From Mesoflavibacter zeaxanthinifaciens DSM 18436 (GTDB lineage: Bacteria > Bacteroidota > Bacteroidia > Flavobacteriales > Flavobacteriaceae), in NCBI RefSeq assembly GCF_000422365.1, contig NZ_AULQ01000011.1, positions 1-64,000 on the forward strand: 64,000 bases of DNA. The letters run 5' to 3'. The notes below the pieces were generated by a model. It worked only from the letters and a program-made list of their open reading frames with translations, was not told the DNA's origin and did not search any database. The translations under genes were made by a program, and so were the position numbers. Below are positions 1 through 64,000 of this stretch, in pieces. Positions within the stretch are counted from its first letter, which is position 1. Each line of letters begins with the position of its first letter.

Positions 1-173
1 TGAATTGAAAATGTAAAACGGAACTGTGCGCTGAAACCAACTCGTGCGGAATTAAAAAACGTGAATTGATCACTTCTACTCTATCGAATTCCAAAATTGC
101 TGAATCAAAACGTGGAATTGAATAGCAAAACGCAAAACAAAACGCTGAGTGAATCTCAAAAAACTGAAATATA
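1..173 (+). other. tail of an upstream cassette, no intact gene
   Basis: An open frame at 70-174 ends in TAA at 172-174, abutting the first palindromic element, just as the intact cassette genes do. It has no start codon, and reading back in the same frame meets TGA at 67-69 and another at 1-3. It is either the decayed end of a gene lying mostly left of the window or chance. No family is recognisable. Confidence 0.3.
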
Positions 174-310
174 ACTGCAACCAACAATGTATAAATTCAA
201 TTGCGGCTGAATTTCCTACGGAAATTCATTGCAATTTTCTATCTTTCAGTCTTAATCGGAAAATCGTACCGATTTTCCGCAACTGAAATTTATACGCTAA
301 CGTTGGCAGT
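174..310 (+). repeat. attC-like intercassette palindrome A
   Basis: Left arm ACTGC(AAC)CAAC, then GTATAAATT and ATTGCGG. The right arm carries the complements CCGCAAC, AATTTATAC and GTTGGCAGT. Inside are two perfect hairpins, GAATTTCC/GGAAATTC (209-227) and CGGAAAATCG/CGATTTTCCG (257-279), separated by the conserved centre TCTATCTTTC. The right-end tag GCAGT pairs with ACTGC at the left end of element B, on the other side of the gene at 320. Confidence 0.85.
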
Positions 311-319
311 AATAAAAAA

Positions 320-757
320 ATGAGAAAAAGAATTTCAGCGAGTAATAAAATTAAAAAATATTTCATTCTTATATGTTTAGGAATTTTACTCTTTATGAGT
401 TTTAATATCTACTTCGAAAATGGCTTTGATATTTTTATTACATTGTTACTCATCCTAATGGTTTCTATTTTCTCTTCAATTTATTTATATTTTGACAGAA
501 TGAAAATCTTAGAATATGACCAAAACTATTTGTTTATTAAAGAAAAAAATAATGAAAAGAAAATAAAACTGGAGCAAATTAAAAAATTTAAGAAAACAAA
601 CATTGAAGTTAATGACCAAAGTATTTGGAGAATATATTACACAGACAAACATAACACTGAAAAATCAATAAGAATGAGGCCTAGATTTAATTCTGAGTAT
701 TTTAATGAATTTAAAAAGAGTGTCAAACTTAGAAATGAAAACCTGATTATAGAATAA
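320..757 (+). CDS. cassette gene 1: small membrane protein with PH-like domain
   Basis: 145 residues. Two hydrophobic segments lie near residues 13-32 and 36-55. They are followed by a soluble, lysine-rich C-terminal half whose strand pattern (short beta-like segments, then a terminal helix) resembles bacterial PH-like domains. The start ATG lies 10 bp after the element's right end, leaving almost no leader, as in other cassettes here. No enzyme motif is present. A similar layout is seen in the cassette gene at 11606. Function unknown; the PH-like assignment is by pattern only. Confidence 0.7.
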   Translation: MRKRISASNKIKKYFILICLGILLFMSFNIYFENGFDIFITLLLILMVSIFSSIYLYFDRMKILEYDQNYLFIKEKNNEKKIKLEQIKKFKKTNIEVNDQSIWRIYYTDKHNTEKSIRMRPRFNSEYFNEFKKSVKLRNENLIIE

Positions 758-784
758 TAAAATTTGAATTATAGTAAGAATACT

Positions 785-922
785 ACTGCCAACAATGTAT
801 AACCGCAATTACGGCAGATTCGACTGCGTCCGAATCCACTCGGAATTGCTAACGCCAGTTCTTAACCGAAAATCATTAACTTTAATCCCGTAACTGACGG
901 TTATACGAGACCGTTGTAGCAC
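785..922 (+). repeat. attC-like intercassette palindrome B
   Basis: Left arm ACTGC-CAAC, then GTATAACCG and ATTACGG. Right arm CCCGTAAC, CGGTTATAC, then CCGTTG-TAGCA. The centre differs from the other elements (ATTCG/CGAAT hairpin), so B is a separate sequence variant with the same architecture. The left tag belongs to the cassette at 320, the right tag to the cassette at 925. Confidence 0.85.
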
Positions 923-924
923 AT

Positions 925-1641
925 ATGAAAAAAATCCTGAAAATATCATTCTTTCTGATTGTCACAATTGGATATTCCCAATCAGATTGTGAAAAATATA
1001 CCGAAAAATATATACCAATAGATTTAGAAGATGCTTTTGCTTTTTTTGAATGTAATTGGTCAAAAGAAGATTTAGAAACATTTAAAAATACAGAAGAAGA
1101 ATCAGCAACAATTTCTCTTCACAGAGGTTTTGGAATGAATATCAGAAATGGTTGGGGATTATGGAAACGTGAGGGAAAATTAGTTGAATTTCTTAGTGAA
1201 AAAGGAATTTATCATCCAGAAGATATGTCTGCGGTTATTTTTACTTCATTTCATAGAAAACTAAATAACAAACCTATTGAACTTGAAAAACAAGCAGAAT
1301 TTTATCAAGAATATTGGAAAAAAGTAAACGAAAGGCAACGAAAAGAATATTCTAAAGAATTTGAGAAATTTAAAGTGAACGATACATTAAACTTTAAGTA
1401 TTTGAGAGAATACATTTCAAAAGAACAAAAAGAATTAGCCGAATCTGGAAAATGTATAGCCAAAGGAATTTTACTTGAAAAAAGAGAGTCTGACTTTTAT
1501 CTCAAAATAAAGCTGATTGAGAGTTGTGACGAAAAAGGCTTGTACACTGGATTAGATTGGGGAGAACCGAATCGAAGAATAACCAAAGTTGGAGATGTTG
1601 AATGGATTTATTACAACGATTGGGAATCAAAAATAGAATAA
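925..1641 (+). CDS. cassette gene 2: secreted DUF6794-type protein
   Basis: 238 residues with a signal peptide (MKKILK, hydrophobic stretch, cleavage near YSQ-S). The body contains the arrangement typical of DUF6794: an IPxxLEDAF segment near residue 30, a helix-rich middle, GFGMNIRNGWGLW near residue 75 and the HPEDMS motif near residue 98. The biochemical role of this family is unknown to me. The stop is 7 bp before the next palindrome. ATG at 925 is 2 bp after the element, so no alternative upstream start is likely. Probably periplasmic or outer-membrane facing. Confidence 0.75.
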   Translation: MKKILKISFFLIVTIGYSQSDCEKYTEKYIPIDLEDAFAFFECNWSKEDLETFKNTEEESATISLHRGFGMNIRNGWGLWKREGKLVEFLSEKGIYHPEDMSAVIFTSFHRKLNNKPIELEKQAEFYQEYWKKVNERQRKEYSKEFEKFKVNDTLNFKYLREYISKEQKELAESGKCIAKGILLEKRESDFYLKIKLIESCDEKGLYTGLDWGEPNRRITKVGDVEWIYYNDWESKIE

Positions 1642-1648
1642 ATAATAC

Positions 1649-1783
1649 GTGCTACAACAACGTTTATAGCTCATTGCGGCTGAATTCCTAATCGGAATTC
1701 ATTGCAATTTGCTATCTTTCGGTTCCGTCGGAAAATCATAGCTGATTTTCCGCAACGAGCGATACACAAAACCGTTGTAGCAC
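1649..1783 (+). repeat. attC-like intercassette palindrome C
   Basis: Left end GTGCTACAAC, right end GTTGTAGCAC. Inner arm TATAGCTC-ATTGCGG pairs with CCGCAACGAGCGATA. Hairpins are GAATTCC/GGAATTC and GGAAAATCA/TGATTTTCC, with centre GCTATCTTTCGG between them. The arm pairing leaves one unpaired base and an unmatched AAAACC on the right side. The same tag, TAGCA, is used by the cassettes on both sides of this element. Confidence 0.9.
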
Positions 1784-1794
1784 ATTTGAACAAA

Positions 1795-2439
1795 ATGCAG
1801 AAATCTATAATAATCATATTGCTTCTGATTTTTAATCTGACCTTTGGACAAGAAAAGATTGACCCAACGGAATCGCTCATTTCGGAATTTAAAGCGGAAC
1901 TGAACGAAAAAAATATAACGGATTTTTTTGTATTAAAACGGATTACATACGGAACTGCATATATTGTGGATTTGAGTGACCCAAATTCTTGTAATCCTAA
2001 TGGAATTTACTTTACAATGTACGCGTTTTGGAAAGATGGAAAAGACAGCTATGTAAAAAAGTTTGATAATTGCGGACGATTTAATTCATTAAAGTTGCCC
2101 GATTCAAAACCAATCAAACTTTATAAAAAGAACTACGAAAAGATAAAATCCGAAAAAGTAAAATCATATCAATTAACACCTGACAGTTTAGGAAAAGACA
2201 GATTAGTTTACAAAAGTATTTCCTCTCGAACTCATCAACCTTTAAGATACTTTTGGTTTTTTACTGAGTCAACCGAATTCACTAATCATTTTGATACTTA
2301 CGATTTAACAACAGAAAAGGATAAACCGAATTTGAATTACAAATCAAACAACGAACTTCAATTAGTCAAACTGAATGCAATTTGTGAAGAAATTATTGAT
2401 GAGTTTAATGAAAAAAATATGTTTAACCGAATAGAATAA
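1795..2439 (+). CDS. cassette gene 3: secreted protein of unknown function
   Basis: 214 residues from ATG 1795. An upstream in-frame ATG at 1702 lies inside palindrome C and would add palindrome-encoded residues before a clear signal peptide (MQKSIIIILLLIF, ending TFGQ), so 1795 is chosen. The mature part is lysine- and asparagine-rich with two cysteines in an SCNPNG segment and one in a DNCGRF segment, which could pair in the periplasm. No family recognised. Confidence 0.75.
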   Translation: MQKSIIIILLLIFNLTFGQEKIDPTESLISEFKAELNEKNITDFFVLKRITYGTAYIVDLSDPNSCNPNGIYFTMYAFWKDGKDSYVKKFDNCGRFNSLKLPDSKPIKLYKKNYEKIKSEKVKSYQLTPDSLGKDRLVYKSISSRTHQPLRYFWFFTESTEFTNHFDTYDLTTEKDKPNLNYKSNNELQLVKLNAICEEIIDEFNEKNMFNRIE

Positions 2440-2444
2440 AAAAC

Positions 2445-2579
2445 GTGCTACAACAACGTGTATAGCTCATTGCGGCTGAATTCCTAATCGGAATTCATTG
2501 CAATTTGCTATCTTTGGGTTACGGCGGAAAATCATAACTGATTTTCCGCAACGAGCCATACACAAAACCGTTGCCAACC
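2445..2579 (+). repeat. attC-like intercassette palindrome D
   Basis: Nearly identical to C across the centre, but with different ends: left GTGCTACAAC (tag of the preceding cassette), right GTTGCCAACC (tag of the following cassette). Arms GTGTATAGCTC and GAGCCATACAC pair within the element. The centre contains a perfect TATCTTTG. Confidence 0.9.
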
Positions 2580-2599
2580 ATTAAAAAATTACGCTCTGA

Positions 2600-3805
2600 A
2601 TGATTGAAATTAACGAGAAAACTTTTGAATACGCTTTAACTGAATTCAAAAATATTGTGGAAAAAGACACGACTGAAAAACTCGTTGAATTTAAAACAAA
2701 CAATTTTATAAATGAACACGAAAACTACAAATACGCAGTTTTAGAACAAGCAAAAAACAGACTTTTAACCAAAACTTGGAAAGAGAATGAAATTGGAAAT
2801 GGCAGAATTTTAAAATCAGTAAAAGATTCAATTCAGACAAATGTCATTTACAATTATGAAACTCATCAAAACAATTTAATTGATTGAAGAAAAAAGGACA
2901 ATTTTAGTAAACTAAAAGCGAATCAAAAAAACGAAAAATTACTTTTTGAGTTTTTTAAAAGTAAAATCAAAGACGAAAAGGCTTTTGACCAATTTTCAGA
3001 ATTGGGATTTTCATATCAATTAATTGCATATTTATTCTTTATTAAAAACTCTCAAAAATATCTTCCGATTTCACAAACGAGATTTGATTTAATTTTTAGT
3101 TCTTTAAATATCGACTTAAAAACAAGTCATAATTCATCTTGGGAGAATTATCAAGAATTTGTTGGAATAATTAAACAATTTCAAAACTATCTTAAAACAA
3201 AGTTTAGCGGAATTGAATTGCTTGACGCTCATTCATTTTTATGGATTTATGGTTTTCAATTTGAGAAATCTAAAGAAAATACAGAAGTAAGAATTCAATC
3301 TAAAAAAACTGCCGAAAAGAAAAAACCTGAATTGCCAAATTACCAACCGAGAAAAACAATTGACTTGGAAACTTTGGTAGAACCTGAAACCGAAATTGAT
3401 TATATAAAACAACTTGAAAAACAAATGGAAATCGGAAATTTAGCCGAAGAAATTGTTTTGAAGAGCGAAATAGAGTTTTTAAGAACTGATTATCCAGATT
3501 TAGCCGAAAAAGTTCGTTCAGTTGCTAATAATCCGAAACTTGGTTTTGACATTATTTCGTTTGAAATTGATGGAACACAGAAACAAATTGAAGTCAAGGC
3601 TATTTCGACTAACAAATCGAACAAAAGTTTCTTTCTATCTCGAAACGAATTTAGAAAGTCAAAAGAATATCCAAATTATTATTTATACTGCGTTTCTGAA
3701 TTAAGTTCAGAAAAGCCAAAAATATTGAGAATTAAACAACCGAATTTTGAAAACGAAAATGATTTTAAAATGGAACCTATGACTTATAAAATAACATTTG
3801 AATAG
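2600..3805 (+). pseudogene. cassette gene 4: DUF3883 (NO VEIN C-terminal) protein interrupted by TGA
   Basis: One reading frame runs from ATG 2600 to TAG 3803-3805, broken only by TGA at 2885-2887; the two halves (95 and about 305 codons) share the frame with no gap. The last 110 residues match the DUF3883 pattern: GNLAEEIVLKSE helix, then GFDIIS and IEVKAIS (the D and ExK spaced like a PD-(D/E)xK nuclease core), followed by FFLSRNEF and YYLYCVSEL. DUF3883 is often found in restriction or defence proteins. Translation could restart downstream (TTG 3002 opens 267 codons), so a truncated nuclease-like domain could still be made. A point mutation or sequencing error is the simplest explanation. 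Confidence 0.7.
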
Positions 3806-3814
3806 AAAAATAAC

Positions 3815-3950
3815 GGTTGGCAACACCGTATATAATCCATTGCTAGTACTAGCCTACTTACGAAAATCCTCGCGGATTTTCTATTCGGTTTTTATTTGCT
3901 AAATTACGTGCTAAACCACGCAACAAACCATATACAAACACGTTGGCAGT
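3815..3950 (+). repeat. attC-like intercassette palindrome E (second subfamily)
   Basis: Left GGTTGGCAAC, right GTTGGCAGT. Arms CGTATATAATC and TGGTTTGTTGC pair imperfectly. The left inner hairpin is GAAAATCC-tcgc-GGATTTTC (3861-3880), closer to the left arm than in elements A, C and D. The centre is TTGCTAAATTACG, shared in form with F and H. Element J has the same subfamily features. Confidence 0.8.
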
Positions 3951-3994
3951 AAGCACCAAACTGTAACTAAAAATTATGAAAAAAAAGAAAATTA

Positions 3995-4540
3995 ATGAAT
4001 AGTATCTATTATAGTTATTTTATTCCAAGAGGAATTTTTCTTTTAATATTTTTAGTAATTGGATATTCAATTTTTAAAAAAGGGATACCAAAATGGACTT
4101 TAATAATATTTATTCCACTTGCATTTTTTTTTGGTTTTTTCACTTTTTTAGGCCCGAATTTACTTGAAAATATTAGCGTTTATGAAAAGTTGAAAAACTT
4201 GGAAACTGAAAGTGTAAAAGAAATAAATATATTTAATATAAGTTTTACAGAAAACAATAATGAACCAATTCCAAATTCACTTTACAAAATTGAAAACAAA
4301 AAAGAAATTGAATTTATTGTAAATTCTTTAAAACAAAATGAATTTTATAATCAAAACTTTGGTGGAATTGAAAAGTTTTATGGAATGACAATTATTTTAA
4401 AAGATAAATCAGAAATTAATTTTAAGATTCTAAAATCAAAGGAAAATATATATCCTGAATTATTAAATAAAAAAAGCGGAAAATATTATTCTATTGGAAC
4501 TTACAAAAACAATTTAATTTCGGAAATACTAATTGAATGA
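3995..4540 (+). CDS. cassette gene 5a: small membrane protein
   Basis: 181 residues. Two hydrophobic segments lie at about 10-30 and 37-58, followed by a soluble lysine/asparagine-rich domain. First gene of a three-gene cassette; its TGA overlaps the next ATG (ATGA at 4537). An 8-codon frame (ATG 3976) precedes it in another frame. Losing one base from the A8 run there would extend this protein in frame, so the true N-terminus could be longer. No family recognised. Confidence 0.65.
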   Translation: MNSIYYSYFIPRGIFLLIFLVIGYSIFKKGIPKWTLIIFIPLAFFFGFFTFLGPNLLENISVYEKLKNLETESVKEINIFNISFTENNNEPIPNSLYKIENKKEIEFIVNSLKQNEFYNQNFGGIEKFYGMTIILKDKSEINFKILKSKENIYPELLNKKSGKYYSIGTYKNNLISEILIE

Positions 4541-5238
4541 ACGAATATTTAGTAATAACTCTAATCTTTTTGGTCTATTTTTCACCAGTATTTTATCATT
4601 TATACCTCGCTATAAAAGAAAATAAGGAAGGGAATAAAATTCGGCTGAAAAAGTTTAAAAAGTTCTTGAAGTATAGTGTTATGATAATTATTCCAGTAAT
4701 AATCGGATTTGGAATTTTAAGTCATACTAACTATTTGAATTACGAAAAACCTTTGACTTTTGACAAATATGACCAAATTACCTTTGATAATTTCAGAGGA
4801 CTTGAGTTCTTCAAAAAATCACTTTATGGGAATGAAAGGTTTGCATATGTAGTTACATCAATAGACAGCGAAATTGAGGATAATTCAGTAACTGTTCAAT
4901 CACTTTTCTATCCTTCAAGCTCATTTGTTTACAAAAAGAATACAAATAGTAAGGAATTGCTAACACACGAAAAGTATCATATTAAAATAACCGAATTATT
5001 CGCAAGAAAAGCAAAAGAGAAAATATCAAAACTAAATAGGTTTGACGATAAAAAAATCGAGGGAATAATTCGGCAAGCTGAACAAGACGAAAGAAAATTT
5101 CAGAGACAATACGACTACGACACTTTTCATAGTTACGTTTTGAGCGAACAAAAGAGATATGAAAAAGAAGTTGATAGTTTACTAAATTTACTGACTGAAT
5201 ATAAAAAACCAAAAATAGAATTTAATGACAAAAATTAG
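4537..5238 (+). CDS. cassette gene 5b: membrane-anchored coiled-coil-like protein
   Basis: 233 residues with two N-terminal hydrophobic segments (about 4-24 and 48-68). A soluble domain follows, with a charged helical C-terminus rich in E, K, R and Q that could form a coiled coil. It overlaps the preceding gene by 4 bp and the next by 14 bp, which indicates translational coupling in the cassette. No family recognised. Confidence 0.65.
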   Translation: MNEYLVITLIFLVYFSPVFYHLYLAIKENKEGNKIRLKKFKKFLKYSVMIIIPVIIGFGILSHTNYLNYEKPLTFDKYDQITFDNFRGLEFFKKSLYGNERFAYVVTSIDSEIEDNSVTVQSLFYPSSSFVYKKNTNSKELLTHEKYHIKITELFARKAKEKISKLNRFDDKKIEGIIRQAEQDERKFQRQYDYDTFHSYVLSEQKRYEKEVDSLLNLLTEYKKPKIEFNDKN

Positions 5239-5983
5239 AATTATCCTTATAGCTTTAATTAGCTTAATTATAACAAGTTGTAATACAGAAAAACACAAAT
5301 TCCCACTTGACAAACGTTATAGGGACTTAAATGACTACGATGATGCAGTTTTAGAATTAAATTATGGATACGAAGCTGATGAAAAACTGCCGACTTTTGA
5401 CGACCCAGAAACGAGAATAATCGTAGAAAAGCTAACTGACCAACAAAATTTCAATATTGTACTTGATGACAATGAATTAGGACTAAAACATAGAAACGAA
5501 GTAGCTGAAAAATTTTTTAATGAGTGGAAAAATATGAATAATATCTACGATGCGCTCGATAGAAAAGACCAGTATTTATATGACAAAGAAATGCTTGCAG
5601 TTTGGCATTTTGGTTTAGGACTTCAGCTAAAATATTTTAAATTAGGGAATGACCAAATCAAAGAAAATGCGGACGACCCAAATTCGTCAAGAGTTAAGAA
5701 TAACATTAATTCAAACGTTAAGACCTTAATAAGTAACTACTTAATTTATTTGGACGAGATAAATAACGAAAAAGCATTTACAGAAAGTGGAAAAGATAAA
5801 CTTGCAGATGGAATTGACAAATACTTTCCAGCCTTGATTGAACTTTATCCAGACGCAAATTACAGCGGAATGAAAAACAAAGCGGAATTGATGTTAAAGA
5901 AAGCTGAATCGGACAAAATTAAATCGTCGCTGAATAAATTAATTGAACTGATTGACTCGAAAAGCAAAAAAGAAACTGAATAA
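5225..5983 (+). CDS. cassette gene 5c: lipoprotein of unknown function
   Basis: 252 residues. The signal sequence ends in the lipobox LIITSC-N, predicting lipidation of Cys19. The mature part is mainly alpha-helical, acidic near the N-terminus and ending in a long charged helix. It is the third gene of the cassette and its TAA lies 3 bp before palindrome F. Together with 5a and 5b it may form an envelope complex, but this is inferred from coupling only. Confidence 0.65.
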   Translation: MTKIRIILIALISLIITSCNTEKHKFPLDKRYRDLNDYDDAVLELNYGYEADEKLPTFDDPETRIIVEKLTDQQNFNIVLDDNELGLKHRNEVAEKFFNEWKNMNNIYDALDRKDQYLYDKEMLAVWHFGLGLQLKYFKLGNDQIKENADDPNSSRVKNNINSNVKTLISNYLIYLDEINNEKAFTESGKDKLADGIDKYFPALIELYPDANYSGMKNKAELMLKKAESDKIKSSLNKLIELIDSKSKKETE

Positions 5984-5986
5984 ATA

Positions 5987-6128
5987 ACTGCCTACAACAA
6001 CGTGTAAGCGCAATAACGGCTGAATTTCCTAATAGGAAATTCAACTCGTTTTGCTAAATTAGGTGCGTCAGCGGAAAGTACTCGCGCACTTTCCCGTTAC
6101 TGAAGCTTACACAAAACCGTTGTAACAC
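5987..6128 (+). repeat. attC-like intercassette palindrome F
   Basis: Left end ACTGC-CTA-CAAC: the expected tag ACTGC is present, but extra bases separate it from CAAC, like a mixture of two tag types. Right end GTTG-TAACA. Arms GTGTAAGC and GCTTACAC pair perfectly. Hairpins are GAATTTCC/GGAAATTC and GGAAAGT/ACTTTCC. Centre TTGCTAAATTAGG. Confidence 0.85.
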
Positions 6129-6147
6129 ATTTGACCAAATCAACAAA

Positions 6148-7137
6148 ATGAAGAAAAACAAATTAAACATTCTGACTTTTTTACTTCTAATTCCATTCAT
6201 TGGAATTGGACAAATACCGAAAGGACATTTTTTAGATGCAGACAAAAAAGCTGAAAGAGGATATAAAGTAAAGCCTTTTAAACAAGAAAAAGAGGGAATT
6301 TATCATTATGCAGTATTAACAGAATTACCATTTGAAAACGATTGTGATTCTGGACTTTCGGAAAAAGAACAAATTGCCTGTTCCGAACAAAATTTGAGAA
6401 ACTTCATTTACCCTAAACTTCCATCAGAAATTAAATTTAAGGGCAATGTTTATGTTTATTTGACTGTAACGGAGAATTCGGAGTCTGAAAATATTACTGT
6501 AAGTTCGTATCCAAAGTCAGAACAGACAAACGAAATCATAAAAGAAGCCATTAATTCAATCGAATTTAGACCTGGAAAATTTAATGACAAAATCGTAAAA
6601 TCAAGACTTTGGACTTCATTTACATTTCCGTCATCATCAAACGAACTTTTCTCTGTGTCTTTGGCAAAAATGAAAGAAGTCGAAAATCCTAAATATGAAG
6701 ACTATGAAAATCTGATTTTCGATGCAAGTCAATATATTTTTTCAAATCCAGTTTATCCAAATGGAACTGAATTTAAATCAGCCGCTCAAATTGTTGGATT
6801 TTGGATGAATAAAGATATCGGAATGGGAATACCAACTTTTGGAAAATTCTACGACGCTTTAACGAACGAAAACAAACAACAATTTCTTTATGTTGTTGCA
6901 ATGATAAATTACGGATTAGACCAAAAAATAAATCACAACCGAATTTTGGAGTGCAAACCAAAAGACGGACAGAAATATAGCGAACAAGAAGATGTAAAAG
7001 AAGTTCAACTTGGAGGAGCAAAAATCTTACTAGAATTTATTGGAGACAAAGAAAATAATGTTCCAATGAATTCAAAGACAAAAAAATATTATAAAGCTTA
7101 CGAAAAAGGAGAGCTTGAAGAGCAAATGAATAAATAA
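6148..7137 (+). CDS. cassette gene 6: secreted TonB-C-like domain protein
   Basis: 329 residues with a signal peptide (MKKNKLNILTF to GIGQ). Residues about 80-155 look like a TonB C-terminal domain: YPKLPSEIKFKGNVYVYLTV, then VSSYPKSEQ, then AINSIEFRPGKFNDKIVKSR. In Bacteroidota such domains also occur in proteins outside energy transduction. The second half is helical with no known motif. Its start lies 19 bp after element F; the stop is 4 bp before element G. Confidence 0.7.
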   Translation: MKKNKLNILTFLLLIPFIGIGQIPKGHFLDADKKAERGYKVKPFKQEKEGIYHYAVLTELPFENDCDSGLSEKEQIACSEQNLRNFIYPKLPSEIKFKGNVYVYLTVTENSESENITVSSYPKSEQTNEIIKEAINSIEFRPGKFNDKIVKSRLWTSFTFPSSSNELFSVSLAKMKEVENPKYEDYENLIFDASQYIFSNPVYPNGTEFKSAAQIVGFWMNKDIGMGIPTFGKFYDALTNENKQQFLYVVAMINYGLDQKINHNRILECKPKDGQKYSEQEDVKEVQLGGAKILLEFIGDKENNVPMNSKTKKYYKAYEKGELEEQMNK

Positions 7138-7141
7138 AAAC

Positions 7142-7282
7142 GTGTTACAACAATGGCTATAATTCATTGCGGTTGAATTCCTAATCGGAATTCAACGCTT
7201 ATTTATTATCTTTCGGCTACGGCGGAAAGAATCCTGCGGATTTTTCCGCAACGAAATCATAGCCAAAACCGTTGTACACCAT
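7142..7282 (+). repeat. attC-like intercassette palindrome G
   Basis: Left GTGTTACAAC, right GTTGTACACCAT. Arms GGCTATAATTC-ATTGCGG and CCGCAACGAAATCATAGCC pair with one extra base on the right. Hairpins are GAATTCC/GGAATTC and CGGAAAGAATCC/GGATTTTTCCG. Centre TTATCTTTCGGC. Confidence 0.9.
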
Positions 7283-7294
7283 TTAAGAAAACCT

Positions 7295-8578
7295 ATGAAA
7301 AAACTTACAATCCTACTTGTTTTAATTAACCTATTTGCTTGTCAAGAAGAATCTAAACAATGCGATTTAATTAATTTAAAACTTACAGAGATTCAAGGTT
7401 ACGGACCTTTTGAAAAGCGATTTGGATTTTTGGATTGGACACCACTAACTGAAAAAGGAATTTGGGGAAATACCGAAATTAAAACAACTGGAATACCAAA
7501 AAATTGGACTAAATCAAATGTAACTCAAGTATGGTTTGATAGTCATCAATTTGCTTATCAAAATTACAAACAAGGATATTTAAGTGATGAATTCTTCAAT
7601 GACTTAAAAGCATCTTGGAAAATTGATTTAAACAAAAGAAAATTGTCTGAAAAGCCTATTAATTGTTTTGTCCACGTAGCAATCGGAACAAATCAAAATG
7701 ACGAACTTGAATACATTATTGACACAAACTATGATAATGACTTTTCCGATGAAGAAATCCTAAAACCAACACCAAGAGCATTTGAATTAGATTATCAAAA
7801 GCTAATTGAAAAGTCTAAATCAGTAGTTGCACAAATAAGTACTAATAGTGGAATCAAGGAAAAAGAAATAAAGATTTTAGTTCTTTCAACAAGCGACGGA
7901 GACTTAATTTATAATTTCCCACAAATCGCAGAAACCACTTATCAAGAAAATAAAATCCTAGTGAGCAACGGGTTTTCAAATCTCACCTACGATGATAAAA
8001 GTATAATTGCAATCGATGATGAGAATACAGAAATTGTCGGTTTAAACGAATTTATCAAAATAAATAATGACCTTTATAAAAATCTTGGTGTTGATATAAA
8101 CTCAAACGAACTTCGACTACTTGAAATGCCAAAGGATACTATTTTATATCCATCAAGAATTGGATTTAATGCAAAACCATTTACAGTTAAAAAACTTGAC
8201 TCAAACGATTCTTTAAAGTTAGATAATTTTAAAGATAAACTTTTATACCTAGAATTCTGGGGAACTTGGTGCGCACCTTGTATCAATGAAATTCCTAATT
8301 TAAAAAAGGCTTATGATGAAACAGATAGAAATGATGTTGAATTTTTAGGAGTTGCTGTATTCGATACAAAAGAAAAGCTAAAAAGTGCAATTGAGAAATA
8401 CGAAATAAATTGGCCTCAAGTTTTGGATGCAGACTCAGATAAATTCAAAGAAAGTTACAATGTGTCCGGTTACCCAACCTCATTTTTAATAGATAAAAAA
8501 GGAAAAATAATTGCAAAGAATTTAAGAGGAGAAAAACTATTGGATACTTTGAATTACTATTTAAAAGAAACGAAATAA
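7295..8578 (+). CDS. cassette gene 7: TlpA-like thioredoxin-fold lipoprotein
   Basis: 427 residues. The signal peptide ends in the lipobox LINLFAC, predicting an outer-membrane or periplasmic lipoprotein. The C-terminal 130 residues are a TlpA/ResA-like thioredoxin domain: LLYLEFWGTWCAPC active site near residue 329, VEFLGVAVFD, then the cis-proline segment SGYPTSFLID and KGKIIAKN. The N-terminal 270 residues are specific to this protein and unrecognised. Likely role: thiol-disulfide exchange in the envelope. Carriage of a redox lipoprotein as single-gene cargo is notable. Confidence 0.8.
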   Translation: MKKLTILLVLINLFACQEESKQCDLINLKLTEIQGYGPFEKRFGFLDWTPLTEKGIWGNTEIKTTGIPKNWTKSNVTQVWFDSHQFAYQNYKQGYLSDEFFNDLKASWKIDLNKRKLSEKPINCFVHVAIGTNQNDELEYIIDTNYDNDFSDEEILKPTPRAFELDYQKLIEKSKSVVAQISTNSGIKEKEIKILVLSTSDGDLIYNFPQIAETTYQENKILVSNGFSNLTYDDKSIIAIDDENTEIVGLNEFIKINNDLYKNLGVDINSNELRLLEMPKDTILYPSRIGFNAKPFTVKKLDSNDSLKLDNFKDKLLYLEFWGTWCAPCINEIPNLKKAYDETDRNDVEFLGVAVFDTKEKLKSAIEKYEINWPQVLDADSDKFKESYNVSGYPTSFLIDKKGKIIAKNLRGEKLLDTLNYYLKETK

Positions 8579-8580
8579 AA

Positions 8581-8722
8581 ATGGTGTACAACAACGGCTA
8601 TAGTTCATTACGGCTGAAATTCCTAATCGGAATTTCAAGCCTTTTTTCTAAATTTATGGTTACGACGGAATGATACTCGCGTACCATTCCGTAACGAAAC
8701 CATAGCCAAAACCGATGGTATA
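8581..8722 (+). repeat. attC-like intercassette palindrome H
   Basis: Left ATGGTGTACAAC, complementary to the GTTGTACACCAT that precedes gene 7 (12 of 12). Arms GGCTATAGTTC-ATTACGG and CCGTAACGAAACCATAGCC. Hairpins are GAAATTCC/GGAATTTC and CGGAATG/CATTCCG. The right end is CCGATGGTAT, with GATG instead of the usual GTTG. Confidence 0.85.
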
Positions 8723-8788
8723 TATTTACCTAAGGCTCGTAGAATTGCGTTTCACAAACGCTTCCCTTCTACTAATTACATACCATCG
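8714..8788 (+). other. candidate cassette without a convincing gene
   Basis: Between the right end of H (CGATGGTAT) and the left end of I (ATACCATCG) lie about 57 bp. The ends are exact reverse complements over 9 bases, so the segment obeys the same end-pairing rule as the gene cassettes. A 56-codon frame from ATG 8715 runs through it and into element I, but its protein is basic, has no recognisable features and is probably spurious. Confidence 0.5.
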
Positions 8789-8948
8789 TCCACTGTTAAT
8801 TGCACCTCGACTTTTTAATCGTATATTTATCGAGTCTACGAAAACTCATCACGTAACTACACACATAACCGTGTATAACGAATGAGGTGCAATTATAGCT
8901 CTCCGTGAGGCGCGCCTTACTACGCTATACACAGTGGTTGGCAACAAT
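8778..8948 (+). repeat. atypical palindrome I
   Basis: CCACTGT and TTAATTGCACCTCG at 8790-8809 are inverted against GAGGTGCAATTATA (8884-8897) and ACAGTGG (8931-8937). Small hairpins CTCGA/TCGAG and AGGCGCGCCT lie inside. GTGTATA (8871) and TATACAC (8926) give a second, nested pairing, so it may be two elements fused. The right end GTTGGCAAC pairs with GTTGCCAAC at the start of element J. It lacks the GGAAAATC-type hairpins of the other elements. Confidence 0.6.
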
Positions 8949-8965
8949 TAAAACAAACAGTGTAA

Positions 8966-11449
8966 ATGAAAAAAGTAATACCAGTTATTATCACATTTTT
9001 AATTTTTTACAACTCATATTCTCAATGTGGACAATACATTGAAAATAAGTTAAGTGCCCTTTCGGATGTTAGATTTTGGGACGAAAACAATGGATTTGTT
9101 ATTGGAGGTTCTTCATTACTGACAACCAATAATGGAGGAGTATCATGGGAAACATATAAACTGCCACATTACCAAGGTTTTTATTATAACCCATTAAATG
9201 ATGTCGAGTTAATTGATTCTAACAAAGCATTTGTTTTTGGTGCAGATGGAATTATTCTTTTCACTGAAAACAATGGAATAGATTGGGAAAGAAGAATAGG
9301 AATTACAGGTCTAGAAAATTTTACAGGAGTTGATTTCATTGACAGTGACAAAGGTTATTTAGTCGGAATAGACGATTATTTAGTTAATGATACAGCTTTT
9401 TTATACAAAACAACTGATGGTGGAAATTCTTGGTTAAAAGTGACATCCAACATTTCCTCAATTGATTATGGTGATTTTAGTCCTAAAGATATTTTATTTC
9501 TAGATGAAAACATTGGTTATGTTTGGGGAGGTAATACATTTTATAAAACTACTGATGGTGGTGAGACATGGGAATACCAAAATAATCCATCAAACTCATA
9601 CATAAAAAAATTACAATTCATTGATTCTCAAACTGGGTATTTAAGTGGAGGTAGTTCTATTTATAAAACTGTTGATGGTGGGAATTCTTGGACACAAACA
9701 AGTTATTACGTTGAATGGACTACAGGAGCATTTACAATAAACAATAACTACTTGTATTACTCAAGTTATGTTGTAAATGGAATTAAAAAAGTTAATATAA
9801 ATAGTGATACTGAAGAAAGTGCTAATATCAACCAAGATGGTTTTTTAACCGATATATATTTTATAAATGACAATGTTGGATTTGCTGTAGGCAAAAAAGA
9901 ACAAGGGTCGCCTAATATGGGAAGATTCATATTTAAGACTACAGATGGTGGAGCTAGTTGGACTCAACTTGATAGTGGTTCGCCGAGAGAAGGATATTCT
10001 AATAGTGCTAGATATTTTAAAAAGATTAATGAAAATGAGTATATATATTCAGTTGTTAGTGGAGGTAATTTTACGCATTCATCAATCTTAATTTCTCAAG
10101 ACAAAGGTTCTAGTTGGAAAAAAGTTTATGAAACGGATGATGTTGTTGGCTTTACTTTATATGCGGAAGGCGATTACATCAGTTATTGGAGGTATTCCAA
10201 TCCAAACAATTATAGTGAAGGTTATATAATATCAGAATCTTTTGACAAAGGACTAACTTGGACAGATGGTCCTATTTTAAATATTACCGATTTGCCAGCA
10301 GACACAAATTATTCTGTAATTAACCTTACCCAAGTATCAGTAAGTGATTTATATATTTTTGGGTTTGGAAATATATACCATTCGACAGATAAAGGTCTAA
10401 CTTGGAATTTAATCCCAACACCTAGTGATGTGACAACAAGACAGTATCAATTTATAGATGAAAACAATTTTATCTTATATGGGAGTTCTACGAGTTCTGA
10501 ACCTATTGTTTATAAGACAAATGATGGAGGTGTAAGTTGGGATTTTGTGGCACAGATTTCTGGATATCCACACAATCTTCAATATGATAGATTTGATTAT
10601 AGTAACTTAAATAAAATATATTTTTACCCTGCATATTCTGGAGGTAAAATTTTCATATATGATATTCCCAACCAAAACCTTATTGAAAGAAATATTTCAT
10701 ATTCTATCAATAAAATAAAAGCAATTGATGATGATTCTTTTATGATACTTGATAACAGCGGAAATCTATATATTTCTCATGATAACGGATTAACTTGGTC
10801 TCAACGGTTTTGGGCTGATTATAATAGTTCTTATCCAAATATTTACGTAGAAGATGAGAATAACATTTTCTTATGGGAGTATAATTTTATTCAAAATTTA
10901 AAAACATATATACCGTCTAAACCTGAATTGATATTTGGAAACGATAACACTTTAATTAATACAGAAGAAGAATATATTATTCCTGTTGATTTATTTTCAA
11001 CAACAGAATGGATATTAGAAAGTGGCGGAACATTAATAATAGATAATAATACTAGTTATTATAAAGTGAAAGTTTTATGGGATACCGAAGGAACACATAC
11101 CCTTAAAGCTAAAAAAATAAATGAATGTGGAGAATCATTATTTATTGAAATTAATGTTGTTGTAAATAACGAAACAAGTGCTGAAGGTTATAATAAAGAT
11201 GAACTTTTGGTTTATCCAAATCCATTTAATGAAAAGATTTATTTAAATCTTCCTAAAAGATTTGAAGACGAATATCTGAATATATCTATTACAAACACAC
11301 TAGGCCAAACTGTTTATAAAAATCAAAAAAACTATTCATCTCAAAATATAGAATTGAATGACTTGTCAAATTCAATTAACTCTGGTGTTTATTTTATCAA
11401 TGTAAAATCTAATAATTATTCGATTACAAAAAAACTAATTAAAAAATAA
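8966..11449 (+). CDS. cassette gene 8: T9SS-secreted Asp-box/YCF48-like repeat protein
   Basis: 827 residues. Signal peptide ends YNSYSQ. Repeated Asp-box motifs occur roughly at residues 149 (TTDGGNSW), 194 (TTDGGETW), 234 (TVDGGNSW), 325 (TTDGGASW) and 518 (TNDGGVSW), with further divergent copies, giving a beta-propeller of the YCF48/sortilin type. A PKD/Ig-like segment lies at about 650-745. The last 80 residues are a type A T9SS sorting domain (LVYPNPF, ITNTLGQTVY, GVYFINVKS, KKLIKK). The protein is predicted to be anchored on the cell surface or released. It is by far the largest gene in the cassette array. Confidence 0.88.
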   Translation: MKKVIPVIITFLIFYNSYSQCGQYIENKLSALSDVRFWDENNGFVIGGSSLLTTNNGGVSWETYKLPHYQGFYYNPLNDVELIDSNKAFVFGADGIILFTENNGIDWERRIGITGLENFTGVDFIDSDKGYLVGIDDYLVNDTAFLYKTTDGGNSWLKVTSNISSIDYGDFSPKDILFLDENIGYVWGGNTFYKTTDGGETWEYQNNPSNSYIKKLQFIDSQTGYLSGGSSIYKTVDGGNSWTQTSYYVEWTTGAFTINNNYLYYSSYVVNGIKKVNINSDTEESANINQDGFLTDIYFINDNVGFAVGKKEQGSPNMGRFIFKTTDGGASWTQLDSGSPREGYSNSARYFKKINENEYIYSVVSGGNFTHSSILISQDKGSSWKKVYETDDVVGFTLYAEGDYISYWRYSNPNNYSEGYIISESFDKGLTWTDGPILNITDLPADTNYSVINLTQVSVSDLYIFGFGNIYHSTDKGLTWNLIPTPSDVTTRQYQFIDENNFILYGSSTSSEPIVYKTNDGGVSWDFVAQISGYPHNLQYDRFDYSNLNKIYFYPAYSGGKIFIYDIPNQNLIERNISYSINKIKAIDDDSFMILDNSGNLYISHDNGLTWSQRFWADYNSSYPNIYVEDENNIFLWEYNFIQNLKTYIPSKPELIFGNDNTLINTEEEYIIPVDLFSTTEWILESGGTLIIDNNTSYYKVKVLWDTEGTHTLKAKKINECGESLFIEINVVVNNETSAEGYNKDELLVYPNPFNEKIYLNLPKRFEDEYLNISITNTLGQTVYKNQKNYSSQNIELNDLSNSINSGVYFINVKSNNYSITKKLIKK

Positions 11450-11456
11450 AATAACT

Positions 11457-11590
11457 GTTGCCAACATTGGCTATAAGTAATTGATTGTTCTCGCCTACTT
11501 CTGAAAATCCTCGCGGATTTTCAGCTTGGTGCGTACTTGCAAAGTTAATCGCTAAACCACGCAACTACTCATAGCCGAAACCGTTGGCAA
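11457..11590 (+). repeat. attC-like intercassette palindrome J (second subfamily)
   Basis: Left GTTGCCAAC, right GTTGGCAAA. Arms GGCTATAAGTAATTG and CAACTACTCATAGCC. Perfect hairpin CTGAAAATCC-tcgc-GGATTTTCAG at 11501-11524, the same hairpin core as element E, and a shared right half GCTAAACCACGCAAC. The right tag (GCAAA) matches the next left tag in four of five positions. Confidence 0.8.
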
Positions 11591-11605
11591 ACATTACACA
11601 AAACG

Positions 11606-12223
11606 ATGCGGAAATACAAAAATGTTGAATATACAAACCCATTTGAATTACTATTCTTACTTAGTTCAACAGTAGCCATCTTTTCTGTAATAATTTTCGT
11701 GTTGAATAGAGTTATGAGTTTTGGTCTAATAAAAGGAATCTTAGCTTTTGTTCTTGCTGAAATTTATTTCTATATCTTAAAAAAGAAGTTTATAGTAAAA
11801 ATCTCAGATTTTGAATTAAAATCAAATCAGTTGGAATGGAATAATAAAAATGTTAATTTTAATGATTTAGAATATTATAAAATTCATTGGATAAAAGGAG
11901 CTGGAATAAAATTTAAGTTCAAAAATGGAAATACCTTACGAATAAGCTCAAATGATAATTTTTGCAATTCTGAGCAATTCGTGAATTTATGCCAAAATAT
12001 TGACTCAAAACTATTGAAATATAATAAAGGGCAAATAGAAAGAAAAAGGTCGTTTTTCGAATCTAAACAAGGATATTACTTTGCAGTAATTATGTCAATC
12101 TTGTGTGTGATTGGAACTATTTACAAATCATTGACAGATAAAAAAATTAATATTGAGAATTTTGCCTTAATTTTAGTTTCACTAGGAATTATTTGGAGTG
12201 GAGTTAAAAGGAAAAGAAAATAA
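11606..12223 (+). CDS. cassette gene 9: membrane protein with central PH-like domain
   Basis: 205 residues. Two hydrophobic segments lie at about 12-32 and 38-57. A soluble middle domain (about 62-135) has alternating short strands (FELKSNQLEWNNKNVNFNDL, then YKIHWIKGAGIKFKFKNG) of the bacterial PH-like kind. Two more hydrophobic segments lie at about 151-170 and 181-198. It resembles cassette gene 1 in layout. Function unknown. Last gene of the array. Confidence 0.7.
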   Translation: MRKYKNVEYTNPFELLFLLSSTVAIFSVIIFVLNRVMSFGLIKGILAFVLAEIYFYILKKKFIVKISDFELKSNQLEWNNKNVNFNDLEYYKIHWIKGAGIKFKFKNGNTLRISSNDNFCNSEQFVNLCQNIDSKLLKYNKGQIERKRSFFESKQGYYFAVIMSILCVIGTIYKSLTDKKINIENFALILVSLGIIWSGVKRKRK

Positions 12224-12227
12224 CAAT

Positions 12228-12277
12228 CTGCCAACAATGTATAACCGCAAATACGGCAAATTTGACAACCTCAGGAT
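12228..12277 (+). repeat. truncated palindrome K, right boundary of the cassette array
   Basis: CTGCCAACAATG, GTATAACCG and ATACGGCAAATTTG match the left half of element B, but the right half (complementary arm and CCGTTG end) is absent. Non-cassette sequence follows. The array is therefore broken off here by deletion or rearrangement, or this is its terminal half-site. Confidence 0.7.
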
Positions 12278-12390
12278 CTACTACTAATTACTTCTACTAA
12301 AATATACAATATTAATCTTAAGTTATATTTCAAACTTATTCAACTTTTTAATTATACCTTTAAATAGATAGATCGAACAGATCAAATAAC

Positions 12391-12398
12391 TAAATTTG
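12391..12398 (+). promoter_or_regulatory. putative -7 box for sugE
   Basis: TAAATTTG fits the Bacteroidota -7 consensus TAnnTTTG and lies 28 bp before the sugE ATG. No clear -33 TTG is present, so the promoter may be weak. No guanidine riboswitch-like motif was seen in the leader. Confidence 0.4.
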
Positions 12399-12426
12399 AT
12401 ATTTTAATTAAAAGAAATTAATAAAG

Positions 12427-12753
12427 ATGAAGTGGTTACTATTAATTATTGCAGGACTTTTTGAAGTTGCTTTTGCTACTTGTTTAGGTAGAGCGAAAGA
12501 ATCTACTGGTAACGAAACTACTTTTTGGTATATAGGTTTTTTGATTTGTCTTAGTATTAGCATGTTTCTTCTTGTAAAAGCAACTCAACAAATACCTATT
12601 GGTACAGCATATGCGGTTTGGACAGGAATTGGAGCTGTTGGAACTGTTCTGGTTGGAGTTGTAATTTTTAAAGAACCTGCTACCTTTTGGCGGTTGTTTT
12701 TTATTACTACTCTAATTGCTTCAATTATAGGACTTAAGCTTGTGTCTCATTAA
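12427..12753 (+). CDS. sugE: SMR-family guanidinium exporter (Gdx/SugE subtype)
   Basis: 108 residues and four membrane segments, the standard size for small multidrug resistance proteins. The membrane-embedded glutamate is Glu13 (AGLFEVAFA). The loop-helix IPIGTAYAVWTGIGAVGTV and the C-terminal GLKLVSH are hallmarks of the SugE/Gdx subtype rather than EmrE. Members exchange guanidinium for protons as antiparallel dimers in the inner membrane, and some export quaternary ammonium compounds. It is the first ordinary chromosomal gene right of the cassette array. Confidence 0.9.
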   Translation: MKWLLLIIAGLFEVAFATCLGRAKESTGNETTFWYIGFLICLSISMFLLVKATQQIPIGTAYAVWTGIGAVGTVLVGVVIFKEPATFWRLFFITTLIASIIGLKLVSH

Positions 12754-12805
12754 AAAAGCATTTACTAAAATCTATTTGTGTATTAATTACAAACTAATTA
12801 AAATT

Positions 12806-13312
12806 ATGAGTAAAAAGGAAGTTTTATGGTTAATTGGATCATTGATTTTAGCTTTCATCTTTAACTATATGATTTTTCATTTTACTAAGCTAAATAAAAT
12901 ATCTGCTTTTAATCTTAATATATACGACACATACTTTGTTATTCCTAAATATCTTATTGCCCTTTTAATAGGAAATTTAATCCTGTTTTGCATTTATCTA
13001 ATACGCACAATTAAAAACCGTTTTAATAATATAACTTCTAATGTAATTTTAATGCTTTCTTTATTTTTACTAATAATTATTTTTAACAAATTAGGCGTTA
13101 TTATAGAAAGCATTACACAACAAAATTCTGGTTGGAGTATTTATCCTCCGTTAAGTTCAGGAATCGATATCAAACAAATTGAATTGGAGGCGAAACTTAA
13201 AACTAACACTTTTAATACAATTTCTTATCTAATTTTAACCTTTCAAACTCTGTTTATTATTTTTCTAACATATTGTGGCTTTAAAACAGGTATTCGTTTT
13301 CAAAAAAAATAA
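12806..13312 (+). CDS. four-helix membrane protein, unknown function
   Basis: 168 residues from ATG 12806. The frame opens earlier at 12740 inside the end of sugE, but the upstream residues are not hydrophobic and ATG 12806 directly precedes the first membrane segment. Membrane segments lie at about 7-24, 44-64, 74-94 and 139-160. The segment NIYDTYFVIPKYLI resembles the HDTYFVxxHF element of cytochrome oxidase subunit I, but the histidine ligands are missing, so it is not an oxidase. Lies 52 bp after sugE on the same strand. Confidence 0.6.
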   Translation: MSKKEVLWLIGSLILAFIFNYMIFHFTKLNKISAFNLNIYDTYFVIPKYLIALLIGNLILFCIYLIRTIKNRFNNITSNVILMLSLFLLIIIFNKLGVIIESITQQNSGWSIYPPLSSGIDIKQIELEAKLKTNTFNTISYLILTFQTLFIIFLTYCGFKTGIRFQKK

Positions 13313-13349
13313 GCAACAGTAACTTAGCGTTATTTTTAGAATATGATAT

Positions 13350-13388
13350 AAAAAAACACTTTTACAAAAAACTGCAAAAGTGCTTTAG
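13350..13388. terminator. hairpin terminator between convergent genes
   Basis: CACTTTT (13357-13363) pairs with AAAAGTG (13376-13382), with A/T-rich flanks. It lies between the convergent ends at 13312 and 13415. The A-run on its left gives a T-tract on the minus strand, favouring the minus-strand gene. Confidence 0.55.
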
Positions 13389-13414
13389 ATATTAACTATT
13401 AGAAAGTTAAGGGA

Positions 13415-15010
13415 TTATTTTTTTATTATTTTAAACTTTGTAGATTGCTCTCCAGAAGTAACATTAATAATGTAAAAACCTGATTGTAGATTAGATAAAT
13501 CTGCTTTAACTAATTGACTATCCGTCTCTTCTTTTAAAACTGCTTTACCTAGTAAATTGTACACTGTTACATTTGTAATATTTTTATTGTATTTTATGTT
13601 TATAACATCATTTACTGGATTTGGATAATATTTAAAATTATTTAGATCAAACTCTGTTGTACTTAAAGTTGCATCATAAGCTCCTATTCTAAACTTTCCA
13701 AATTGATAAGCCCATCCCCAAACTCTAATTAAAACTGTTTCTCCTGGAGTTTTATTAGTAAATAATATACCTGCAAATGGATCACCACCAATTACAAATT
13801 GGTTATTACAATAAGCTGTACCAGTGTTAGGTGGTGGTATATTGTAATAATAAGGCTGTAAAGTTTCTGTACCACAAGAGCCTGTAAAAGCTTCCATAGC
13901 TGTATCACTTAAATTTGTTTCTGTTGGTTCTGCTCTTGTTTCAATAGTAAAGTTACCTGATGGTGGTACAACAACAGAAAACCAAACATCTTTTCCGTAT
14001 ATACCAAAGTCTGGTAGTGTCCCGCAATTTGGAAAGTTAGTGTTGCCTGAATTTACTGTAGCAGATGTAGTCGTTGCTACTATATAACTATTTTCAAAAT
14101 CTTGCCCTATTGTTAATGGTATAGGGTTAAAGCAATCATCATTTGATGGTGCTTCTGGAGATTTGTAAGCACAAAGGTTAAAATATATTGCTTGTGATGA
14201 ATTTGAAGATGTTACACTTACATAATAAGTCTGATTTGCAACTAAGTCTGCTAAGATTATATCTTGACATTGAATTAATGGAGATGTTGGACTCTCTTGA
14301 AAAGGATTTAAAAAACCTGGAGTACCACTATAAATTGCTAAGTACAAAGGTGTAGAGCCATTTACTAAATCTGCCTTAAATGTATATTCGCCAGTTTCTG
14401 GTGCAGTAAAAGTATACCATACATCTGGATTAGAATTACTACACTCTGCTTCATTACTATGTGTTGCATTAGTTGTATAACCCAAAGCTGCACTTTGACA
14501 AACTTCATATGTAGAATTTGATAATTCATCAGCAGTTGAAGGCTCATCATTTGATGGTGCATCAGGAAATGGATAAACACATAATCTATACTCTGTAGAT
14601 TCGTTTGCGCCTCTTGTATTTATATAATAGGTTTGCCCCATTACTAAAGTTGCACTAAAATATCTAGTAGAACAACCTGTCATGCTTGTTAAATTACCAA
14701 CAGAACCAGAATATACACCTATTCGAACATTTAAGGTATTACCTGATAATTCTTCAATTTTTATTGCATAATCTTGTGTTTGTGTTGGCGTAAAACTGTA
14801 CCAAGAATCTACCCAATTATCATAATCTGAACTAGGACAAGTAGTAAATTCTGATGATTTTGTAAAACCATAAAAGTCTCCGGTTTGTTCATTTTCACAC
14901 TCATATGTAAGTGACTCTAAAATTGGTGTTGCTCCTAAAGCTTCATCTGTTTGGGCTATGATTGTGTGAGAAATAAAGAAAATAAAGTGTAATAATAGTT
15001 GTCTAGTCAT
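13415..15010 (-). CDS. T9SS-secreted protein with three PPC-like beta-sandwich repeats
   Basis: 531 residues. Signal peptide MTRQLLLHFIFFISHTIIAQ. Three repeated domains of about 130 residues share the pattern CxN..DVWYxFTxPxTGxYTF, IYSG, then GQTYYVxV and FNLC(A/V)Y, linked by APSND spacers; this resembles PPC-type beta-sandwich domains of secreted proteins. The C-terminus is a type A T9SS sorting domain (FKYYPNPVNDVINI, VYNLLGKAV, SGFYIINV, KFKIIKK). Predicted cell-surface or released protein. Divergent from the T9SS gene at 15195, with a shared upstream region containing GTTAAC repeats. Confidence 0.88.
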   Translation of the reverse strand: MTRQLLLHFIFFISHTIIAQTDEALGATPILESLTYECENEQTGDFYGFTKSSEFTTCPSSDYDNWVDSWYSFTPTQTQDYAIKIEELSGNTLNVRIGVYSGSVGNLTSMTGCSTRYFSATLVMGQTYYINTRGANESTEYRLCVYPFPDAPSNDEPSTADELSNSTYEVCQSAALGYTTNATHSNEAECSNSNPDVWYTFTAPETGEYTFKADLVNGSTPLYLAIYSGTPGFLNPFQESPTSPLIQCQDIILADLVANQTYYVSVTSSNSSQAIYFNLCAYKSPEAPSNDDCFNPIPLTIGQDFENSYIVATTTSATVNSGNTNFPNCGTLPDFGIYGKDVWFSVVVPPSGNFTIETRAEPTETNLSDTAMEAFTGSCGTETLQPYYYNIPPPNTGTAYCNNQFVIGGDPFAGILFTNKTPGETVLIRVWGWAYQFGKFRIGAYDATLSTTEFDLNNFKYYPNPVNDVINIKYNKNITNVTVYNLLGKAVLKEETDSQLVKADLSNLQSGFYIINVTSGEQSTKFKIIKK

Positions 15011-15070
15011 GATACATTCTGTTTAATATGTGCTTACAAAATTGATAAAAAAAAGAAGTTTCTTAATGAT

Positions 15071-15098
15071 GTTTAATTACCGTTAACTTATCGTTAAC
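15071..15098. promoter_or_regulatory. three 11-bp-phased GTTWAA(C/T) direct repeats (candidate response-regulator site)
   Basis: GTTTAAT, GTTAAC and GTTAAC begin at 15071, 15082 and 15093, exactly one helical turn apart, between two divergent T9SS genes. The 17-mer TTAACTTATCGTTAACC (15083-15099) recurs without change at 20578-20594 upstream of the histidine kinase. OmpR-family regulators typically bind direct repeats with this spacing. Confidence 0.5.
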
Positions 15099-15194
15099 CT
15101 AAACCTGCTTTGTTAAACCACTAATACTAAATAAGTTTACACAGCAAAAATGTTTAACAACATGACTAACCATATTAATTTAAAGAAAATAAAA

Positions 15195-18100
15195 ATGAAA
15201 AAACTCTACTTACTACTTGCTTTACTGTTAATAGTTTTGTCTTTAAAAGCACAAACTGTGCAAATAAATGAAGTTACTTTAGGAAATATATCTACAAGTA
15301 CTTTTCAAGAAACACCAATAGATGCTGATGATAATTACTCTTACAGCCAAAGTATTTTTTTGCAATCAGAAATCAATCAACCTGGTACAATATCAAAAAT
15401 AACATTTTACACAAATGGTATATTAGAAAACTCTAACAATATAGTAGTTTACATGACTGAAACTTCTAACGATGTATTTGCTTCAAATAGCGACTGGATA
15501 CCACTTGCAAATTTAACTCAAGTCTACTCTGGTACTTACACTGTATATGGTAATGAAGTTTCATTAATACTAGATACACCTTTTAATTATTCTAATACCG
15601 ATAATCTTGTTATTGCTGTAGACGAAAATCAAGATGGCAATGATACTTTTGACTTTATTACTCATAATTTAGGATATTCTCAAGCCAATGGTAGGGTTTT
15701 ACATTATGGTAATAACTTTAATAATCCAGATCCATTAACACCACCATCTGGTACTTTAGATTATTATAGACCAAACATAGAAATTGATTTTAACCCTATA
15801 ACATGTTATCCTCCAAACCAACCAGAGGTAACAAATACTTATGAAACATCTGCAGATGTAACTTGGCTATCAAGTGATTCTAGTTTTGATTATGTTGTAC
15901 AAGCTTCAGGACTAGGTAACCCAGATAGCGCAACTGCTGTTAATACAACATCAAATAATGTAAACATAACAGGATTAACTAATAATACTGCTTATGAATT
16001 TTATGTAAGAACAAACTGTAACACAGATGGAGTAAGTGATTGGATTGGACCTATATTTTTTAGAACAACTTGCGGTATTGTTGACGATTTTTCTGAGAAT
16101 TTTGAAACCATGCCTGATGAATTAGTAACACCTTACTGTTGGTCTACAATATCAAATTCTACCGGAACTGCACCAATTACAAAAGTAAATACAAGTGCTT
16201 CTCAAGCTTTTTCTGCAGACAATTATTATGAAATACAAATGAATAATGATGATAATTTTATTTTAGCATCACCAGAAAGTACGACTATTGCAGATGGTAT
16301 GCATAGAATTGAATTTGCAGCAAAAGTAAATTCTGTAGGATCTGATAATACAGTCTTAAAAGTAGGCTTAATGTCAAATCCAAATGACGAAAATACATTT
16401 ACAGAATTAAACAGTTTTACTTTAACTAATGCATCAGATAATACAAACAACTATTCTTTATACTATGTAAATATTCCTTTAAACGCGTCTGCTAACCATT
16501 TAGCATTTAAACCAGAAACTACAGCTTCGTTTAACAAAATTATTTATTTAGATAACATTGTAGTAACAACACAGCCATCTTGTTTTGAAATAATAAACAT
16601 AGATGCTAATAATATTACTGACACATCTTTTGATTTAACAATTACACCAGATATACAAATACAAACCGAATGGGAAATGGTAATTGTACAAACTGATTTA
16701 AACTTTAATCCTGCATTAGAGACTACAATAAACACCTCAACTTTAACAAACACTATTACAACAGACTCTGATGGATTATCCATTATACCAAATAGTCCTT
16801 ATCGTATTTTTATAAGAGCAAACTGCGATGCAATTGGAAGTGATGGTTCTGGTTATAGTACTTGGTTTGGTCCTTATGATATAAGAACAGCTTGTGCACC
16901 ATTTAATACAAATTTTACTGAAAATTTTGATAGTTACGTTGATGAAGATTTTCCTTTTTGTTGGAATAAAAACGTAAATTCAACTGGCTCTCCTTTACTA
17001 GAAGTTAACACGTCTTCATCTTATGCTAATTCTGGAAATAACGCTATAATAATGAATACAGGTAATGATGCTAATGCCGAAGTATTTTTAATTTTACCTC
17101 AACATACAACTGCTAACGATGGTACGCATAGATTAGAGTTTTTTGCTAAGAAAAATACAGCAAACACAGATGCTTCAATTATTGTAGGAACAATGAGTGA
17201 CCCTTTAAACACAAACACTTTTAATCCTATTACAGAATTAGATATCACTACAGGTGGCTTTTCTGAAAACTTTCTTCAATACTATGTTAATTTACCATCT
17301 AACACAGATGAATATGTCGTATTAAAACATGGTGCTGGATCTGGTGCAAGTGTAGCCTTTTACATAGATGACGTTACTATTACTAATCAACCTACGTGTA
17401 CAGAAGTATATAACGTGGTTGCAGAATACGTTACGGATAGCTCTGTAGAGGTTAGTTGGGATTTTCTTTCTAATCAATCAAGTTGGGAATATACTGTACA
17501 ATTAGCAGGTACAGGACAACCAACTTCTGGTACTGCTACAAACACTAATATTTCTAATAACAACTTTAATACTTTATCTGCTAATACTGAATATGAAATT
17601 TATGTAAGAGCAAATTGTAATACTAACGGTTATAGTGCTTGGGTTGGTCCATTATTTTTTACCACACAATGTTTACCAGAATCAGGAATGTTTAACGAAA
17701 GTTTTGAAGGTTTTACAAATAATACAAGTATAGAGCCTTGCTGGTCTAGTTTAATAGATCCTGTATCTACAAGTCCTTACGTAAGGTACAGCACTTTCCA
17801 ATCTCAAGAAGGATCTGTAAGTGTTAGGATGTATAGCGGTAATGATGAATCTGCTGGTATATTTTTAATTTCTCCAATGATATCAGATTTAGATAATACT
17901 AAACAAATACGATTTAATGTATATGATGATAACAATGGAAGCTTAGAAGTTGGGACTATGAGTGATCCATTAGATCCTACTTCATTCACATCTTATCAAA
18001 CATTTTTAGACGAAGATATGACAGATGATGCTTGGGATGAAAAGATTGTTACATTTGAAAGTTTGTCTGAAAACAACAACTATATAGCTTTTAAATTTAA

Positions 18101-18410
18101 TGCTGCTACAACTTTTGACAACTTGTATTTAGATAATTTTACTTACGAAAACAATCCTTCTTTAGGAACAGACACATTTTTAAGTGATAATGAATTTAAA
18201 ATTTATCCTAATCCCGTTAAAAACATATTAAATATAGACGCTAACAACATAACTTCTATTAGTATTTATAGTGTAAACGGTAAAGAAGTTTTATCAAAAG
18301 ACACTAATAGTAATAAAGTTAATGTTTCTGCTTTAGCCAATGGTTTATACTTTATTAATATTAAGGATAATGAAGATAGGGTTACAATTAAAAAGTTTAT
18401 AAAAAATTAA
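15195..18410 (+). CDS. T9SS-secreted multidomain adhesin-like protein with fibronectin III domains
   Basis: 1071 residues from ATG 15195; an earlier in-frame ATG at 15150 adds 15 polar residues before the signal peptide (MKKLYLLLALLLIV to LKAQ), so 15195 is preferred. Fibronectin type III-like domains occur near residues 200-295, 475-570 and 735-830 (ending YEFYVRTNCN, YRIFIRANCD, YEIYVRANCN). They alternate with jelly-roll domains of the cleaved-adhesin/MAM kind that begin ENFE/ENFD/ESFE and contain a CW(S/N) segment. The C-terminus is a type A sorting domain (FKIYPNPVKNILNI, GLYFINIKD). Predicted surface-anchored or released. Confidence 0.88.
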   Translation: MKKLYLLLALLLIVLSLKAQTVQINEVTLGNISTSTFQETPIDADDNYSYSQSIFLQSEINQPGTISKITFYTNGILENSNNIVVYMTETSNDVFASNSDWIPLANLTQVYSGTYTVYGNEVSLILDTPFNYSNTDNLVIAVDENQDGNDTFDFITHNLGYSQANGRVLHYGNNFNNPDPLTPPSGTLDYYRPNIEIDFNPITCYPPNQPEVTNTYETSADVTWLSSDSSFDYVVQASGLGNPDSATAVNTTSNNVNITGLTNNTAYEFYVRTNCNTDGVSDWIGPIFFRTTCGIVDDFSENFETMPDELVTPYCWSTISNSTGTAPITKVNTSASQAFSADNYYEIQMNNDDNFILASPESTTIADGMHRIEFAAKVNSVGSDNTVLKVGLMSNPNDENTFTELNSFTLTNASDNTNNYSLYYVNIPLNASANHLAFKPETTASFNKIIYLDNIVVTTQPSCFEIINIDANNITDTSFDLTITPDIQIQTEWEMVIVQTDLNFNPALETTINTSTLTNTITTDSDGLSIIPNSPYRIFIRANCDAIGSDGSGYSTWFGPYDIRTACAPFNTNFTENFDSYVDEDFPFCWNKNVNSTGSPLLEVNTSSSYANSGNNAIIMNTGNDANAEVFLILPQHTTANDGTHRLEFFAKKNTANTDASIIVGTMSDPLNTNTFNPITELDITTGGFSENFLQYYVNLPSNTDEYVVLKHGAGSGASVAFYIDDVTITNQPTCTEVYNVVAEYVTDSSVEVSWDFLSNQSSWEYTVQLAGTGQPTSGTATNTNISNNNFNTLSANTEYEIYVRANCNTNGYSAWVGPLFFTTQCLPESGMFNESFEGFTNNTSIEPCWSSLIDPVSTSPYVRYSTFQSQEGSVSVRMYSGNDESAGIFLISPMISDLDNTKQIRFNVYDDNNGSLEVGTMSDPLDPTSFTSYQTFLDEDMTDDAWDEKIVTFESLSENNNYIAFKFNAATTFDNLYLDNFTYENNPSLGTDTFLSDNEFKIYPNPVKNILNIDANNITSISIYSVNGKEVLSKDTNSNKVNVSALANGLYFINIKDNEDRVTIKKFIKN

Positions 18411-18420
18411 ATAATCAATA

Positions 18421-18450
18421 AAAAAGCCAGTAAAAATTTACTGGCTTTTT
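18421..18450. terminator. bidirectional terminator
   Basis: GCCAGTAAA (18426-18434) pairs perfectly with TTTACTGGC (18437-18445), flanked by an A-run on the left and a T-run on the right. It serves the convergent T9SS gene and the response regulator gene. Confidence 0.85.
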
Positions 18451-19153
18451 ATTCTTCTATTGTAAACTCTAGTCCTACACCTCTAACGCTTTTAATATTA
18501 ATTTTTTTATCTTCTTTAAGGTGTTTTCTTACTCTAGTAATAAATACATCCATACTTCTTCCAGAAAAAAAGTTACTTTGTCCCCAAACCTTGCTTAATA
18601 TTTCATCTCTAGGTATTAATTTATTTTTATTAGAAAACAAAAAATATATTAATTGAGCTTCTTTTTCTGTTACTTTAGTTGTCTTGCCATTAATTGATAG
18701 AGTAAGATTATTTATATCAAAAAGATAGTTACCTATATTAATTGGTACATCTTGTTCTGTATTAATTGCGATAGTTTTTTGCTGTTTGGTACGTTTAATA
18801 ATATTATTTATTCTAAGTATAAGTTCTTCTACATCAAATGGTTTTGATATATAATCATCTGCACCAATACTTAAACCTTTTATACGGTCTTCTTTAGCTT
18901 TTCTGGCGGTTAAAAATAAGAAAGGTGTTTCAGGATTTTTTTTACTAATCTTTTTAGATAATTTAAAACCATCTAATTTTGGCATCATTACATCTATTAT
19001 ACAAATGTCAAAAGAGTGCATTTTAAATAAATCTAATGCTTCAATACCATCTTTTGCCCAAATAACTTCAAATTTATTGAGCTCTAGGTATTGTTTTAGC
19101 GTAAAGCCAAAATCTAAATCATCATCTGCTAATAAAATCCTTTTTTGCATCAC
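18449..19153 (-). CDS. OmpR-family response regulator (RprY-like)
   Basis: 234 residues (or 233 from the second Met). Receiver domain: acidic pocket LLADDD, phosphoacceptor Asp54 in CIIDVMMPK, T in LFLTA and Lys in ISKPFD. A winged-helix output domain of the OmpR type follows (KEAQLIYFLF, RDEILSKVWG, RSMDVFITRVRKHL, SVRGVGLEF). It overlaps the upstream histidine kinase by 32 bp, so the two form one operon and almost certainly a cognate pair. Candidate targets with 11-bp direct repeats lie at 15071, 20559 and 33674. Confidence 0.92.
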   Translation of the reverse strand: MMQKRILLADDDLDFGFTLKQYLELNKFEVIWAKDGIEALDLFKMHSFDICIIDVMMPKLDGFKLSKKISKKNPETPFLFLTARKAKEDRIKGLSIGADDYISKPFDVEELILRINNIIKRTKQQKTIAINTEQDVPINIGNYLFDINNLTLSINGKTTKVTEKEAQLIYFLFSNKNKLIPRDEILSKVWGQSNFFSGRSMDVFITRVRKHLKEDKKINIKSVRGVGLEFTIEE

Positions 19154-20528
19154 TTACTGGAAGCTTTATATAGAATGTTGTGCCTTCTTTTAATTTACTT
19201 TCAACATCTATAGTTCCGTTATGAGCTTTCACAATTTGACTGCAGTAATACAATCCTAATCCTAATCCTTTATAGGTATGTTTATTGCGTTCACTCACTC
19301 TAAAAAACTTATCAAATATAAGTTTTTTATTTTTTTGTGAAATACCTATACCATTATCTGTTATAGATATGATATGATTGTTATTATGAATATGATATTT
19401 AATTTTTAGTACAGTCCCTTCAAATTTTATAGCATTATTTAAAATATTTGTAATTGCTGTACTTATATAAAATGTATCTATCTCTAGGATGGTTTGATTA
19501 TGTTCTATCTCTCTTAAAAACAAAATATTTTGGGGTAATGTTAGCATATAATCTTCACTAACTTCATGTAAAAAAGAGGTAAGATTTATAGGTTGCTTAT
19601 TTAATTTAATTTGATGATATCCCAAACTATTATCTACTACTTGATCTATAAGGTTTTGTAGTCGCTTATTCTGTCTATTAATTGTATCTATAGATTCTTT
19701 AGATATATCTTTATTGTCTACTGCAAATTTATTTGTTAGTGTTTTTGTTGCTATAGATAAAGTAGCTAATGGTGTCTTTAACTCGTGAGTAATATTGTTA
19801 ATGAAATCTGTTTTAATATCTGATATTCGTTTAAGTTTAAGTAAATTTCTTATAGAATACGTAACTAAACTTATTAAAAATACAAATAGTAAAAATGATA
19901 TAAAGAATAAGAATAGTAATTGGTTAAAAATAATTTTATCCCAATCTACTATTTTCATAAAAATACTAGATTTATACTTTACAGTAACACTTTTTGTTTC
20001 GCCTAAATTATCAACATACTGTTTATCAAAAGTCCAATTCCATGCATTTATAATTAGTCCTTCTTCCAAAGGAAAGTCATGACCAATTAAAAACCTTGAT
20101 TTATCCTTACCTTCTTCTAATAATGGCTCTACATTACCATTTTGATCTATTAATAATATGGTAGAAGCTACTTTTTTAAATAAAACATTTTCATTTAAAT
20201 CTAATTGCTTTGCTCCTTCTGTATAATATTTTAAAAACTGTTTGTTTTTGCTATTAGCAGATTTTTGTAAATCTTCTAATAATTCATTTTTGCTTATTAG
20301 TCCTAATTTGTAATCTGGAATTTTATCTAAAAAATCATTACGAAATTGCCAGGAAAGAGAATCTACATAAGGTGTTTTTACAATATTGCCTATTTTTGTT
20401 CTGGACTCTACAGCAAAACTTTTTTTTCTTAAATCAAAAGTATTAAAGGTTAAATAACCTTGCATTGTTGTTAAAGCTATTAAGGCTAAAATTGCTCCTA
20501 ATATTAAAAGTCTTGATTTGATCTGCAT
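19122..20528 (-). CDS. membrane sensor histidine kinase (RprX-like)
   Basis: 468 residues. Membrane segments at about 6-25 and 201-226 enclose a periplasmic sensor region of about 170 residues with no recognised fold. A HisKA domain follows, with phosphoacceptor His248 in NNITHELKTPLAT, then a HATPase domain with N box (NILNNAIKF), G1 (ITDNGIGIS), F (KLIFDKFFRV) and G2 (GLGLGLYYC) boxes. It is the first gene of the two-gene operon. Its upstream region contains the same GTTAAC repeats as the divergent T9SS promoters, consistent with autoregulation. Confidence 0.92.
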   Translation of the reverse strand: MQIKSRLLILGAILALIALTTMQGYLTFNTFDLRKKSFAVESRTKIGNIVKTPYVDSLSWQFRNDFLDKIPDYKLGLISKNELLEDLQKSANSKNKQFLKYYTEGAKQLDLNENVLFKKVASTILLIDQNGNVEPLLEEGKDKSRFLIGHDFPLEEGLIINAWNWTFDKQYVDNLGETKSVTVKYKSSIFMKIVDWDKIIFNQLLFLFFISFLLFVFLISLVTYSIRNLLKLKRISDIKTDFINNITHELKTPLATLSIATKTLTNKFAVDNKDISKESIDTINRQNKRLQNLIDQVVDNSLGYHQIKLNKQPINLTSFLHEVSEDYMLTLPQNILFLREIEHNQTILEIDTFYISTAITNILNNAIKFEGTVLKIKYHIHNNNHIISITDNGIGISQKNKKLIFDKFFRVSERNKHTYKGLGLGLYYCSQIVKAHNGTIDVESKLKEGTTFYIKLPVSDAKKDFISR

Positions 20529-20558
20529 ACTGCAAATTTGATTAAAAAAACACTAATA

Positions 20559-20593
20559 GTTAACCTTTAGTATTGTATTAACTTATCGTTAAC
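20559..20593. promoter_or_regulatory. GTTAAC repeats upstream of the histidine kinase operon
   Basis: GTTAAC at 20559 and 20588 and ATTAAC at 20577; the last two are 11 bp apart and lie in the exact 17-mer shared with 15083-15099. About 30-65 bp from the kinase start codon. The rest of the 215-bp gap to 20744 holds no gene that I can support. Confidence 0.5.
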
Positions 20594-20743
20594 CCAAAAC
20601 AAATATCTAAAAATATTGTGGTAATTGTCCTATTAAGCTTTGATTTGGTATTTTGCAATAAGATATAAATATTTTGTTAGTAATTAAATTATTACATTTA
20701 AGACTAATAACACTTATTAAATATAGAAGTTAATTATGTTCTT

Positions 20744-21583
20744 ATGAAATTGAAATTTATCTCCATTATTTCAATATTAGTTATTTTAATATTAGTTATT
20801 TTAATCAGTTGTAATAAATTACCAAAGAAAAAACTGTCTCAGTTCATTTTAAAAGATGTTGGTTATGAAGTTATTAACGACTCCTTAATAGTGAAGCTAT
20901 CTAACCCATTGCATTGTCCTATAAGAATAAACATCAAAACTAAAAATAAGAATTTACAAGAAAAATTAAATCAAGATTTTCCTTTAGTTTTAGAGCACTT
21001 ATCTTCTAAAAAAATAAGTTATTGGACTGACACATCTAAAGAACAAACACAAATAAAGTTTTTAATAACATTAGGAAACCCTAACGACACCATATCTAAA
21101 AAGTCTTTTAGTTTACCTTTTAAAAAAGATTATACGTATAAAATTATTCAAGGTTATAACGGCGACTTTTCTCATAGTTCTAAATATTCTAAATATGCTT
21201 TAGATTTTAATTTAAAAGAAGGAGATACTATTTGTGCTGCTGCAGATGGTTATGTTGTTGGAGTGATTGAAGATTATTCTCTTGGTGGAAAATCAAAAAA
21301 ATGGAGAGATTATGCTAACTTCATAACTATTTTTCATCCTAACATGAATTTATATACTCAATATGTACATTTAACCTATAAAGGTAGCTTGGTTAAAGTA
21401 GGCGACTTTGTTAAATTTGGTCAAGCAATTGGTTTATCAGGAAAAACTGGTCTTACAACTACAGAACATCTTCATTTTAATGTTTTAAAACCTAATAAAT
21501 CTGGTATGGAATCTGTACCTATAAAATTTAAAGAAGGATATACTGGTAACAGTTTAAAAAAAGGACAATGGATAAAAAAATAA
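20744..21583 (+). CDS. M23-family (LytM-type) peptidase lipoprotein
   Basis: 279 residues. Long hydrophobic N-terminus ending in the lipobox VILISC, predicting a lipoprotein. The C-terminal 150 residues are an M23/LytM domain: H and D of the first zinc motif in FSHSSKYSKYALDF, CAAADGYVVGV, YVHLTY, and the last zinc/catalytic motif EHLHFNV. M23 enzymes cut peptidoglycan cross-links or act as scaffolds; here the ligands look intact, so activity is plausible. Overlaps the next gene by 16 bp. Confidence 0.85.
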   Translation: MKLKFISIISILVILILVILISCNKLPKKKLSQFILKDVGYEVINDSLIVKLSNPLHCPIRINIKTKNKNLQEKLNQDFPLVLEHLSSKKISYWTDTSKEQTQIKFLITLGNPNDTISKKSFSLPFKKDYTYKIIQGYNGDFSHSSKYSKYALDFNLKEGDTICAAADGYVVGVIEDYSLGGKSKKWRDYANFITIFHPNMNLYTQYVHLTYKGSLVKVGDFVKFGQAIGLSGKTGLTTTEHLHFNVLKPNKSGMESVPIKFKEGYTGNSLKKGQWIKK

Positions 21584-22869
21584 AACGTTATCAATTAAAT
21601 AGTGTTATTGCTTTCTTTTTAATAATTATTGCATGTCAATCTCAAAATAAACCTGATCTATATTTGTATAAAAATGATGGTAAAATAGGCCTAATTAATA
21701 GTGAAGGAATTATAGTTTTAAAAGCCAATTATAGCCATATAGGAAAGTTTAAAAATGGATTAGCTGCTGTAACTGTTACTAGTAGAGCAAAAAACAACTA
21801 TCATAAAATCTTAGATACAAAATTAGGATATATCAATACAGAAGGGAAAATTGTGATTCCTCTAAAATTTCAACATATAAATGGAGAAAATAAAGATTTT
21901 AGTGAAGGATTAGCTGTTGTAAAACTTAACAACAAATATGGTTATATTAATACAGAAGGGAAACTTGTAATAAAACCTAAATACACAGCTGCATACGCAT
22001 TTAATGAAGGTCACGCTGTTGTTGAGCTAAATGATGATTATCATAATAGACTACTTATTGATAAAAAGGGTAATGTTGTCTTTAATTTTCTTGATAAATA
22101 CAAACAACAAGTAGACTCAACAGCAACGAATATTTTAGTAAGTAATTATCAATTATCAGATAATAAAATAGCAGTTTACACTTTTACTAAAGAAGGTAAA
22201 ACTTTATCTTCTGTTTTAGACAGTACCGGAAAGGTTTTATTTACCAAACAGTTAGCCAAAATTAAGTCTTATAAAAATAATATAGCAATTGCTATAAAAG
22301 ACAAGTGTAAAACTGGAAGCGATAACTGTTTTATGTTAATAGACCATAAAGGAAAAATATTAACAAAAAAACTATATTATCCACTTAGAAGAATTAAACA
22401 AAATACTTTTTTAGCGGGAGATGTCTTTACTAGAGAAAAATTGGTCATAAACAATAAAGAAGACGTCTTACTACCTAAAATTGAAAAAGGTTTACAAATT
22501 AATTTTGATGACTTATCTAACAACTTAAAACTTATTAGAGTAGGAAAAGGTGGTTATGGTGGCTATATTGATAGAAATGGAGAATTAGTAATTGATATTA
22601 AATACATGAGTACATCTGCTTTTTCTGAAGGTTTAGCATTTGTAAAAAAATTAGACAACACTGTTTTATGTATTGATAAAGAAGATAATATTATCTTTAA
22701 AATTGATGCAAAACATGAAACTCATTGGAGTTTCCCTTTTAGTTATAAACCATATCAAATTGGTACTTTTAAAAATGGACTAGCTACATTATTTATGATT
22801 GTAGACGGAAAGCATAAAATTGTTCAAGTAGATACAAAAGGTAATTTTTTAAAAATTAAAGAAGAATAA
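21568..22869 (+). CDS. WG-repeat lipoprotein
   Basis: 433 residues. Signal sequence with lipobox LIIIAC. At least five WG/KWG repeats of the form GYINTEGKIVIPLKF with FSEGLAVV/FKNGLA linkers lie at about residues 30-155 and 315-415, separated by a less regular middle. WG repeats form beta-rich surfaces and their function is unclear. It is translationally coupled to the M23 peptidase, which suggests joint function at the envelope. Confidence 0.85.
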   Translation: MDKKIKRYQLNSVIAFFLIIIACQSQNKPDLYLYKNDGKIGLINSEGIIVLKANYSHIGKFKNGLAAVTVTSRAKNNYHKILDTKLGYINTEGKIVIPLKFQHINGENKDFSEGLAVVKLNNKYGYINTEGKLVIKPKYTAAYAFNEGHAVVELNDDYHNRLLIDKKGNVVFNFLDKYKQQVDSTATNILVSNYQLSDNKIAVYTFTKEGKTLSSVLDSTGKVLFTKQLAKIKSYKNNIAIAIKDKCKTGSDNCFMLIDHKGKILTKKLYYPLRRIKQNTFLAGDVFTREKLVINNKEDVLLPKIEKGLQINFDDLSNNLKLIRVGKGGYGGYIDRNGELVIDIKYMSTSAFSEGLAFVKKLDNTVLCIDKEDNIIFKIDAKHETHWSFPFSYKPYQIGTFKNGLATLFMIVDGKHKIVQVDTKGNFLKIKEE

Positions 22870-22910
22870 CTTCAAACTAAAGTTTAGCTAAAAAACTTAC
22901 TAATCAAGCA

Positions 22911-23270
22911 CTATTCAGAGTAATTTTCAACTACAAAATCTCCCCAATTAGCTATAGATTGTATTAACGGAATTAAAGTTTTTCCAAAGTCTGTCAAATT
23001 ATATTCTACTTTTAAAGGTGGTTTTGAAGTGTAAACAGTTCTATTTATTAAACCATCTTCTTCTAAAGCTTTTAATTGTAAACTTAACGTCCTTTCTGTA
23101 ACGGTTGGCATACTCTTTCTTAATTCATTATATCTTAATTTTTTATCTATAAGATGATAAAGTATAACGGTCTTCCATTTTCCGCCAATTATTCCCATAG
23201 TTAAACTTGCACAACAAGGATATTCATTACCTCTAAATTTGAGCATCTTAGGTTTTACATTTGCCATCAT
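22911..23270 (-). CDS. HxlR-family transcriptional regulator
   Basis: 119 residues (118 from the second Met, which is equally likely). Winged helix of the HxlR type: CCASLTMGIIGGKWKTVILYHL, RYNELRKSMPTVTERTLSLQLKAL, EEDGLINRTVY and VEYNLTDFGKTL. Two adjacent cysteines at positions 19-20 precede the helix, where many HxlR proteins carry a redox- or electrophile-sensing Cys. Divergent from the DUF421 gene; likely acts on the palindromes between them. Confidence 0.9.
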   Translation of the reverse strand: MMANVKPKMLKFRGNEYPCCASLTMGIIGGKWKTVILYHLIDKKLRYNELRKSMPTVTERTLSLQLKALEEDGLINRTVYTSKPPLKVEYNLTDFGKTLIPLIQSIANWGDFVVENYSE

Positions 23271-23291
23271 TTATAGTTTAAATTAATTGTA

Positions 23292-23337
23292 CAAATTTAC
23301 TAACTATAATTAAATATGAAACTATAAAAATTATAGT
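23292..23337. promoter_or_regulatory. divergent promoter region with ACTATAA operator and -7 box
   Basis: ACTATAA-aaa-TTATAGT (23321-23337) is a perfect palindrome, and another ACTATAA half lies at 23303-23309. CAAATTTA at 23292-23299 is the -7 box TAAATTTG on the minus strand for the HxlR gene. The operator sits just upstream of that box, fitting autoregulation and control of the DUF421 gene. Confidence 0.5.
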
Positions 23338-23403
23338 ATTTTATAATTTTATTAAGCTTTATTAAAAGCTAAAATCCATAACTTTAAATAAAATTTATAA
23401 CTT

Positions 23404-23928
23404 ATGGAATGGATTTACGATATTAAAGACCCTATTTGGCAAACTGTTGTAGGCAGTTTAATTATTTTTGTAGTTATCATAATAGTTACAAGAATAATTG
23501 GTTTAAGGTCTTTTGCTAAATTTACTGCTTACGATTTTGCATTTACTGTTGCTATAGGAAGTATAATATCTTCTACTTTAACATCTAGTACTAGTATTAC
23601 TCATGGTGCAGTTGCTATTACAAGTCTTTTGGTATTAACCCTTATTTCTTCATATTTACAGAAAAAAATACCAAAATTTAGTGCTTTAATTTCAAACAAA
23701 CCGATATTACTAATGGATGGTAATACCATACTTTATAATAACTTAAAACATAGTAGAATTGAAAAATCACAACTAATAGCAAAACTTAGAGAAGCTAACG
23801 TTTTGGATTTTAACCAAGTAGAAGCAGTTGTTCTAGAATCTACTGGAGATATTTCTGTATTACATAAAACTAAAGAAGGTATAGAACTTAATAAACAACT
23901 ATTAGATGGTGTTAGAAATACACCTTAA
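23404..23928 (+). CDS. DUF421 membrane protein (YetF-like)
   Basis: 174 residues. Three hydrophobic segments lie at about 13-32, 42-62 and 66-85, with the family's signature GLRSFAKFTAYDFAFTVAIGSI. A cytosolic DUF421 domain follows (SNKPILLMDGNTILYNNLKHSRI, LIAKLREANV, VLESTGDISV). In Bacillus relatives are in the spore or envelope; the molecular function is not established. Divergent from HxlR. Confidence 0.88.
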   Translation: MEWIYDIKDPIWQTVVGSLIIFVVIIIVTRIIGLRSFAKFTAYDFAFTVAIGSIISSTLTSSTSITHGAVAITSLLVLTLISSYLQKKIPKFSALISNKPILLMDGNTILYNNLKHSRIEKSQLIAKLREANVLDFNQVEAVVLESTGDISVLHKTKEGIELNKQLLDGVRNTP

Positions 23929-23950
23929 ATAATAGCTAAATTTTCATACA

Positions 23951-23982
23951 AAAAAAAGCAGTCTTTTTCAGACTGCTTTTTA
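23951..23982. terminator. bidirectional terminator
   Basis: AAAAGCAGTCT (23954-23964) pairs with AGACTGCTTTT (23970-23980) between the convergent DUF421 and dps genes, with an A-run and a T-run on either side. Confidence 0.85.
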
Positions 23983-24006
23983 ATTGCTATTAATCAATTT
24001 ATAGGA

Positions 24007-24486
24007 TTAGATGCTTTTACCTAACCAAGCATTCATCATCCAAACCGTTTTTTCTTGTTGAGATATAAAATCACTCATCATTGCAGCTGTTCCTTCATCT
24101 TCTGCGTCTCCTGCTGCGTGTAGGATAGTTCTTTCTATTTGTAGTAATTCTGTTAAAGAATTAACTATTAATTCTACTGCGTTTTCATCTTTAGATATAT
24201 TCTTACCTACCGGTACTTTTGCAACACTAGAATAATCTTCAAATGTATGTAAAGGAGTTTCCCCTAGTGTTAAAACACGTTCTGCAATTTCATCTACTTT
24301 AGCATTAGCATCTGTGTATAACTCCTCAAACTTCACATGTAAATCAAAAAAGTTTTTCCCTTTAATGTTCCAGTGTATTCCTCTTAAATTTTGATAATAT
24401 ATTTGAAAATTAGCCAATAAATCATTTAATTGATCAGCTAAATCTTTAGTTTTTGATGGGTCTAATCCAAGACTATTTAGTTTCAT
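24007..24486 (-). CDS. dps: Dps-family DNA-protecting ferritin
   Basis: 159 residues, normal for Dps. The ferroxidase signature is intact: GIHWNIKGKNFFDLHVKFEELYTD, with His in the first helix and His, Asp and Glu in the second. A four-helix bundle follows, ending QQEKTVWMMNAWLGKSI. Dps dodecamers oxidise Fe(II) using H2O2, store ferric iron and shield DNA. It is divergent from oxyR, and OxyR control is likely because that pairing is widespread. Confidence 0.93.
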   Translation of the reverse strand: MKLNSLGLDPSKTKDLADQLNDLLANFQIYYQNLRGIHWNIKGKNFFDLHVKFEELYTDANAKVDEIAERVLTLGETPLHTFEDYSSVAKVPVGKNISKDENAVELIVNSLTELLQIERTILHAAGDAEDEGTAAMMSDFISQQEKTVWMMNAWLGKSI

Positions 24487-24511
24487 ATTTTATAAGTTTT
24501 AATTTCTATTA

Positions 24512-24519
24512 CAAATTTA
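24512..24519 (-). promoter_or_regulatory. -7 box for dps
   Basis: CAAATTTA on the plus strand reads TAAATTTG on the minus strand, matching TAnnTTTG, 26 bp before the dps start. No well-placed -33 TTG, which suits an activator-dependent promoter such as one driven by OxyR. Confidence 0.45.
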
Positions 24520-24592
24520 CTGCAAATTAAACGCTCTTAATTATAAATATTATTGATAGATTTTATATTTTTATAGCCTTAAACTATTAATA

Positions 24593-25531
24593 ATGACAAT
24601 TACTCAATTATCATATGTTTTGGCTGTTGCCGAACACCAAAATTTTACAAAAGCAGCTCAAAAATGCTTCGTAACCCAACCTACTTTAAGTATGCAAATT
24701 CAAAAATTAGAGGACGAACTTGACGTCTTAATTTTTGACCGAAGTAAAAAACCTATAGAACTTACAGAAGTTGGTAAAAAATTAGTTACTCAGGCTAGAA
24801 ATATTGTTAACGAATCCAATAGAATACAGGATATTGTAGACCAAGAAAAAGGATTTGTTGGTGGCGAATTTAAGCTTGGTATTATCCCAACTGTAATGCC
24901 TACTCTTTTGCCTATGTTTTTAACAAATTTTGTAAAGAAATATCCAAAAGTAAAACTTAAAATTGAAGAGCTTACTACTGAAGAAATTATTACACGTATT
25001 AACGACGGTCACCTAGACGCCGCTATTGCTGCAACACCTTTAGAACAAGAAAGCATTAAAGAGCGTGTTTTATATTTTGAACCTTTTGTTGCTTACGTAC
25101 CGCAAAACCATAGATTACATAACAATAAAAAACTAGAAACATCAGATCTTGATATAAATGATATGCTTTTGTTAGAAGATGGACATTGTTTTAGAGATGG
25201 TGTTATTAATTTATGTAAAGTATTTAAAAACCATAATGACGACAAGTTTCAGTTAGAAAGTGGTAGTATAGAAACTTTAATCAAATTATCTAATGAAGGT
25301 TTAGGCATGACATTACTACCTTATCTTCACACTTTAGATTTACCAGAAAAATCAAAGCAAAATTTAAGGTTTTTTAATGAGCCTAGTCCAGCTAGAGAAG
25401 TTAGCTTAATCTATCATAAAAGCGAACTTAAAATGCAAATTATTGAAGCCTTACAAGATGTAATATCTGGTATTGTAAGAGGTGCAATTGCATTTCAAAA
25501 TGTTCAAATTATAAGTCCTTTAAGTAAATAA
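24593..25531 (+). CDS. oxyR: LysR-type peroxide sensor OxyR
   Basis: 312 residues. N-terminal LysR helix-turn-helix (QNFTKAAQKCFVTQPTLSMQIQKLE). The regulatory domain contains GHCFRDGVINLC with Cys199 and Cys208 at the same positions as the disulfide-forming pair of E. coli OxyR. Also present are GSIETLIKLSNEGLGMTLLPYL and PSPAREVSLIYHK. Peroxide oxidises Cys199, which then bonds Cys208 and activates the tetramer. Divergent dps is the obvious target. Confidence 0.93.
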   Translation: MTITQLSYVLAVAEHQNFTKAAQKCFVTQPTLSMQIQKLEDELDVLIFDRSKKPIELTEVGKKLVTQARNIVNESNRIQDIVDQEKGFVGGEFKLGIIPTVMPTLLPMFLTNFVKKYPKVKLKIEELTTEEIITRINDGHLDAAIAATPLEQESIKERVLYFEPFVAYVPQNHRLHNNKKLETSDLDINDMLLLEDGHCFRDGVINLCKVFKNHNDDKFQLESGSIETLIKLSNEGLGMTLLPYLHTLDLPEKSKQNLRFFNEPSPAREVSLIYHKSELKMQIIEALQDVISGIVRGAIAFQNVQIISPLSK

Positions 25532-25533
25532 AA

Positions 25534-25560
25534 AAAGCGACCTAACGGTCGCTTTATTTT
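25534..25560. terminator. bidirectional terminator
   Basis: AAAGCGACC (25534-25542), loop TAAC, GGTCGCTTT (25547-25555) between oxyR and the convergent small gene. Confidence 0.85.
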
Positions 25561-25562
25561 AT

Positions 25563-25760
25563 TTAAGGATTAAGATAAATTAAACATTGTGTTAGTTTAG
25601 GGTTTTGCTTTACTAAAGAGTCTATAAATAATTTAAGCTCTTCTATTTCGTAAGGTAATAATCGCTCTAAAGCTTTTTGTACCTCTTTGCAAAACAACGT
25701 GGTGTCAAAACTAACTTTTTGAAGTACAGTTTTGGTGTACTCAAACATTGCTCTTGCCAT
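25563..25760 (-). CDS. small conserved flavobacterial protein
   Basis: 65 residues, helical, beginning MARAMFEYTKTVLQKVSFD and with PYEIEELKLFIDSL near the middle. I recognise the N-terminal pattern as a protein common in Flavobacteriaceae, but its function is unknown. It has a terminator of its own shared with oxyR. Two GTTAAAA copies 11 bp apart (25880, 25891) lie about 120 bp upstream. Confidence 0.75.
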   Translation of the reverse strand: MARAMFEYTKTVLQKVSFDTTLFCKEVQKALERLLPYEIEELKLFIDSLVKQNPKLTQCLIYLNP

Positions 25761-25905
25761 AATTAATTTTAAGTTTTAGTTAATTAAAGGTAGTTTTGTA
25801 AATAGGCAAACGGTTTAAAATTTCAGATTAAATGTAACAAAAAAATTGTTTCAAAATTTAAAACCAACGAATTTTAACAGTTAAAAAGACGTTAAAAAAA
25901 GGATT

Positions 25906-26703
25906 TTAAAACCTATTATCGCCACCAATAATATCTCCTAAACCGCCTAAAATACTACCTTCGCCTTTATCTTTTCCTCCGCGTGGCAAGCTTGCTAAAA
26001 CACGACCTGCTAATCTACTAAAAGGTAAAGATTGTATATAAACAACTCCTGGACCTTTTAAAGTTGCAAAAAACAAACCTTCACCTCCAAAAATGGTGTT
26101 TTTTATGCCTCCAACAAACTCAATATCATAATCTACATCTTGTGTAAAACCGACTATACATCCAGTATCTACTCTTAATGTTTCACCTGGTTGTAATACT
26201 TTTCTAGCTAAAGTTCCGCCAGCATGTACAAACGCCATACCGTCGCCTTCTAACTTTTGCATAATAAAACCTTCGCCACCAAAAAGTCCTCGTCCTAAAC
26301 GCTTAGAAAACTCTATACCAACACTAACACCTTTTGCTGCACATAAAAACGCATCTTTTTGACAAATAAATTTTCCACGATACTCCATTAAATCAATAGG
26401 TACTATTTTACCTGGATATGGTGAAGCAAAACTAACGTTACGTTTACCTTGTAATACATTGTAAAATGCTGTCATAAACAAACTTTCTCCAGTAAGCAAA
26501 CGTTTTCCGGCACCAAAAACTTTACCTAAAAAGCCTTGATCTTTTTGTGATCCATCTCCAAAAATGGTTTCCATTTTTATTCCTTCATCCATCATCATAA
26601 AGCTGCCAGCTTCTGCAATAACACCTTCGTTTGGGTCTAGTTCTATTTCTACATACTGCATTTCTTCTCCGTAAATGCGGTAATCTATTTCATGAGCATT
26701 CAT
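25906..26703 (-). CDS. TIGR00266/AIM24-family protein
   Basis: 265 residues with the family's beta-prism pattern: [22 protein letters not shown] near the start, [13 protein letters not shown] in the middle, [22 protein letters not shown] and the repeated [14 protein letters not shown], ending in a glycine-rich tail. Homologues include mitochondrial AIM24 and bacterial proteins of unknown biochemical role. No signal peptide. Same strand as the DUF4442 gene, 60 bp downstream of it. Confidence 0.88.
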
Positions 26704-26763
26704 AGTTTTTTGATTTAATGATTAACAGCTATTGGTTGTAAGATTTGTAAAAATGTTACAGTG

Positions 26764-27222
26764 TTATTTTGACTTTAATTTAATAGACCATTCAAAATCA
26801 AAAGTAGAAACCACTACTCCATCTTGATTTACACCTTGAGATTGCATCCAAACGGTTTGACCTTCGCCAGTTTTTATAGTTTGCGCTATAGCCAGATCTA
26901 TTTTATTGCCATCATTACACGTAAAAGTTATTTTTCCTGTTGCTTTTTTAGTAAAAACTGCTTTGTTAGTAGTCACTAACATTGATATTTTTTGACCACT
27001 TTCTTGGATTTTTGCAATAACCAATGCGCCTGTAGAAAACTCTGCAGCCATACCTTGTACTGCCCAAAACATTGATTTGAAAGGGTTTTGATTAATCCAT
27101 TTATGTTTTACTGTTACCTCACAACTTTGATCAGAAATTGACTTTGTTCTTACACCACAAATATAGGCAGATGGCAGTTTAAACATTGTATAAGTATTTA
27201 GTTTGCTTGGTGTTAACTTCAT
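26764..27222 (-). CDS. DUF4442 hotdog-fold thioesterase-like protein
   Basis: 152 residues. Layout FKLPSAYICGVRTKSISDQSCEVTVKHKWINQNPFKSMFWAVQGMAAEFSTGALV is typical of DUF4442, a hotdog family related to acyl-CoA thioesterases such as PaaI. The central helix carries the AVQGMAAE segment where catalytic residues usually lie. Substrate unknown. Probably co-transcribed with the TIGR00266 gene. Confidence 0.8.
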   Translation of the reverse strand: MKLTPSKLNTYTMFKLPSAYICGVRTKSISDQSCEVTVKHKWINQNPFKSMFWAVQGMAAEFSTGALVIAKIQESGQKISMLVTTNKAVFTKKATGKITFTCNDGNKIDLAIAQTIKTGEGQTVWMQSQGVNQDGVVVSTFDFEWSIKLKSK

Positions 27223-27309
27223 AATATTATTTTTGGGTTTTTGGCTAAATTATTGAAAATAATCCACAACTCAACATGTTAATAAAATGTTAAATTACAG
27301 TACTTTGTA

Positions 27310-27341
27310 TTGCATAATACCTTCTTTTAGATATATATTTG
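27310..27341 (+). promoter_or_regulatory. Bacteroidota-type promoter for the DUF4870 gene
   Basis: TTG at 27310-27312 and TATATTTG (TAnnTTTG) at 27334-27341 are separated by 21 bp, within the normal range for -33/-7 spacing. The first ATG lies 31 bp downstream at 27372, which supports that start over TTG 27339. Confidence 0.6.
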
Positions 27342-27371
27342 CATAAGAAACTATTATATACTTTAAAAATC

Positions 27372-27818
27372 ATGCTTACTAATCACCAAAAAAATCTAGC
27401 AACTATAATACATTTATCGACATTTAGTCGCTTTATTATTCCGTTTGGGAACTTTATTGGACCAATTGTTTTATGGTTGACTAATAAAGAAAAATCAGAT
27501 TTTATAGATACTCATGGTAAACAGGCTATTAATTTTCAGATTAGCATTTTATTGTACACTATGATTTTAGGATTGCTATTTGTACCGTTTTTTTTATTTA
27601 ATGTGTTTAGTCATTTAGATTTTTTTGAAATTAACACCTTTGACGGTTTACATATTAGTTTAAATGAACCTTCGCCTCTATTTATATTAGGTGGTAGTTT
27701 AGGGTTTGTAGCAGTAATAGGGTTTATTCTAGAAATCATTTTTATAATAAACGCTAGTATAAAAGCTAAGGATGGCGAATTTTATCAATATCCGTTTAGC
27801 ATTAATTTTATTAAATAA
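27372..27818 (+). CDS. DUF4870 membrane protein
   Basis: 148 residues from ATG 27372 (the frame can be opened at TTG 27339, but that codon lies in the -7 box). Three to four membrane segments. Signature FIIPFGNFIGPIVLWLTNKEKSDFIDTHGKQAINFQIS is that of DUF4870, with a second hydrophobic pair ending IKAKDGEFYQYPFSINFIK. Function unknown. It precedes the PadR-PspC cluster but is separated by a 194-bp gap with a repeat. Confidence 0.85.
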   Translation: MLTNHQKNLATIIHLSTFSRFIIPFGNFIGPIVLWLTNKEKSDFIDTHGKQAINFQISILLYTMILGLLFVPFFLFNVFSHLDFFEINTFDGLHISLNEPSPLFILGGSLGFVAVIGFILEIIFIINASIKAKDGEFYQYPFSINFIK

Positions 27819-27849
27819 AACATGAAACAGTTTTTAAAAATCAAGATAG

Positions 27850-27940
27850 CAAGTTAGCCTGCGTTAGGGATTGAGCAATTGTTGGAGCACATCTTTGATT
27901 GCGACTTGCGAAAGCCCGACCCGATAGGGTAACGCTATAA
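27850..27940. repeat. GC-richer intergenic repeat with terminal inverted GCGTTA/TAACGC
   Basis: GCGTTA (27861-27866) and TAACGC (27930-27935) enclose a segment with TTGCGAAAGCCCGACCCGAT, markedly richer in GC than its surroundings. I recall similar GAAAGCCCGACCCGATAGGG segments as dispersed intergenic repeats in flavobacterial genomes. No ORF. Confidence 0.5.
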
Positions 27941-28012
27941 AATAAGAATCATCAATTTCATCAAAAATAATCATCAAAAAATGAACAGTTTAACAATAAA
28001 TCTCATAAAAAT

Positions 28013-28354
28013 ATGAAGATAGAAAATACAAAAGCACAAATGCGAAAAGGTGTGTTAGAATACTGCATACTGTCTGTCTTAAAGGATGAAGACGCTTACG
28101 TTGCAGAAATTTTAGACACTTTAAAAGACGCTAAGTTGTTAGTAGTTGAAGGGACAATTTACCCATTATTAACACGACTAAAAAACGCTGGCTTACTAAG
28201 CTACCGTTGGGAAGAGTCTACTTCTGGTCCGCCACGTAAATACTACGGACTAACAGAAACTGGACATATCTTTTTAAAAGAATTAACCCAAACTTGGGAC
28301 GAATTACAAAATGCAGTTAACATAGTAACACAAATTAAATCAACTAAAAAATGA
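28013..28354 (+). CDS. PadR-family transcriptional regulator
   Basis: 113 residues. PadR winged helix: MRKGVLEYCILSVLKDEDAYVAEIL, LLVVEGTIYPLLTRLKNAGLLSY and the wing ESTSGPPRKYYGLTETG. Its stop overlaps the next ATG (ATGA), so it is translated with the PspC gene and probably represses their shared promoter. This PadR-PspC-GIN arrangement is common in Bacteroidota. Confidence 0.92.
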   Translation: MKIENTKAQMRKGVLEYCILSVLKDEDAYVAEILDTLKDAKLLVVEGTIYPLLTRLKNAGLLSYRWEESTSGPPRKYYGLTETGHIFLKELTQTWDELQNAVNIVTQIKSTKK

Positions 28355-30216
28355 ATAAAACAGTCAACATAAATTTAGCAGGTATATTCTTTCATATAGA
28401 TGAAGATGCATACTTAAAATTACAGCGCTATCTTGAGGCTATAAAACGTTCATTTACAGACTCTCAAGGTCGCGAAGAAATTATATCGGATATTGAGGCT
28501 AGGATTTCGGAACTATTTACAGAACGTATGAAAACCGATAGACAAGTTATTAGTAACAAAGAAGTTGAAGAGGTTATTGCCATTATGGGACAACCTGAAG
28601 ATTATCTTGTTGATGACGAGATTTTTGAAGACGAACCTTCTAGCAAAACTAAAAACACTTACAGATCTAGCAGTAGTAAAAAACTTTACAGAGATACAGA
28701 CAACTCTTATATTGGTGGTGTATCTGCTGGTTTAGCCCATTACTTTGGTATTGACGCTATTTGGATACGTTTAATCTGGATTTTACTTGTGTTTGGTGCT
28801 GGTACTGGTGTATTCTTGTACATTTTACTATGGATTTTAGTACCAGAAGCTAAAACAACTGCAGAAAAACTTACCATGACTGGTGAAGCTGTAAATATTA
28901 GTAATATTGAAAAAAAAATTCGTGACGGATTTGATAGCGTAAGCGAAAATGTTAAAAACATAGATTTTCAAAAACATGCCGACAAACTAAAAGAGGGTTT
29001 TGAGCATGCGTCGGATAACATTAGTGACTCTGTAAAACGCATACCTACAAATAAAATTAAAGACAATAGTAAATCTTTTTTTGACGGTTTAGGTAATCTT
29101 ATTAAAGGTGTTTTTAAAATCTTTGCAAAAATCATAGGACTATTTATTGTCTTAGCAACCATAGCTGGTACAATTGCATTAACCGTTGGATTAATTATAG
29201 GTTCTTTTTTTGATAGTAATATCCATTTTTTAGACAGCGACTTAATGGAGTTATCTACCACTAGCGGTATGTCTTTTGAGGTACTATCTATTCTAATCTT
29301 TATTGTATCAGTAATTCCGCTTATATTTTTATTCTACTTAGGTTTAAAAATATTGATTTCTAACTTAAAACCATTAAGTAACATTGCTAAGTTTACATTA
29401 CTAGGTTTATGGCTTTTATCTTTAATAGGACTAATTACTATATCAATTAACCAAGGTCTAAGTTACAGCGAAAAAGCGCCAGTAATTATAAACGAAAAGA
29501 TTGAAACCATTAAAAGCACAGACACTTTATTTTTAACAATGAAGGGTAACGATCATTTTGCAGACGAATATTATAGACGATTTTATAATTTTAGAACTGG
29601 ATACAATGAAAACGGAGAAAAGGTAACTTTTTCACAAGATATAAGAGTAAATATTAAATCTACAAGTGATAGTGTTGCAAAAATTAAAGTGTTTAAATCT
29701 TCTAGAGGTAGGACTTTTGAAAGTGCAAAAGAACGAGCAAAATCTATTGAATACAATTATAGTGTTAATGATAATAAACTAGAATTAGATAATTATTTTC
29801 TAATACCAAACACAGAAGCTAAACGTGATCAAAAAGTAGAAGTTACTGTTTACTTACCCGAAGGAAGCGTAATTTACAACAACCCTAATACAGAAAGTTT
29901 TATAAGCTACAGTAGTTTTGATGGCTATTTAAGAGAAAATACTGGTCATTATTTTAAGATAGAACAAAACAATGCAACTTGTTTAGATTGTCCTGAAGAC
30001 CAAGATGAAGATGAAGATGAAAACGAATTAAAAATTAACGTAGACTTAGATGGAGAAACCTCTAAAATTAAATTTAATGAAGATGGTTTTGAAGCCAAAG
30101 GTGAAAACTTAAAAATCAAAATAAACGATACTGTTTTTGATGCAAGTACCAAAAATGTAAAAGTTATTATAGATGATGAAGAAGGTATAAACATCACAAA
30201 TAATAAAAAAGAATAA
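28351..30216 (+). CDS. PspC-domain membrane stress protein
   Basis: 621 residues. The N-terminal 90 residues form a helical region typical of Bacteroidota PspC proteins (INLAGIFFHIDEDAYLKLQRYL). PspC domain at about 108-168 (KLYRDTDNSYIGGVSAGLAHYFG, IWIRLIWILLVF, YILLWILVPEA). A helical linker and three further membrane segments (about 252-280, 305-330, 345-367) follow. The C-terminal extracytoplasmic region is beta-rich and ends in an acidic tail. Role inferred: envelope stress sensing or membrane protection. Confidence 0.9.
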   Translation: MNKTVNINLAGIFFHIDEDAYLKLQRYLEAIKRSFTDSQGREEIISDIEARISELFTERMKTDRQVISNKEVEEVIAIMGQPEDYLVDDEIFEDEPSSKTKNTYRSSSSKKLYRDTDNSYIGGVSAGLAHYFGIDAIWIRLIWILLVFGAGTGVFLYILLWILVPEAKTTAEKLTMTGEAVNISNIEKKIRDGFDSVSENVKNIDFQKHADKLKEGFEHASDNISDSVKRIPTNKIKDNSKSFFDGLGNLIKGVFKIFAKIIGLFIVLATIAGTIALTVGLIIGSFFDSNIHFLDSDLMELSTTSGMSFEVLSILIFIVSVIPLIFLFYLGLKILISNLKPLSNIAKFTLLGLWLLSLIGLITISINQGLSYSEKAPVIINEKIETIKSTDTLFLTMKGNDHFADEYYRRFYNFRTGYNENGEKVTFSQDIRVNIKSTSDSVAKIKVFKSSRGRTFESAKERAKSIEYNYSVNDNKLELDNYFLIPNTEAKRDQKVEVTVYLPEGSVIYNNPNTESFISYSSFDGYLRENTGHYFKIEQNNATCLDCPEDQDEDEDENELKINVDLDGETSKIKFNEDGFEAKGENLKIKINDTVFDASTKNVKVIIDDEEGINITNNKKE

Positions 30217-30218
30217 CC

Positions 30219-30265
<47 letters not shown>

Positions 30266-30275
30266 AACATCAATT

Positions 30276-30329
30276 ATGGTCGCATTAATCGAATATATAA
30301 TTAATACCATTATAGATATTTTAGTCTAA
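30276..30329 (+). CDS. possible 17-residue hydrophobic peptide
   Basis: ATG 30276 to TAA 30327-30329 encodes MVALIEYIINTIIDILV, an amphipathic or membrane-active peptide by composition. It sits between the microsatellite and the operon terminator. The only evidence for translation is position and the strongly hydrophobic pattern; it may be chance. Confidence 0.3.
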   Translation: MVALIEYIINTIIDILV

Positions 30330-30360
30330 AACAACCATTATTAACCACTAAAAGTAGCTA

Positions 30361-30396
30361 CCATCTCAAACAAAATAAAGTTTGGGATGGTTTTTG
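30361..30396 (+). terminator. terminator of the PadR-PspC operon
   Basis: CCATCTCAAAC (30361-30371) pairs with GTTTGGGATGG (30380-30390), followed by a T-run. Confidence 0.85.
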
Positions 30397-30398
30397 TT

Positions 30399-30406
30399 TA
30401 TATTTG
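30399..30406 (+). promoter_or_regulatory. -7 box for the GIN-domain gene
   Basis: TATATTTG matches TAnnTTTG, 23 bp before ATG 30430. It shows the gene has its own promoter after the upstream terminator. The -33 element is not clear. Confidence 0.5.
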
Positions 30407-30429
30407 CTCGTAACAATATAATTTATAAA

Positions 30430-31248
30430 ATGAATAAAACCTTACTTCTAATTTTATGCGTACTAATATCTACAATATCTCTTGCGCAAGATAAAGTAAA
30501 AGGTAGCAGAGTATTATCTACCAACACAACAGACATTAACCCTTTTAACAGACTATTACTAACCGAAGATTTTGAGGTAAAACTTGTAGAAGCCGAAACT
30601 GCTGCAGTAAAAATTGTAATTGACGAGAACCTGCATGATTACATAAAAATCATCGATAAAGACAGCACACTTACCTTAAAAACAACAGCAAAATTAAGAT
30701 TTAAAAAACAAGAAATTACCGTATTTTATACAGATGTTTTAAATACTATTGAATTGAAGGAAGAAGCAGAAATATTCTCTGAAAATAGTCTAAAATTTAC
30801 AGATTTAACTTTAGTTACCTCAGAAAACTCTAGAGCTTTTTTAACTGTTGAATGTACAATGATTAAACACATAAATGAAGGTAAAGCAAGAAATAAATTA
30901 AACATTACTGCAGATAATGTTACTTTAGAATTAAATGGTGACAGTAAAATTGAAGCATTAATTAATGCCTCTAAAATTGAAGCAGATTTATTAGAAAGTG
31001 CAGATGCACAAATAGAAGGAGACGCTAAAGACTTAGACTTAAACGTGGACAACTCTTCAGATTTTAATGGAGAAAAACTAAGTGTTAAAGACATAAACAT
31101 TACAACACTTAATCGTGCAGAAGCTAAGGTAAATGCATCTAGCGACCTCAACATAAATGCTTCTGGCACTTCTGAAATTGAAATTTATGGTAGTCCAAAA
31201 ATCAATATAGAATCTTTTGAGGATAACGCCATTTTGAAGAAAAAATAA
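30430..31248 (+). CDS. secreted GIN-domain (DUF2807) protein
   Basis: 272 residues from ATG 30430; the longer frame from 30382 crosses the promoter. Signal peptide MNKTLLLILCVLISTISLAQ. The head domain begins FNRLLLTEDFEVKLVEAETAAVKI, and the rest is a regular right-handed beta-helix-like repeat of about 20 residues (ASKIEADLLESADAQIEGDAK and similar), typical of DUF2807. Found beside PspC proteins in many flavobacteria. Function unknown; periplasmic. Confidence 0.87.
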   Translation: MNKTLLLILCVLISTISLAQDKVKGSRVLSTNTTDINPFNRLLLTEDFEVKLVEAETAAVKIVIDENLHDYIKIIDKDSTLTLKTTAKLRFKKQEITVFYTDVLNTIELKEEAEIFSENSLKFTDLTLVTSENSRAFLTVECTMIKHINEGKARNKLNITADNVTLELNGDSKIEALINASKIEADLLESADAQIEGDAKDLDLNVDNSSDFNGEKLSVKDINITTLNRAEAKVNASSDLNINASGTSEIEIYGSPKINIESFEDNAILKKK

Positions 31249-31266
31249 ACAACTATACTAAATAAA

Positions 31267-31300
31267 AAAAACCGAAGCTAATTGGCTTCGGTTTTTTTTA
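31267..31300. terminator. bidirectional terminator
   Basis: ACCGAAGC (31271-31278) pairs with GCTTCGGT (31285-31292) between the convergent GIN-domain gene and trxB, with A and T runs outside. Confidence 0.88.
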
Positions 31301-31317
31301 TTTAAAAAGTATTTCTT

Positions 31318-32301
31318 TTAATAGTTTGTAGCTGTATTAACCTCAAAAGAAGCATCTTTAGCAGCTAGGTAACGCTCTGCATCTAATGCTGCCATACATC
31401 CAGTACCTGCAGCTGTTATAGCTTGTCTGTATACATGATCTGCTGCATCACCACTTACAAAAACACCTTCTATATTAGTTTTTGATGTGCCTGGTTTTGC
31501 GTTTATGATATAACCTGTTTCATCTAAGTCTAAATAATCTTTAAAGATATCTGTATTAGGTTTATGCCCAATTGCTACAAAAAATCCTGTTGCAGGTATT
31601 TCTTGCTTTTCTTTAGTTTGATTATTAAATACTCTTACTCCAGTTACAACTTGTCCATCTCCTAAAACCTCATCAGTCTCTGTGTTGTATAAAATTTCTA
31701 TATTTTCTGTATTTTTTACACGTTCTGCCATGATTTTAGATGCTCTAAACTCATCACGTCTTACTAACATGGTTACTTTTTTACAAAGTTTAGAAAGGTA
31801 ATGTGCTTCTTCACAAGCACTGTCTCCTGCTCCTACAATTACAACTTCTTGGTTACGATAGAAAAATCCATCACAAACTGCACATGCAGAAACACCGCCA
31901 CCAAGTTTTAGATATTTCTGTTCAGATTCTAAACCTAAATATTTTGCACTTGCTCCAGTAGAAATTATTATAGTATCGCTATGTATTTCGGTTTCATCAT
32001 TTACCCAAACTTTATGTACATCTCCAGAAAAATCTACTTTAGTAATCCATCCATTTCTAATATCTGTTCCAAAACGTTCTGCTTGTGCTTGTAGCTGTAA
32101 CATCATTTCTGGACCTGTAATACCTTCTGGATAACCTGGGAAGTTTTCTACATCATTAGTAGTTGTTAATTGTCCTCCTGGTTGGTTCCCTTGGTATAAA
32201 ACAGGATTCATATTTGCTCTAGCTGCATAAATTGCTGCTGTATAACCAGCAGGACCAGAACCTATTATTAAGCACTTAACTTTTTCTATATTATCTGACA
32301 T
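31318..32301 (-). CDS. trxB: thioredoxin reductase
   Basis: 327 residues from MSDN (a start 12 bp further up at 32313 is possible). FAD-binding GSGPAGYTAAIYAARA near the N-terminus, redox-active CAVC in SACAVCDGFFYRNQ, NADPH-binding GAGDSACEEAHYLS, and the C-terminal FAD motif GVFVSGDAADHVYRQAITAAGTGC. The enzyme reduces thioredoxin with NADPH. A TACTTTTG -7 box at 32327-32334 (minus strand) lies about 26 bp before 32301, which favours the shorter protein. Its presence fits the redox theme of the window. Confidence 0.95.
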   Translation of the reverse strand: MSDNIEKVKCLIIGSGPAGYTAAIYAARANMNPVLYQGNQPGGQLTTTNDVENFPGYPEGITGPEMMLQLQAQAERFGTDIRNGWITKVDFSGDVHKVWVNDETEIHSDTIIISTGASAKYLGLESEQKYLKLGGGVSACAVCDGFFYRNQEVVIVGAGDSACEEAHYLSKLCKKVTMLVRRDEFRASKIMAERVKNTENIEILYNTETDEVLGDGQVVTGVRVFNNQTKEKQEIPATGFFVAIGHKPNTDIFKDYLDLDETGYIINAKPGTSKTNIEGVFVSGDAADHVYRQAITAAGTGCMAALDAERYLAAKDASFEVNTATNY

Positions 32302-32326
32302 ATTTAATTTCATTTTTATTGTATAA

Positions 32327-32334
32327 CAAAAGTA
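32327..32334 (-). promoter_or_regulatory. -7 box for trxB
   Basis: Reads TACTTTTG on the minus strand, a match to TAnnTTTG. Transcription would start near 32320, too close to ATG 32313 and well placed for ATG 32301. Confidence 0.5.
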
Positions 32335-32465
32335 GTTTTTTTAATAAAAACCTTACGTAGAAGTTATTAAAAGTTATTATCTACAAATAAAGATTGTTTA
32401 TGTTTTGTTGTTTTTTACATTAATTTAAGAGCCTTTTACGCTAATTATTACTAACTTACGGTAAT

Positions 32466-32894
32466 ATGAAAAATAAAAACCAAATGGGAGTGATAGCTAC
32501 TAACAAAAACCAAAACATTTTAATTTACAGTTCAGAAAACAGTATTGGCAAACAAGCCTTAGCTTATCTTGAAGATAGCAAAAATAAAGTGTTTACTATT
32601 GATGTGACAAAAACAAAGGTTTCTGGTACACAATGGTTAGAAATATTTCAGAATTTAAAATTACATCCAAAAGATTTTGTCAATAAAGAGCATCCTGATT
32701 TTACAAAAAAATATGATAAGGATACTAAGTTGTCTAAACAAGATTGGATTAAAGTTGTACAGAATAGTCCTGTTGTAATGACTAATCCGGTTTTAATTGT
32801 AAAAGATAATTTTTATAAAATAGAAACACCTTCTGATATTAGAAAATATTTAGATAACAGCTCTGAAGAAATTGACGAAAAAAAACACATATGA
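32466..32894 (+). CDS. ArsC-like fold protein without cysteine
   Basis: 142 residues. The segment VSGTQWLEIFQNLKLHPKDFVNKEHPDF and the following NSPVVMTNPVLIVKDNFYKIETPSDIRKYL match the thioredoxin-like ArsC/Spx family, as does the N-terminal ILIYSSENSIGKQALAYLE. The catalytic Cys of ArsC would sit at SSENS, but the protein contains no cysteine at all, so it cannot be an arsenate reductase. Role unknown. Confidence 0.65.
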   Translation: MKNKNQMGVIATNKNQNILIYSSENSIGKQALAYLEDSKNKVFTIDVTKTKVSGTQWLEIFQNLKLHPKDFVNKEHPDFTKKYDKDTKLSKQDWIKVVQNSPVVMTNPVLIVKDNFYKIETPSDIRKYLDNSSEEIDEKKHI

Positions 32895-32912
32895 TATTTA
32901 TTTTTTAATCAT

Positions 32913-32946
32913 AAAAAAAGGTCTGAAAATATTCAGACCTTTTTCT
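32913..32946. terminator. bidirectional terminator
   Basis: AGGTCTGAA (32919-32927) pairs with TTCAGACCT (32932-32940) between convergent genes, with A and T runs. Confidence 0.87.
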
Positions 32947-32961
32947 TTTTCTATTTGATTA

Positions 32962-33411
32962 TTATCTTAAATCTTCTAACGATTTGATATTTGATAATCC
33001 GTTAGTGATTGTTGTTTTCTGCTTTTCTAAGATGTTTTTTGTTGACATTGGTAGTGAAGTTTCGTTTATTACTTCCTCATACTCTTCTACAGCAGATTTT
33101 TCGCCTCTAATTGCTTCTTCTAACATAGATTCTTCATTATCTGAAGAAAACACTTTTTTTACATCCATCCAAGCTCTATGTGCATCTCCAATTAAACTTC
33201 CGCCTTTATCTACTTCTTGATTAAAAGATTTAATTTCTCCTTTTAATTCATGTCCAAACTCATAACGCTCTTGTGCTTTTTGATTAAAATAATTTTTTAA
33301 AGCGCTATTTTGTACATTTTCTGCAGCTTTTTTAAATCCTTTTTCTGCATCATATGTTTTTTCTAATAAGTTGTTTAGTTTACTTCCTACTTGTTCTGTG
33401 TAAGTTGCCAT
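32962..33411 (-). CDS. ferritin-like DUF2383 protein
   Basis: 149 residues from MATYTEQVG (ATG at 33411). The open frame extends further upstream but that part overlaps the DUF1328 gene and has no sensible sequence. A four-helix ferritin-like bundle: LEKTYDAEKGFKKAAENVQN, FNQKAQERYEFGHELKGEI, HRAWMDVKKVF and EEAIRGEKSAVEEYEEVI, matching DUF2383 (PA2169 family). Metal binding is plausible from the Glu/His pattern. Co-transcribed with the DUF1328 gene. Confidence 0.85.
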   Translation of the reverse strand: MATYTEQVGSKLNNLLEKTYDAEKGFKKAAENVQNSALKNYFNQKAQERYEFGHELKGEIKSFNQEVDKGGSLIGDAHRAWMDVKKVFSSDNEESMLEEAIRGEKSAVEEYEEVINETSLPMSTKNILEKQKTTITNGLSNIKSLEDLR

Positions 33412-33431
33412 AATTTTTGATTTTTTAGTTG

Positions 33432-33593
33432 TTAGTTTTCTGTGATCTCTTTGTATAAAGAACCAATGAATAAAGCAACAAATAGAAAGAAACATAGTTT
33501 TGCTATAAAAGCTAAATTTCCTGCTATGTTACCAAACCCTAAGATGGCTGCAATAAATGCTAAAAATATAAAGAGAACAGTCCAACGTAACAT
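33432..33593 (-). CDS. DUF1328 small membrane protein
   Basis: 53 residues. Starts MLRWTVLFIFLAFIAAILGF, then GNIAGNLAFIAKLCFFLFVALF, ending GSLYKEITEN. Two hydrophobic helices and the GF-x-IAG spacing identify DUF1328 (YtjA family), usually induced by stress. It lies 20 bp upstream of the DUF2383 gene on the same strand. Four phased GTTTAAC repeats lie about 80-120 bp upstream. Confidence 0.85.
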   Translation of the reverse strand: MLRWTVLFIFLAFIAAILGFGNIAGNLAFIAKLCFFLFVALFIGSLYKEITEN

Positions 33594-33673
33594 GTTATAC
33601 TTGTGATTAATTAAAAGACTTGACTTTCAAATCTTATTATAAAGATAAGGGTTACATTAGCCACAAGCAGTCT

Positions 33674-33712
33674 GTTTAACAATGGTTTAATCTAAGTTTA
33701 ACGCCAGTTAAC
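33674..33712. promoter_or_regulatory. four 11-bp-phased GTTTAA(C/T) direct repeats
   Basis: GTTTAAC, GTTTAAT, GTTTAAC and GTTAAC begin at 33674, 33685, 33696 and 33707, each exactly 11 bp apart. They lie upstream of the minus-strand DUF1328-DUF2383 pair and after the topoisomerase gene. Same motif type as 15071 and 20559. Confidence 0.5.
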
Positions 33713-33765
33713 AATATAAAATCTATTTTAAGATGGCTTTAAGATTAAAGTTGTTTTTATTAAGA

Positions 33766-34848
33766 TTATAGTTTTACTGTATATGATTTTAAAAGCTGTT
33801 TTAAAGCTTTTTCTGAAGAAGTGAAATATTCTGTTTCAAGTGATTGTTTTTTTGCTTTATTAAAAAACTGTTCTATACTTCCATCTTCATAACTACTAAT
33901 TATTGCTGGATGTATATAATATTTTTTACAAACATTTCTTGTGTTTCCTAATTCTTTAGCAGCGACGTCTATTGCTTTAAGAATATTTTTTTTGTTTTGG
34001 TTTTTATCTTTTTCTGTTCCTAATTCTAACAACGATTCAAAAAATATTATAGATGCTGCCCATGTCCTAAAATCTTTTGCAGTAAAGATGGTACCGCTTA
34101 TTTCTTTTAGGTATTGGTTTAATAATGTGCTATCTATTTTTTGCTTGTTTCCTTCTTGATCGTAGTACTGGAATAATTCCCAACCAGGAATTTCTTCACA
34201 TTTATTAACAAGTCTAATTAACTTTTTATTTCTAATTGAAACTTTGTGTTCTTTTCCTTTTTTACCAACAAATTCAAACTGAATTTTATCTTTATAAGTA
34301 TTAACGTGTCTTGATCTTAATGTGGTTAGTCCGTATGTTTTATTCTTTTTTGCATATTGACTGTTACCTATTCTTATATGTGTTTCTTCCATTAATTTTA
34401 CAACTAATGCTAAAACCTTAGATTTTGTCCATTGTTTTTGATCTAAATCTTGGTCTACTTTTTTTCTAATATTGGGTAGATGGTTTGCAAACAAAACCAT
34501 TTTGTAGTATTTAGTTTGGTTTCGTATTTCTTTCCATTTTTGATGGTATTTATACTGTTTTCTATGTTTTGCATCTCTGCCTACTGCCTGAAGATGTGTG
34601 TTTGAAAGTGAAGAAATTTTAACTTGCCGCCAAGCTGGTGGAATTACTAAACCTTCTATTCTTTTAAGTTGAGTTTGATCTGTCAAATTTTTCCCTTTAT
34701 ATTTAAATATGAAGGTCTTATTTTCTTTAAATCTTTGAATATTTAGATGTGAAGGATTGGTGTAAACCAAATCAAATTCTTCTATAACCTTTTCTGGTTG
34801 TAAAAGAATTTGATTGTAAAGTTTTTTATTTATTGATGTGCTTTTCAC
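33766..34848 (-). CDS. type IB DNA topoisomerase
   Basis: 360 residues, of the poxvirus/bacterial TopIB type. N-terminal domain with YTNPSHLNIQRF and the PAWRQVKI and LQAVGRDAKHRKQYKYH segments. Catalytic residues: Arg in EETHIRIGN (159), the beta-hairpin Lys region YGLTTLRSRHV, Arg in TAKDFRTWAAS (261) and the nucleophile Tyr311 in CKKYYIHP. It relaxes supercoils through a 3'-phosphotyrosine intermediate. Bacterial copies often sit among stress genes, as here. ATG directly follows the stop of the hemerythrin gene. Confidence 0.93.
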   Translation of the reverse strand: MKSTSINKKLYNQILLQPEKVIEEFDLVYTNPSHLNIQRFKENKTFIFKYKGKNLTDQTQLKRIEGLVIPPAWRQVKISSLSNTHLQAVGRDAKHRKQYKYHQKWKEIRNQTKYYKMVLFANHLPNIRKKVDQDLDQKQWTKSKVLALVVKLMEETHIRIGNSQYAKKNKTYGLTTLRSRHVNTYKDKIQFEFVGKKGKEHKVSIRNKKLIRLVNKCEEIPGWELFQYYDQEGNKQKIDSTLLNQYLKEISGTIFTAKDFRTWAASIIFFESLLELGTEKDKNQNKKNILKAIDVAAKELGNTRNVCKKYYIHPAIISSYEDGSIEQFFNKAKKQSLETEYFTSSEKALKQLLKSYTVKL

Positions 34849-35283
34849 CTATAAATTTTCTATCATGTAACTTCTATATTTTTTAGCTAAGTCTTCTTTT
34901 TGCGTTTGATTAAACACTTTCCCAGCTAATTGAAAGAATGAATGTTCTTCATCTTCTAGATGATGTTCTACTTTTTCTTTTAAATCTTTAGCATATTTTA
35001 ACCAAGCAGAAGAGTCATAGTCTGTATCTTCTAGCTTTTCTATAAGTTCATCAATTTCATGATGTTCTGCAATACCATGTCTAGCTTTATCTTGCATCAT
35101 ATCATCACTTATTAATGGTTTATAAAAGTGTCTTTCTTCTGCATCTGCATGCACTTCAAGCTCTTTTTTCAATTTCTTAAAAATTGTATCACGCTTTTTT
35201 GTATCACCTGTAGTTTGTACAAGTTGATCAAGTAATTCTCTTTGCGTATCGTGGTCTTTTCTAATAGATTCAAAAATATTCAT
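34849..35283 (-). CDS. hemerythrin HHE-domain protein
   Basis: 144 residues. The helical HHE pattern holds the expected iron ligands: IRKDHDTQRELL, HADAEERHFYKPL, IAEHHEIDELI and KVEHHLEDEEHSFFQLA. Proteins of this type bind a di-iron centre and are linked to oxygen, NO or oxidative stress sensing. Second last of a five-gene minus-strand cluster with YtxH, holin-X, a 67-residue protein and topoisomerase IB. Confidence 0.9.
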   Translation of the reverse strand: MNIFESIRKDHDTQRELLDQLVQTTGDTKKRDTIFKKLKKELEVHADAEERHFYKPLISDDMMQDKARHGIAEHHEIDELIEKLEDTDYDSSAWLKYAKDLKEKVEHHLEDEEHSFFQLAGKVFNQTQKEDLAKKYRSYMIENL

Positions 35284-35295
35284 ATTAATAGCGGT

Positions 35296-35499
35296 TTATT
35301 TTATAATTTTTTTAATTAACATCATTATTCCTACTTTGGATGCCATTTTAAAACCTGTTTGTATCCAAGTGTAAGGCTGTAAAGTATCTTTAAAGTCGCT
35401 TTTTACAACCTTAAGTTCTTCCCAAGCAATTTGCTTTTCTAATTGTAATCTATGCAAGTCCCTTTTTATATCTTCTTGTGTTTTATATTGTGTTTTCAT
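35296..35499 (-). CDS. small stress-cluster protein
   Basis: 67 residues: a charged N-terminal helix (RDLHRLQLEKQIAWEELKVVK), then a more hydrophobic C-terminal segment (GFKMASKVGIMMLIKKIIK) that could associate with the membrane. Its start overlaps the stop of the holin-X gene by 1 bp, so it is coupled to it. Function unknown; this kind of small gene regularly follows Holin-X genes in flavobacteria. Confidence 0.75.
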   Translation of the reverse strand: MKTQYKTQEDIKRDLHRLQLEKQIAWEELKVVKSDFKDTLQPYTWIQTGFKMASKVGIMMLIKKIIK

Positions 35500-35846
35500 T
35501 AGTCAAAAAAGGTTTTTGAAAGTGATGCAATGACTTTGTTATTTATCTTACTTCTAAACATATAAAACAATACAGAAATAAGTATAAATATTGCACCAAC
35601 TATTAGATAACCTAATGATACGCTACCTAAAGCTTTACCTATACCGATTGCTGCAGATATTGCTAAAAACAAAAGTCCAACTAAGATAAAAGCACCAACT
35701 ACTACAGCTTTTACCAACAAGCTTACAGAAGATGTAAGTTGTTGGAAAATTTTAAGTCTGTAGTACTCGTGAGATTTTTTTAAAAACTCTTCACCTTTAT
35801 CTACTGCTTGACTTGAGGTTTGGTTGATTTGTTCAAATACAGACAT
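35499..35846 (-). CDS. Holin-X/phage holin-like membrane protein
   Basis: 115 residues. Helical N-terminus (EFLKKSHEYYRLKIFQQLTSSVS), then two strong membrane segments at about 42-67 and 76-96. Pattern of the Phage_holin_3_6 (Holin-X) family, which in non-phage settings like this one is a membrane stress protein. No phage genes nearby. It lies 1 bp after the YtxH stop. Confidence 0.8.
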   Translation of the reverse strand: MSVFEQINQTSSQAVDKGEEFLKKSHEYYRLKIFQQLTSSVSLLVKAVVVGAFILVGLLFLAISAAIGIGKALGSVSLGYLIVGAIFILISVLFYMFRSKINNKVIASLSKTFFD

Positions 35847-35847
35847 T

Positions 35848-36174
35848 TTATTTCTGTAATTTTTTATTTCTTTCTTTTAAATCTTTAAGCTTCTTTTCTA
35901 AAGTAGAAATAACATCATCTGCTTTGTAACTAGCGTCAGAAACCACACTTTCTAATTGTGCATCTAAAGTTGCTTTTTTTGTTGTTAATGTATTAGCTAC
36001 TTGATCTTTTAAATCCATTGCACTAGTAGCAAGATTCTCTTTAGTAGCTATAGCTTCGTCTCTTAATTTTTTTCTAGTATTACTTCCTTTATCTGGCGCA
36101 AATAAGATTCCTAAAGTTGCTCCAATTGCTCCTCCTAATAATAATCCTAATGCTGAATTTGTGTTGTTGCTCAT
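35848..36174 (-). CDS. YtxH-domain protein
   Basis: 108 residues. Glycine-rich membrane segment [21 protein letters not shown] at about 9-29, the YtxH signature, then a long coiled-coil helix rich in K, E, A and D. YtxH proteins belong to general stress regulons in other bacteria. First gene of the minus-strand cluster; a candidate -7 box TAATTTTG lies at 36236-36243 on the minus strand. Confidence 0.87.
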
Positions 36175-36366
36175 AATAATTTTTTTTGATTGTTAATATT
36201 AATTTGAAGTGAAACGTATCATTAACGCCTCATCTCAAAATTAACAAGTATTTATTGAAATATTCTTAATAAAAATTTAAATAAATTGATAAAAGTTTGT
36301 TAAAACACATTTAATTAAAACTATTTTTACGAATAATCCATAATTTTAACACAAATAAAATTTACT

Positions 36367-37731
36367 ATGAAAAACTCAATTATAACATCAAATCCTTACA
36401 ATCAAAAAGAACTTAAAACTTACAATTATCATACAGATAATGAGTTAAAAATAATTCTTGATAATGCACAAAACACTTTTGAGAACTGGAAAACTAAAGA
36501 AATAAAAGAGCGTACAAAACTTTTACAAAACTTAGCAAACTTATTAGAAGACAAGAAAGAAATTTATGCAAAACTAATGACTGAAGAAATGGGAAAACCA
36601 ATTTCTCAAAGCATTGCAGAAATAGAAAAATGTGTTTGGCTATGCGATTTTTATATTACTAATGCAGAAGATTTTCTTGCAGACAGTATTATTGAAACAG
36701 ACGCAAAAGAAAGTTTTATTAGTTATGATCCTTTAGGTGTAGTACTAGCGGTAATGCCTTGGAATTACCCATTTTGGCAAGTAATGCGTTTTGCTGTACC
36801 TTCACTTACAGCTGGTAACGTTGGCTTGCTTAAACATGCTTCTAATGTAACTAGTACAGCATTAGCAATTCAAGATTTATTTGAAGAAGCTGGTTATCCA
36901 AAAGGTTGTTTTCAAACGCTGTTAGTTAACCACGATCAAATTGAATATATTATTGAAAACGATATTGTTAAAGCGGTTACACTAACAGGAAGCGAACCTG
37001 CAGGTAGAAACATAGCTGCTGTAGCTGGAAAAAATCTTAAAAAAACTGTTTTAGAATTAGGAGGAAATAATGCTTGTGTGGTTTTTGACGATGCTAATTT
37101 AGATAAACACATAGATACTATGGTTAAGGCTAGAATGCAAAATACTGGTCAAAGCTGTATTGCTGCCAAACGATTTATTGTATCTGAAAAAATTTATGAT
37201 CAGTTTTTAAGTCGCTTTAAGGATGAAGTTTCTAAGCTAAACTCTGGTAACCCTGAAGATTCAGACACTTTTATTGGTGTTATGGCTAGAGAAGACTTAG
37301 CTGAAGAATTAGAACAACAGGTTAATAAATCTATAGACTTGGGTGCAAAAATAACTTTAGGTAATAAAAGAAATAAAGCTTATTATGAACCTACCATTAT
37401 TACCGATGTGACTGAAGATATGCCTGTATTTAAAGAAGAAACCTTTGGTCCTGTTGCTGCTGTAATCAAAGCAAAAGATAACGAACATGCAATTAAGTTA
37501 GCTGCAAACTCAAGATTTGGTTTAGGTACTATGATTTTTACTGAAAACACAGATAATATTTATAATTACATAGGAGATATACCAGATGGAGCATTATTTA
37601 TTAATGATATGGTAAAATCTGATCCTAGATTACCATTTGGTGGTACAAAAGCTTCTGGATATGGAAGAGAGTTATCTAAAGAAGGAATTTTAGAGTTTGT
37701 CAACAAAAAAACTGTTTATATAAAAAAGTAA
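36367..37731 (+). CDS. NAD(P)-dependent succinate-semialdehyde dehydrogenase
   Basis: 454 residues. Aldehyde dehydrogenase fold: cofactor site VMPWNYPFWQVMRF, LKHASNVTSTALAIQDLFEEAGYPKGCF, TGSEPAGRNIA, catalytic Glu in VLELGGNN and nucleophile Cys in NTGQSCIAAKRF, then EETFGPVAAV and LPFGGTKASGYGRELSKEG. The short form (about 455 residues) with LLKHASNV is typical of the succinate-semialdehyde dehydrogenase group (Sad/GabD). Oxidises succinic semialdehyde or related aldehydes. Monocistronic by position. Confidence 0.88.
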   Translation: MKNSIITSNPYNQKELKTYNYHTDNELKIILDNAQNTFENWKTKEIKERTKLLQNLANLLEDKKEIYAKLMTEEMGKPISQSIAEIEKCVWLCDFYITNAEDFLADSIIETDAKESFISYDPLGVVLAVMPWNYPFWQVMRFAVPSLTAGNVGLLKHASNVTSTALAIQDLFEEAGYPKGCFQTLLVNHDQIEYIIENDIVKAVTLTGSEPAGRNIAAVAGKNLKKTVLELGGNNACVVFDDANLDKHIDTMVKARMQNTGQSCIAAKRFIVSEKIYDQFLSRFKDEVSKLNSGNPEDSDTFIGVMAREDLAEELEQQVNKSIDLGAKITLGNKRNKAYYEPTIITDVTEDMPVFKEETFGPVAAVIKAKDNEHAIKLAANSRFGLGTMIFTENTDNIYNYIGDIPDGALFINDMVKSDPRLPFGGTKASGYGRELSKEGILEFVNKKTVYIKK

Positions 37732-37755
37732 AGCGACTACTTAAAACTGTTATAC

Positions 37756-37763
37756 TACATTTG
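37756..37763 (+). promoter_or_regulatory. -7 box upstream of the membrane gene at 37799
   Basis: TACATTTG matches TAnnTTTG, 35 bp before the GTG start. The -33 element is not obvious. Confidence 0.4.
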
Positions 37764-37798
37764 TAGCTTTTTATTCATTTTCAAAATTTTGAAATCCT

Positions 37799-38599
37799 GT
37801 GGAATATTTAATAGTTATAAAGCTTTTAGTTGCAATATGTTTTGTTGTAGGTTTATCGTATTTAGCAGAAAATGTTAGTCCTAAAATTGCAGGAATTTTA
37901 TCAGGTTATCCAACAGGATCTGCCATTACATTATTCTTTTTTGGATTAGAAGAATCACCCGAATTTGCTGCCGAAAGTGCCATATTTAATATGGTAGGCC
38001 TTACAGCTGCTCTTACCTTTGTATATGTATATTATAAAGCGTCATTATACTTTAAAACTTATAATATCCTTTGGTCTTCTATTAGTGGTATTTCAGCATA
38101 TCTGTTAGTTGTTTGGATATTATCATTCTTAGAACTGAACACCTATGTTGCTATAATTATTCCTGTAATATTCGCTTTACTTTACATTAGATTATTTAAG
38201 CAAATCGAAAATATTACCATTAGCCAAAAAGTAAAATTAAATTATCGTATTCTTTTTTTACGAGCTATTTGTGCGGCTTTAATAATTTTAACCATAACTA
38301 ATGCACCAAAATATTTTGCATCTAACTGGTCAGGATTATTTTCTGCTTTTCCTACTACGCTTTTTCCGTTAATGCTTATTATTCATTTTACATATTCAAA
38401 AAAACACGTACATACCATTATAAAAAATGTACCTATTGGCATGTTTTCATTAATAATTTATTCGTTAACGGTATCTATAGTTTATCCAAAATTTGGTATA
38501 TATTATGGTACATTAATAGGTTTTTTTACAGCAACGTTATATCTATTAGCATACAAAAAGGTTACTTCTATATTACAAAAAACCAAAATCATAAAGTAA
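37799..38599 (+). CDS. polytopic membrane protein with internal duplication
   Basis: 266 residues from GTG 37799; the next ATG would remove the first membrane segments. About eight hydrophobic segments. The motif AGILSGYPTGSAITLFFFG (about residue 31) recurs as SGLFSAFPTTLFPLMLII (about residue 176), which suggests two homologous halves as in many transporters. I cannot assign it to a named family. It is followed 3 bp later by a LysR gene, so may be co-regulated. Confidence 0.65.
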   Translation: MEYLIVIKLLVAICFVVGLSYLAENVSPKIAGILSGYPTGSAITLFFFGLEESPEFAAESAIFNMVGLTAALTFVYVYYKASLYFKTYNILWSSISGISAYLLVVWILSFLELNTYVAIIIPVIFALLYIRLFKQIENITISQKVKLNYRILFLRAICAALIILTITNAPKYFASNWSGLFSAFPTTLFPLMLIIHFTYSKKHVHTIIKNVPIGMFSLIIYSLTVSIVYPKFGIYYGTLIGFFTATLYLLAYKKVTSILQKTKIIK

Positions 38600-38602
38600 G
38601 TT

Positions 38603-39487
38603 ATGCAAACAAAACTACACATATTTAAAGTCGTTGCACAACATCTAAGCTTTACTAAAGCAGCAGAACAGCTACACATCTCTCAACCTGCAATTTCAAA
38701 AACTATAAGAAACCTAGAAGAGACATATAAAACATCTTTCTTTACAAGAAAAAGAAACTCAATAAATTTAACCAAAGAAGGAAAGTCTTTTTTAATTTAT
38801 GTCAATAAGATTATAGAAATTTATAATCAAATGGACGAGCAGTTTCTTTATAAGAATGAAACATTTCCGGAGACTATAAATTTAGGTGTAAGCACTACTC
38901 TATCCAATTATGTTTTACCAAAAACAATAGCGAAATTCAGAAATCAATTTCCTAATACAATTTTCAATATTATTAGCGACAATACAATTGCTATTGAAGA
39001 CTTAATCCTAAAAGAGACTATTAATTTTGGTATTACCGAAGGACAAAGCTCTAACCCAAAACTGCACTATTCTAAATTTATAAAAGATGAAATTGTTTTA
39101 GTTACAAACGCTAATAACACTTCATTTTCTAAAGGTATTATTACAAAAGACACTTTGGTAAATTTACCTATAGCACAACGTGAATCTGGATCTGGTACAA
39201 AGAGTATTATAGATTCAACGCTGAAAATAAACAATCTTAAATTAAATAATGTAGTTGTTACCTTTAATAGTACTCAAGCTATTAAAAATTATTTATATCA
39301 TTCTGAAGATTACGCACTACTTTCTATAAATGCTGTTACAGAAGACTTAATAAGTAATAGACTAAAAGTAATAGACATTAAAGATTTTACTATAAATCGA
39401 TGGTTTTACTTTGTAAAACGTACAGGATACATCTCAAAACAACTTGAAAACTTGGAACGTTTTATAAAAAACAGTCATAACTTTTAG
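38603..39487 (+). CDS. LysR-family regulator (YeiE/CysL-like)
   Basis: 294 residues. Helix-turn-helix LSFTKAAEQLHISQPAISKTIRNLEETY; substrate-binding domain with LGVSTTLSNYVLPKTIAKFRNQFPN and PIAQRESGSGTKSIID, the latter typical of the CysL/YeiE group. It sits just before a YeiH-type gene on the same strand, the same pairing as YeiE-YeiH in enterobacteria, which suggests it controls that gene. Confidence 0.88.
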   Translation: MQTKLHIFKVVAQHLSFTKAAEQLHISQPAISKTIRNLEETYKTSFFTRKRNSINLTKEGKSFLIYVNKIIEIYNQMDEQFLYKNETFPETINLGVSTTLSNYVLPKTIAKFRNQFPNTIFNIISDNTIAIEDLILKETINFGITEGQSSNPKLHYSKFIKDEIVLVTNANNTSFSKGIITKDTLVNLPIAQRESGSGTKSIIDSTLKINNLKLNNVVVTFNSTQAIKNYLYHSEDYALLSINAVTEDLISNRLKVIDIKDFTINRWFYFVKRTGYISKQLENLERFIKNSHNF

Positions 39488-39509
39488 TTATGCTTAATGC
39501 TAAAATAAT

Positions 39510-39542
39510 TTGGTGTTAAATTATAGCTTAACTCTAATTTTG
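39510..39542 (+). promoter_or_regulatory. promoter for the YeiH-like gene
   Basis: TTG at 39510-39512 and TAATTTTG at 39535-39542 are 22 bp apart, a good Bacteroidota -33/-7 pair. ATG 39566 lies 23 bp downstream. Confidence 0.6.
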
Positions 39543-39565
39543 TATCGTTAATAAAATTTAACGGT

Positions 39566-40486
39566 ATGAAAAATAGCTTAGCAAAACTCACTTATTTATT
39601 TATAATAACACTTTCACTTTTAGGATATTTAAGCAGTTATTTAGCGCTTATATTAGGGTTTATTTTTGTCTTAATTTTTAATAATCCTTATAAGGCTTAT
39701 AATTCCAAAGCAATACATTTATTATTAAAAATAGCTGTTGTAGGCTTAGGGTTTGGTATGTTTATTACAGAGACATTACAGACAACTAAAGATGGTTTTG
39801 GACTAACCATATTTACAATTATTCTTACATTAAGTGTTGGTATTATTTGTACTAAACTCTTAAAAATAGATTTAAAACTAGGACATCTAATCACATCCGG
39901 AACAGCAATTTGCGGTGGTAGTGCTATAGCAGCAATTGCACCTACAATTAAAGCAAAACCTAAGACAATAAGCATGGCATTAGTTATTGTTTTTTTGCTT
40001 AACTCTATTGCCTTATTTGTATTTCCTGCTTTAGGACATTATTTTAATTTAACACAAGAGCAATTTGGACTTTGGTGTGCAGTTGCTATACATGATACCA
40101 GTTCGGTTGTTGGAGCGGCAATTAACTATGGTGATGAGGCTTTAAGAATAGCAACTACCGTAAAACTATCCAGAACACTATGGATTATTCCTCTTGCTAT
40201 CGTCTCATTGTTTGCTTTTAAAAACTCTAATAAGAAAATTAAATTTCCTTTATTTATTCTCGCTTTTATTGTCGCTATTATTTTGAACAGTTATCATCTT
40301 ATCCCAGAAAACATTTCTAACAACATCGTTATTATTGCCAAACGTTTATTAATAACTACTTTGTTTCTTGTAGGTACTTCAATTTCAATAAAAGACATTA
40401 AACAAACAGGAAGCAAACCTCTTATCCTTGGTGTATTACTATGGATATGCATTTCTGTATTTTCGCTTATTTATATCCTTAATTAA
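39566..40486 (+). CDS. YeiH/UPF0324-family membrane protein (putative sulfate exporter)
   Basis: 306 residues and about ten hydrophobic segments. Signature TSGTAICGGSAIAAIAPTIKAKP and WCAVAIHDTSSVVGAAINYGDEAL identify UPF0324 (YeiH). Databases call the family a putative sulfate exporter, but the substrate is not well proven. LysR neighbour upstream supports control by a small-molecule ligand. Confidence 0.9.
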   Translation: MKNSLAKLTYLFIITLSLLGYLSSYLALILGFIFVLIFNNPYKAYNSKAIHLLLKIAVVGLGFGMFITETLQTTKDGFGLTIFTIILTLSVGIICTKLLKIDLKLGHLITSGTAICGGSAIAAIAPTIKAKPKTISMALVIVFLLNSIALFVFPALGHYFNLTQEQFGLWCAVAIHDTSSVVGAAINYGDEALRIATTVKLSRTLWIIPLAIVSLFAFKNSNKKIKFPLFILAFIVAIILNSYHLIPENISNNIVIIAKRLLITTLFLVGTSISIKDIKQTGSKPLILGVLLWICISVFSLIYILN

Positions 40487-40499
40487 TTAAACCTTTGTT

Positions 40500-40536
40500 A
40501 AAAAATAAACGTTCATTTATTTTTTAAATATCTTTG
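40500..40536 (+). promoter_or_regulatory. TetR operator palindrome and -7 box
   Basis: AAAAAATAAA (40500-40509), spacer CGTTCA, TTTATTTTTT (40516-40525) form a perfect 10-bp-arm palindrome directly abutting the -7 box TATCTTTG (40529-40536). Repressor binding would block the promoter of the TetR-nitroreductase-YqhD operon. Confidence 0.55.
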
Positions 40537-40555
40537 CATTGTAGAATTAAAAGTA

Positions 40556-41134
40556 ATGGCAAAACTTCAAAAAAGCATAGACAAACGTAACGCTTTAGTT
40601 AAGGCAACTATTGATTTGGTAAACAACAATGGTTTCCACGCTACACCTATGAGTAAGATTGCTAAAATGGCTAATGTATCGCCAGCAACGATCTATTTAT
40701 ATTTTGAAAACAAACAAGATTTAGTAAATCAAACTTATATAGAAGTAAAAAGTGAATACACTAAATATGCGTTTAACGGTTATAATGCCAACGCACCTGT
40801 AAAAGAAGCGTTTCAATACATCTGGAATCGTATTGCAGATTTTAAGCTTAAGCAATGCGAACACGCTTTGTTTTTAGCTCAATGTGATAATACACCAATG
40901 ATAGATGAAGCTAGCAGACAAGAAGGCATTAAACATTTACAACCGCTACTAGATTTATGGGCAAAAGGTAAAGCCGAAGGTATTATAAAACCATATTCAG
41001 ACTATATTTTATATGCCTACGCTATAAACCCGTTAGCTTTTTTAATGTTAGCTCAAAAACGTGGCGCAATTACTTTAGATGATACCTTAATTAAAAATGC
41101 TTTTGAAGCAGCTTGGAACAGTATAAAAAAATAA
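40556..41134 (+). CDS. TetR/AcrR-family repressor
   Basis: 192 residues. N-terminal helix-turn-helix KRNALVKATIDLVNNNGFHATPMSKIAKMANVSPATIYLYFENKQDLVNQTY, followed by an all-helical ligand domain. First gene of a three-gene operon (9-bp and 19-bp gaps) with a nitroreductase and a YqhD-like alcohol dehydrogenase, so its ligand is probably an aldehyde, quinone or nitro compound. Likely autoregulated through the palindrome at 40500. Confidence 0.92.
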   Translation: MAKLQKSIDKRNALVKATIDLVNNNGFHATPMSKIAKMANVSPATIYLYFENKQDLVNQTYIEVKSEYTKYAFNGYNANAPVKEAFQYIWNRIADFKLKQCEHALFLAQCDNTPMIDEASRQEGIKHLQPLLDLWAKGKAEGIIKPYSDYILYAYAINPLAFLMLAQKRGAITLDDTLIKNAFEAAWNSIKK

Positions 41135-41143
41135 AAACAACCT

Positions 41144-41776
41144 ATGGAATTATTAGATAAATTAAATTGGAGATATGCCGCTAAGGCTATGAACGGTAAA
41201 GCCGTACCAGAAGAAAAAGTAGAACGTATTTTAGAAGCTGCACGATTAGCACCAACGTCTAGTGGTTTGCAACCTTTCGAAATTTTTGTGGTAAAAAACC
41301 AAGACATTAAAGAACAAATTAAACCAATAGCTTGGAACCAAAGAGTTATTACAGAGTGCTCTCACCTACTCGTTTTTGCTGCTTGGGACACGTACACTGC
41401 TGATCGCATAAATTACATGTTCGATTTAACCAACGATATTCGTGGTTTTAAAAATGAAGGTTGGGAAAATTACCGTCAAATGTTACTTAACGCCTATCCG
41501 CAAAAAGACGAAGAAGAAAACTTTAATCACGCGGCAAAACAAGCTTATATTGCATTTTCTCAAGCTATTACAGCTGCTGCTTTTGAAGGTGTAGACGCAA
41601 CACCAATTGAAGGTTTTGATCCTGAAGCTGTAGATAAAATTTTAGGCTTACGCGAAAAAGGCTTACGTAGTGCAGTATTGTTACCGCTTGGTTATAGAGA
41701 AGAAGAAAATGATTGGTTGGTAAATCTTGTAAAGGTTAGAAAACCTATGGAGGATTTAGTAACCGTAATTGACTAA
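41144..41776 (+). CDS. nitroreductase-family NAD(P)H oxidoreductase
   Basis: 210 residues. FMN nitroreductase fold: LNWRYAAKAMNGKAVPEEKVERILEAARLAPTSSGLQPFEIFVVKN near the N-terminus, QAYIAFSQAITAAAFEGVDATPIEGF, and GLREKGLRSAVLLPLGYREEENDW near the end. NfsB-like flavoproteins reduce nitroaromatics and quinones. Same operon as TetR and YqhD. Confidence 0.88.
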   Translation: MELLDKLNWRYAAKAMNGKAVPEEKVERILEAARLAPTSSGLQPFEIFVVKNQDIKEQIKPIAWNQRVITECSHLLVFAAWDTYTADRINYMFDLTNDIRGFKNEGWENYRQMLLNAYPQKDEEENFNHAAKQAYIAFSQAITAAAFEGVDATPIEGFDPEAVDKILGLREKGLRSAVLLPLGYREEENDWLVNLVKVRKPMEDLVTVID

Positions 41777-41795
41777 TTAAAAAAAGAGAAAGAAA

Positions 41796-42953
41796 ATGAA
41801 CAATTTTGAATTTAAAAATCCTACCAAAATCATTTTTGGAAAGGATTCAATAGAAAAACTAAAAAATCAAATACCAGAAGATGCCAAAGTATTAATGCTT
41901 TATGGTGGTGGTAGTATTAAAAAGAATGGTATTTACGATAAAGTAAAAACCGCTTTAGCTAATGTAGATGTTACCGAGTTTGGAGGTATTCCTGCAAATC
42001 CAGAATATGATATTTTAATGAATGCTTTAAAAGTCATTAAAGAAGAAAACATCACCTATTTATTAGCTGTTGGTGGCGGTTCTGTAATTGATGGAACAAA
42101 ATTTTTATCGGCTGCAGCAGTTTACGACGGTGACACACCTTGGGATATTTTAATAAACAAAGTACGTACAGAAAAAGGGATGCCATTTGGTACTGTTTTA
42201 ACCTTACCTGCTACAGGATCTGAAATGAATTCTGGTGCTGTAATTACCAGAGAAGAAACTAAAGAGAAATTAGCTATGGGCGGACCTGGTTTATTTCCGC
42301 AGTTTTCAATATTAGATCCTTCGGTAATTACTTCTATTCCACAACGTCAATTGGCAAACGGAATAACAGATGCCTTTACACATGTATTAGAACAATACAT
42401 GACCTACCCTATTAGTGCCTTATTACAAGATAGATTTGCCGAAAGTATTATGCAAACCTTAGTAGAAGTTGCTCCAAAAGTACTAGAAGACCCAACAGAT
42501 TTTAAAGCGGCTTCTAACTTTATGTGGAGTTGTACTATGGCTTTAAACGGACTTATACAACAAGGCGTTCCTACAGATTGGGCTATCCATATGATGGGAC
42601 ACGAATTAACCGCTTTATTTGGTATAGATCACGCCAGAACATTAGCAGTAATTACACCTAGCCATTACAAATATAATTTTGAATCTAAAAAAGAAAAATT
42701 AGCTCAATACGCAGAACGTGTTTGGAATGTAACTGAAGGTAGTATTGACGATAAAGCTTATGCTGCTATTGAAAAAACCGAAGCGTTTTTCCATCAATTA
42801 GGTATAGATACTAAATTATCTGATTACACAGATAAGTATGAAGGTACTGCTGAAGAAATTGAAAAACGTTTTGAAGATCGTGGCTGGAAACTTGGTGAAA
42901 AACAAGAATTATTACCAGCAGATGCCAAGAAAATAGTAACTATGGCATACTAA
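41796..42953 (+). CDS. iron-containing alcohol dehydrogenase (YqhD-like aldehyde reductase)
   Basis: 385 residues. Group III ADH: LMLYGGGSIKKNGIYDKV and LLAVGGGSVIDGTKF for the cofactor, LPATGSEMN, ITDAFTHVLEQYM, and the metal-binding segment WAIHMMGHELTALFGIDHARTLAVITP. YqhD uses NADPH to reduce toxic short aldehydes such as those from lipid peroxidation. With the adjacent nitroreductase and TetR it makes an electrophile-detoxifying operon. Confidence 0.9.
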   Translation: MNNFEFKNPTKIIFGKDSIEKLKNQIPEDAKVLMLYGGGSIKKNGIYDKVKTALANVDVTEFGGIPANPEYDILMNALKVIKEENITYLLAVGGGSVIDGTKFLSAAAVYDGDTPWDILINKVRTEKGMPFGTVLTLPATGSEMNSGAVITREETKEKLAMGGPGLFPQFSILDPSVITSIPQRQLANGITDAFTHVLEQYMTYPISALLQDRFAESIMQTLVEVAPKVLEDPTDFKAASNFMWSCTMALNGLIQQGVPTDWAIHMMGHELTALFGIDHARTLAVITPSHYKYNFESKKEKLAQYAERVWNVTEGSIDDKAYAAIEKTEAFFHQLGIDTKLSDYTDKYEGTAEEIEKRFEDRGWKLGEKQELLPADAKKIVTMAY

Positions 42954-42985
42954 ATTAAAACATTAAAAAGTTTGATTATATAGCG

Positions 42986-43026
42986 AAACAGAGATTTAAA
43001 CTCATTTTAAATCTCTGTTTTTTTAT
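42986..43026 (+). terminator. terminator of the TetR-nitroreductase-YqhD operon
   Basis: A perfect 15-bp stem: AAACAGAGATTTAAA (42986-43000) and TTTAAATCTCTGTTT (43006-43020), loop CTCAT, followed by T's. Confidence 0.88.
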
Positions 43027-43141
43027 TAATTATTACAAATATTTACTAAACCGTACTAAACTGTTAAGACTTAATTAAATATTACATGAGTATTTGTTAG
43101 TCTTTCCTAACCTTTGTTGCTTTGTAAAAAATATTGAAACT

Positions 43142-43663
43142 ATGACAATTTTTGTAGACATGGACGATGTACTTGCCGATACTTACGGTAAGCACATAGA
43201 ATTATACAATAAAGAACACAAACAAGAGCTTTCTCTTGCTCACATTAAATCTGGCGAAGTATGGCACAACGTGCCAGAAATGCATCAAAAAAGTATTTTA
43301 CAACACGCTTACCAAGAAGGATTTTTCAGAAATTTAGAGCCTATAAAAGATGCTATCCAAGTTATGGAAGCGTTATATAACAAACACGAAGTGTATATCG
43401 CTACTGCTGCGACTCAGTTTCCAAATTCATTAAAAGAAAAAAGCGATTGGCTAGACCAATATATGCCATTTATTACTTGGCAACATCGAATTATGTGTGG
43501 TCATAAATTTATATTAAAAGGTGATTTGCTAATAGATGATCGTACTTACAATTTAGAAAAATTTGAAGGTGATACATTACTTTTCAACTCACCACATAAT
43601 ATTAACGATACTGGTTATACCAGAGTATCTAGTTGGCTAGAAATTGCAGAACGTTTGCTATGA
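43142..43663 (+). CDS. 5'(3')-deoxyribonucleotidase (NT5C-like HAD)
   Basis: 173 residues from ATG 43142; the longer frame from 43094 adds an unlikely leader. HAD motif I FVDMDDVLADTYG with both aspartates, motif II AATAATQFP, motif III/IV KFILKGDLLIDDRTYN. Typical of the NT5C family, which dephosphorylates deoxyribonucleotides. Convergent with the VOC gene, with a 16-bp gap. Confidence 0.87.
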   Translation: MTIFVDMDDVLADTYGKHIELYNKEHKQELSLAHIKSGEVWHNVPEMHQKSILQHAYQEGFFRNLEPIKDAIQVMEALYNKHEVYIATAATQFPNSLKEKSDWLDQYMPFITWQHRIMCGHKFILKGDLLIDDRTYNLEKFEGDTLLFNSPHNINDTGYTRVSSWLEIAERLL

Positions 43664-43679
43664 TACAAACTAATAAAAG

Positions 43680-44066
43680 TTAAATTTCATACAGCTCAAT
43701 AGGTAAGTTATCAGGATCATTAAAGAATGTAAATTTCTTGTTGGTAAACGGATCTATTCTAATACCTTCATGGGTAATATTTTTGGAATTCAAGTATTGT
43801 AAACTTTCCTCTAAATTATTTACACCAAAAGCAATATGACGTAATCCTGTCGCTTCTGGTTGCGATACGCGTTTTGGCGGATTAGGAAACGAAAATAACT
43901 CTATTATATATTGATTGTTTAATGCTAAATCTAACTTGTAAGAATCTCGGTCTTTACGATAAACTTCATTTTTTATGCTAAAACCAAGAATGTCTGTATA
44001 AAATGCTTTTGACATTTCGTAATTTGAACAGATTATGGCAATATGATGAATGGACTGTAACTGCAT
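43680..44066 (-). CDS. VOC-family glyoxalase-like protein (YaeR/GloA2-like)
   Basis: 128 residues. Single VOC domain: IHHIAIICSNYEMSKAFYTDILGF, IIELFSFPNPPKRVSQPEATGLRHIAFGV and FFNDPDNLPIELYEI. Metal ligands His, Glu, His and Glu of the glyoxalase I pattern are present. It could act on methylglyoxal-thiol adducts, although the thiol in this organism is unknown. Its ATG overlaps the OsmC stop (TAATG). Confidence 0.85.
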   Translation of the reverse strand: MQLQSIHHIAIICSNYEMSKAFYTDILGFSIKNEVYRKDRDSYKLDLALNNQYIIELFSFPNPPKRVSQPEATGLRHIAFGVNNLEESLQYLNSKNITHEGIRIDPFTNKKFTFFNDPDNLPIELYEI

Positions 44067-44467
44067 TATTTTGTTTGCTTAATATTACCTGTTATAGTAC
44101 AAACAGCTTTTACTGTATTGTAAATAGTGCCAAATTTTTCAATATTTTTTTTAAGTAAATTTAAGTTTAGATCATCATCTTTACTGTAAATTTTTAGCTC
44201 ATAAAAAACATTATCCATTCGCGGTGGTTTTTCTAAGCGCGTCGCTGTAATTTCAATTTCTGCTCTTTCATATTCAAAATGCATAAACCGAGAAAAACGT
44301 TCTATGTTTTTTAAAATGCAAGCAGATAATGACGATAAAAATAATTCTGCCGGATTTGGTAAAGAGAGATCAGTTTCTGAGGTTATACCGAAATCTATAG
44401 ATGAAGATTTTACAGTAATAGTAGCTTTTTGCTTAGCTATTGAAAATGCTTGACTTTTATATTTCAT
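44066..44467 (-). CDS. OsmC-family protein
   Basis: 133 residues. OsmC fold with PNPAELFLSSLSACILKNIERF, where the Cys of LSACI is the usual resolving/peroxidatic Cys, and VKAVCTITGNI at the C-terminus with the second Cys. OsmC/Ohr proteins detoxify organic hydroperoxides. Forms an operon with the VOC protein, and a terminator separates it from the upstream luciferase-like gene. Confidence 0.85.
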   Translation of the reverse strand: MKYKSQAFSIAKQKATITVKSSSIDFGITSETDLSLPNPAELFLSSLSACILKNIERFSRFMHFEYERAEIEITATRLEKPPRMDNVFYELKIYSKDDDLNLNLLKKNIEKFGTIYNTVKAVCTITGNIKQTK

Positions 44468-44478
44468 ACGTAAAATTA

Positions 44479-44507
44479 AAAAACGGTTTAAGAACTTTCT
44501 TAAACCG
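44479..44507 (-). terminator. terminator after the luciferase-like gene
   Basis: On the minus strand CGGTTTAAG and CTTAAACCG (44484-44507) form a perfect stem followed by TTTTTT. It ends the DJ-1-MFS-AKR-LLM operon. Confidence 0.85.
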
Positions 44508-44515
44508 CTATGAAA

Positions 44516-45481
44516 TTAATGTATAAATTCTGGAAGCACAACTTTTTCAATTTTTGAAATCGTCTCATCCAAAGGTGTATCAGATTTTCGTAAATGTAAT
44601 GCCATGTGGTTTACACCTGCCTCTTCGTAGGCTTTTAATAATTCGGTTAAATGATTAATACCAATTGCACCACCAAATCGATGTGGTTTAAATGTGGCAT
44701 CATCATCTTGTAACAGATTTAAATGAAATGCCGAAATATAAGGTTTGCAAGCCTGATCTGTATCGTATAACGCTTCGCACCATCGTTTACGGTTTAAATA
44801 GGTTTCTTCTGGTGTTCTTGGGTAATTAAACCAACCGTTGGCATTTTTGGCAATCCACTCAAGACTTTGTCCGGAATGTCCTGCAACAACTAGCGGAATC
44901 TGATGTTTTGGTTTTGGGTACACCTCAACATCTTTATTTAAAAATGGATATATGGTAGATAAATCGCTGTTGGTTTTCCAAGCCTCTTGCATAATATTAA
45001 GATGATCTCTAAACAATTTTGGTCGCTCTTGATAATCTATGCCATACATAGGAAACTCAACAGGTCTATCACCCAAACCCAAGCCTAAAATAAGTCGGCT
45101 ATCACTTAGATGTTCTATCGTAGCGGTTGCTTTAGCTAGTTTTATAGGTTGATGTAAAGGTGAAACTATTGCAGCTGTACCTAACAACACATTTTTAGTT
45201 GCGGCAGATAAATAGCCTAAATAACTTAAGGTGTCAAATAACTGTGTGCCATCACCAAAATTAGGATCGTAAACGGGTACTTCTCTAATCCAAACTGCAG
45301 CAAAACCAGCCTTATCAATTTGTTTAACGTACTGTAAATGCTTGCTTATATCTGGCACGCCAAATGGTCTACCGTCTTCCTTTCGTTTTTTATCGCCTTC
45401 TAAAGACCAATCGTTATCTAAAGGAAACTCAATACCAAGCGTCATTTTGCCTGGTGTGTAGAGTTTATCAAAATTTTTCAT
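44516..45481 (-). CDS. luciferase-like flavin oxidoreductase (BA3436 family)
   Basis: 321 residues. LLM fold: KMTLGIEFPLDNDW start, AGFAAVWIREVPVYDPNFGDGTQLFDTLSYLGYL, NVLLGTAAIVSPLHQPIKLAKATATIEHLSDSRLILGLGLGDRPVEFP, VVAGHSGQSLEWIAKNANGWFNYPR. This matches the BA3436 group of F420/FMN-type LLM proteins, with substrate unknown. Fourth gene of the operon starting at 48443. Confidence 0.87.
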   Translation of the reverse strand: MKNFDKLYTPGKMTLGIEFPLDNDWSLEGDKKRKEDGRPFGVPDISKHLQYVKQIDKAGFAAVWIREVPVYDPNFGDGTQLFDTLSYLGYLSAATKNVLLGTAAIVSPLHQPIKLAKATATIEHLSDSRLILGLGLGDRPVEFPMYGIDYQERPKLFRDHLNIMQEAWKTNSDLSTIYPFLNKDVEVYPKPKHQIPLVVAGHSGQSLEWIAKNANGWFNYPRTPEETYLNRKRWCEALYDTDQACKPYISAFHLNLLQDDDATFKPHRFGGAIGINHLTELLKAYEEAGVNHMALHLRKSDTPLDETISKIEKVVLPEFIH

Positions 45482-45501
45482 AGCAATTTTTTGAATTCAA
45501 T

Positions 45502-45533
45502 AACATCAGGTAACTACACAGCTACCTGATGTT
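45502..45533. promoter_or_regulatory. intraoperonic hairpin
   Basis: AACATCAGGTA (45502-45512) and TACCTGATGTT (45523-45533) form a perfect 11-bp stem in the 58-bp gap between the aldo/keto reductase and LLM genes. The T-tract after it is poor, so it is more likely an mRNA-processing or partial termination signal than a full terminator. Confidence 0.55.
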
Positions 45534-45539
45534 GTTTTA

Positions 45540-46478
45540 TTAAGCATTCCAAATACTGTCTGCGGTATACGGACCGTTTTCAACTTCCCAAAATGTACCA
45601 TCTATAAAACGATGATTTTTATCTAAAGCTTCAATACGTTTCATATCGTCTTCTTTCAATTCAAAATGAATGGTATCAAAGTTTTCTTGTAGACGTTTTG
45701 GGTTAACCGATTTTGGTATGACTGAAACACCACGTTGTATGTCCCAAGCTAAAAGTACTTGTGCTGCAGTCATGTTATTAGCGGTTGCGATGTCGTTAAT
45801 AGTCTTGTTTTTCAACAAAATTAATTCGTCATCATCATTTGCACCAGAACCAATTGGTGCATAAGCTGTCATGTGAATGCGATGTGTTTTAGCAAATTCT
45901 AACAGTTCGTTTTGTTGTAAAAACGGATGCACTTCTACCTGAAGCATTTCTGGTAAATGTTTAGCATGATCAATAATATTTATCAAATCATTTTGGTTGA
46001 AATTACTCATCCCAATATGCTTGGTTAAGCCTTGCTCTAAAGCATCTTCCATACCTTTCCATGTGTCCGTAAGAGGTTTGTCTTCAAGCGGAATAAATTC
46101 TTCTGCTGTTTTAGGAAACTCGACACCTTTTTTAAAGGCAACTGGCCAATGGATGAGATATAAATCTAAATACTCTAACTGTAAATCGTTTAAGGTGTTT
46201 TGTAACGCAGGAATAACGTTTTCTCTTCCATGAGAATCGCTCCATAATTTTGAAGTAATCCATAAGTCTTCACGTGTAACAATACCTTCTTTAATGGCAT
46301 CTGCAATCGCGTTTCCCACTTCTTTTTCGTTACCATATACTGAAGCACAATCAATATGTCTATATCCAATTTTTATAGCTTCGTATACAGACGTGTACAC
46401 TTCATTAGGTTCTGATCTAAAGGTACCAAGACCTAAGATTGGAATTTCGTCGTTATTTCTAAATTGTAAAGTTTTCAT
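45540..46478 (-). CDS. aldo/keto reductase
   Basis: 312 residues. AKR barrel: LGLGTFRSEPNEVYTSVYEAIKIGYRHIDCASVYGNEKEVGNAI carries Asp and Tyr of the catalytic tetrad, WITSKLW the Lys and YLIHWPV the His. NADPH site VIPKSVNPKRLQENFD near the C-terminus. Reduces aldehydes and ketones. Four-bp gap from the MFS gene. Confidence 0.92.
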   Translation of the reverse strand: MKTLQFRNNDEIPILGLGTFRSEPNEVYTSVYEAIKIGYRHIDCASVYGNEKEVGNAIADAIKEGIVTREDLWITSKLWSDSHGRENVIPALQNTLNDLQLEYLDLYLIHWPVAFKKGVEFPKTAEEFIPLEDKPLTDTWKGMEDALEQGLTKHIGMSNFNQNDLINIIDHAKHLPEMLQVEVHPFLQQNELLEFAKTHRIHMTAYAPIGSGANDDDELILLKNKTINDIATANNMTAAQVLLAWDIQRGVSVIPKSVNPKRLQENFDTIHFELKEDDMKRIEALDKNHRFIDGTFWEVENGPYTADSIWNA

Positions 46479-46482
46479 TGTT

Positions 46483-47688
46483 CTAAAGTTTTTCTTTTTT
46501 GTATAAAATCAAAGTGATTAAAAAGCCGACTATTACTAATATGCTTCCAACCCAAGGTGTTGCGCCAACACCAAGCGAAGATTCAACAATAAGTCCACCA
46601 ACATAAGCGCCAATTGCAATACCTACATTAAAGGCTGCTATATTTAAAGCAGATGAAACATCTTCGGTACCTGGTAAATATTTTTCAGACATTTTTACCA
46701 CATACAATTGTAAAGCAGGCACATTAGAAAAAGCTAATATGCCCATAAAAAATAGTGTAACAACCGACCATATTTGGCTAGATGCTGTAAAATAAAGTAT
46801 AAATAATACTATAGCTTGTAAGGCAAACATCACCATTAAGGCTTTTCCTGGCTTTTTGTTAGATACTTTACCACCAATAACATTTCCTAACGCTATTGCG
46901 ATACCGTAAACTAGTAATAAAATACTCGTCATATTTCCTGAAAAACCAGTAACTTCTTCTAATAATGGTGCTAAATAAGTAAAGGTTACAAAAGTACCAC
47001 CATAACCTAAAGCTGTGATAGCAAGCACAAGTAAAATAGAACGATTTTTAAGTACTTTTAACTGATCTACAATACGAAGTGGTTTTGATGTTTTAATCGA
47101 CGCTGTTACCAATAAGTAACTTGCTACTGCACCAATAATTCCTAAAATAGCAACACTTATAAAGGTGGCACGCCATCCAATATTTTGACCTATATAGGTT
47201 CCTAATGGTACACCTGTAACGATTGCTACAGTTAAACCAGCAAACATTATAGAAATAGCAGAAGCACGTTTATCTTCCGGTACTAAACTAGCCGCAATAG
47301 TTGAGCCTATTGAAAAGAACACACCATGCGCAAAACCTGTTAAGATTCTTGCTAAAATTAGTAAGATAAAACTTGGTGCAATAGCTGCCAATCCGTTACC
47401 AATTATAAACAATAGCATTATAGCAATTAGCAGACGTTTTCTTGCTATTTGACTTGTTAAAGCGGTTAATACTGGCGCACCAATTGCAACACCAACTGCG
47501 TATAAACTGACTAATAAACCTGCAGAGGATATTGAGGTGTTTAAATCGTTTGCTACTGTTGGCAGTAAGCCAACAATAACAAACTCTGTAGTTCCTATAC
47601 CAAATGCACTAATGGTTAATGCCCATAATGCTGCTGGTAAACTTTTACGTTTAGATTTAGCTTTTAGAGTTGCTGTTTGCGTTTTCAT
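46483..47688 (-). CDS. MFS transporter, DHA1 (AraJ/arabinose-efflux-like) type
   Basis: 401 residues and 12 predicted membrane segments. First helix WALTISAFGIGTTEFVIVGLLPTVANDL, motif A-like loop QIARKRLL, motif C in the fifth helix GLTVAIVTGVPLGTYIGQNIGWR. Families with these motifs export sugars, purines or drugs. Context suggests export of a toxic metabolite or drug. Confidence 0.9.
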   Translation of the reverse strand: MKTQTATLKAKSKRKSLPAALWALTISAFGIGTTEFVIVGLLPTVANDLNTSISSAGLLVSLYAVGVAIGAPVLTALTSQIARKRLLIAIMLLFIIGNGLAAIAPSFILLILARILTGFAHGVFFSIGSTIAASLVPEDKRASAISIMFAGLTVAIVTGVPLGTYIGQNIGWRATFISVAILGIIGAVASYLLVTASIKTSKPLRIVDQLKVLKNRSILLVLAITALGYGGTFVTFTYLAPLLEEVTGFSGNMTSILLLVYGIAIALGNVIGGKVSNKKPGKALMVMFALQAIVLFILYFTASSQIWSVVTLFFMGILAFSNVPALQLYVVKMSEKYLPGTEDVSSALNIAAFNVGIAIGAYVGGLIVESSLGVGATPWVGSILVIVGFLITLILYKKEKL

Positions 47689-47690
47689 TT

Positions 47691-48443
47691 TTAGTGTTTA
47701 TCCTCTAAAAGTTCTACAATTTTTTCTGCTGTTAATTTTGCAGAAGCAGGATTTTGACCTGTTACTAAACGTTCATCTACGCTTACTTTTTCCTGCCACA
47801 TAGCTGCTTTATCTACAGTCGCACCACGTTCAATAAGTTTATCTTCTAATAAAAATGGCACCACGTTTTCTAATTTTACATTAGCTTCTTCTTCATTAGT
47901 AAATACGCTTACCGTTTTACCTTCAACTAAATAATTACCATTAGATAATTTAATATTTACTAAAGCCGAAGGACCATGACAAACAGCTGCTACAACACCG
48001 TCGTTTTCATAAATTTTTGCAGCAATTTTTGCTAGCTTTTTATTGTTTGGAAAATCCCACATTGTGCCATGTCCGCCAGCATAATAAATGGCATCGTAAT
48101 CTTTAGCTTTTACTTTTGAAACTTTTAATGTGTTTTGAAGTTTATTCTGAAATGTTGAATCATTCCAATATTTATTATTCACTTCATCTTTAAGATCGAA
48201 ACCATCTACTGGTGGATTGCCGCCTTCTGGACTTACTAAGGTTATTTCATAATTATTAGCTTCAAAAACCTCGTAAGCATGGGTAACTTCACTTAAATAA
48301 TAACCAGTGTCTTTACCTGTATCACCTAATTCTTGATGACTAGATAGCACCATTAATACGCTTGGTTTGTCTTGTTGTGTTTGTGCTATTAAGGCAATGC
48401 TAAAAAGCAAAGCGATTGCTGAGAAATAAAATTTTGTTTTCAT
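47691..48443 (-). CDS. DJ-1/PfpI-family protein with signal peptide (HchA-like)
   Basis: 250 residues from MKTKFYFSAI; the frame extends 11 codons up but without a signal. Signal peptide ends LIAQ. Class I glutamine-amidotransferase-like fold: nucleophilic Cys in AAVCHGPSAL, with GGHGTMWDFP upstream. A Glu near DTGYYLSEVTHAYEVFE fits the Hsp31/YedU subgroup. The predicted export of a DJ-1 homologue is unusual. First gene of a four-gene operon, just downstream of three CRP-like boxes. Confidence 0.88.
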   Translation of the reverse strand: MKTKFYFSAIALLFSIALIAQTQQDKPSVLMVLSSHQELGDTGKDTGYYLSEVTHAYEVFEANNYEITLVSPEGGNPPVDGFDLKDEVNNKYWNDSTFQNKLQNTLKVSKVKAKDYDAIYYAGGHGTMWDFPNNKKLAKIAAKIYENDGVVAAVCHGPSALVNIKLSNGNYLVEGKTVSVFTNEEEANVKLENVVPFLLEDKLIERGATVDKAAMWQEKVSVDERLVTGQNPASAKLTAEKIVELLEDKH

Positions 48444-48503
48444 TGTTTTGTTTTTTGTTTTAAAATTCTGGTACAAAATTCAATGAAAAGCACTACTTGT
48501 GCG

Positions 48504-48563
48504 AGGATGTATGTCACGATTTTAAAGTGATGTATCGCAACAAAAAAATGTGATGTATATCAC
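48504..48563. promoter_or_regulatory. three CRP-like palindromes with a 23-bp period
   Basis: AGGATGTATGTCAC (48504-48517), GTGATGTATCGCAA (48527-48540) and GTGATGTATATCAC (48550-48563) have centres exactly 23 bp apart. The third is nearly perfect as GTGAT-N4-ATCAC. They lie 60-120 bp upstream of the DJ-1 gene and next to the Crp-type gene. Confidence 0.6.
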
Positions 48564-48567
48564 TTTT

Positions 48568-49140
48568 TTAACCTTTAAAACGGCTTAAGGTTTCTCTAGA
48601 TACACCTAAATAGGCTGCAATCAGTTTTTTAGGTACGCGCTGTACTAATTTTGGAAGTTTAAATAATAAAGCGTCGTAACGTTCTTCGGCAGTTTGTGTT
48701 AATAAAGACAGGATACGTTGCTGCAAACCGATAAATCCGTAATTAGATTTTATTCGGAAGAAATTTGCCATAGCAGGAATTTTTTGACAAATGGTTTCAC
48801 GACTTTCTAAAGACAAACAGAAAAACTCAGAATCTTCAATACAATCTACAAAAATTGTGGCAGGTATTTGATGCTGAAATGCATAATAGTCGCTAACCCA
48901 ATAGTCTTCCATAGCAAACTGAAGAATGTGCTCGCTACCTTTTTCATCTACAGCATAAGATTTTATTAGTCCGTTGATAATCCAAAATTCACAATCTACA
49001 GGTTGTCCTGTTTGAATTAAAAACTGATGTTTTTTAAGTTTTTTATGTTCAAAATGAGGTGCAATAAAATTCCACTCTTCATCAGTAAGTGTTACAATTT
49101 CTTCAAAATGTTGTTTTAAGAGTTGGTATTTGTCTTGCAT
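48568..49140 (-). CDS. Crp/Fnr-family transcriptional regulator
   Basis: 190 residues. N-terminal cyclic-nucleotide-like domain (KKHQFLIQTGQPVDCEFWIINGLIKSYAVDEKGSEHILQFA) without an arginine phosphate-binding signature, so the ligand is probably not cAMP. C-terminal helix-turn-helix KKLIAAYLGVSRETLSRFK. It follows the HxlR gene by 16 bp on the same strand. The three adjacent palindromes are its likely targets. Confidence 0.9.
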   Translation of the reverse strand: MQDKYQLLKQHFEEIVTLTDEEWNFIAPHFEHKKLKKHQFLIQTGQPVDCEFWIINGLIKSYAVDEKGSEHILQFAMEDYWVSDYYAFQHQIPATIFVDCIEDSEFFCLSLESRETICQKIPAMANFFRIKSNYGFIGLQQRILSLLTQTAEERYDALLFKLPKLVQRVPKKLIAAYLGVSRETLSRFKG

Positions 49141-49156
49141 GCTGCAAAAATAGAAA

Positions 49157-49516
49157 TTATAAAGTTACAATTCTGCATGCCTCAAACTCTATTTCATTAT
49201 AGCTGTCTTGAGTCCATTGGCTCAAACTTTTAAGAATTGGTAGTAAAGCTTTGCCTTTTTCAGATAAAGAATATTCTACACGTGGTGGTATTTCGGCATA
49301 TTTTTTTCTAATAATAATCCCATCTTCTTCAAGCTCTCGTAATTGTTCTGTCAATACTTTTTTTGATATGGTAGGTGTAAACATTAACAACTTACCAAAG
49401 CGTAAACTTCCGTTAGCTAATAAGTAAATTAAAATCGGTTTCCACTTATTTCCTATAACATTCATGGCATGAACTAAAGAACATACATTTGGATTATCAA
49501 TGACCTTTCTTCCCAT
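49157..49516 (-). CDS. HxlR-family transcriptional regulator
   Basis: 119 residues. HxlR winged helix: CSLVHAMNVIGNKWKPILIYLLANGSLRFGKLL, PTISKKVLTEQLRELEEDGIIIRKKY, VEYSLSEKGKALLPIL. A single Cys at position 12 sits where YodB/QorR-type sensors have their redox Cys. Divergent from an MdaB-like quinone reductase, the classic target of quinone-sensing HxlR proteins. Confidence 0.92.
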   Translation of the reverse strand: MGRKVIDNPNVCSLVHAMNVIGNKWKPILIYLLANGSLRFGKLLMFTPTISKKVLTEQLRELEEDGIIIRKKYAEIPPRVEYSLSEKGKALLPILKSLSQWTQDSYNEIEFEACRIVTL

Positions 49517-49517
49517 T

Positions 49518-49551
49518 AGTTACCGTTTTGTAACCACTTTATAATGTGGTT
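49518..49551. promoter_or_regulatory. HxlR operator candidates
   Basis: GTTAC-N6-GTAAC (49519-49534) and AACCAC-N8-GTGGTT (49532-49551) lie between the divergent HxlR and MdaB-like genes. Confidence 0.5.
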
Positions 49552-49621
49552 TATTTTATATTAGTTTCAAAAATAAACTATTATTAGTTTCTTTGCAATA
49601 CTAATTTAAAATTTTATAAAA

Positions 49622-50215
49622 ATGAAAAATATTTTAATTATTAATGGTCATCAATATTATCCCTTTGCAGAAGGAAAATTAAATCAATCTTTTGTTGAAA
49701 AACTATCAGCTCAATTAAAAGAGGCTAACTTAAATATCAAAACTACCGTAACTCAAAATGAATACAATGTAGATGAGGAAGTAGAAAAATTTCTTTGGGC
49801 AGATGTGGTATTTTTACAAACGCCCTTAAACTGGATGGGCATTACGTGGTCGTTTAAAAAATATATGGATGATGTATTTACCGCAGGAATGATGGGAAAA
49901 CTATCGCAAGGTGATGGTCGTACTTCTGAAGCACCAAAAAAGAATTATGGTTTAGGTGGTTTGTTAAAAGGCAAATATATGATGTCTGTAACTGCAAATG
50001 CGCCTAAAGAGGCTTTTAACAATCCTGACGAGCCTTTTTTTGCTGGTAAAAGTGAAGACGACTTGTTATTACCAATGCATCTCAACTTTAAATGGTTTGG
50101 TTTAGAGCCTTTAAAAACATTTTTTGCTTACGATGTGATGAAAAATCCAGATATTGAAAATGACTTTGCAAGATTTGAAAAACATATAAATGAAGAACTA
50201 ATTCAAAAACTATAA
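49622..50215 (+). CDS. NAD(P)H-dependent quinone reductase (MdaB-like)
   Basis: 197 residues. Flavodoxin-like fold: ILIINGHQYYPFAEGKLNQSFVEKL phosphate-binding start, DVVFLQTPLNWMGITWSFKKYMDDVF, LKGKYMMSVTANAPKEAFNN, and FFAYDVMKNP. Typical of MdaB, a two-electron quinone reductase. With the next two genes it may form an operon (40-bp and 9-bp gaps). Confidence 0.88.
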   Translation: MKNILIINGHQYYPFAEGKLNQSFVEKLSAQLKEANLNIKTTVTQNEYNVDEEVEKFLWADVVFLQTPLNWMGITWSFKKYMDDVFTAGMMGKLSQGDGRTSEAPKKNYGLGGLLKGKYMMSVTANAPKEAFNNPDEPFFAGKSEDDLLLPMHLNFKWFGLEPLKTFFAYDVMKNPDIENDFARFEKHINEELIQKL

Positions 50216-50255
50216 TCCATTAAAGAGCTCTCTCTTTAAATAAAAAAACTATAAA

Positions 50256-50774
50256 ATGAACAGACCAACACCAAAGCACGCAGCACCAAATTTAACTTTT
50301 CCGGTATTAGATGGTAACGAATGGCAGATTAACAATCAGCAACCAGAAAATTTCACTTTAGTGGTTTTTTATAGAGGTTTACATTGCCCATTGTGCAAAA
50401 AATATTTACAACAATTAGAAGAGTTATTACCAGAATTTAAAGAAAGAGGCGTTAACGTTATTGCTGTAAGTATGGATTCTGAGTCTAGAGCACGCTTATC
50501 ACGTCAAAAATGGGAACTATCAGAATTACAATTAGGTTATAACTTAGATTTAGAAACAGCTAAAAACTGGGGATTATATTTAAGTAAAGCTGTAAAAGAC
50601 GGTGAACCAGACACATTTAGTGAACCAGGACTATTTTTAATAGACAATAACAATAAAGTCTATTATTCTGCTATAAATAGTAATCCTTGGGGAAGACCTT
50701 ATTTACCGTCATTTGTAAAGGCTGTAGATTATATTGTGTCTTCAGGTTATCCTGCAAGAGGCGAAATGTTATAA
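50256..50774 (+). CDS. AhpC/TSA-family peroxiredoxin-like protein
   Basis: 172 residues. FYRGLHCPLCKKYLQQLEELL contains a CxxC in place of the usual PxxxC peroxiredoxin motif, then VNVIAVSMDSESRARLSRQKWEL and EPGLFLIDNNNKVYY. This AhpC/TSA-like group (CPxC) may reduce peroxides or act as a disulfide reductase. Same direction and near the MdaB-like gene. Confidence 0.83.
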   Translation: MNRPTPKHAAPNLTFPVLDGNEWQINNQQPENFTLVVFYRGLHCPLCKKYLQQLEELLPEFKERGVNVIAVSMDSESRARLSRQKWELSELQLGYNLDLETAKNWGLYLSKAVKDGEPDTFSEPGLFLIDNNNKVYYSAINSNPWGRPYLPSFVKAVDYIVSSGYPARGEML

Positions 50775-50783
50775 ATTTGTAAT

Positions 50784-51416
50784 ATGGATTACACCGAAAA
50801 AACATATTATTACGACTACGACAGTTCTGTCATAAAAGATATTATAAAAAACGTCGAACATTTAACTTCTCAGCAAGATATTATAGAACAATTGTATCTA
50901 AAGGTTAGAGATGGTTGGCGTTATTTACCTTTTAATATTGGTTTAACAAAAGTACATTTTAAAGCTAGTAATATTGCAAAAAAACCAGATGGACATTGCA
51001 TAGATAAAGCCATTTTATACATTGCTTGTTTACGCGCCTTTAATATTCCTGCAAGGTTACATTTAGCTAAAGTATCTAACCACATTGCTACAGAACGTTT
51101 AGAAAAAGTGATTGGCACTAACGAGCTGGCACCTCATGGTTTGGTAGATGTATTTTATAATGGCAAATGGGTTAAATGTTCGCCTGCGTTTAATAAAGAA
51201 CTATGTACTATTTACAATGTAGATGTTTTAGATTTTAATGGTACCGAAGATGCTGTGTTGCAAGAATACAATAAAGACGATCATAAATTTATGACCTACA
51301 TTGAAGATTATGGTCATTTTGAAGATGTCCCTTTAGAATTTATAAAGGATACATTTAAATCAAATTATCCTAGTCTTTATGAAAGATTTAAAGGTCAGGG
51401 TCATATTGTAATTTAA
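50784..51416 (+). CDS. transglutaminase-like domain protein
   Basis: 210 residues. Transglutaminase core: KPDGHCIDKAILYIACLRAFNIPARLHLA contains the nucleophile Cys, HGLVDVFYNGKWVKCSPA the His and downstream Asp. No signal peptide, so cytoplasmic protease- or amidase-like activity is more likely than cross-linking. Substrate unknown. Starts 9 bp after the peroxiredoxin-like gene. Confidence 0.83.
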   Translation: MDYTEKTYYYDYDSSVIKDIIKNVEHLTSQQDIIEQLYLKVRDGWRYLPFNIGLTKVHFKASNIAKKPDGHCIDKAILYIACLRAFNIPARLHLAKVSNHIATERLEKVIGTNELAPHGLVDVFYNGKWVKCSPAFNKELCTIYNVDVLDFNGTEDAVLQEYNKDDHKFMTYIEDYGHFEDVPLEFIKDTFKSNYPSLYERFKGQGHIVI

Positions 51417-51640
51417 AACAAACATAATTTGCAATCAGAACTAAGTCAGATACAAGCCTTTTTAACCTTTTTATAAAAATTATTCATTCTGTAATTACAC
51501 AATTTACATCCAAATCATAATGATTTGTTCCTGAATATTTCTTAAAAAAGAAAACTCGCGAATGTTTTCTAGTATAAAAAGTTAAAAAACATTTTCAAAA
51601 AAAGATTTAAACAGTGTAAAAACTTATATTCGCGCCCATT

Positions 51641-52540
51641 ATGTGGATGTATTTAGGGCTTTTAGCAGCACTTTTTTTAGGTTTACACAACTTATGTAAA
51701 AAACATGCGGTACGTGGTAACGAATCTTTCCCTGTATTACTAGGAACTGTGGTTAGCGGGTTTATATTTATAGCTTCTTTCTATGTATTATCTATTTTTT
51801 ATCCAGAGTATGCACAGCAACATGGCTATAATTTTCAAAATATATCTTGGTCTCAACACGGGTTTATAATAATAAAGTCTTTAATAATGGCTGGATCATG
51901 GCTTCTAGCCTATCAAGCTTTAAAACATTTACCCATTACTATTGTCACACCAATTAGGTCTGCTGGTCCTTTTTTCACATTTATTGGTGCTATTTTTATA
52001 TATAAAGAAGCACCTAATGCTTATCAATGGGTTGGTTTTTTTCTTATCATTTTTTCGGTACTTCTTTATTCTAAAATAGGAAAAAAGGAAGGTATTGTTT
52101 TTAAGAAAAATAAATACATTTTCGCTATTATTGGTGCCACATTTTTAGGTGCTAGTAGCGGTTTATATGATAAATTTTTAATTCAGAGTTTAAATTTAAA
52201 TCCACAAACATTACAATTTTGGTTTAGTTTTTACACCATAATTATTTTAATACTAATTTTAAGCATAACTTGGTTTCCTTACAAGCATAAACGAGCTGCT
52301 TTTAAATTTAGATGGAGCATTATAGCTGTTGGTGTGTTACTTCAAGCTGCAGATTATTTCTATTTTAAAGCTCTACAAGATCCAGAAGCATTAATTATGC
52401 TTCTATCGGCAATAAAACGAAGTCAAATTTTGATTGCTGTTTTGGTAGGAGGCATCATTTTTAAAGAACAAAATAAGCGAAAAAAACTAGTACCTCTTTT
52501 TGGGATTTTACTTGGTGTATTTTTAATATTATACGCTTAA
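51641..52540 (+). CDS. EamA/DMT-family transporter
   Basis: 299 residues, ten predicted membrane segments in two EamA repeats (about 2-140 and 158-298); GPFFTFIGAIFIYKEAPNAYQWVGFFLIIFSVLL and AVLVGGIIFKEQNKRKKLVPLFGILLGVFLILYA are the repeat ends. Substrate unknown. The 224-bp upstream gap holds a TATATTCG (51624-51631) that could be a -7 box very close to the start, implying a short or absent leader. Confidence 0.88.
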   Translation: MWMYLGLLAALFLGLHNLCKKHAVRGNESFPVLLGTVVSGFIFIASFYVLSIFYPEYAQQHGYNFQNISWSQHGFIIIKSLIMAGSWLLAYQALKHLPITIVTPIRSAGPFFTFIGAIFIYKEAPNAYQWVGFFLIIFSVLLYSKIGKKEGIVFKKNKYIFAIIGATFLGASSGLYDKFLIQSLNLNPQTLQFWFSFYTIIILILILSITWFPYKHKRAAFKFRWSIIAVGVLLQAADYFYFKALQDPEALIMLLSAIKRSQILIAVLVGGIIFKEQNKRKKLVPLFGILLGVFLILYA

Positions 52541-52810
52541 ACGTTATTTATTAATTATTCTAGAAGTTAGTTAAAAATAATCATTTTAGTTGCATATTCT
52601 AAACACTATAACATGCTTAAGAGATCTTACATTTTAACTTTAATTAGATTGCAAAAAAGTTTTAACACTTTAATCTATAGCAATTTAGAATGTTTCTATG
52701 CAAAATTATTTAAGAAAACCTTAATCTTTTTAAATAACATTAGTAACTTACATGAATGTAGACTTTAATAAATTGTTTAGGAAAAATTATTTTCATTAAC
52801 ATATAAAACC

Positions 52811-53530
52811 TTGAGCTTTTTAAATCAAAAGATATTAAACAAAATATCTATTATAAATGTATTTATAATAGTTTGTTTTATGGCCTCTATTTTTTTAAGT
52901 CTATTTAAAGAAAAAGACTCTTTAATTTACACTTTACCCTTAACAGTTATATGTTTATTAATTAAATATATTTCTGTTAAAAACACTAAAACACACATGC
53001 TTTATGCACTAAGTTTAGTTTGTGTTATAATTGCTGATGTATTGATTTTTTCTGATTTTAAAACCAATTTTATATATATAACCCTTTTAAATGGATTGTT
53101 TTTATTATGTAATCTAGCTGTTTTAAAACGCTATTTACATGAGCAGAAAATAAAAAAAATTTTAACGCCTTCTGTTTTAATTAGTGTTGCGCTTGTGGCT
53201 TATGTGTTTTTTTATGTACTTCGATTATTAATTGAAACATTACCCAACAACCAAGTATTTTTTGCGTTTTGTACAATGTCTTTTTTTGCAGCTTTTTTTA
53301 TAGTTATAGCTCTTATTTATTTAAGTCAATTATACCAAAATGGACTAATTTTACTAATTGCAGGTATTTCTTATTTCTTTCAAATGTTTTTTAGTTTGAT
53401 TAATGAATTTTTACATTATGACAAGATATTTACAACTCTTATTGTAATAAGTCATATAGTCGCTTTGTTTTTACTTACTAAATTTATTTCTGTTACAAAG
53501 CCTACAGATACTCAAATCTCTATTGATTAA
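52811..53530 (+). CDS. polytopic membrane protein, possibly YhhN-like
   Basis: 239 residues if TTG 52811 is used; an ATG at 52880 would remove most of the first membrane segment. About eight hydrophobic segments. The layout (NGLFLLCNLAVLKRYL, VFFAFCTMSFFAAFFIVIALIYLSQL) is loosely like YhhN/TMEM86 lysoplasmalogenases, but the catalytic residues are not certain. The 270-bp gap before it contains no gene that I can support. Confidence 0.5.
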   Translation: MSFLNQKILNKISIINVFIIVCFMASIFLSLFKEKDSLIYTLPLTVICLLIKYISVKNTKTHMLYALSLVCVIIADVLIFSDFKTNFIYITLLNGLFLLCNLAVLKRYLHEQKIKKILTPSVLISVALVAYVFFYVLRLLIETLPNNQVFFAFCTMSFFAAFFIVIALIYLSQLYQNGLILLIAGISYFFQMFFSLINEFLHYDKIFTTLIVISHIVALFLLTKFISVTKPTDTQISID

Positions 53531-53927
53531 CTTGAAACCAAAATGGTTTATTTCCTGACGTATCAGTGTTTTTTGTATAAATAATACATCCAATCTTTAA
53601 CTGGCTATATAATTTTAACAAGATCATTAGCTTATTTGTTCACTCCTAGACAGTAGATAGGAATAATTACCTTATAAATATTTAACGTAAACTTATGCCA
53701 TATACTCTATTAATATAATTAGCAAGTTTTCCTTGTGTAATGGCTTCGTCTGTTAATTTATAAGTAATTTTATTATGTTTTTCTTCGATAAGCAATTAGG
53801 TGTAAGCTATTGCTTAAGCTGCTCTACTAGTGTAAGTACACTTGCTTTTTTCCGGCAGAATTTCGTGTTTCACCATCTTTAATATAGATAAATATGTTCC
53901 TAAAAATGTCAAATATTAAACCTACTT
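53531..53927. other. 397-bp gap with gene debris
   Basis: No intact gene. The minus strand keeps a 38-codon open tail (53682-53795) reading LTDEAITQGKLANYINRVYGISLR near its end, with stops upstream, and a second short frame above it. This looks like the end of a decayed protein. No hairpin terminator for the racemase operon is obvious. Confidence 0.4.
53682..53795 (-). pseudogene. C-terminal remnant of an unidentified gene
   Basis: 38 codons including the stop, helical, starting LLIEEKHNKITYKLTDEAIT. Upstream in the same frame is an immediate stop. Protein-like composition rather than random, but I do not recognise the family. Confidence 0.25.
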
Positions 53928-54587
53928 CTATAGCAAATTTATTGCACTTTCAATTTGCAATTGCGCCATATCAAGTATTGTATCGTTTTTAGGTTTAATA
54001 ATTGATAGTTCTGTACACGCCAAAACAATGGTGTGTTTTAATGCGTATGTATTACATAAATTGAAGTATGAATCCATTAAATCATCGGTTTCGGTATGAT
54101 TGTAAATAGCTTGTCTTACAGTATCAATAAGCTTCATTTCTGATGCATTAGGTACTAAAACATCTATATTATGAGCATTTAAAGCGTCTTTTATATAATT
54201 TGAAGACATGGTATATATAGAACCAAACACTACAACTTTATTTAATTGTTTAGCCTTAATAGCATTTATTGTTAAATGAATAGGATGAATAATTTGTTGT
54301 GGAATTAACATCTCATCTAGCGTTTCATGAAGTGTAATATTAGGAATTAATACATGTGAAGTTTTAAATGATTGGATGGCTGAAAATGATGGTTGTAATA
54401 CGTCTTTTAGAGCTTTTGAAGGTTTAGGAAGTAATGTGTTTATTGCATGAAAGTTAACGTTATACAGAACCAACGGACAGGTACTATAACCACCAAACTT
54501 GGCATTATATTCTTTATTAAGTGCTTGTAAATAAAAGGCTGTAGACCGACTTCCTAATCCTAAAACTACTAGTGTATTATCACTCAT
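53928..54587 (-). CDS. aspartate/glutamate racemase-family protein with one catalytic Cys missing
   Basis: 219 residues. The Asp/Glu racemase fold: LVVLGLGSRSTAFYLQALN start and TIVLACTELSIIKP with the second catalytic Cys. The first catalytic position, normally PCNTxH, reads PNITLH, so Cys is replaced by Asn. E. coli YgeA similarly has Thr there and is one-directional, so this protein may be an isomerase with altered activity. It is last in an operon with egtD and egtB, starting 2 bp after egtD. A link to ergothioneine synthesis is inferred only from position. Confidence 0.8.
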   Translation of the reverse strand: MSDNTLVVLGLGSRSTAFYLQALNKEYNAKFGGYSTCPLVLYNVNFHAINTLLPKPSKALKDVLQPSFSAIQSFKTSHVLIPNITLHETLDEMLIPQQIIHPIHLTINAIKAKQLNKVVVFGSIYTMSSNYIKDALNAHNIDVLVPNASEMKLIDTVRQAIYNHTETDDLMDSYFNLCNTYALKHTIVLACTELSIIKPKNDTILDMAQLQIESAINLL

Positions 54588-54589
54588 AA

Positions 54590-55537
54590 CTAATGGCGTT
54601 TTAAGATATAATCTGCAAAATAAGCTTTGCTGTCTAAAATTTTATCTTCTATTGTAAAATCGGTATTTGCAATAACACTATGAATTAATTTATCATTATA
54701 CTTTCTTGAAATTTCAGTATGAATTTTTTCACCTTCATCAAAATCAAACGTAGCATTCATAGCTTTAATGCTTACTGTTTGCGCTTTTGTGCTTAAAATA
54801 TAGCTTTCAGCAATACCTTTAACGGCATCATATTTTGGAAGATGTTCAAAATTATCTAAATTAAAATTGGCTTCTAACTCGTTGTTAATTCGCTCTAAAA
54901 TATTTAAATTGAATTGTGCTGTAATGCCTTTAGAATCGTTATAAGCTGGTAATACGATATCTTCAGATTTTATTAAATCTACACCCAATAAAAGCATATC
55001 ATTTTTTTGAAGGTTAGCACTTAAATTATAAATGAATTGTTGCGCTATTACATCATCCATATTGCCAATATTAGAACCTAAAAACAAAATAACCTTTGGT
55101 TTATTATTGTGTTTTAATGATGCTAAAACCTCAAAATAATCACCTTGTTTTGGTGTTACAGCTACATTTGGTAAAGTTTTATTTAAATCCTTTTGTAATA
55201 ACTGTAATGCATTTGCCGAAATATCTATAGGTATATATTCAAAATTAAAATGCTGATCTATCAAAGCTTTAAGCAAATGTTTGGTTTTTAACCCATCGCC
55301 AGCACCAAGTTCAATAAGTTCAAAATGGCTATTGGTTTTTAACTGCAAAGCCTCAATTAAAGCGTTTGTTTTGTTTTGAAAAATTTCTAACTCGCATCGT
55401 GTTAAATAGTACTCTGGCAAGTTCATTATTTCTACAAAAAGCGCATCGCCTTTTTTATCATAAAAGTATTTTGAAGGCAATGTTTTAAGAGGTTGCTCTA
55501 AACCTTTCCTAACGTCTTCTTTAAATGTATTTGTCAT
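54590..55537 (-). CDS. egtD: L-histidine N-alpha-methyltransferase EgtD
   Basis: 315 residues. EgtD/DUF2260 pattern: GLEQPLKTLPSKYFYDKKGDALFVEIMNLPEYYLTRCELEIF, SAM site ELIELGAGDGLKTKHLL, VILFLGSNIGNM, LLLGVDLIKS and the C-terminal IHTEISRKY. The enzyme trimethylates histidine to hercynine. It directly abuts egtB, which acts on hercynine. Confidence 0.95.
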   Translation of the reverse strand: MTNTFKEDVRKGLEQPLKTLPSKYFYDKKGDALFVEIMNLPEYYLTRCELEIFQNKTNALIEALQLKTNSHFELIELGAGDGLKTKHLLKALIDQHFNFEYIPIDISANALQLLQKDLNKTLPNVAVTPKQGDYFEVLASLKHNNKPKVILFLGSNIGNMDDVIAQQFIYNLSANLQKNDMLLLGVDLIKSEDIVLPAYNDSKGITAQFNLNILERINNELEANFNLDNFEHLPKYDAVKGIAESYILSTKAQTVSIKAMNATFDFDEGEKIHTEISRKYNDKLIHSVIANTDFTIEDKILDSKAYFADYILKRH

Positions 55538-56686
55538 CTATTTTACAAGTCTAATTCCTGTGTATTGCCAGCGTTGTGCTGGATTAAAAAAATTGCGATA
55601 CGTTGGTCTGCTATGGTTTTTAGACGTTGCAACAGAAGCACCTCTTAACACCATTTTACTGCTCATAAATTTTCCGTTATACTCACCTACTGCCCCATTT
55701 TCTTTTACAAAGTTTGGGTATGGTAAATAAGCGCTATTTGTCCATTCCCAGCGTTTTCCCCAATCAAATTTTCGTGATGCAATTTCCCATTCAAATTCTG
55801 TAGGCAATCGCATACCTTTCCATTCTGCAAACGCTTGCGCTTCAAAAAAACTAACATGACTTACTAGTGCTAACGGATCTACCTTTTGCAATCCAGCTAA
55901 GGTATATTGGTACCATTCATCATCTTTTTTATGCCAATATAAAGGTGCTTTAATGTTGTTTTGGTTTAACCATGTCCAACCTTCATCTAACCAAAGATTA
56001 AAATCTGAATACGCACCAGAATTCATAAATTCTAAATACTCACCATTTGTCACCAAATGGGTATGTATTTCAAAATCATTTAAGTGTACTTGATGCACGC
56101 CTAATTCATTATCATAACAAAAATCATCACCTTGATAACCAATGGTATAATTCCCAGATTTTATGGTTACTAACGCGTTATCTGTATTGTAATCTTTCAC
56201 TAAATTATAGTCGGAATTAAACACAGGAAATAACGGATTATGACCCAGCATGTATTTAACATCGGTTAACAAAAGTTCTTGATGTTGTTGCTCATGATTT
56301 AAACCAAGCGTAACCAAGTCTAACAGTCTTTTATTGGTTGTAGCGTTTAAAAGTGTCATCATGTGTTTATCTACATAACTTCTGTATTCAAACACTTTAT
56401 CAATACTTGGTCTAGACATATTGCCTCTGTTGGCTTGCAAAATACGAGAGCCAACATTATTGTAATAACTATTGAACAAAAAGTTGAAATCATCATTAAA
56501 CACCTTATAATTTTTACTGTATGTTTTTAGAATAAATGTTTCAAAAAACCAAGTAGTATGTGCTAAATGCCATTTTGCTGGACTTGCAAATTGTACCACT
56601 TGAATTGAAAAATCTTCAATAGTTAAATGCTTGCAAAATGAGAGTGTTTCTTGACGTATTTGCTGATATTTTGTGCTTAATGTCAT
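55538..56686 (-). CDS. egtB: hercynine oxygenase / sulfoxide synthase EgtB
   Basis: 382 residues from ATG 56686, whose A overlaps the TAA of the preceding frame. N-terminal DinB domain with the iron ligands in PAKWHLAHTTWFFE and GLNHEQQHQELLLTDVKYML, then the FGE-sulfatase domain ending VLRGASVATSKNHSRPTYRNFFNPAQRWQYTGIRL. It joins a thiol to hercynine with O2. Subgroup (gamma-glutamylcysteine or cysteine user) is not decidable here. No EgtA, EgtC or EgtE lies in the window. Confidence 0.93.
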   Translation of the reverse strand: MTLSTKYQQIRQETLSFCKHLTIEDFSIQVVQFASPAKWHLAHTTWFFETFILKTYSKNYKVFNDDFNFLFNSYYNNVGSRILQANRGNMSRPSIDKVFEYRSYVDKHMMTLLNATTNKRLLDLVTLGLNHEQQHQELLLTDVKYMLGHNPLFPVFNSDYNLVKDYNTDNALVTIKSGNYTIGYQGDDFCYDNELGVHQVHLNDFEIHTHLVTNGEYLEFMNSGAYSDFNLWLDEGWTWLNQNNIKAPLYWHKKDDEWYQYTLAGLQKVDPLALVSHVSFFEAQAFAEWKGMRLPTEFEWEIASRKFDWGKRWEWTNSAYLPYPNFVKENGAVGEYNGKFMSSKMVLRGASVATSKNHSRPTYRNFFNPAQRWQYTGIRLVK

Positions 56687-56984
56687 TATTCTAATCCTTT
56701 TTTTAACGGATTCCAAAACGGTTTAATTTTTAACTGTTTTGCGCTGTAACCTAATTCTTTCTTAAGATACTGATTTAAAATTAAACAAACTCTGCTAGTT
56801 GCTTACTTTCGCCTTCGGTATAGTACACAATCATATAAAAAGGGACTTGATGTGCTTTTTCTGGGTGATGGTCTTTAACCAAATCTCTACGAGTGGCTAA
56901 ACTTTCAATGGTAAGAATCTCTATACCAGAATTATTTGGTTTTTTTGTATTAAACTCAATATTTGGGATATCTTTTGGCATCAA
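56686..56984 (-). pseudogene. remnant of an AraC-type regulator between the MBL and egtB genes
   Basis: ATG 56984 directly follows the MBL stop and opens a 67-residue frame resembling the N-terminus of flavobacterial AraC regulators (KDHHPEKAHQVPFYMIVYYTEGESK), ending at 56781. A second frame (56802 to 56686) encodes LILNQYLKKELGYSAKQLKI and ends in TAATG with egtB. It may be the end of the same or another gene. Both ends fit tight operon spacing, so an internal deletion and frameshift are likely. Confidence 0.55.
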
Positions 56985-58118
56985 TTATTTCCACCAATTT
57001 TTTGTTGTAAAACTGCTATCTTTAATATATATTTCTTCACCAATTTTAGGTGTTACCACATTTAATTTTTTTGTTTTTGCTGTTGCTGTAAATCGCTCTA
57101 CAGGATCTGTCCATGAATGCATTGCAAGTTTAAATGCGCCCCAATGTATTGGCATTACTTTTTTCGCATTTACATCAATTCCGGCTTGTACCGTTTCTTC
57201 AGGAAACATATGTATGTCTGGCCACATTTTGTTGTACTGACCGCATTCTATCATGGCGAAGTCAAACGGACCGTACTTCTCGCCTATTTCTTTAAAATGA
57301 TCTGCATAACCACTATCGCCACTAAAGAAAATATTGTCATTTTTGGATTGAATTACCCACGACGACCATAATGTTTTTGCCCTATCGGATAATCCGCGAC
57401 CAGAAAAATGTTGCGCTGGTGTACATACAAATTTTAAATCATTAAACGTGGTTTCTTGCCACCAGTCGAGTTCTGTAATTTTGTTTTTATCAACGTTCCA
57501 TTCAAGTAAATGTGCACCAACGCCAAGTGGCATATAAAAGTGACCAACTTTATCTTTTAAAGCCTTTATCGATTCGTAATCTAAATGATCGTAATGATCG
57601 TGAGAAATTAGTACGGCATCAATTTTTGGTAATTGTCCAATTGTAATTGGCAATTCTTCAGAAAAACGCTTACTTCCTAAAGTTGGATGTGGCGCAGGAA
57701 CACTGCTTAACATCGGGTCTATCAAAATAGTTTTACCTTGAGTTTGCAGTAAAAATGTTGAATGCCCAAACCAAACTAACCGTGTATCACCTTTGTAATT
57801 AGCAATATTTAAAGAATCAATTTTTATTGAAGGTAAATCGTGTTCTGGTTTTGTATTTGGCTGACTTTTAAAAAAGCCCATTAACGCTTTACCCATATCT
57901 TTTAAACTCATATCGAGTTTAACATCTTTGGTGTTTTTAAATACACCATCCTTATAATTTTTTGAAGTTTTATAACTTTCAATTGCTTCTTTAGATGATT
58001 TTCCGCCAAATTGAGGACTAAATTGTAAAAATAACACCACAACCAATGCGATTGCAGCAACAACTATTACGATGCTTAACACCATTCGTTTTAAAAATTT
58101 TAAAAGTTTACGCTTCAC
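56985..58118 (-). CDS. membrane-anchored MBL-fold hydrolase
   Basis: 377 residues. N-terminal membrane anchor (MVLSIVIVVAAIALVVVLFLQF). MBL fold: LVWFGHSTFLLQTQGKTILIDPMLS, zinc motif SHDHYDHLD, HFSGRGLSD, FFSGDSGYADHF and MPIHWGAFKLA. Resembles the YvaP/NAPE-PLD-like and UlaG groups of lipid- or lactone-cutting MBL enzymes. Overlaps the Kef gene by 11 bp. Confidence 0.88.
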   Translation of the reverse strand: MKRKLLKFLKRMVLSIVIVVAAIALVVVLFLQFSPQFGGKSSKEAIESYKTSKNYKDGVFKNTKDVKLDMSLKDMGKALMGFFKSQPNTKPEHDLPSIKIDSLNIANYKGDTRLVWFGHSTFLLQTQGKTILIDPMLSSVPAPHPTLGSKRFSEELPITIGQLPKIDAVLISHDHYDHLDYESIKALKDKVGHFYMPLGVGAHLLEWNVDKNKITELDWWQETTFNDLKFVCTPAQHFSGRGLSDRAKTLWSSWVIQSKNDNIFFSGDSGYADHFKEIGEKYGPFDFAMIECGQYNKMWPDIHMFPEETVQAGIDVNAKKVMPIHWGAFKLAMHSWTDPVERFTATAKTKKLNVVTPKIGEEIYIKDSSFTTKNWWK

Positions 58119-59997
58119 TAGATTTTTCTAATTGCTTTCTAATATGTTCGCTATCCCAATGATTATCGTAGGCTACAATGCCTCGTTTAAAGTCATCTTC
58201 AAGCAATTTTTCTTGCTGTTCTATTTCTTTTCTCGCCATAAACACATAGTCTTCTTCCCGCTTAGGTTCAGAAGCTAACCGCCTTAAACTAGCTTCATCA
58301 TACTTAATAAAATTCTGTACTTGACGGTTTAAAGTATATTTTCTAAAGCCTAGTTTATTAAGTGCATCACTCGCCAACGCTAAAGATGTATCTAAAGTTT
58401 CACGGTAAATATTAGTTACATCAAGATTTAATAACTCGTAAGCGTCGTAACGGTTTTTAGTACGAACCAACATCTCAACATGCGGATATTTTTCTTTTAT
58501 AATTTTACTGATGGCTTTGGCTACAGAAACTTTGTTTGTGGCACAAATAAGCAATTTAGCTTCTGCAATTCCTGCGGATTCTAACAAATCTTCGCGTGTG
58601 GCATCACCATAATACACTTCAAATCCCATTTTACGAAGGAAATCGACACGGTTAGAATCGAAATCTAAAATGGTGGCTTCTACGCCATGAGAACGCAAAA
58701 ATCTGCCAACCGTACTACCAAAATGTCCAAAACCAACTAATATTACTTTTTGCGATTTAGCGATATGATCCATTGGTCGTTTTATAGATTCTTTAGTACC
58801 TACTTTTGGAAGAATTAACCGCTCATTGATTACTGCTAAAATTGGTGTTAACGACATAGATACTGCAGTTATTACTAGCATCATATCCATTTGTTCTTGC
58901 TCTAAAATATTAAGCTGAAAGGCGAACGATAACAATACAAATGCAAACTCACCTACTTGAGCTAAACTAAAGGTTAACAATACATTTTGATCGAGTTTTA
59001 ATTTGAAAATACGCCCTGTAATAAATAATACCAACGCTTTTATGGCAACAATAGCGAGTAAAATACCGCCAATTGTTAACGGGCTATTCGCAATCACCAC
59101 AAAATTAATAGAGGCACCAACTGCCATAAAAAAGAGACCGAGTAGAAGGTTTTTAAACGGTTCTAGCGTGCTTTCTAACTCGTGTTTAAACTCGCTTGTA
59201 GATAAAACCACACCACCTAAAAAGGCACCTAATGCAGGGCTTAAGCCTACAAATTCCATTAAATATGAAATCCCGAAAACAATTAAAAATGCAGCAGCAA
59301 TCAACAATTCTCTAACACCTGTTTTAGCTACTTTGCGCAACATAGGTATCACTACAAAACGACCAGCCAATACAATAACAACAACAGATAAAATAATGGC
59401 TAAAGTTTGTAATCCTATAGGTAAACTTTCAATTAAACTTGATGTAGAATGTGATGCTTCATTACTCGTATGTTCCGAAGAATTACTTAATAATGGTAAA
59501 GCACCAATCATAAATATGACGATGATATCTTGGAATAATAAGATGGAAAACGAGCTTGAACCAAAGGTGGTATTCATTAATCCTTTTTCCTTTATAGTTT
59601 GCAAAGCAATTGCGGTTGATGACAGTGCTACAGCCATACCAATAGCGAGTGCAACCTGCCATTCGTAACCTAAAAATACAAAGAACACATAAGTTAGACC
59701 TACTGTTAATGCCACTTGTATTCCACCCATACCAAGTATGGATTTTCGCATGTTCCAGAAATTTTTTGGTTCAATTTCTAGACCAATTAAAAACAGCATT
59801 ACTACAACGCCAAACTCTGCAAAGTGTAAAATATCTTCACCTTCTTCACCAATAAACCCGAACACATAAGGACCAATGAGTACACCTGCTAATAAATATC
59901 CAATTACCGAACTTAAACCCAATCGTTTAGCTATTGATACACAAATAATGGCACCAGCAAGAAAAACAATCGCTTCAAATAATAAACTTCCAGACAT
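58108..59997 (-). CDS. Kef-type K+/H+ antiporter (CPA2) with RCK domain
   Basis: 629 residues. Membrane domain of about 12 helices (GAIICVSIAKRLGLSSVIGYLLAGVLIGPYV, VVMLFLIGLEIEPK, LSSTAIALQTIKEKG). Then a TrkA-N/RCK NAD-binding domain (KVILVGFGHFGSTVGRFLRSHG, VYYGDATREDLLESAG) and a C-terminal tail. KefB/C proteins are gated by glutathione and its electrophile adducts. The preceding gene is a KefF/G-like partner, 3 bp away, as in enterobacteria. Confidence 0.92.
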   Translation of the reverse strand: MSGSLLFEAIVFLAGAIICVSIAKRLGLSSVIGYLLAGVLIGPYVFGFIGEEGEDILHFAEFGVVVMLFLIGLEIEPKNFWNMRKSILGMGGIQVALTVGLTYVFFVFLGYEWQVALAIGMAVALSSTAIALQTIKEKGLMNTTFGSSSFSILLFQDIIVIFMIGALPLLSNSSEHTSNEASHSTSSLIESLPIGLQTLAIILSVVVIVLAGRFVVIPMLRKVAKTGVRELLIAAAFLIVFGISYLMEFVGLSPALGAFLGGVVLSTSEFKHELESTLEPFKNLLLGLFFMAVGASINFVVIANSPLTIGGILLAIVAIKALVLFITGRIFKLKLDQNVLLTFSLAQVGEFAFVLLSFAFQLNILEQEQMDMMLVITAVSMSLTPILAVINERLILPKVGTKESIKRPMDHIAKSQKVILVGFGHFGSTVGRFLRSHGVEATILDFDSNRVDFLRKMGFEVYYGDATREDLLESAGIAEAKLLICATNKVSVAKAISKIIKEKYPHVEMLVRTKNRYDAYELLNLDVTNIYRETLDTSLALASDALNKLGFRKYTLNRQVQNFIKYDEASLRRLASEPKREEDYVFMARKEIEQQEKLLEDDFKRGIVAYDNHWDSEHIRKQLEKSSEA

Positions 59998-60000
59998 ACG

Positions 60001-60594
60001 TTACGCGTTTAAAATTTCTAAATCGTTAAGAAAAGAACAATTGGATAGCTGCGTTGCATTAAAATCGCCTTGCAACAAATCAATTAATTGTTCATATTTG
60101 TTGGCATAATTAAGTAAATCAACATCAGATAAATGATGCGTACCCATAACAGCAAAAGGTGGAAAATAGTTCATTCCACACAATGTAGCAGTTTGTTCAA
60201 AAGGTCTTAAAAATTCATTTATTGTATAGGTATTATAGCCTTCTGTACAATACACTTCGCGAGATCCTCCAGTAGTAATAACATTAAAAACGGTTTTATT
60301 TTTCAGTACTTTTCCGTGTGGACCGTATGCCCAATTAAACTCTAGAACTAAATCTTTCCATTGCTTTAAAATGGCTGGACTACTGTACCAATACAACGGA
60401 TGATGCCAAATAACAATATCGTGTTGAAGTAGTAACTCTTGTTCTTGTTGCACATTAATATGAAAGTTAGGATAATGCTCATACAAATCGTGAAATGTTA
60501 CGTGCGCCTTATCTTTTAATCGGTCGATAAGCGTAGCATTGACTCTTGATTTTTCAAATTTGGGATGTGCGAAAAGAATGAGTACTTTTTTCAT
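60001..60594 (-). CDS. KefF/KefG-like NAD(P)H quinone oxidoreductase
   Basis: 197 residues. Flavodoxin-like: KKVLILFAHPKFEKSRVNATLIDRL, VIWHHPLYWYSSPAILKQWKDLVLEFNWAYGPHG, ITTGGSREVYCTEG. These motifs are those of KefF/KefG/YheR, ancillary subunits that activate Kef and reduce quinones. Immediately upstream of the Kef gene. Confidence 0.9.
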   Translation of the reverse strand: MKKVLILFAHPKFEKSRVNATLIDRLKDKAHVTFHDLYEHYPNFHINVQQEQELLLQHDIVIWHHPLYWYSSPAILKQWKDLVLEFNWAYGPHGKVLKNKTVFNVITTGGSREVYCTEGYNTYTINEFLRPFEQTATLCGMNYFPPFAVMGTHHLSDVDLLNYANKYEQLIDLLQGDFNATQLSNCSFLNDLEILNA

Positions 60595-60620
60595 TGGCTG
60601 GTTTAGGTTTATTAAAAAAA

Positions 60621-61418
60621 CTATTGACTTGTAATTTCTTCAGTTAAAGTTACTAATAATTTCACTTTGTCTTCAGCATACGCATCAGGATGCGCATTAT
60701 TGTAACTTCCTCTGTCATTGTCAAAATATGTGCCTGATTGGCTTTTATGACGTTCTGACACTGCTAAGTCGTAAAGAATGTCTACACCTTTTTCTGCAGG
60801 CGACCAATGCTGCCCGTAAGCTTCGTTTGCCATTTTGGTATTTAATAACGATCCTGGATTTACTGCAATAGTGGTAATATTTGGATGTTGTTTTGCAAAG
60901 CTGAACGACCACATCGTTAAAGCCAACTTACTTTGCGCATAACTTTCACTTGCGTTTACTGTAGCATCACCCGAAAGAACACCTTTTTGAACACTAGATT
61001 GTGCTGCCGAACTTAAATTAACAATTCTAGGTTCTGAACCTTTTTCTAAAACCGAAATAATGTTTTCTGTTAAGATGAAAGGCGCCAGATAATTAACTGC
61101 CATTCTAATATCTAAACCGTCTTTGGTTTTGTTTGTGGCTGTTTTGTATATACCAGCGTTATTAATAAGAATATCTAATTTATAAACATCCTTATTAATT
61201 TGTTTGGCCATTTGTCTCACAGCATTTAAATCTGAAAAATCGGCTATAAAACCTTTTATGTTTTTGTTGTTTGAAGCTTCTTTTAGCTCGCCTATTACTG
61301 CATTTAATTTGTCTTCACTTCTACCGTGAAGATATATTTCGTGTCCTTCTTTGGCTAATTTTAATGCGGTTAGTTTCCCTATTCCGTCTGTACTTCCTGT
61401 AATTAATATGGTTTTCAT
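60621..61418 (-). CDS. short-chain dehydrogenase/reductase
   Basis: 265 residues. Rossmann motif TGSTDGIGKLTALKLAKEG, LDILINNAGI, catalytic Ser in IVNLSSAAQ and YAQSKLALTM with Tyr and Lys. First gene of the minus-strand operon down to 53928 (27-bp gap to the KefG-like gene). Substrate unknown. Confidence 0.9.
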   Translation of the reverse strand: MKTILITGSTDGIGKLTALKLAKEGHEIYLHGRSEDKLNAVIGELKEASNNKNIKGFIADFSDLNAVRQMAKQINKDVYKLDILINNAGIYKTATNKTKDGLDIRMAVNYLAPFILTENIISVLEKGSEPRIVNLSSAAQSSVQKGVLSGDATVNASESYAQSKLALTMWSFSFAKQHPNITTIAVNPGSLLNTKMANEAYGQHWSPAEKGVDILYDLAVSERHKSQSGTYFDNDRGSYNNAHPDAYAEDKVKLLVTLTEEITSQ

Positions 61419-61442
61419 TGTGTTTTATATTTTTGATGAAAT

Positions 61443-61513
61443 GTCGGTTCGAGAGAAGTTATCTATATTATTTTTTTCAGAAATTGTTCTATAGAAAAAT
61501 TACTCGAACTGAC
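61443..61513. repeat. 71-bp palindromic intergenic repeat
   Basis: GTCGGTTCGAG (61443-61453) and CTCGAACTGAC (61503-61513) are near-perfect inverted ends, with TCTATA/TATAGA inside. I recall GTCAGTTCGAG-type palindromes as dispersed intergenic repeats in flavobacteria. No coding potential. Confidence 0.55.
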
Positions 61514-61547
61514 GTTCCTTTATTTTTATCTATTGTATTTTGTCCAT

Positions 61548-62510
61548 TTAAAATGGCGCAACAGTATCTTTGGGTCCATCAGGTAAACTCCAGCGTTGGC
61601 GTGCTGTAACACTTTCTAATGCCACATCTTTAATTGAACTACTGCTTATGTTCCCATAGCTACTCGTACTTCCACGTGGTATTTGCATATTATCGCCATA
61701 CAGCCAAACTACTAAATTACTACGTTGCCCGCTTTCAATTGGATGTGTGGCGTGTGGTACATTACCTCTGTGAATGATGGCTTTACCTGGTTGAAACTTG
61801 GTTTGTACCGTTTTACCAGAAGCTTTATCATAGAAGTCTACTATAGAACCCGTAAATTCTTCATCAGGTAAATTAGTATTGATATTTAAAGTTGCTGATG
61901 AAGCATCGGTATGCGCATGCAAATCTTTGTCTTTATCTGGATTGTACTGTATTGAAAATCCGAATGTCTGATTATCGTAACCGTAAGTTCCTAATAACAA
62001 TCGAGAAATGGGACGCATATAACGGTCCATAATAGCGTTATAAAATGCTTGAAAACTTGGTGCTGCCAAATGCCCTTCAGAACGTGGGTCTAACATCATT
62101 CCGTAACGGTTTAATTGAATACCGTAAGGTGCACGTTTTGGAATTCCGGAATTAACCACATCTTCTAAATACGTTCTAAAATCGGCTAAACGTTCTAAAT
62201 CGAAAAACTGTGTTTCGTACACACCGGGAATAATTTCTTCCCATAAATCGGCTACAGCAACTTCTTTTTCTGGGTTTTCCCAAGCATCGTTAATGGCTTT
62301 ACGTAATTTTGGATCAAGTAAAGATTCATTTGGTAACAGTAAATTGTCTTTGTTTTCTAGTTCCCATTCCGCCCAAGCAGCTTCTAATAATTCACTGTTA
62401 TCGTTCCAAAATTTTGAAACTGATGGATCTCGTCTTAATGATAATTCTCTTGATGGCACTTCTAAAGCAAGCGCTTCTTTAAGTGCGTTTGTATGTTCTA
62501 TTGTTTTCAT
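61548..62510 (-). CDS. 2OG-Fe(II) oxygenase-superfamily protein
   Basis: 320 residues. C-terminal half holds the metal ligands HxD in KDLHAHTDASSATLNINTNL and distal His in AIIHRGNVPHATHPI, followed by the 2-oxoglutarate-binding Arg in GQRSNLVVWLYGD: a jelly-roll of the prolyl-4-hydroxylase type. The N-terminal half is helical and unrecognised. Substrate unknown. Faces the AraC gene on the same strand, separated by 111 bp. Confidence 0.82.
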   Translation of the reverse strand: MKTIEHTNALKEALALEVPSRELSLRRDPSVSKFWNDNSELLEAAWAEWELENKDNLLLPNESLLDPKLRKAINDAWENPEKEVAVADLWEEIIPGVYETQFFDLERLADFRTYLEDVVNSGIPKRAPYGIQLNRYGMMLDPRSEGHLAAPSFQAFYNAIMDRYMRPISRLLLGTYGYDNQTFGFSIQYNPDKDKDLHAHTDASSATLNINTNLPDEEFTGSIVDFYDKASGKTVQTKFQPGKAIIHRGNVPHATHPIESGQRSNLVVWLYGDNMQIPRGSTSSYGNISSSSIKDVALESVTARQRWSLPDGPKDTVAPF

Positions 62511-62621
62511 GATAAATTTTTATTGTTACTTATTTACACCACAAAAGTATTCCTGATAAGAAGCTATTTTTTGGTAGAAAACAATGTGGTTTTGGTAAAA
62601 AATAAGGTTTCTAGTAAAAAA

Positions 62622-63482
62622 CTAGACTAAACTAGCTTTATACACACTTAAACTGATGCCTTTATAGGTTTTAAAGGTTTTATTTAAATGACTAGAATCA
62701 GTAAAACCAAGTTCTAATGCAATTTCAGAATCTTGTGCATCAGTGTACTTTAAGCGGGTTTCTACCAACTTTAATTTGTAGTTAATGATATACTTTTTAA
62801 GAGAAACATCGGTATGTTTTTTAAAATATTCACTAATGTAATTATCAGCCATATGAAATTCATTGGCTAAACTTTTAGTAGTTAGTAATTCCGAATTATA
62901 AATGTTAGAATGAATATAGTTAATGATTTGCTGAATTTTTGAAGATTTGATTTCTTTTACTGTTGAAGTATTCAAATACTGAATATTACGCGCAATTAAA
63001 TGAAGAATTACAGACAATGAATTTTGAATAATGAAAATATCGTGAGTTTGGGTATTTAAATATTCCGTAGCTACCATATTGACTAAAGACACTAAATGCG
63101 ACCTGTCTGAAGTTGTTTCAAACTGCATTTCGCGTAGTTGATGGCTTTCGCTATTCAAAATTTCTTCAATTTTACGAAACCAATCGTTTACGGGTAATTC
63201 TTGATTTTGTGAGTTGGTATTTCTAAAGAAACTCTTTAAAAACTTAATGGCAATGGTACTTGTAGCCGTTTCGGGTTCAAGGATATAAAAATCATCTGGA
63301 ACAAATACAAAAATGCTATTTGGTGAATAATTAACCGTATTTCCGTTTATTTTAATGCGTCCACTACCCGATTCAAAATATAAAATCTCGAAAAAACGAA
63401 TGCTGGTATATTCGCAAAACGAAAAAAACGTTTGGTCTTTGTACTGTTGTATAACAATATTTTCTAAAATCGTTCTTGCCAT
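62622..63482 (-). CDS. AraC-family transcriptional regulator
   Basis: 286 residues. N-terminal cupin-like domain (FESGSGRIKINGNTVNYSPNSIFVFVPDDFYIL) and a C-terminal pair of helix-turn-helix motifs (TTKSLANEFHMADNYISEYFKKHT and DSEIALELGFTDSSHLNKTFKTYKG). It may control the oxygenase gene downstream or its other neighbours; no operator was identified. Confidence 0.9.
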   Translation of the reverse strand: MARTILENIVIQQYKDQTFFSFCEYTSIRFFEILYFESGSGRIKINGNTVNYSPNSIFVFVPDDFYILEPETATSTIAIKFLKSFFRNTNSQNQELPVNDWFRKIEEILNSESHQLREMQFETTSDRSHLVSLVNMVATEYLNTQTHDIFIIQNSLSVILHLIARNIQYLNTSTVKEIKSSKIQQIINYIHSNIYNSELLTTKSLANEFHMADNYISEYFKKHTDVSLKKYIINYKLKLVETRLKYTDAQDSEIALELGFTDSSHLNKTFKTYKGISLSVYKASLV

Positions 63483-63513
63483 AATTATAATTAATTAAAC
63501 CTTCTAAAAAATG

Positions 63514-63552
63514 AAAAAGCCACACCTTATAAAATATAAATCGTGGCTTTTT
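63514..63552. terminator. terminator between the Yellow-like and AraC genes
   Basis: AAAAAGCCAC (63514-63523) pairs with GTGGCTTTTT (63543-63552); a T-rich tract follows on the minus strand, ending the gene at 63581. Confidence 0.75.
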
Positions 63553-63580
63553 TTGCTATTAATCAAACTAAACTTAAAAT

Positions 63581-64000
63581 CTATCTGTAAGGAACTCCAT
63601 TTACAATAGGTTTAAACCTAAAAATATAAAACGGTGTAGATGATTTATCCTTTCCATTGTTAAAAACAGCGCCATTATTAACCTGTGCTGCAGAAACGTA
63701 CATATAACCATCGACATGATTGTAACTTACACCATCTGGCCAAACCATATTTTTATGTTTTGCAATGGTTTTTACACTTTTATCTTTTGCAGAAACCACT
63801 GCTACACTTTGCGTTTCAAGCGCTGTTAGATAAATGTTTCCATCCATATCAATACTCATTCCGCCATTGTTAGGTTTTTTAGAATAGGTTTCAATTTTAG
63901 TATCTAAATCGGCATCAGTATAAGCTTCATTTACTAAATCTGAAGTTTTAATTCTGTAGATTTTTGTTCCGTTTAATGGACCGTAATAAATATATTCAAA
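63581..64000 (-). CDS. Yellow/major royal jelly-like beta-propeller protein, 5' end outside the window
   Basis: The frame is open to the window edge, giving 139 residues of the C-terminal part. The visible start of the fragment, YYGPLNGTKIYRIKTSDL, then NNGGMSIDMDGNIYLTALE and MVWPDGVSYNHVDGYMYVSA, matches the major royal jelly protein/Yellow family, a six-bladed propeller related to SMP-30/gluconolactonases. The true start is beyond 64000; ATG 63859 is internal. Confidence 0.78.
   Translation of the reverse strand, partial: FEYIYYGPLNGTKIYRIKTSDLVNEAYTDADLDTKIETYSKKPNNGGMSIDMDGNIYLTALETQSVAVVSAKDKSVKTIAKHKNMVWPDGVSYNHVDGYMYVSAAQVNNGAVFNNGKDKSSTPFYIFRFKPIVNGVPYR

Follow-up and report, generated by a model that had tools for sequence, protein, structure and literature searches.

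In Escherichia coli, the regulator CRP reads GTGA through base contacts made by its recognition helix, GCSRETVGR, and binds cAMP through Arg82 and Ser83, which hold the phosphate, and through Glu72; its class II/III promoters have a site at -41.5 together with further sites upstream. FNR recognizes a different half-site, TTGAT. Among solved structures, the closest relative of the protein discussed here is 3dn7, a cyclic-nucleotide-binding regulatory protein of Cytophaga hutchinsonii from structural genomics (E 3.5e-45; by fold, Foldseek E 8.8e-15, with Z 23.1 over 148 residues and rmsd 1.4), which is about 30% identical, is represented by a structure-library chain that covers 148 residues, and carries no function or site in the sources covered. 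Within the same phylum, the account of BT4338, the ‘Crp’ of Bacteroides thetaiotaomicron, gives a palindrome of 22 bp that comes from a comparative-genomic prediction, with consensus TATGTTnTAnAACATA, and a sugar regulon of global scope, with up to 30 genes in each genome (PMC3878776). Crp/Fnr-type genes account for up to 25 matches per Bacteroidota genome (60 genomes), and few of these genes were found with an assigned operator.

The locus described here resembles that of E. coli CRP in its GTGA-N6-TCAC half-sites, in the conservation of the helix residues R180, E181 and R185 and, by an inferred start, in a proximal site at -41.5. It differs in that its sites lie end to end every 23 bp with TCCT as the promoter-side half-site, in serving a single local target operon from a promoter with a Bacteroidota-type -7 element, and in residues of the ligand pocket (Arg82 to Ala94, Ser83 to Thr95) that make cAMP binding unlikely. 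FNR of Aliivibrio fischeri (5cvr/5e44) has a similar fold (Z 19.0-19.5 over 184-185 residues) and an ETLSR-type helix end; unlike FNR, the protein has no N-terminal cluster-binding extension (residue 1 of the model aligns with FNR residue 17), and its half-site is GTGA rather than TTGAT. With BT4338 it shares the phylum, the Crp family and a predicted palindrome, and it differs from that system, as far as the available account of it goes, in its GTGA half-sites, its tandem array and its one adjacent operon. The parts seen of the literature covered, which included PMC7366714, PMC6847099, PMC3878776, PMC12125979 and PMC9478572 and took in few subscription papers, hold no description of this subfamily's array.

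Three tandem sites behind a Crp-type gene

The window, by which we mean the whole stretch of 64,000 nucleotides analysed, from Mesoflavibacter zeaxanthinifaciens DSM 18436, contains three 14-mers that follow one another with an exact 23-bp period (Table 1). Read in the order of transcription, the minus strand presents hxlR, the Crp-type gene, the three sites, a -7-like element, the start and the DJ-1 operon. The initial annotation had reported three palindromes with this period and had placed them between the Crp/Fnr-type gene and the operon, and their centres, period and location are all confirmed; the term palindrome suits the third of them, the distal site GTGATGTATATCAC, in which six of seven pairs are complementary and which agrees with GTGA-N6-TCAC at eight of eight positions, making it a near-perfect palindrome, and does not suit the other two. 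The proximal and middle sites are degenerate, each with 3/7 complementary pairs and 6/8 consensus bases; the middle site is without a full left half, and the promoter-side half-site of the proximal one is TCCT, not TCAC.

Table 1. Positions of the predicted regulatory elements and of the genes around them.
Feature	Position	Strand	Detail
Promoter-proximal operator (predicted)	48504..48517	minus	forward AGGATGTATGTCAC, minus strand GTGACATACATCCT; centre 48510.5, predicted -41.5
Middle operator (predicted)	48527..48540	minus	forward GTGATGTATCGCAA, minus strand TTGCGATACATCAC; centre 48533.5, predicted -64.5
Distal operator (predicted)	48550..48563	minus	forward GTGATGTATATCAC, minus strand GTGATATACATCAC; centre 48556.5, predicted -87.5
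Predicted -7 element GAATTTTG	48474..48481	minus	Bacteroidota consensus TAnnTTTG; G replaces T at -12
Predicted transcription start (A)	48469	minus	26 nt before likely DJ-1 ATG 48443
HxlR-family regulator, directly upstream of the Crp gene, same strand	49157..49516	minus	
Crp/Fnr-type regulator, 190 aa, recognition helix GVSRETLSR	48568..49140	minus	proposed ligand-responsive activator of the array
DJ-1/PfpI family protein, probable signal peptide, first operon gene	47691..48443	minus	ORF 47691-48476; ATG 48443 preferred
MFS efflux transporter	46483..47688	minus	
Aldo/keto reductase	45540..46478	minus	
LLM-class flavin oxidoreductase (TIGR03571 family)	44516..45481	minus	
OsmC-like protein, probable further operon gene	44066..44467	minus	
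VOC/glyoxalase family protein, probable further operon gene	43680..44066	minus	

The triple at 23-bp spacing is far above chance: its summed score is 20 of 24 and that of the runner-up in the window is 16, and in 100 first-order Markov sequences of 64 kb the best triple scored 14-17 in 99 cases and 19 in one. In 30 Markov sequences for which any period from 15 to 60 was permitted, the scores reached 16-18. One such site, by itself, is uninformative. The genome search for GTGATGTATATCAC that the initial annotation had suggested gave 15 matches with at most two mismatches, as against 22 in a reversed control; one of the 15 was exact, and it is the sole occurrence in the 2.97-Mb genome. As single-site matches in this genome are not above the reversed control, no wider regulon is claimed. 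A search of the same genome for a second array found none: three mismatches allowed 4 matches, fewer than the 8 of the reversed control, and the known array alone has as few as two. The Rfam search of 47500-50500 gave no match.

The array and its regulator subfamily

To follow the array beyond this genome, the Crp protein was searched in 60 related genomes, ten close members were aligned, and the alignment was used to fetch loci. The 80 loci fetched, all from named genomes, rank highest among 587 candidates and are not independent; clustering at 75% identity reduced them to 34 clusters, of which 29 are anchored, with two sites in 28 and the TTTG described below likewise in 28. Among these best 80 of 587, the helix GV[ST]RE[TS]LSR is present in all 80 (exactly SRETLSR in 73), at least two GTGA-N6-TCAC-like sites lie exactly 23 bp apart in 78, and a perfect GTGA-N6-TCAC lies between -10 and +250 of the regulator stop codon in 71, where the other 791,116 positions of that DNA set a background expectation of 0.006 per locus. 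The two loci outside the 78 are L069, whose contig ends 89 nt past the regulator gene, and L120, which is without a second site.

When 74 loci were anchored on their first site, a second site with at least 6/8 consensus bases was found at exactly +23 in 66 and one with at least 5/8 in 73, as compared with rates of 0.17% and 2.0%, respectively, at other offsets; the neighbouring offsets 22 and 24 gave a second site in one locus and in none. A third site, at +46, occurs in 11 of the 74, the three-site clade to which the distal site is confined. The TCCT half-site of the window recurs in 59/74, and AAA stands midway between the two dimer sites in 55/73, as against 1 and 2 of 62 two-site loci at the outer flank positions. 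Six loci have no anchor: L069, cut short by its contig, and five others in which the array lies farther off or is inverted (L109, L054, L072, L108 and L111), pointing away from the regulator gene in the last three. Among the ten close members, L024-L026 (46-48% identical) each show one perfect site, and no second one reaches the threshold used.

The converse search, from DNA pattern to protein, gave the same pairing. The pattern GTGA-N6-TCAC-N9-GTGA-N6-TCCT was searched in 397 genomes of the family and 198 of the phylum, samples that share some genomes, and yielded 25 exact arrays in 25 of the former and five in five of the latter, all 30 of them distinct; the reversed pattern gave no array in either the 397 or the 198. 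Every one of the 30 lies downstream, and on the same strand, of a gene from this Crp-like subfamily, so that the array is usable as a search key leading from pattern alone to regulator. The regulator stop codon is at most 251 bp away in 24 (19 of the family sample and all five of the phylum sample), and six arrays lie about 1.77 kb from the regulator, where a three-site array also stands directly behind the regulator gene. The window's own array is two mismatches off the exact pattern, and prevalence is therefore underestimated. At 19 loci of more distant Crp homologues there was neither a perfect site nor an array, and the helix was of another type in the 17 of them in which it was read; the genome's own two Crp paralogues likewise have no perfect site and no array. 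The proposal that the sites are operators of the adjacent Crp-like protein, placed before the DJ-1/MFS/AKR/LLM operon, has thus held up well (78/80 loci, 30/30 pattern arrays, 0/19 homologues), and the sites are strongly supported, from sequence, as predicted operators of that protein. The array is also wider than was first seen, since it recurs beside this type of regulator in many Bacteroidota.

Six related genomes (L155-L160) carry a second array in the cluster, of two sites with the same 23-bp pitch and -7 element, about 1.77 kb beyond the stop codon of the regulator, and these clusters would have two promoters under one regulator.

Promoter geometry and the mode of regulation

In 71 of the 74 anchored loci, a TTTG starts at a set distance after the first base of the proximal site, 40 nt in 61 of them and 41 nt in the other 10, whereas other offsets have it in 0.28 loci each on average; L066, L074 and L110 are without it. 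What computation establishes is the presence and exact spacing of the sites, together with their pairing with the regulator subfamily and their fixed distance from the -7 element. The -7 element of Flavobacterium johnsoniae spans T-12 to G-5 in the available part of the published account (PMC6847099), and this geometry, applied to the fixed TTTG, puts +1 at position 48 and, in the 61 loci with 40-nt spacing, the centre of the proximal site at -41.5. The +1 so assigned is a purine in 59 of these 61, and the window's sites would fall at the positions given in Table 1, on a start taken from the published Flavobacterium geometry. T at -12 is present in 5/71 loci only, and a -33-type TTTG, 17-21 nt upstream of the -7 element, in 4/71. 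The degraded -12 position, the rarity of a -33 TTTG and the site at -41.5 together point to a class II activator design: given the inferred start, the promoter has the site near -41.5 and the weak core of a class II Crp-dependent promoter. A sigma-70 promoter scan is uninformative at this locus because Bacteroidota promoters differ.

The spacing of the TTTG may vary with the proximal half-site. Where that half-site is not TCCT, the TTTG lies one base farther in 7/14 loci (L060, L078, L080, L086, L091, L106 and L115), as against 3/57; TCCT is thus paired with 40- and 41-nt spacing in 54 and 3 loci against 7 and 7 (Fisher p 2e-4, with relatedness ignored), which is a lead.

We consider it very probable that the three sites form a tandem operator array of the adjacent Crp-like protein, acting as a class II activator of the DJ-1 operon. 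Binding, activation and cooperativity at the array are what we infer from this arrangement: dimers of the protein would occupy the GTGA-N6-TCAC sites end to end, the proximal dimer touching RNA polymerase as a class II activator from -41.5 of the operon promoter, and the added dimers at -64.5 and -87.5 would raise occupancy. As the promoter looks poor on its own, with a degraded -7 element and no -33 element, the operon would be turned on once the protein encounters its signal, which we would guess not to be cAMP and perhaps to be a reactive electrophile or quinone acting via the invariant Cys100. The steep response that the initial annotation expected of side-by-side dimers is a plausible candidate property of such an array.

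An activator position may also be compatible with repression in the absence of signal. It is a separate suggestion that the Crp-like protein targets the array and represses outright, as some Crp-family proteins do, with the array hindering RNA polymerase and HxlR activating; this is improbable, since repressor sites typically lie on or downstream of the core promoter, and these sites are upstream of it, at -41.5 and beyond, in fixed phase, next to a core that is degraded at -12 and has no -33 TTTG in 67/71 loci. The hxlR gene is adjacent, and HxlR proteins bind short palindromes, which could make the HxlR-family regulator the owner of the sites; as a relative of it is present in the fetched flanks of only 5/80 loci, against 78/80 with the array, we rejected this as extremely improbable.

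Alternatively, the distal palindrome might end transcription of the regulator gene, its hairpin and a subsequent T-run standing just behind the stop codon. On the minus strand GTGATATACATCAC is indeed followed by ATTTTTTT, it begins 4 nt after the regulator stop codon, and the 86-nt region folds at -13 kcal/mol; this folding, however, is ordinary (z -1.45, with 20/200 shuffles folding equally well), the terminator scan did not report the palindrome, and the combination of stable GC-rich hairpin and T-run that marks an intrinsic terminator was not found. In relatives an A-rich spacer, with the midway AAA noted above, comes after the site, whose distance from the stop codon ranges from -4 to 138 nt, yet whose distances to the next site and to the -7 element are fixed; the site is also repeated, and the arrays of L072, L108 and L111 face away from the regulator gene. 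The unremarkable fold, the repetition and the fixed -7 distance led us to reject the terminator as highly improbable. Hardly any probability attaches to a chance repeat in AT-rich DNA: single near-matches are common there, and two of the three copies are degenerate, but the score exceeds those of the Markov sequences, and conservation across loci and genomes already refutes chance, which we likewise rejected.

Regulator, targets and origin of the block

The presumed activator of the operon has a PF00027 match of 35.9 bits (cut-off 27.5) and an HTH_Crp_2 match under its cut-off (20 against 27 bits). Its AlphaFold model (34 sequences; mean pLDDT 96) has the Crp/Fnr fold, with an N-terminal cNMP-binding beta-roll and a C-terminal HTH, and aligns over both domains with CRP/FNR structures. 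The helix GVSRETLSR aligns residue for residue with that of CRP, which explains the GTGA half-sites; R180, E181 and R185 of CRP correspond to R182, E183 and R187, invariant in 34/34 representatives. Dimer binding to palindromic half-sites is thus predicted, with sites and helix in agreement. The three cAMP-binding residues Arg82, Ser83 and Glu72 align with Ala94, Thr95 and Asp84, and the first two replacements make cAMP unlikely as the ligand. The protein is therefore CRP-like, as first described, in its half-site and recognition helix, and probably not in a cAMP signal. Cys100 is invariant in 34/34 subfamily representatives and Cys118 is present in at least 90%, and both are candidate redox or electrophile sensors.

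While the array stays constant, the gene that follows it varies. In a census of first genes at 72 loci, DJ-1/PfpI came first in 25, a tautomerase in 20 and a RidA-like protein in 7, followed by flavodoxin-like reductase, DoxX and cupin with 4 each. Genes were called by a simple rule, some starts are possibly imperfect (e.g., L067, L086 and L115), and 8/80 loci were left out as having no credible first gene (L050, L057, L061, L069, L107, L108, L110 and L111). The operon in the window contributes aldo/keto reductase, OsmC-like and glyoxalase-type genes as well. The targets appear to be mostly of detoxification type, and varied, across many Bacteroidota, and these genes, together with the invariant Cys100, suggest a reactive electrophile as the signal, which could be reactive carbonyls, quinones or similar compounds.

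What the array provides is a regulator with a predicted operator, promoter position and target rule (the operon next door) at single-base precision, and, with its invariant 23-bp pitch, it is a natural system in which to study how adjacent Crp-type dimers would cooperate with the unusual Bacteroidota polymerase. A bolder and distinctly tentative reading, which we think has some chance of being right, is that these are widespread, partly mobile sensor cassettes of Bacteroidota, in which a cyclic-nucleotide-independent Crp relative senses an electrophile or quinone via Cys100 and, as touching dimers every 23 bp upstream from -41.5, acts on the promoter of the detoxification operon behind its gene. 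If so, the conserved TCCT half-site and the AAA would be parts of a cooperative lattice of dimer, dimer and polymerase.

The history of the block bears on its mobility. Window positions 44559-51421 are 95.7% identical to a locus of Meridianimaribacter flavus (L046; the same block is found in genome G030) and 94.0% identical to one of Winogradskyella marincola (L059), and the piece 43673-44069 is 91.4% and 89.2% identical to them, respectively. Between the two pieces, the OsmC-like gene has no counterpart in the aligned DNA; it sits in a 490-nt stretch where M. flavus has 40 nt. No similarity was reported in the compared flanks beyond 43673-51421. The rpoB region, in comparison, is 84.4% identical to that of G030 and 91.0% to that of the congener G001, and G001 is without the regulator, giving one distant match only (E 4.7e-5). 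The excess of block identity over rpoB identity and the congener without the regulator make it probable that the detoxification cassette, in a block of about 7.7 kb, was acquired by recent horizontal transfer.

The HxlR gene is divergent from genes at 49622-51416 that encode a flavodoxin-like reductase, a peroxiredoxin-like protein and a transglutaminase-like protein, and a hairpin with a T-rich tail lies between hxlR and these divergent genes, at 49532-49551.
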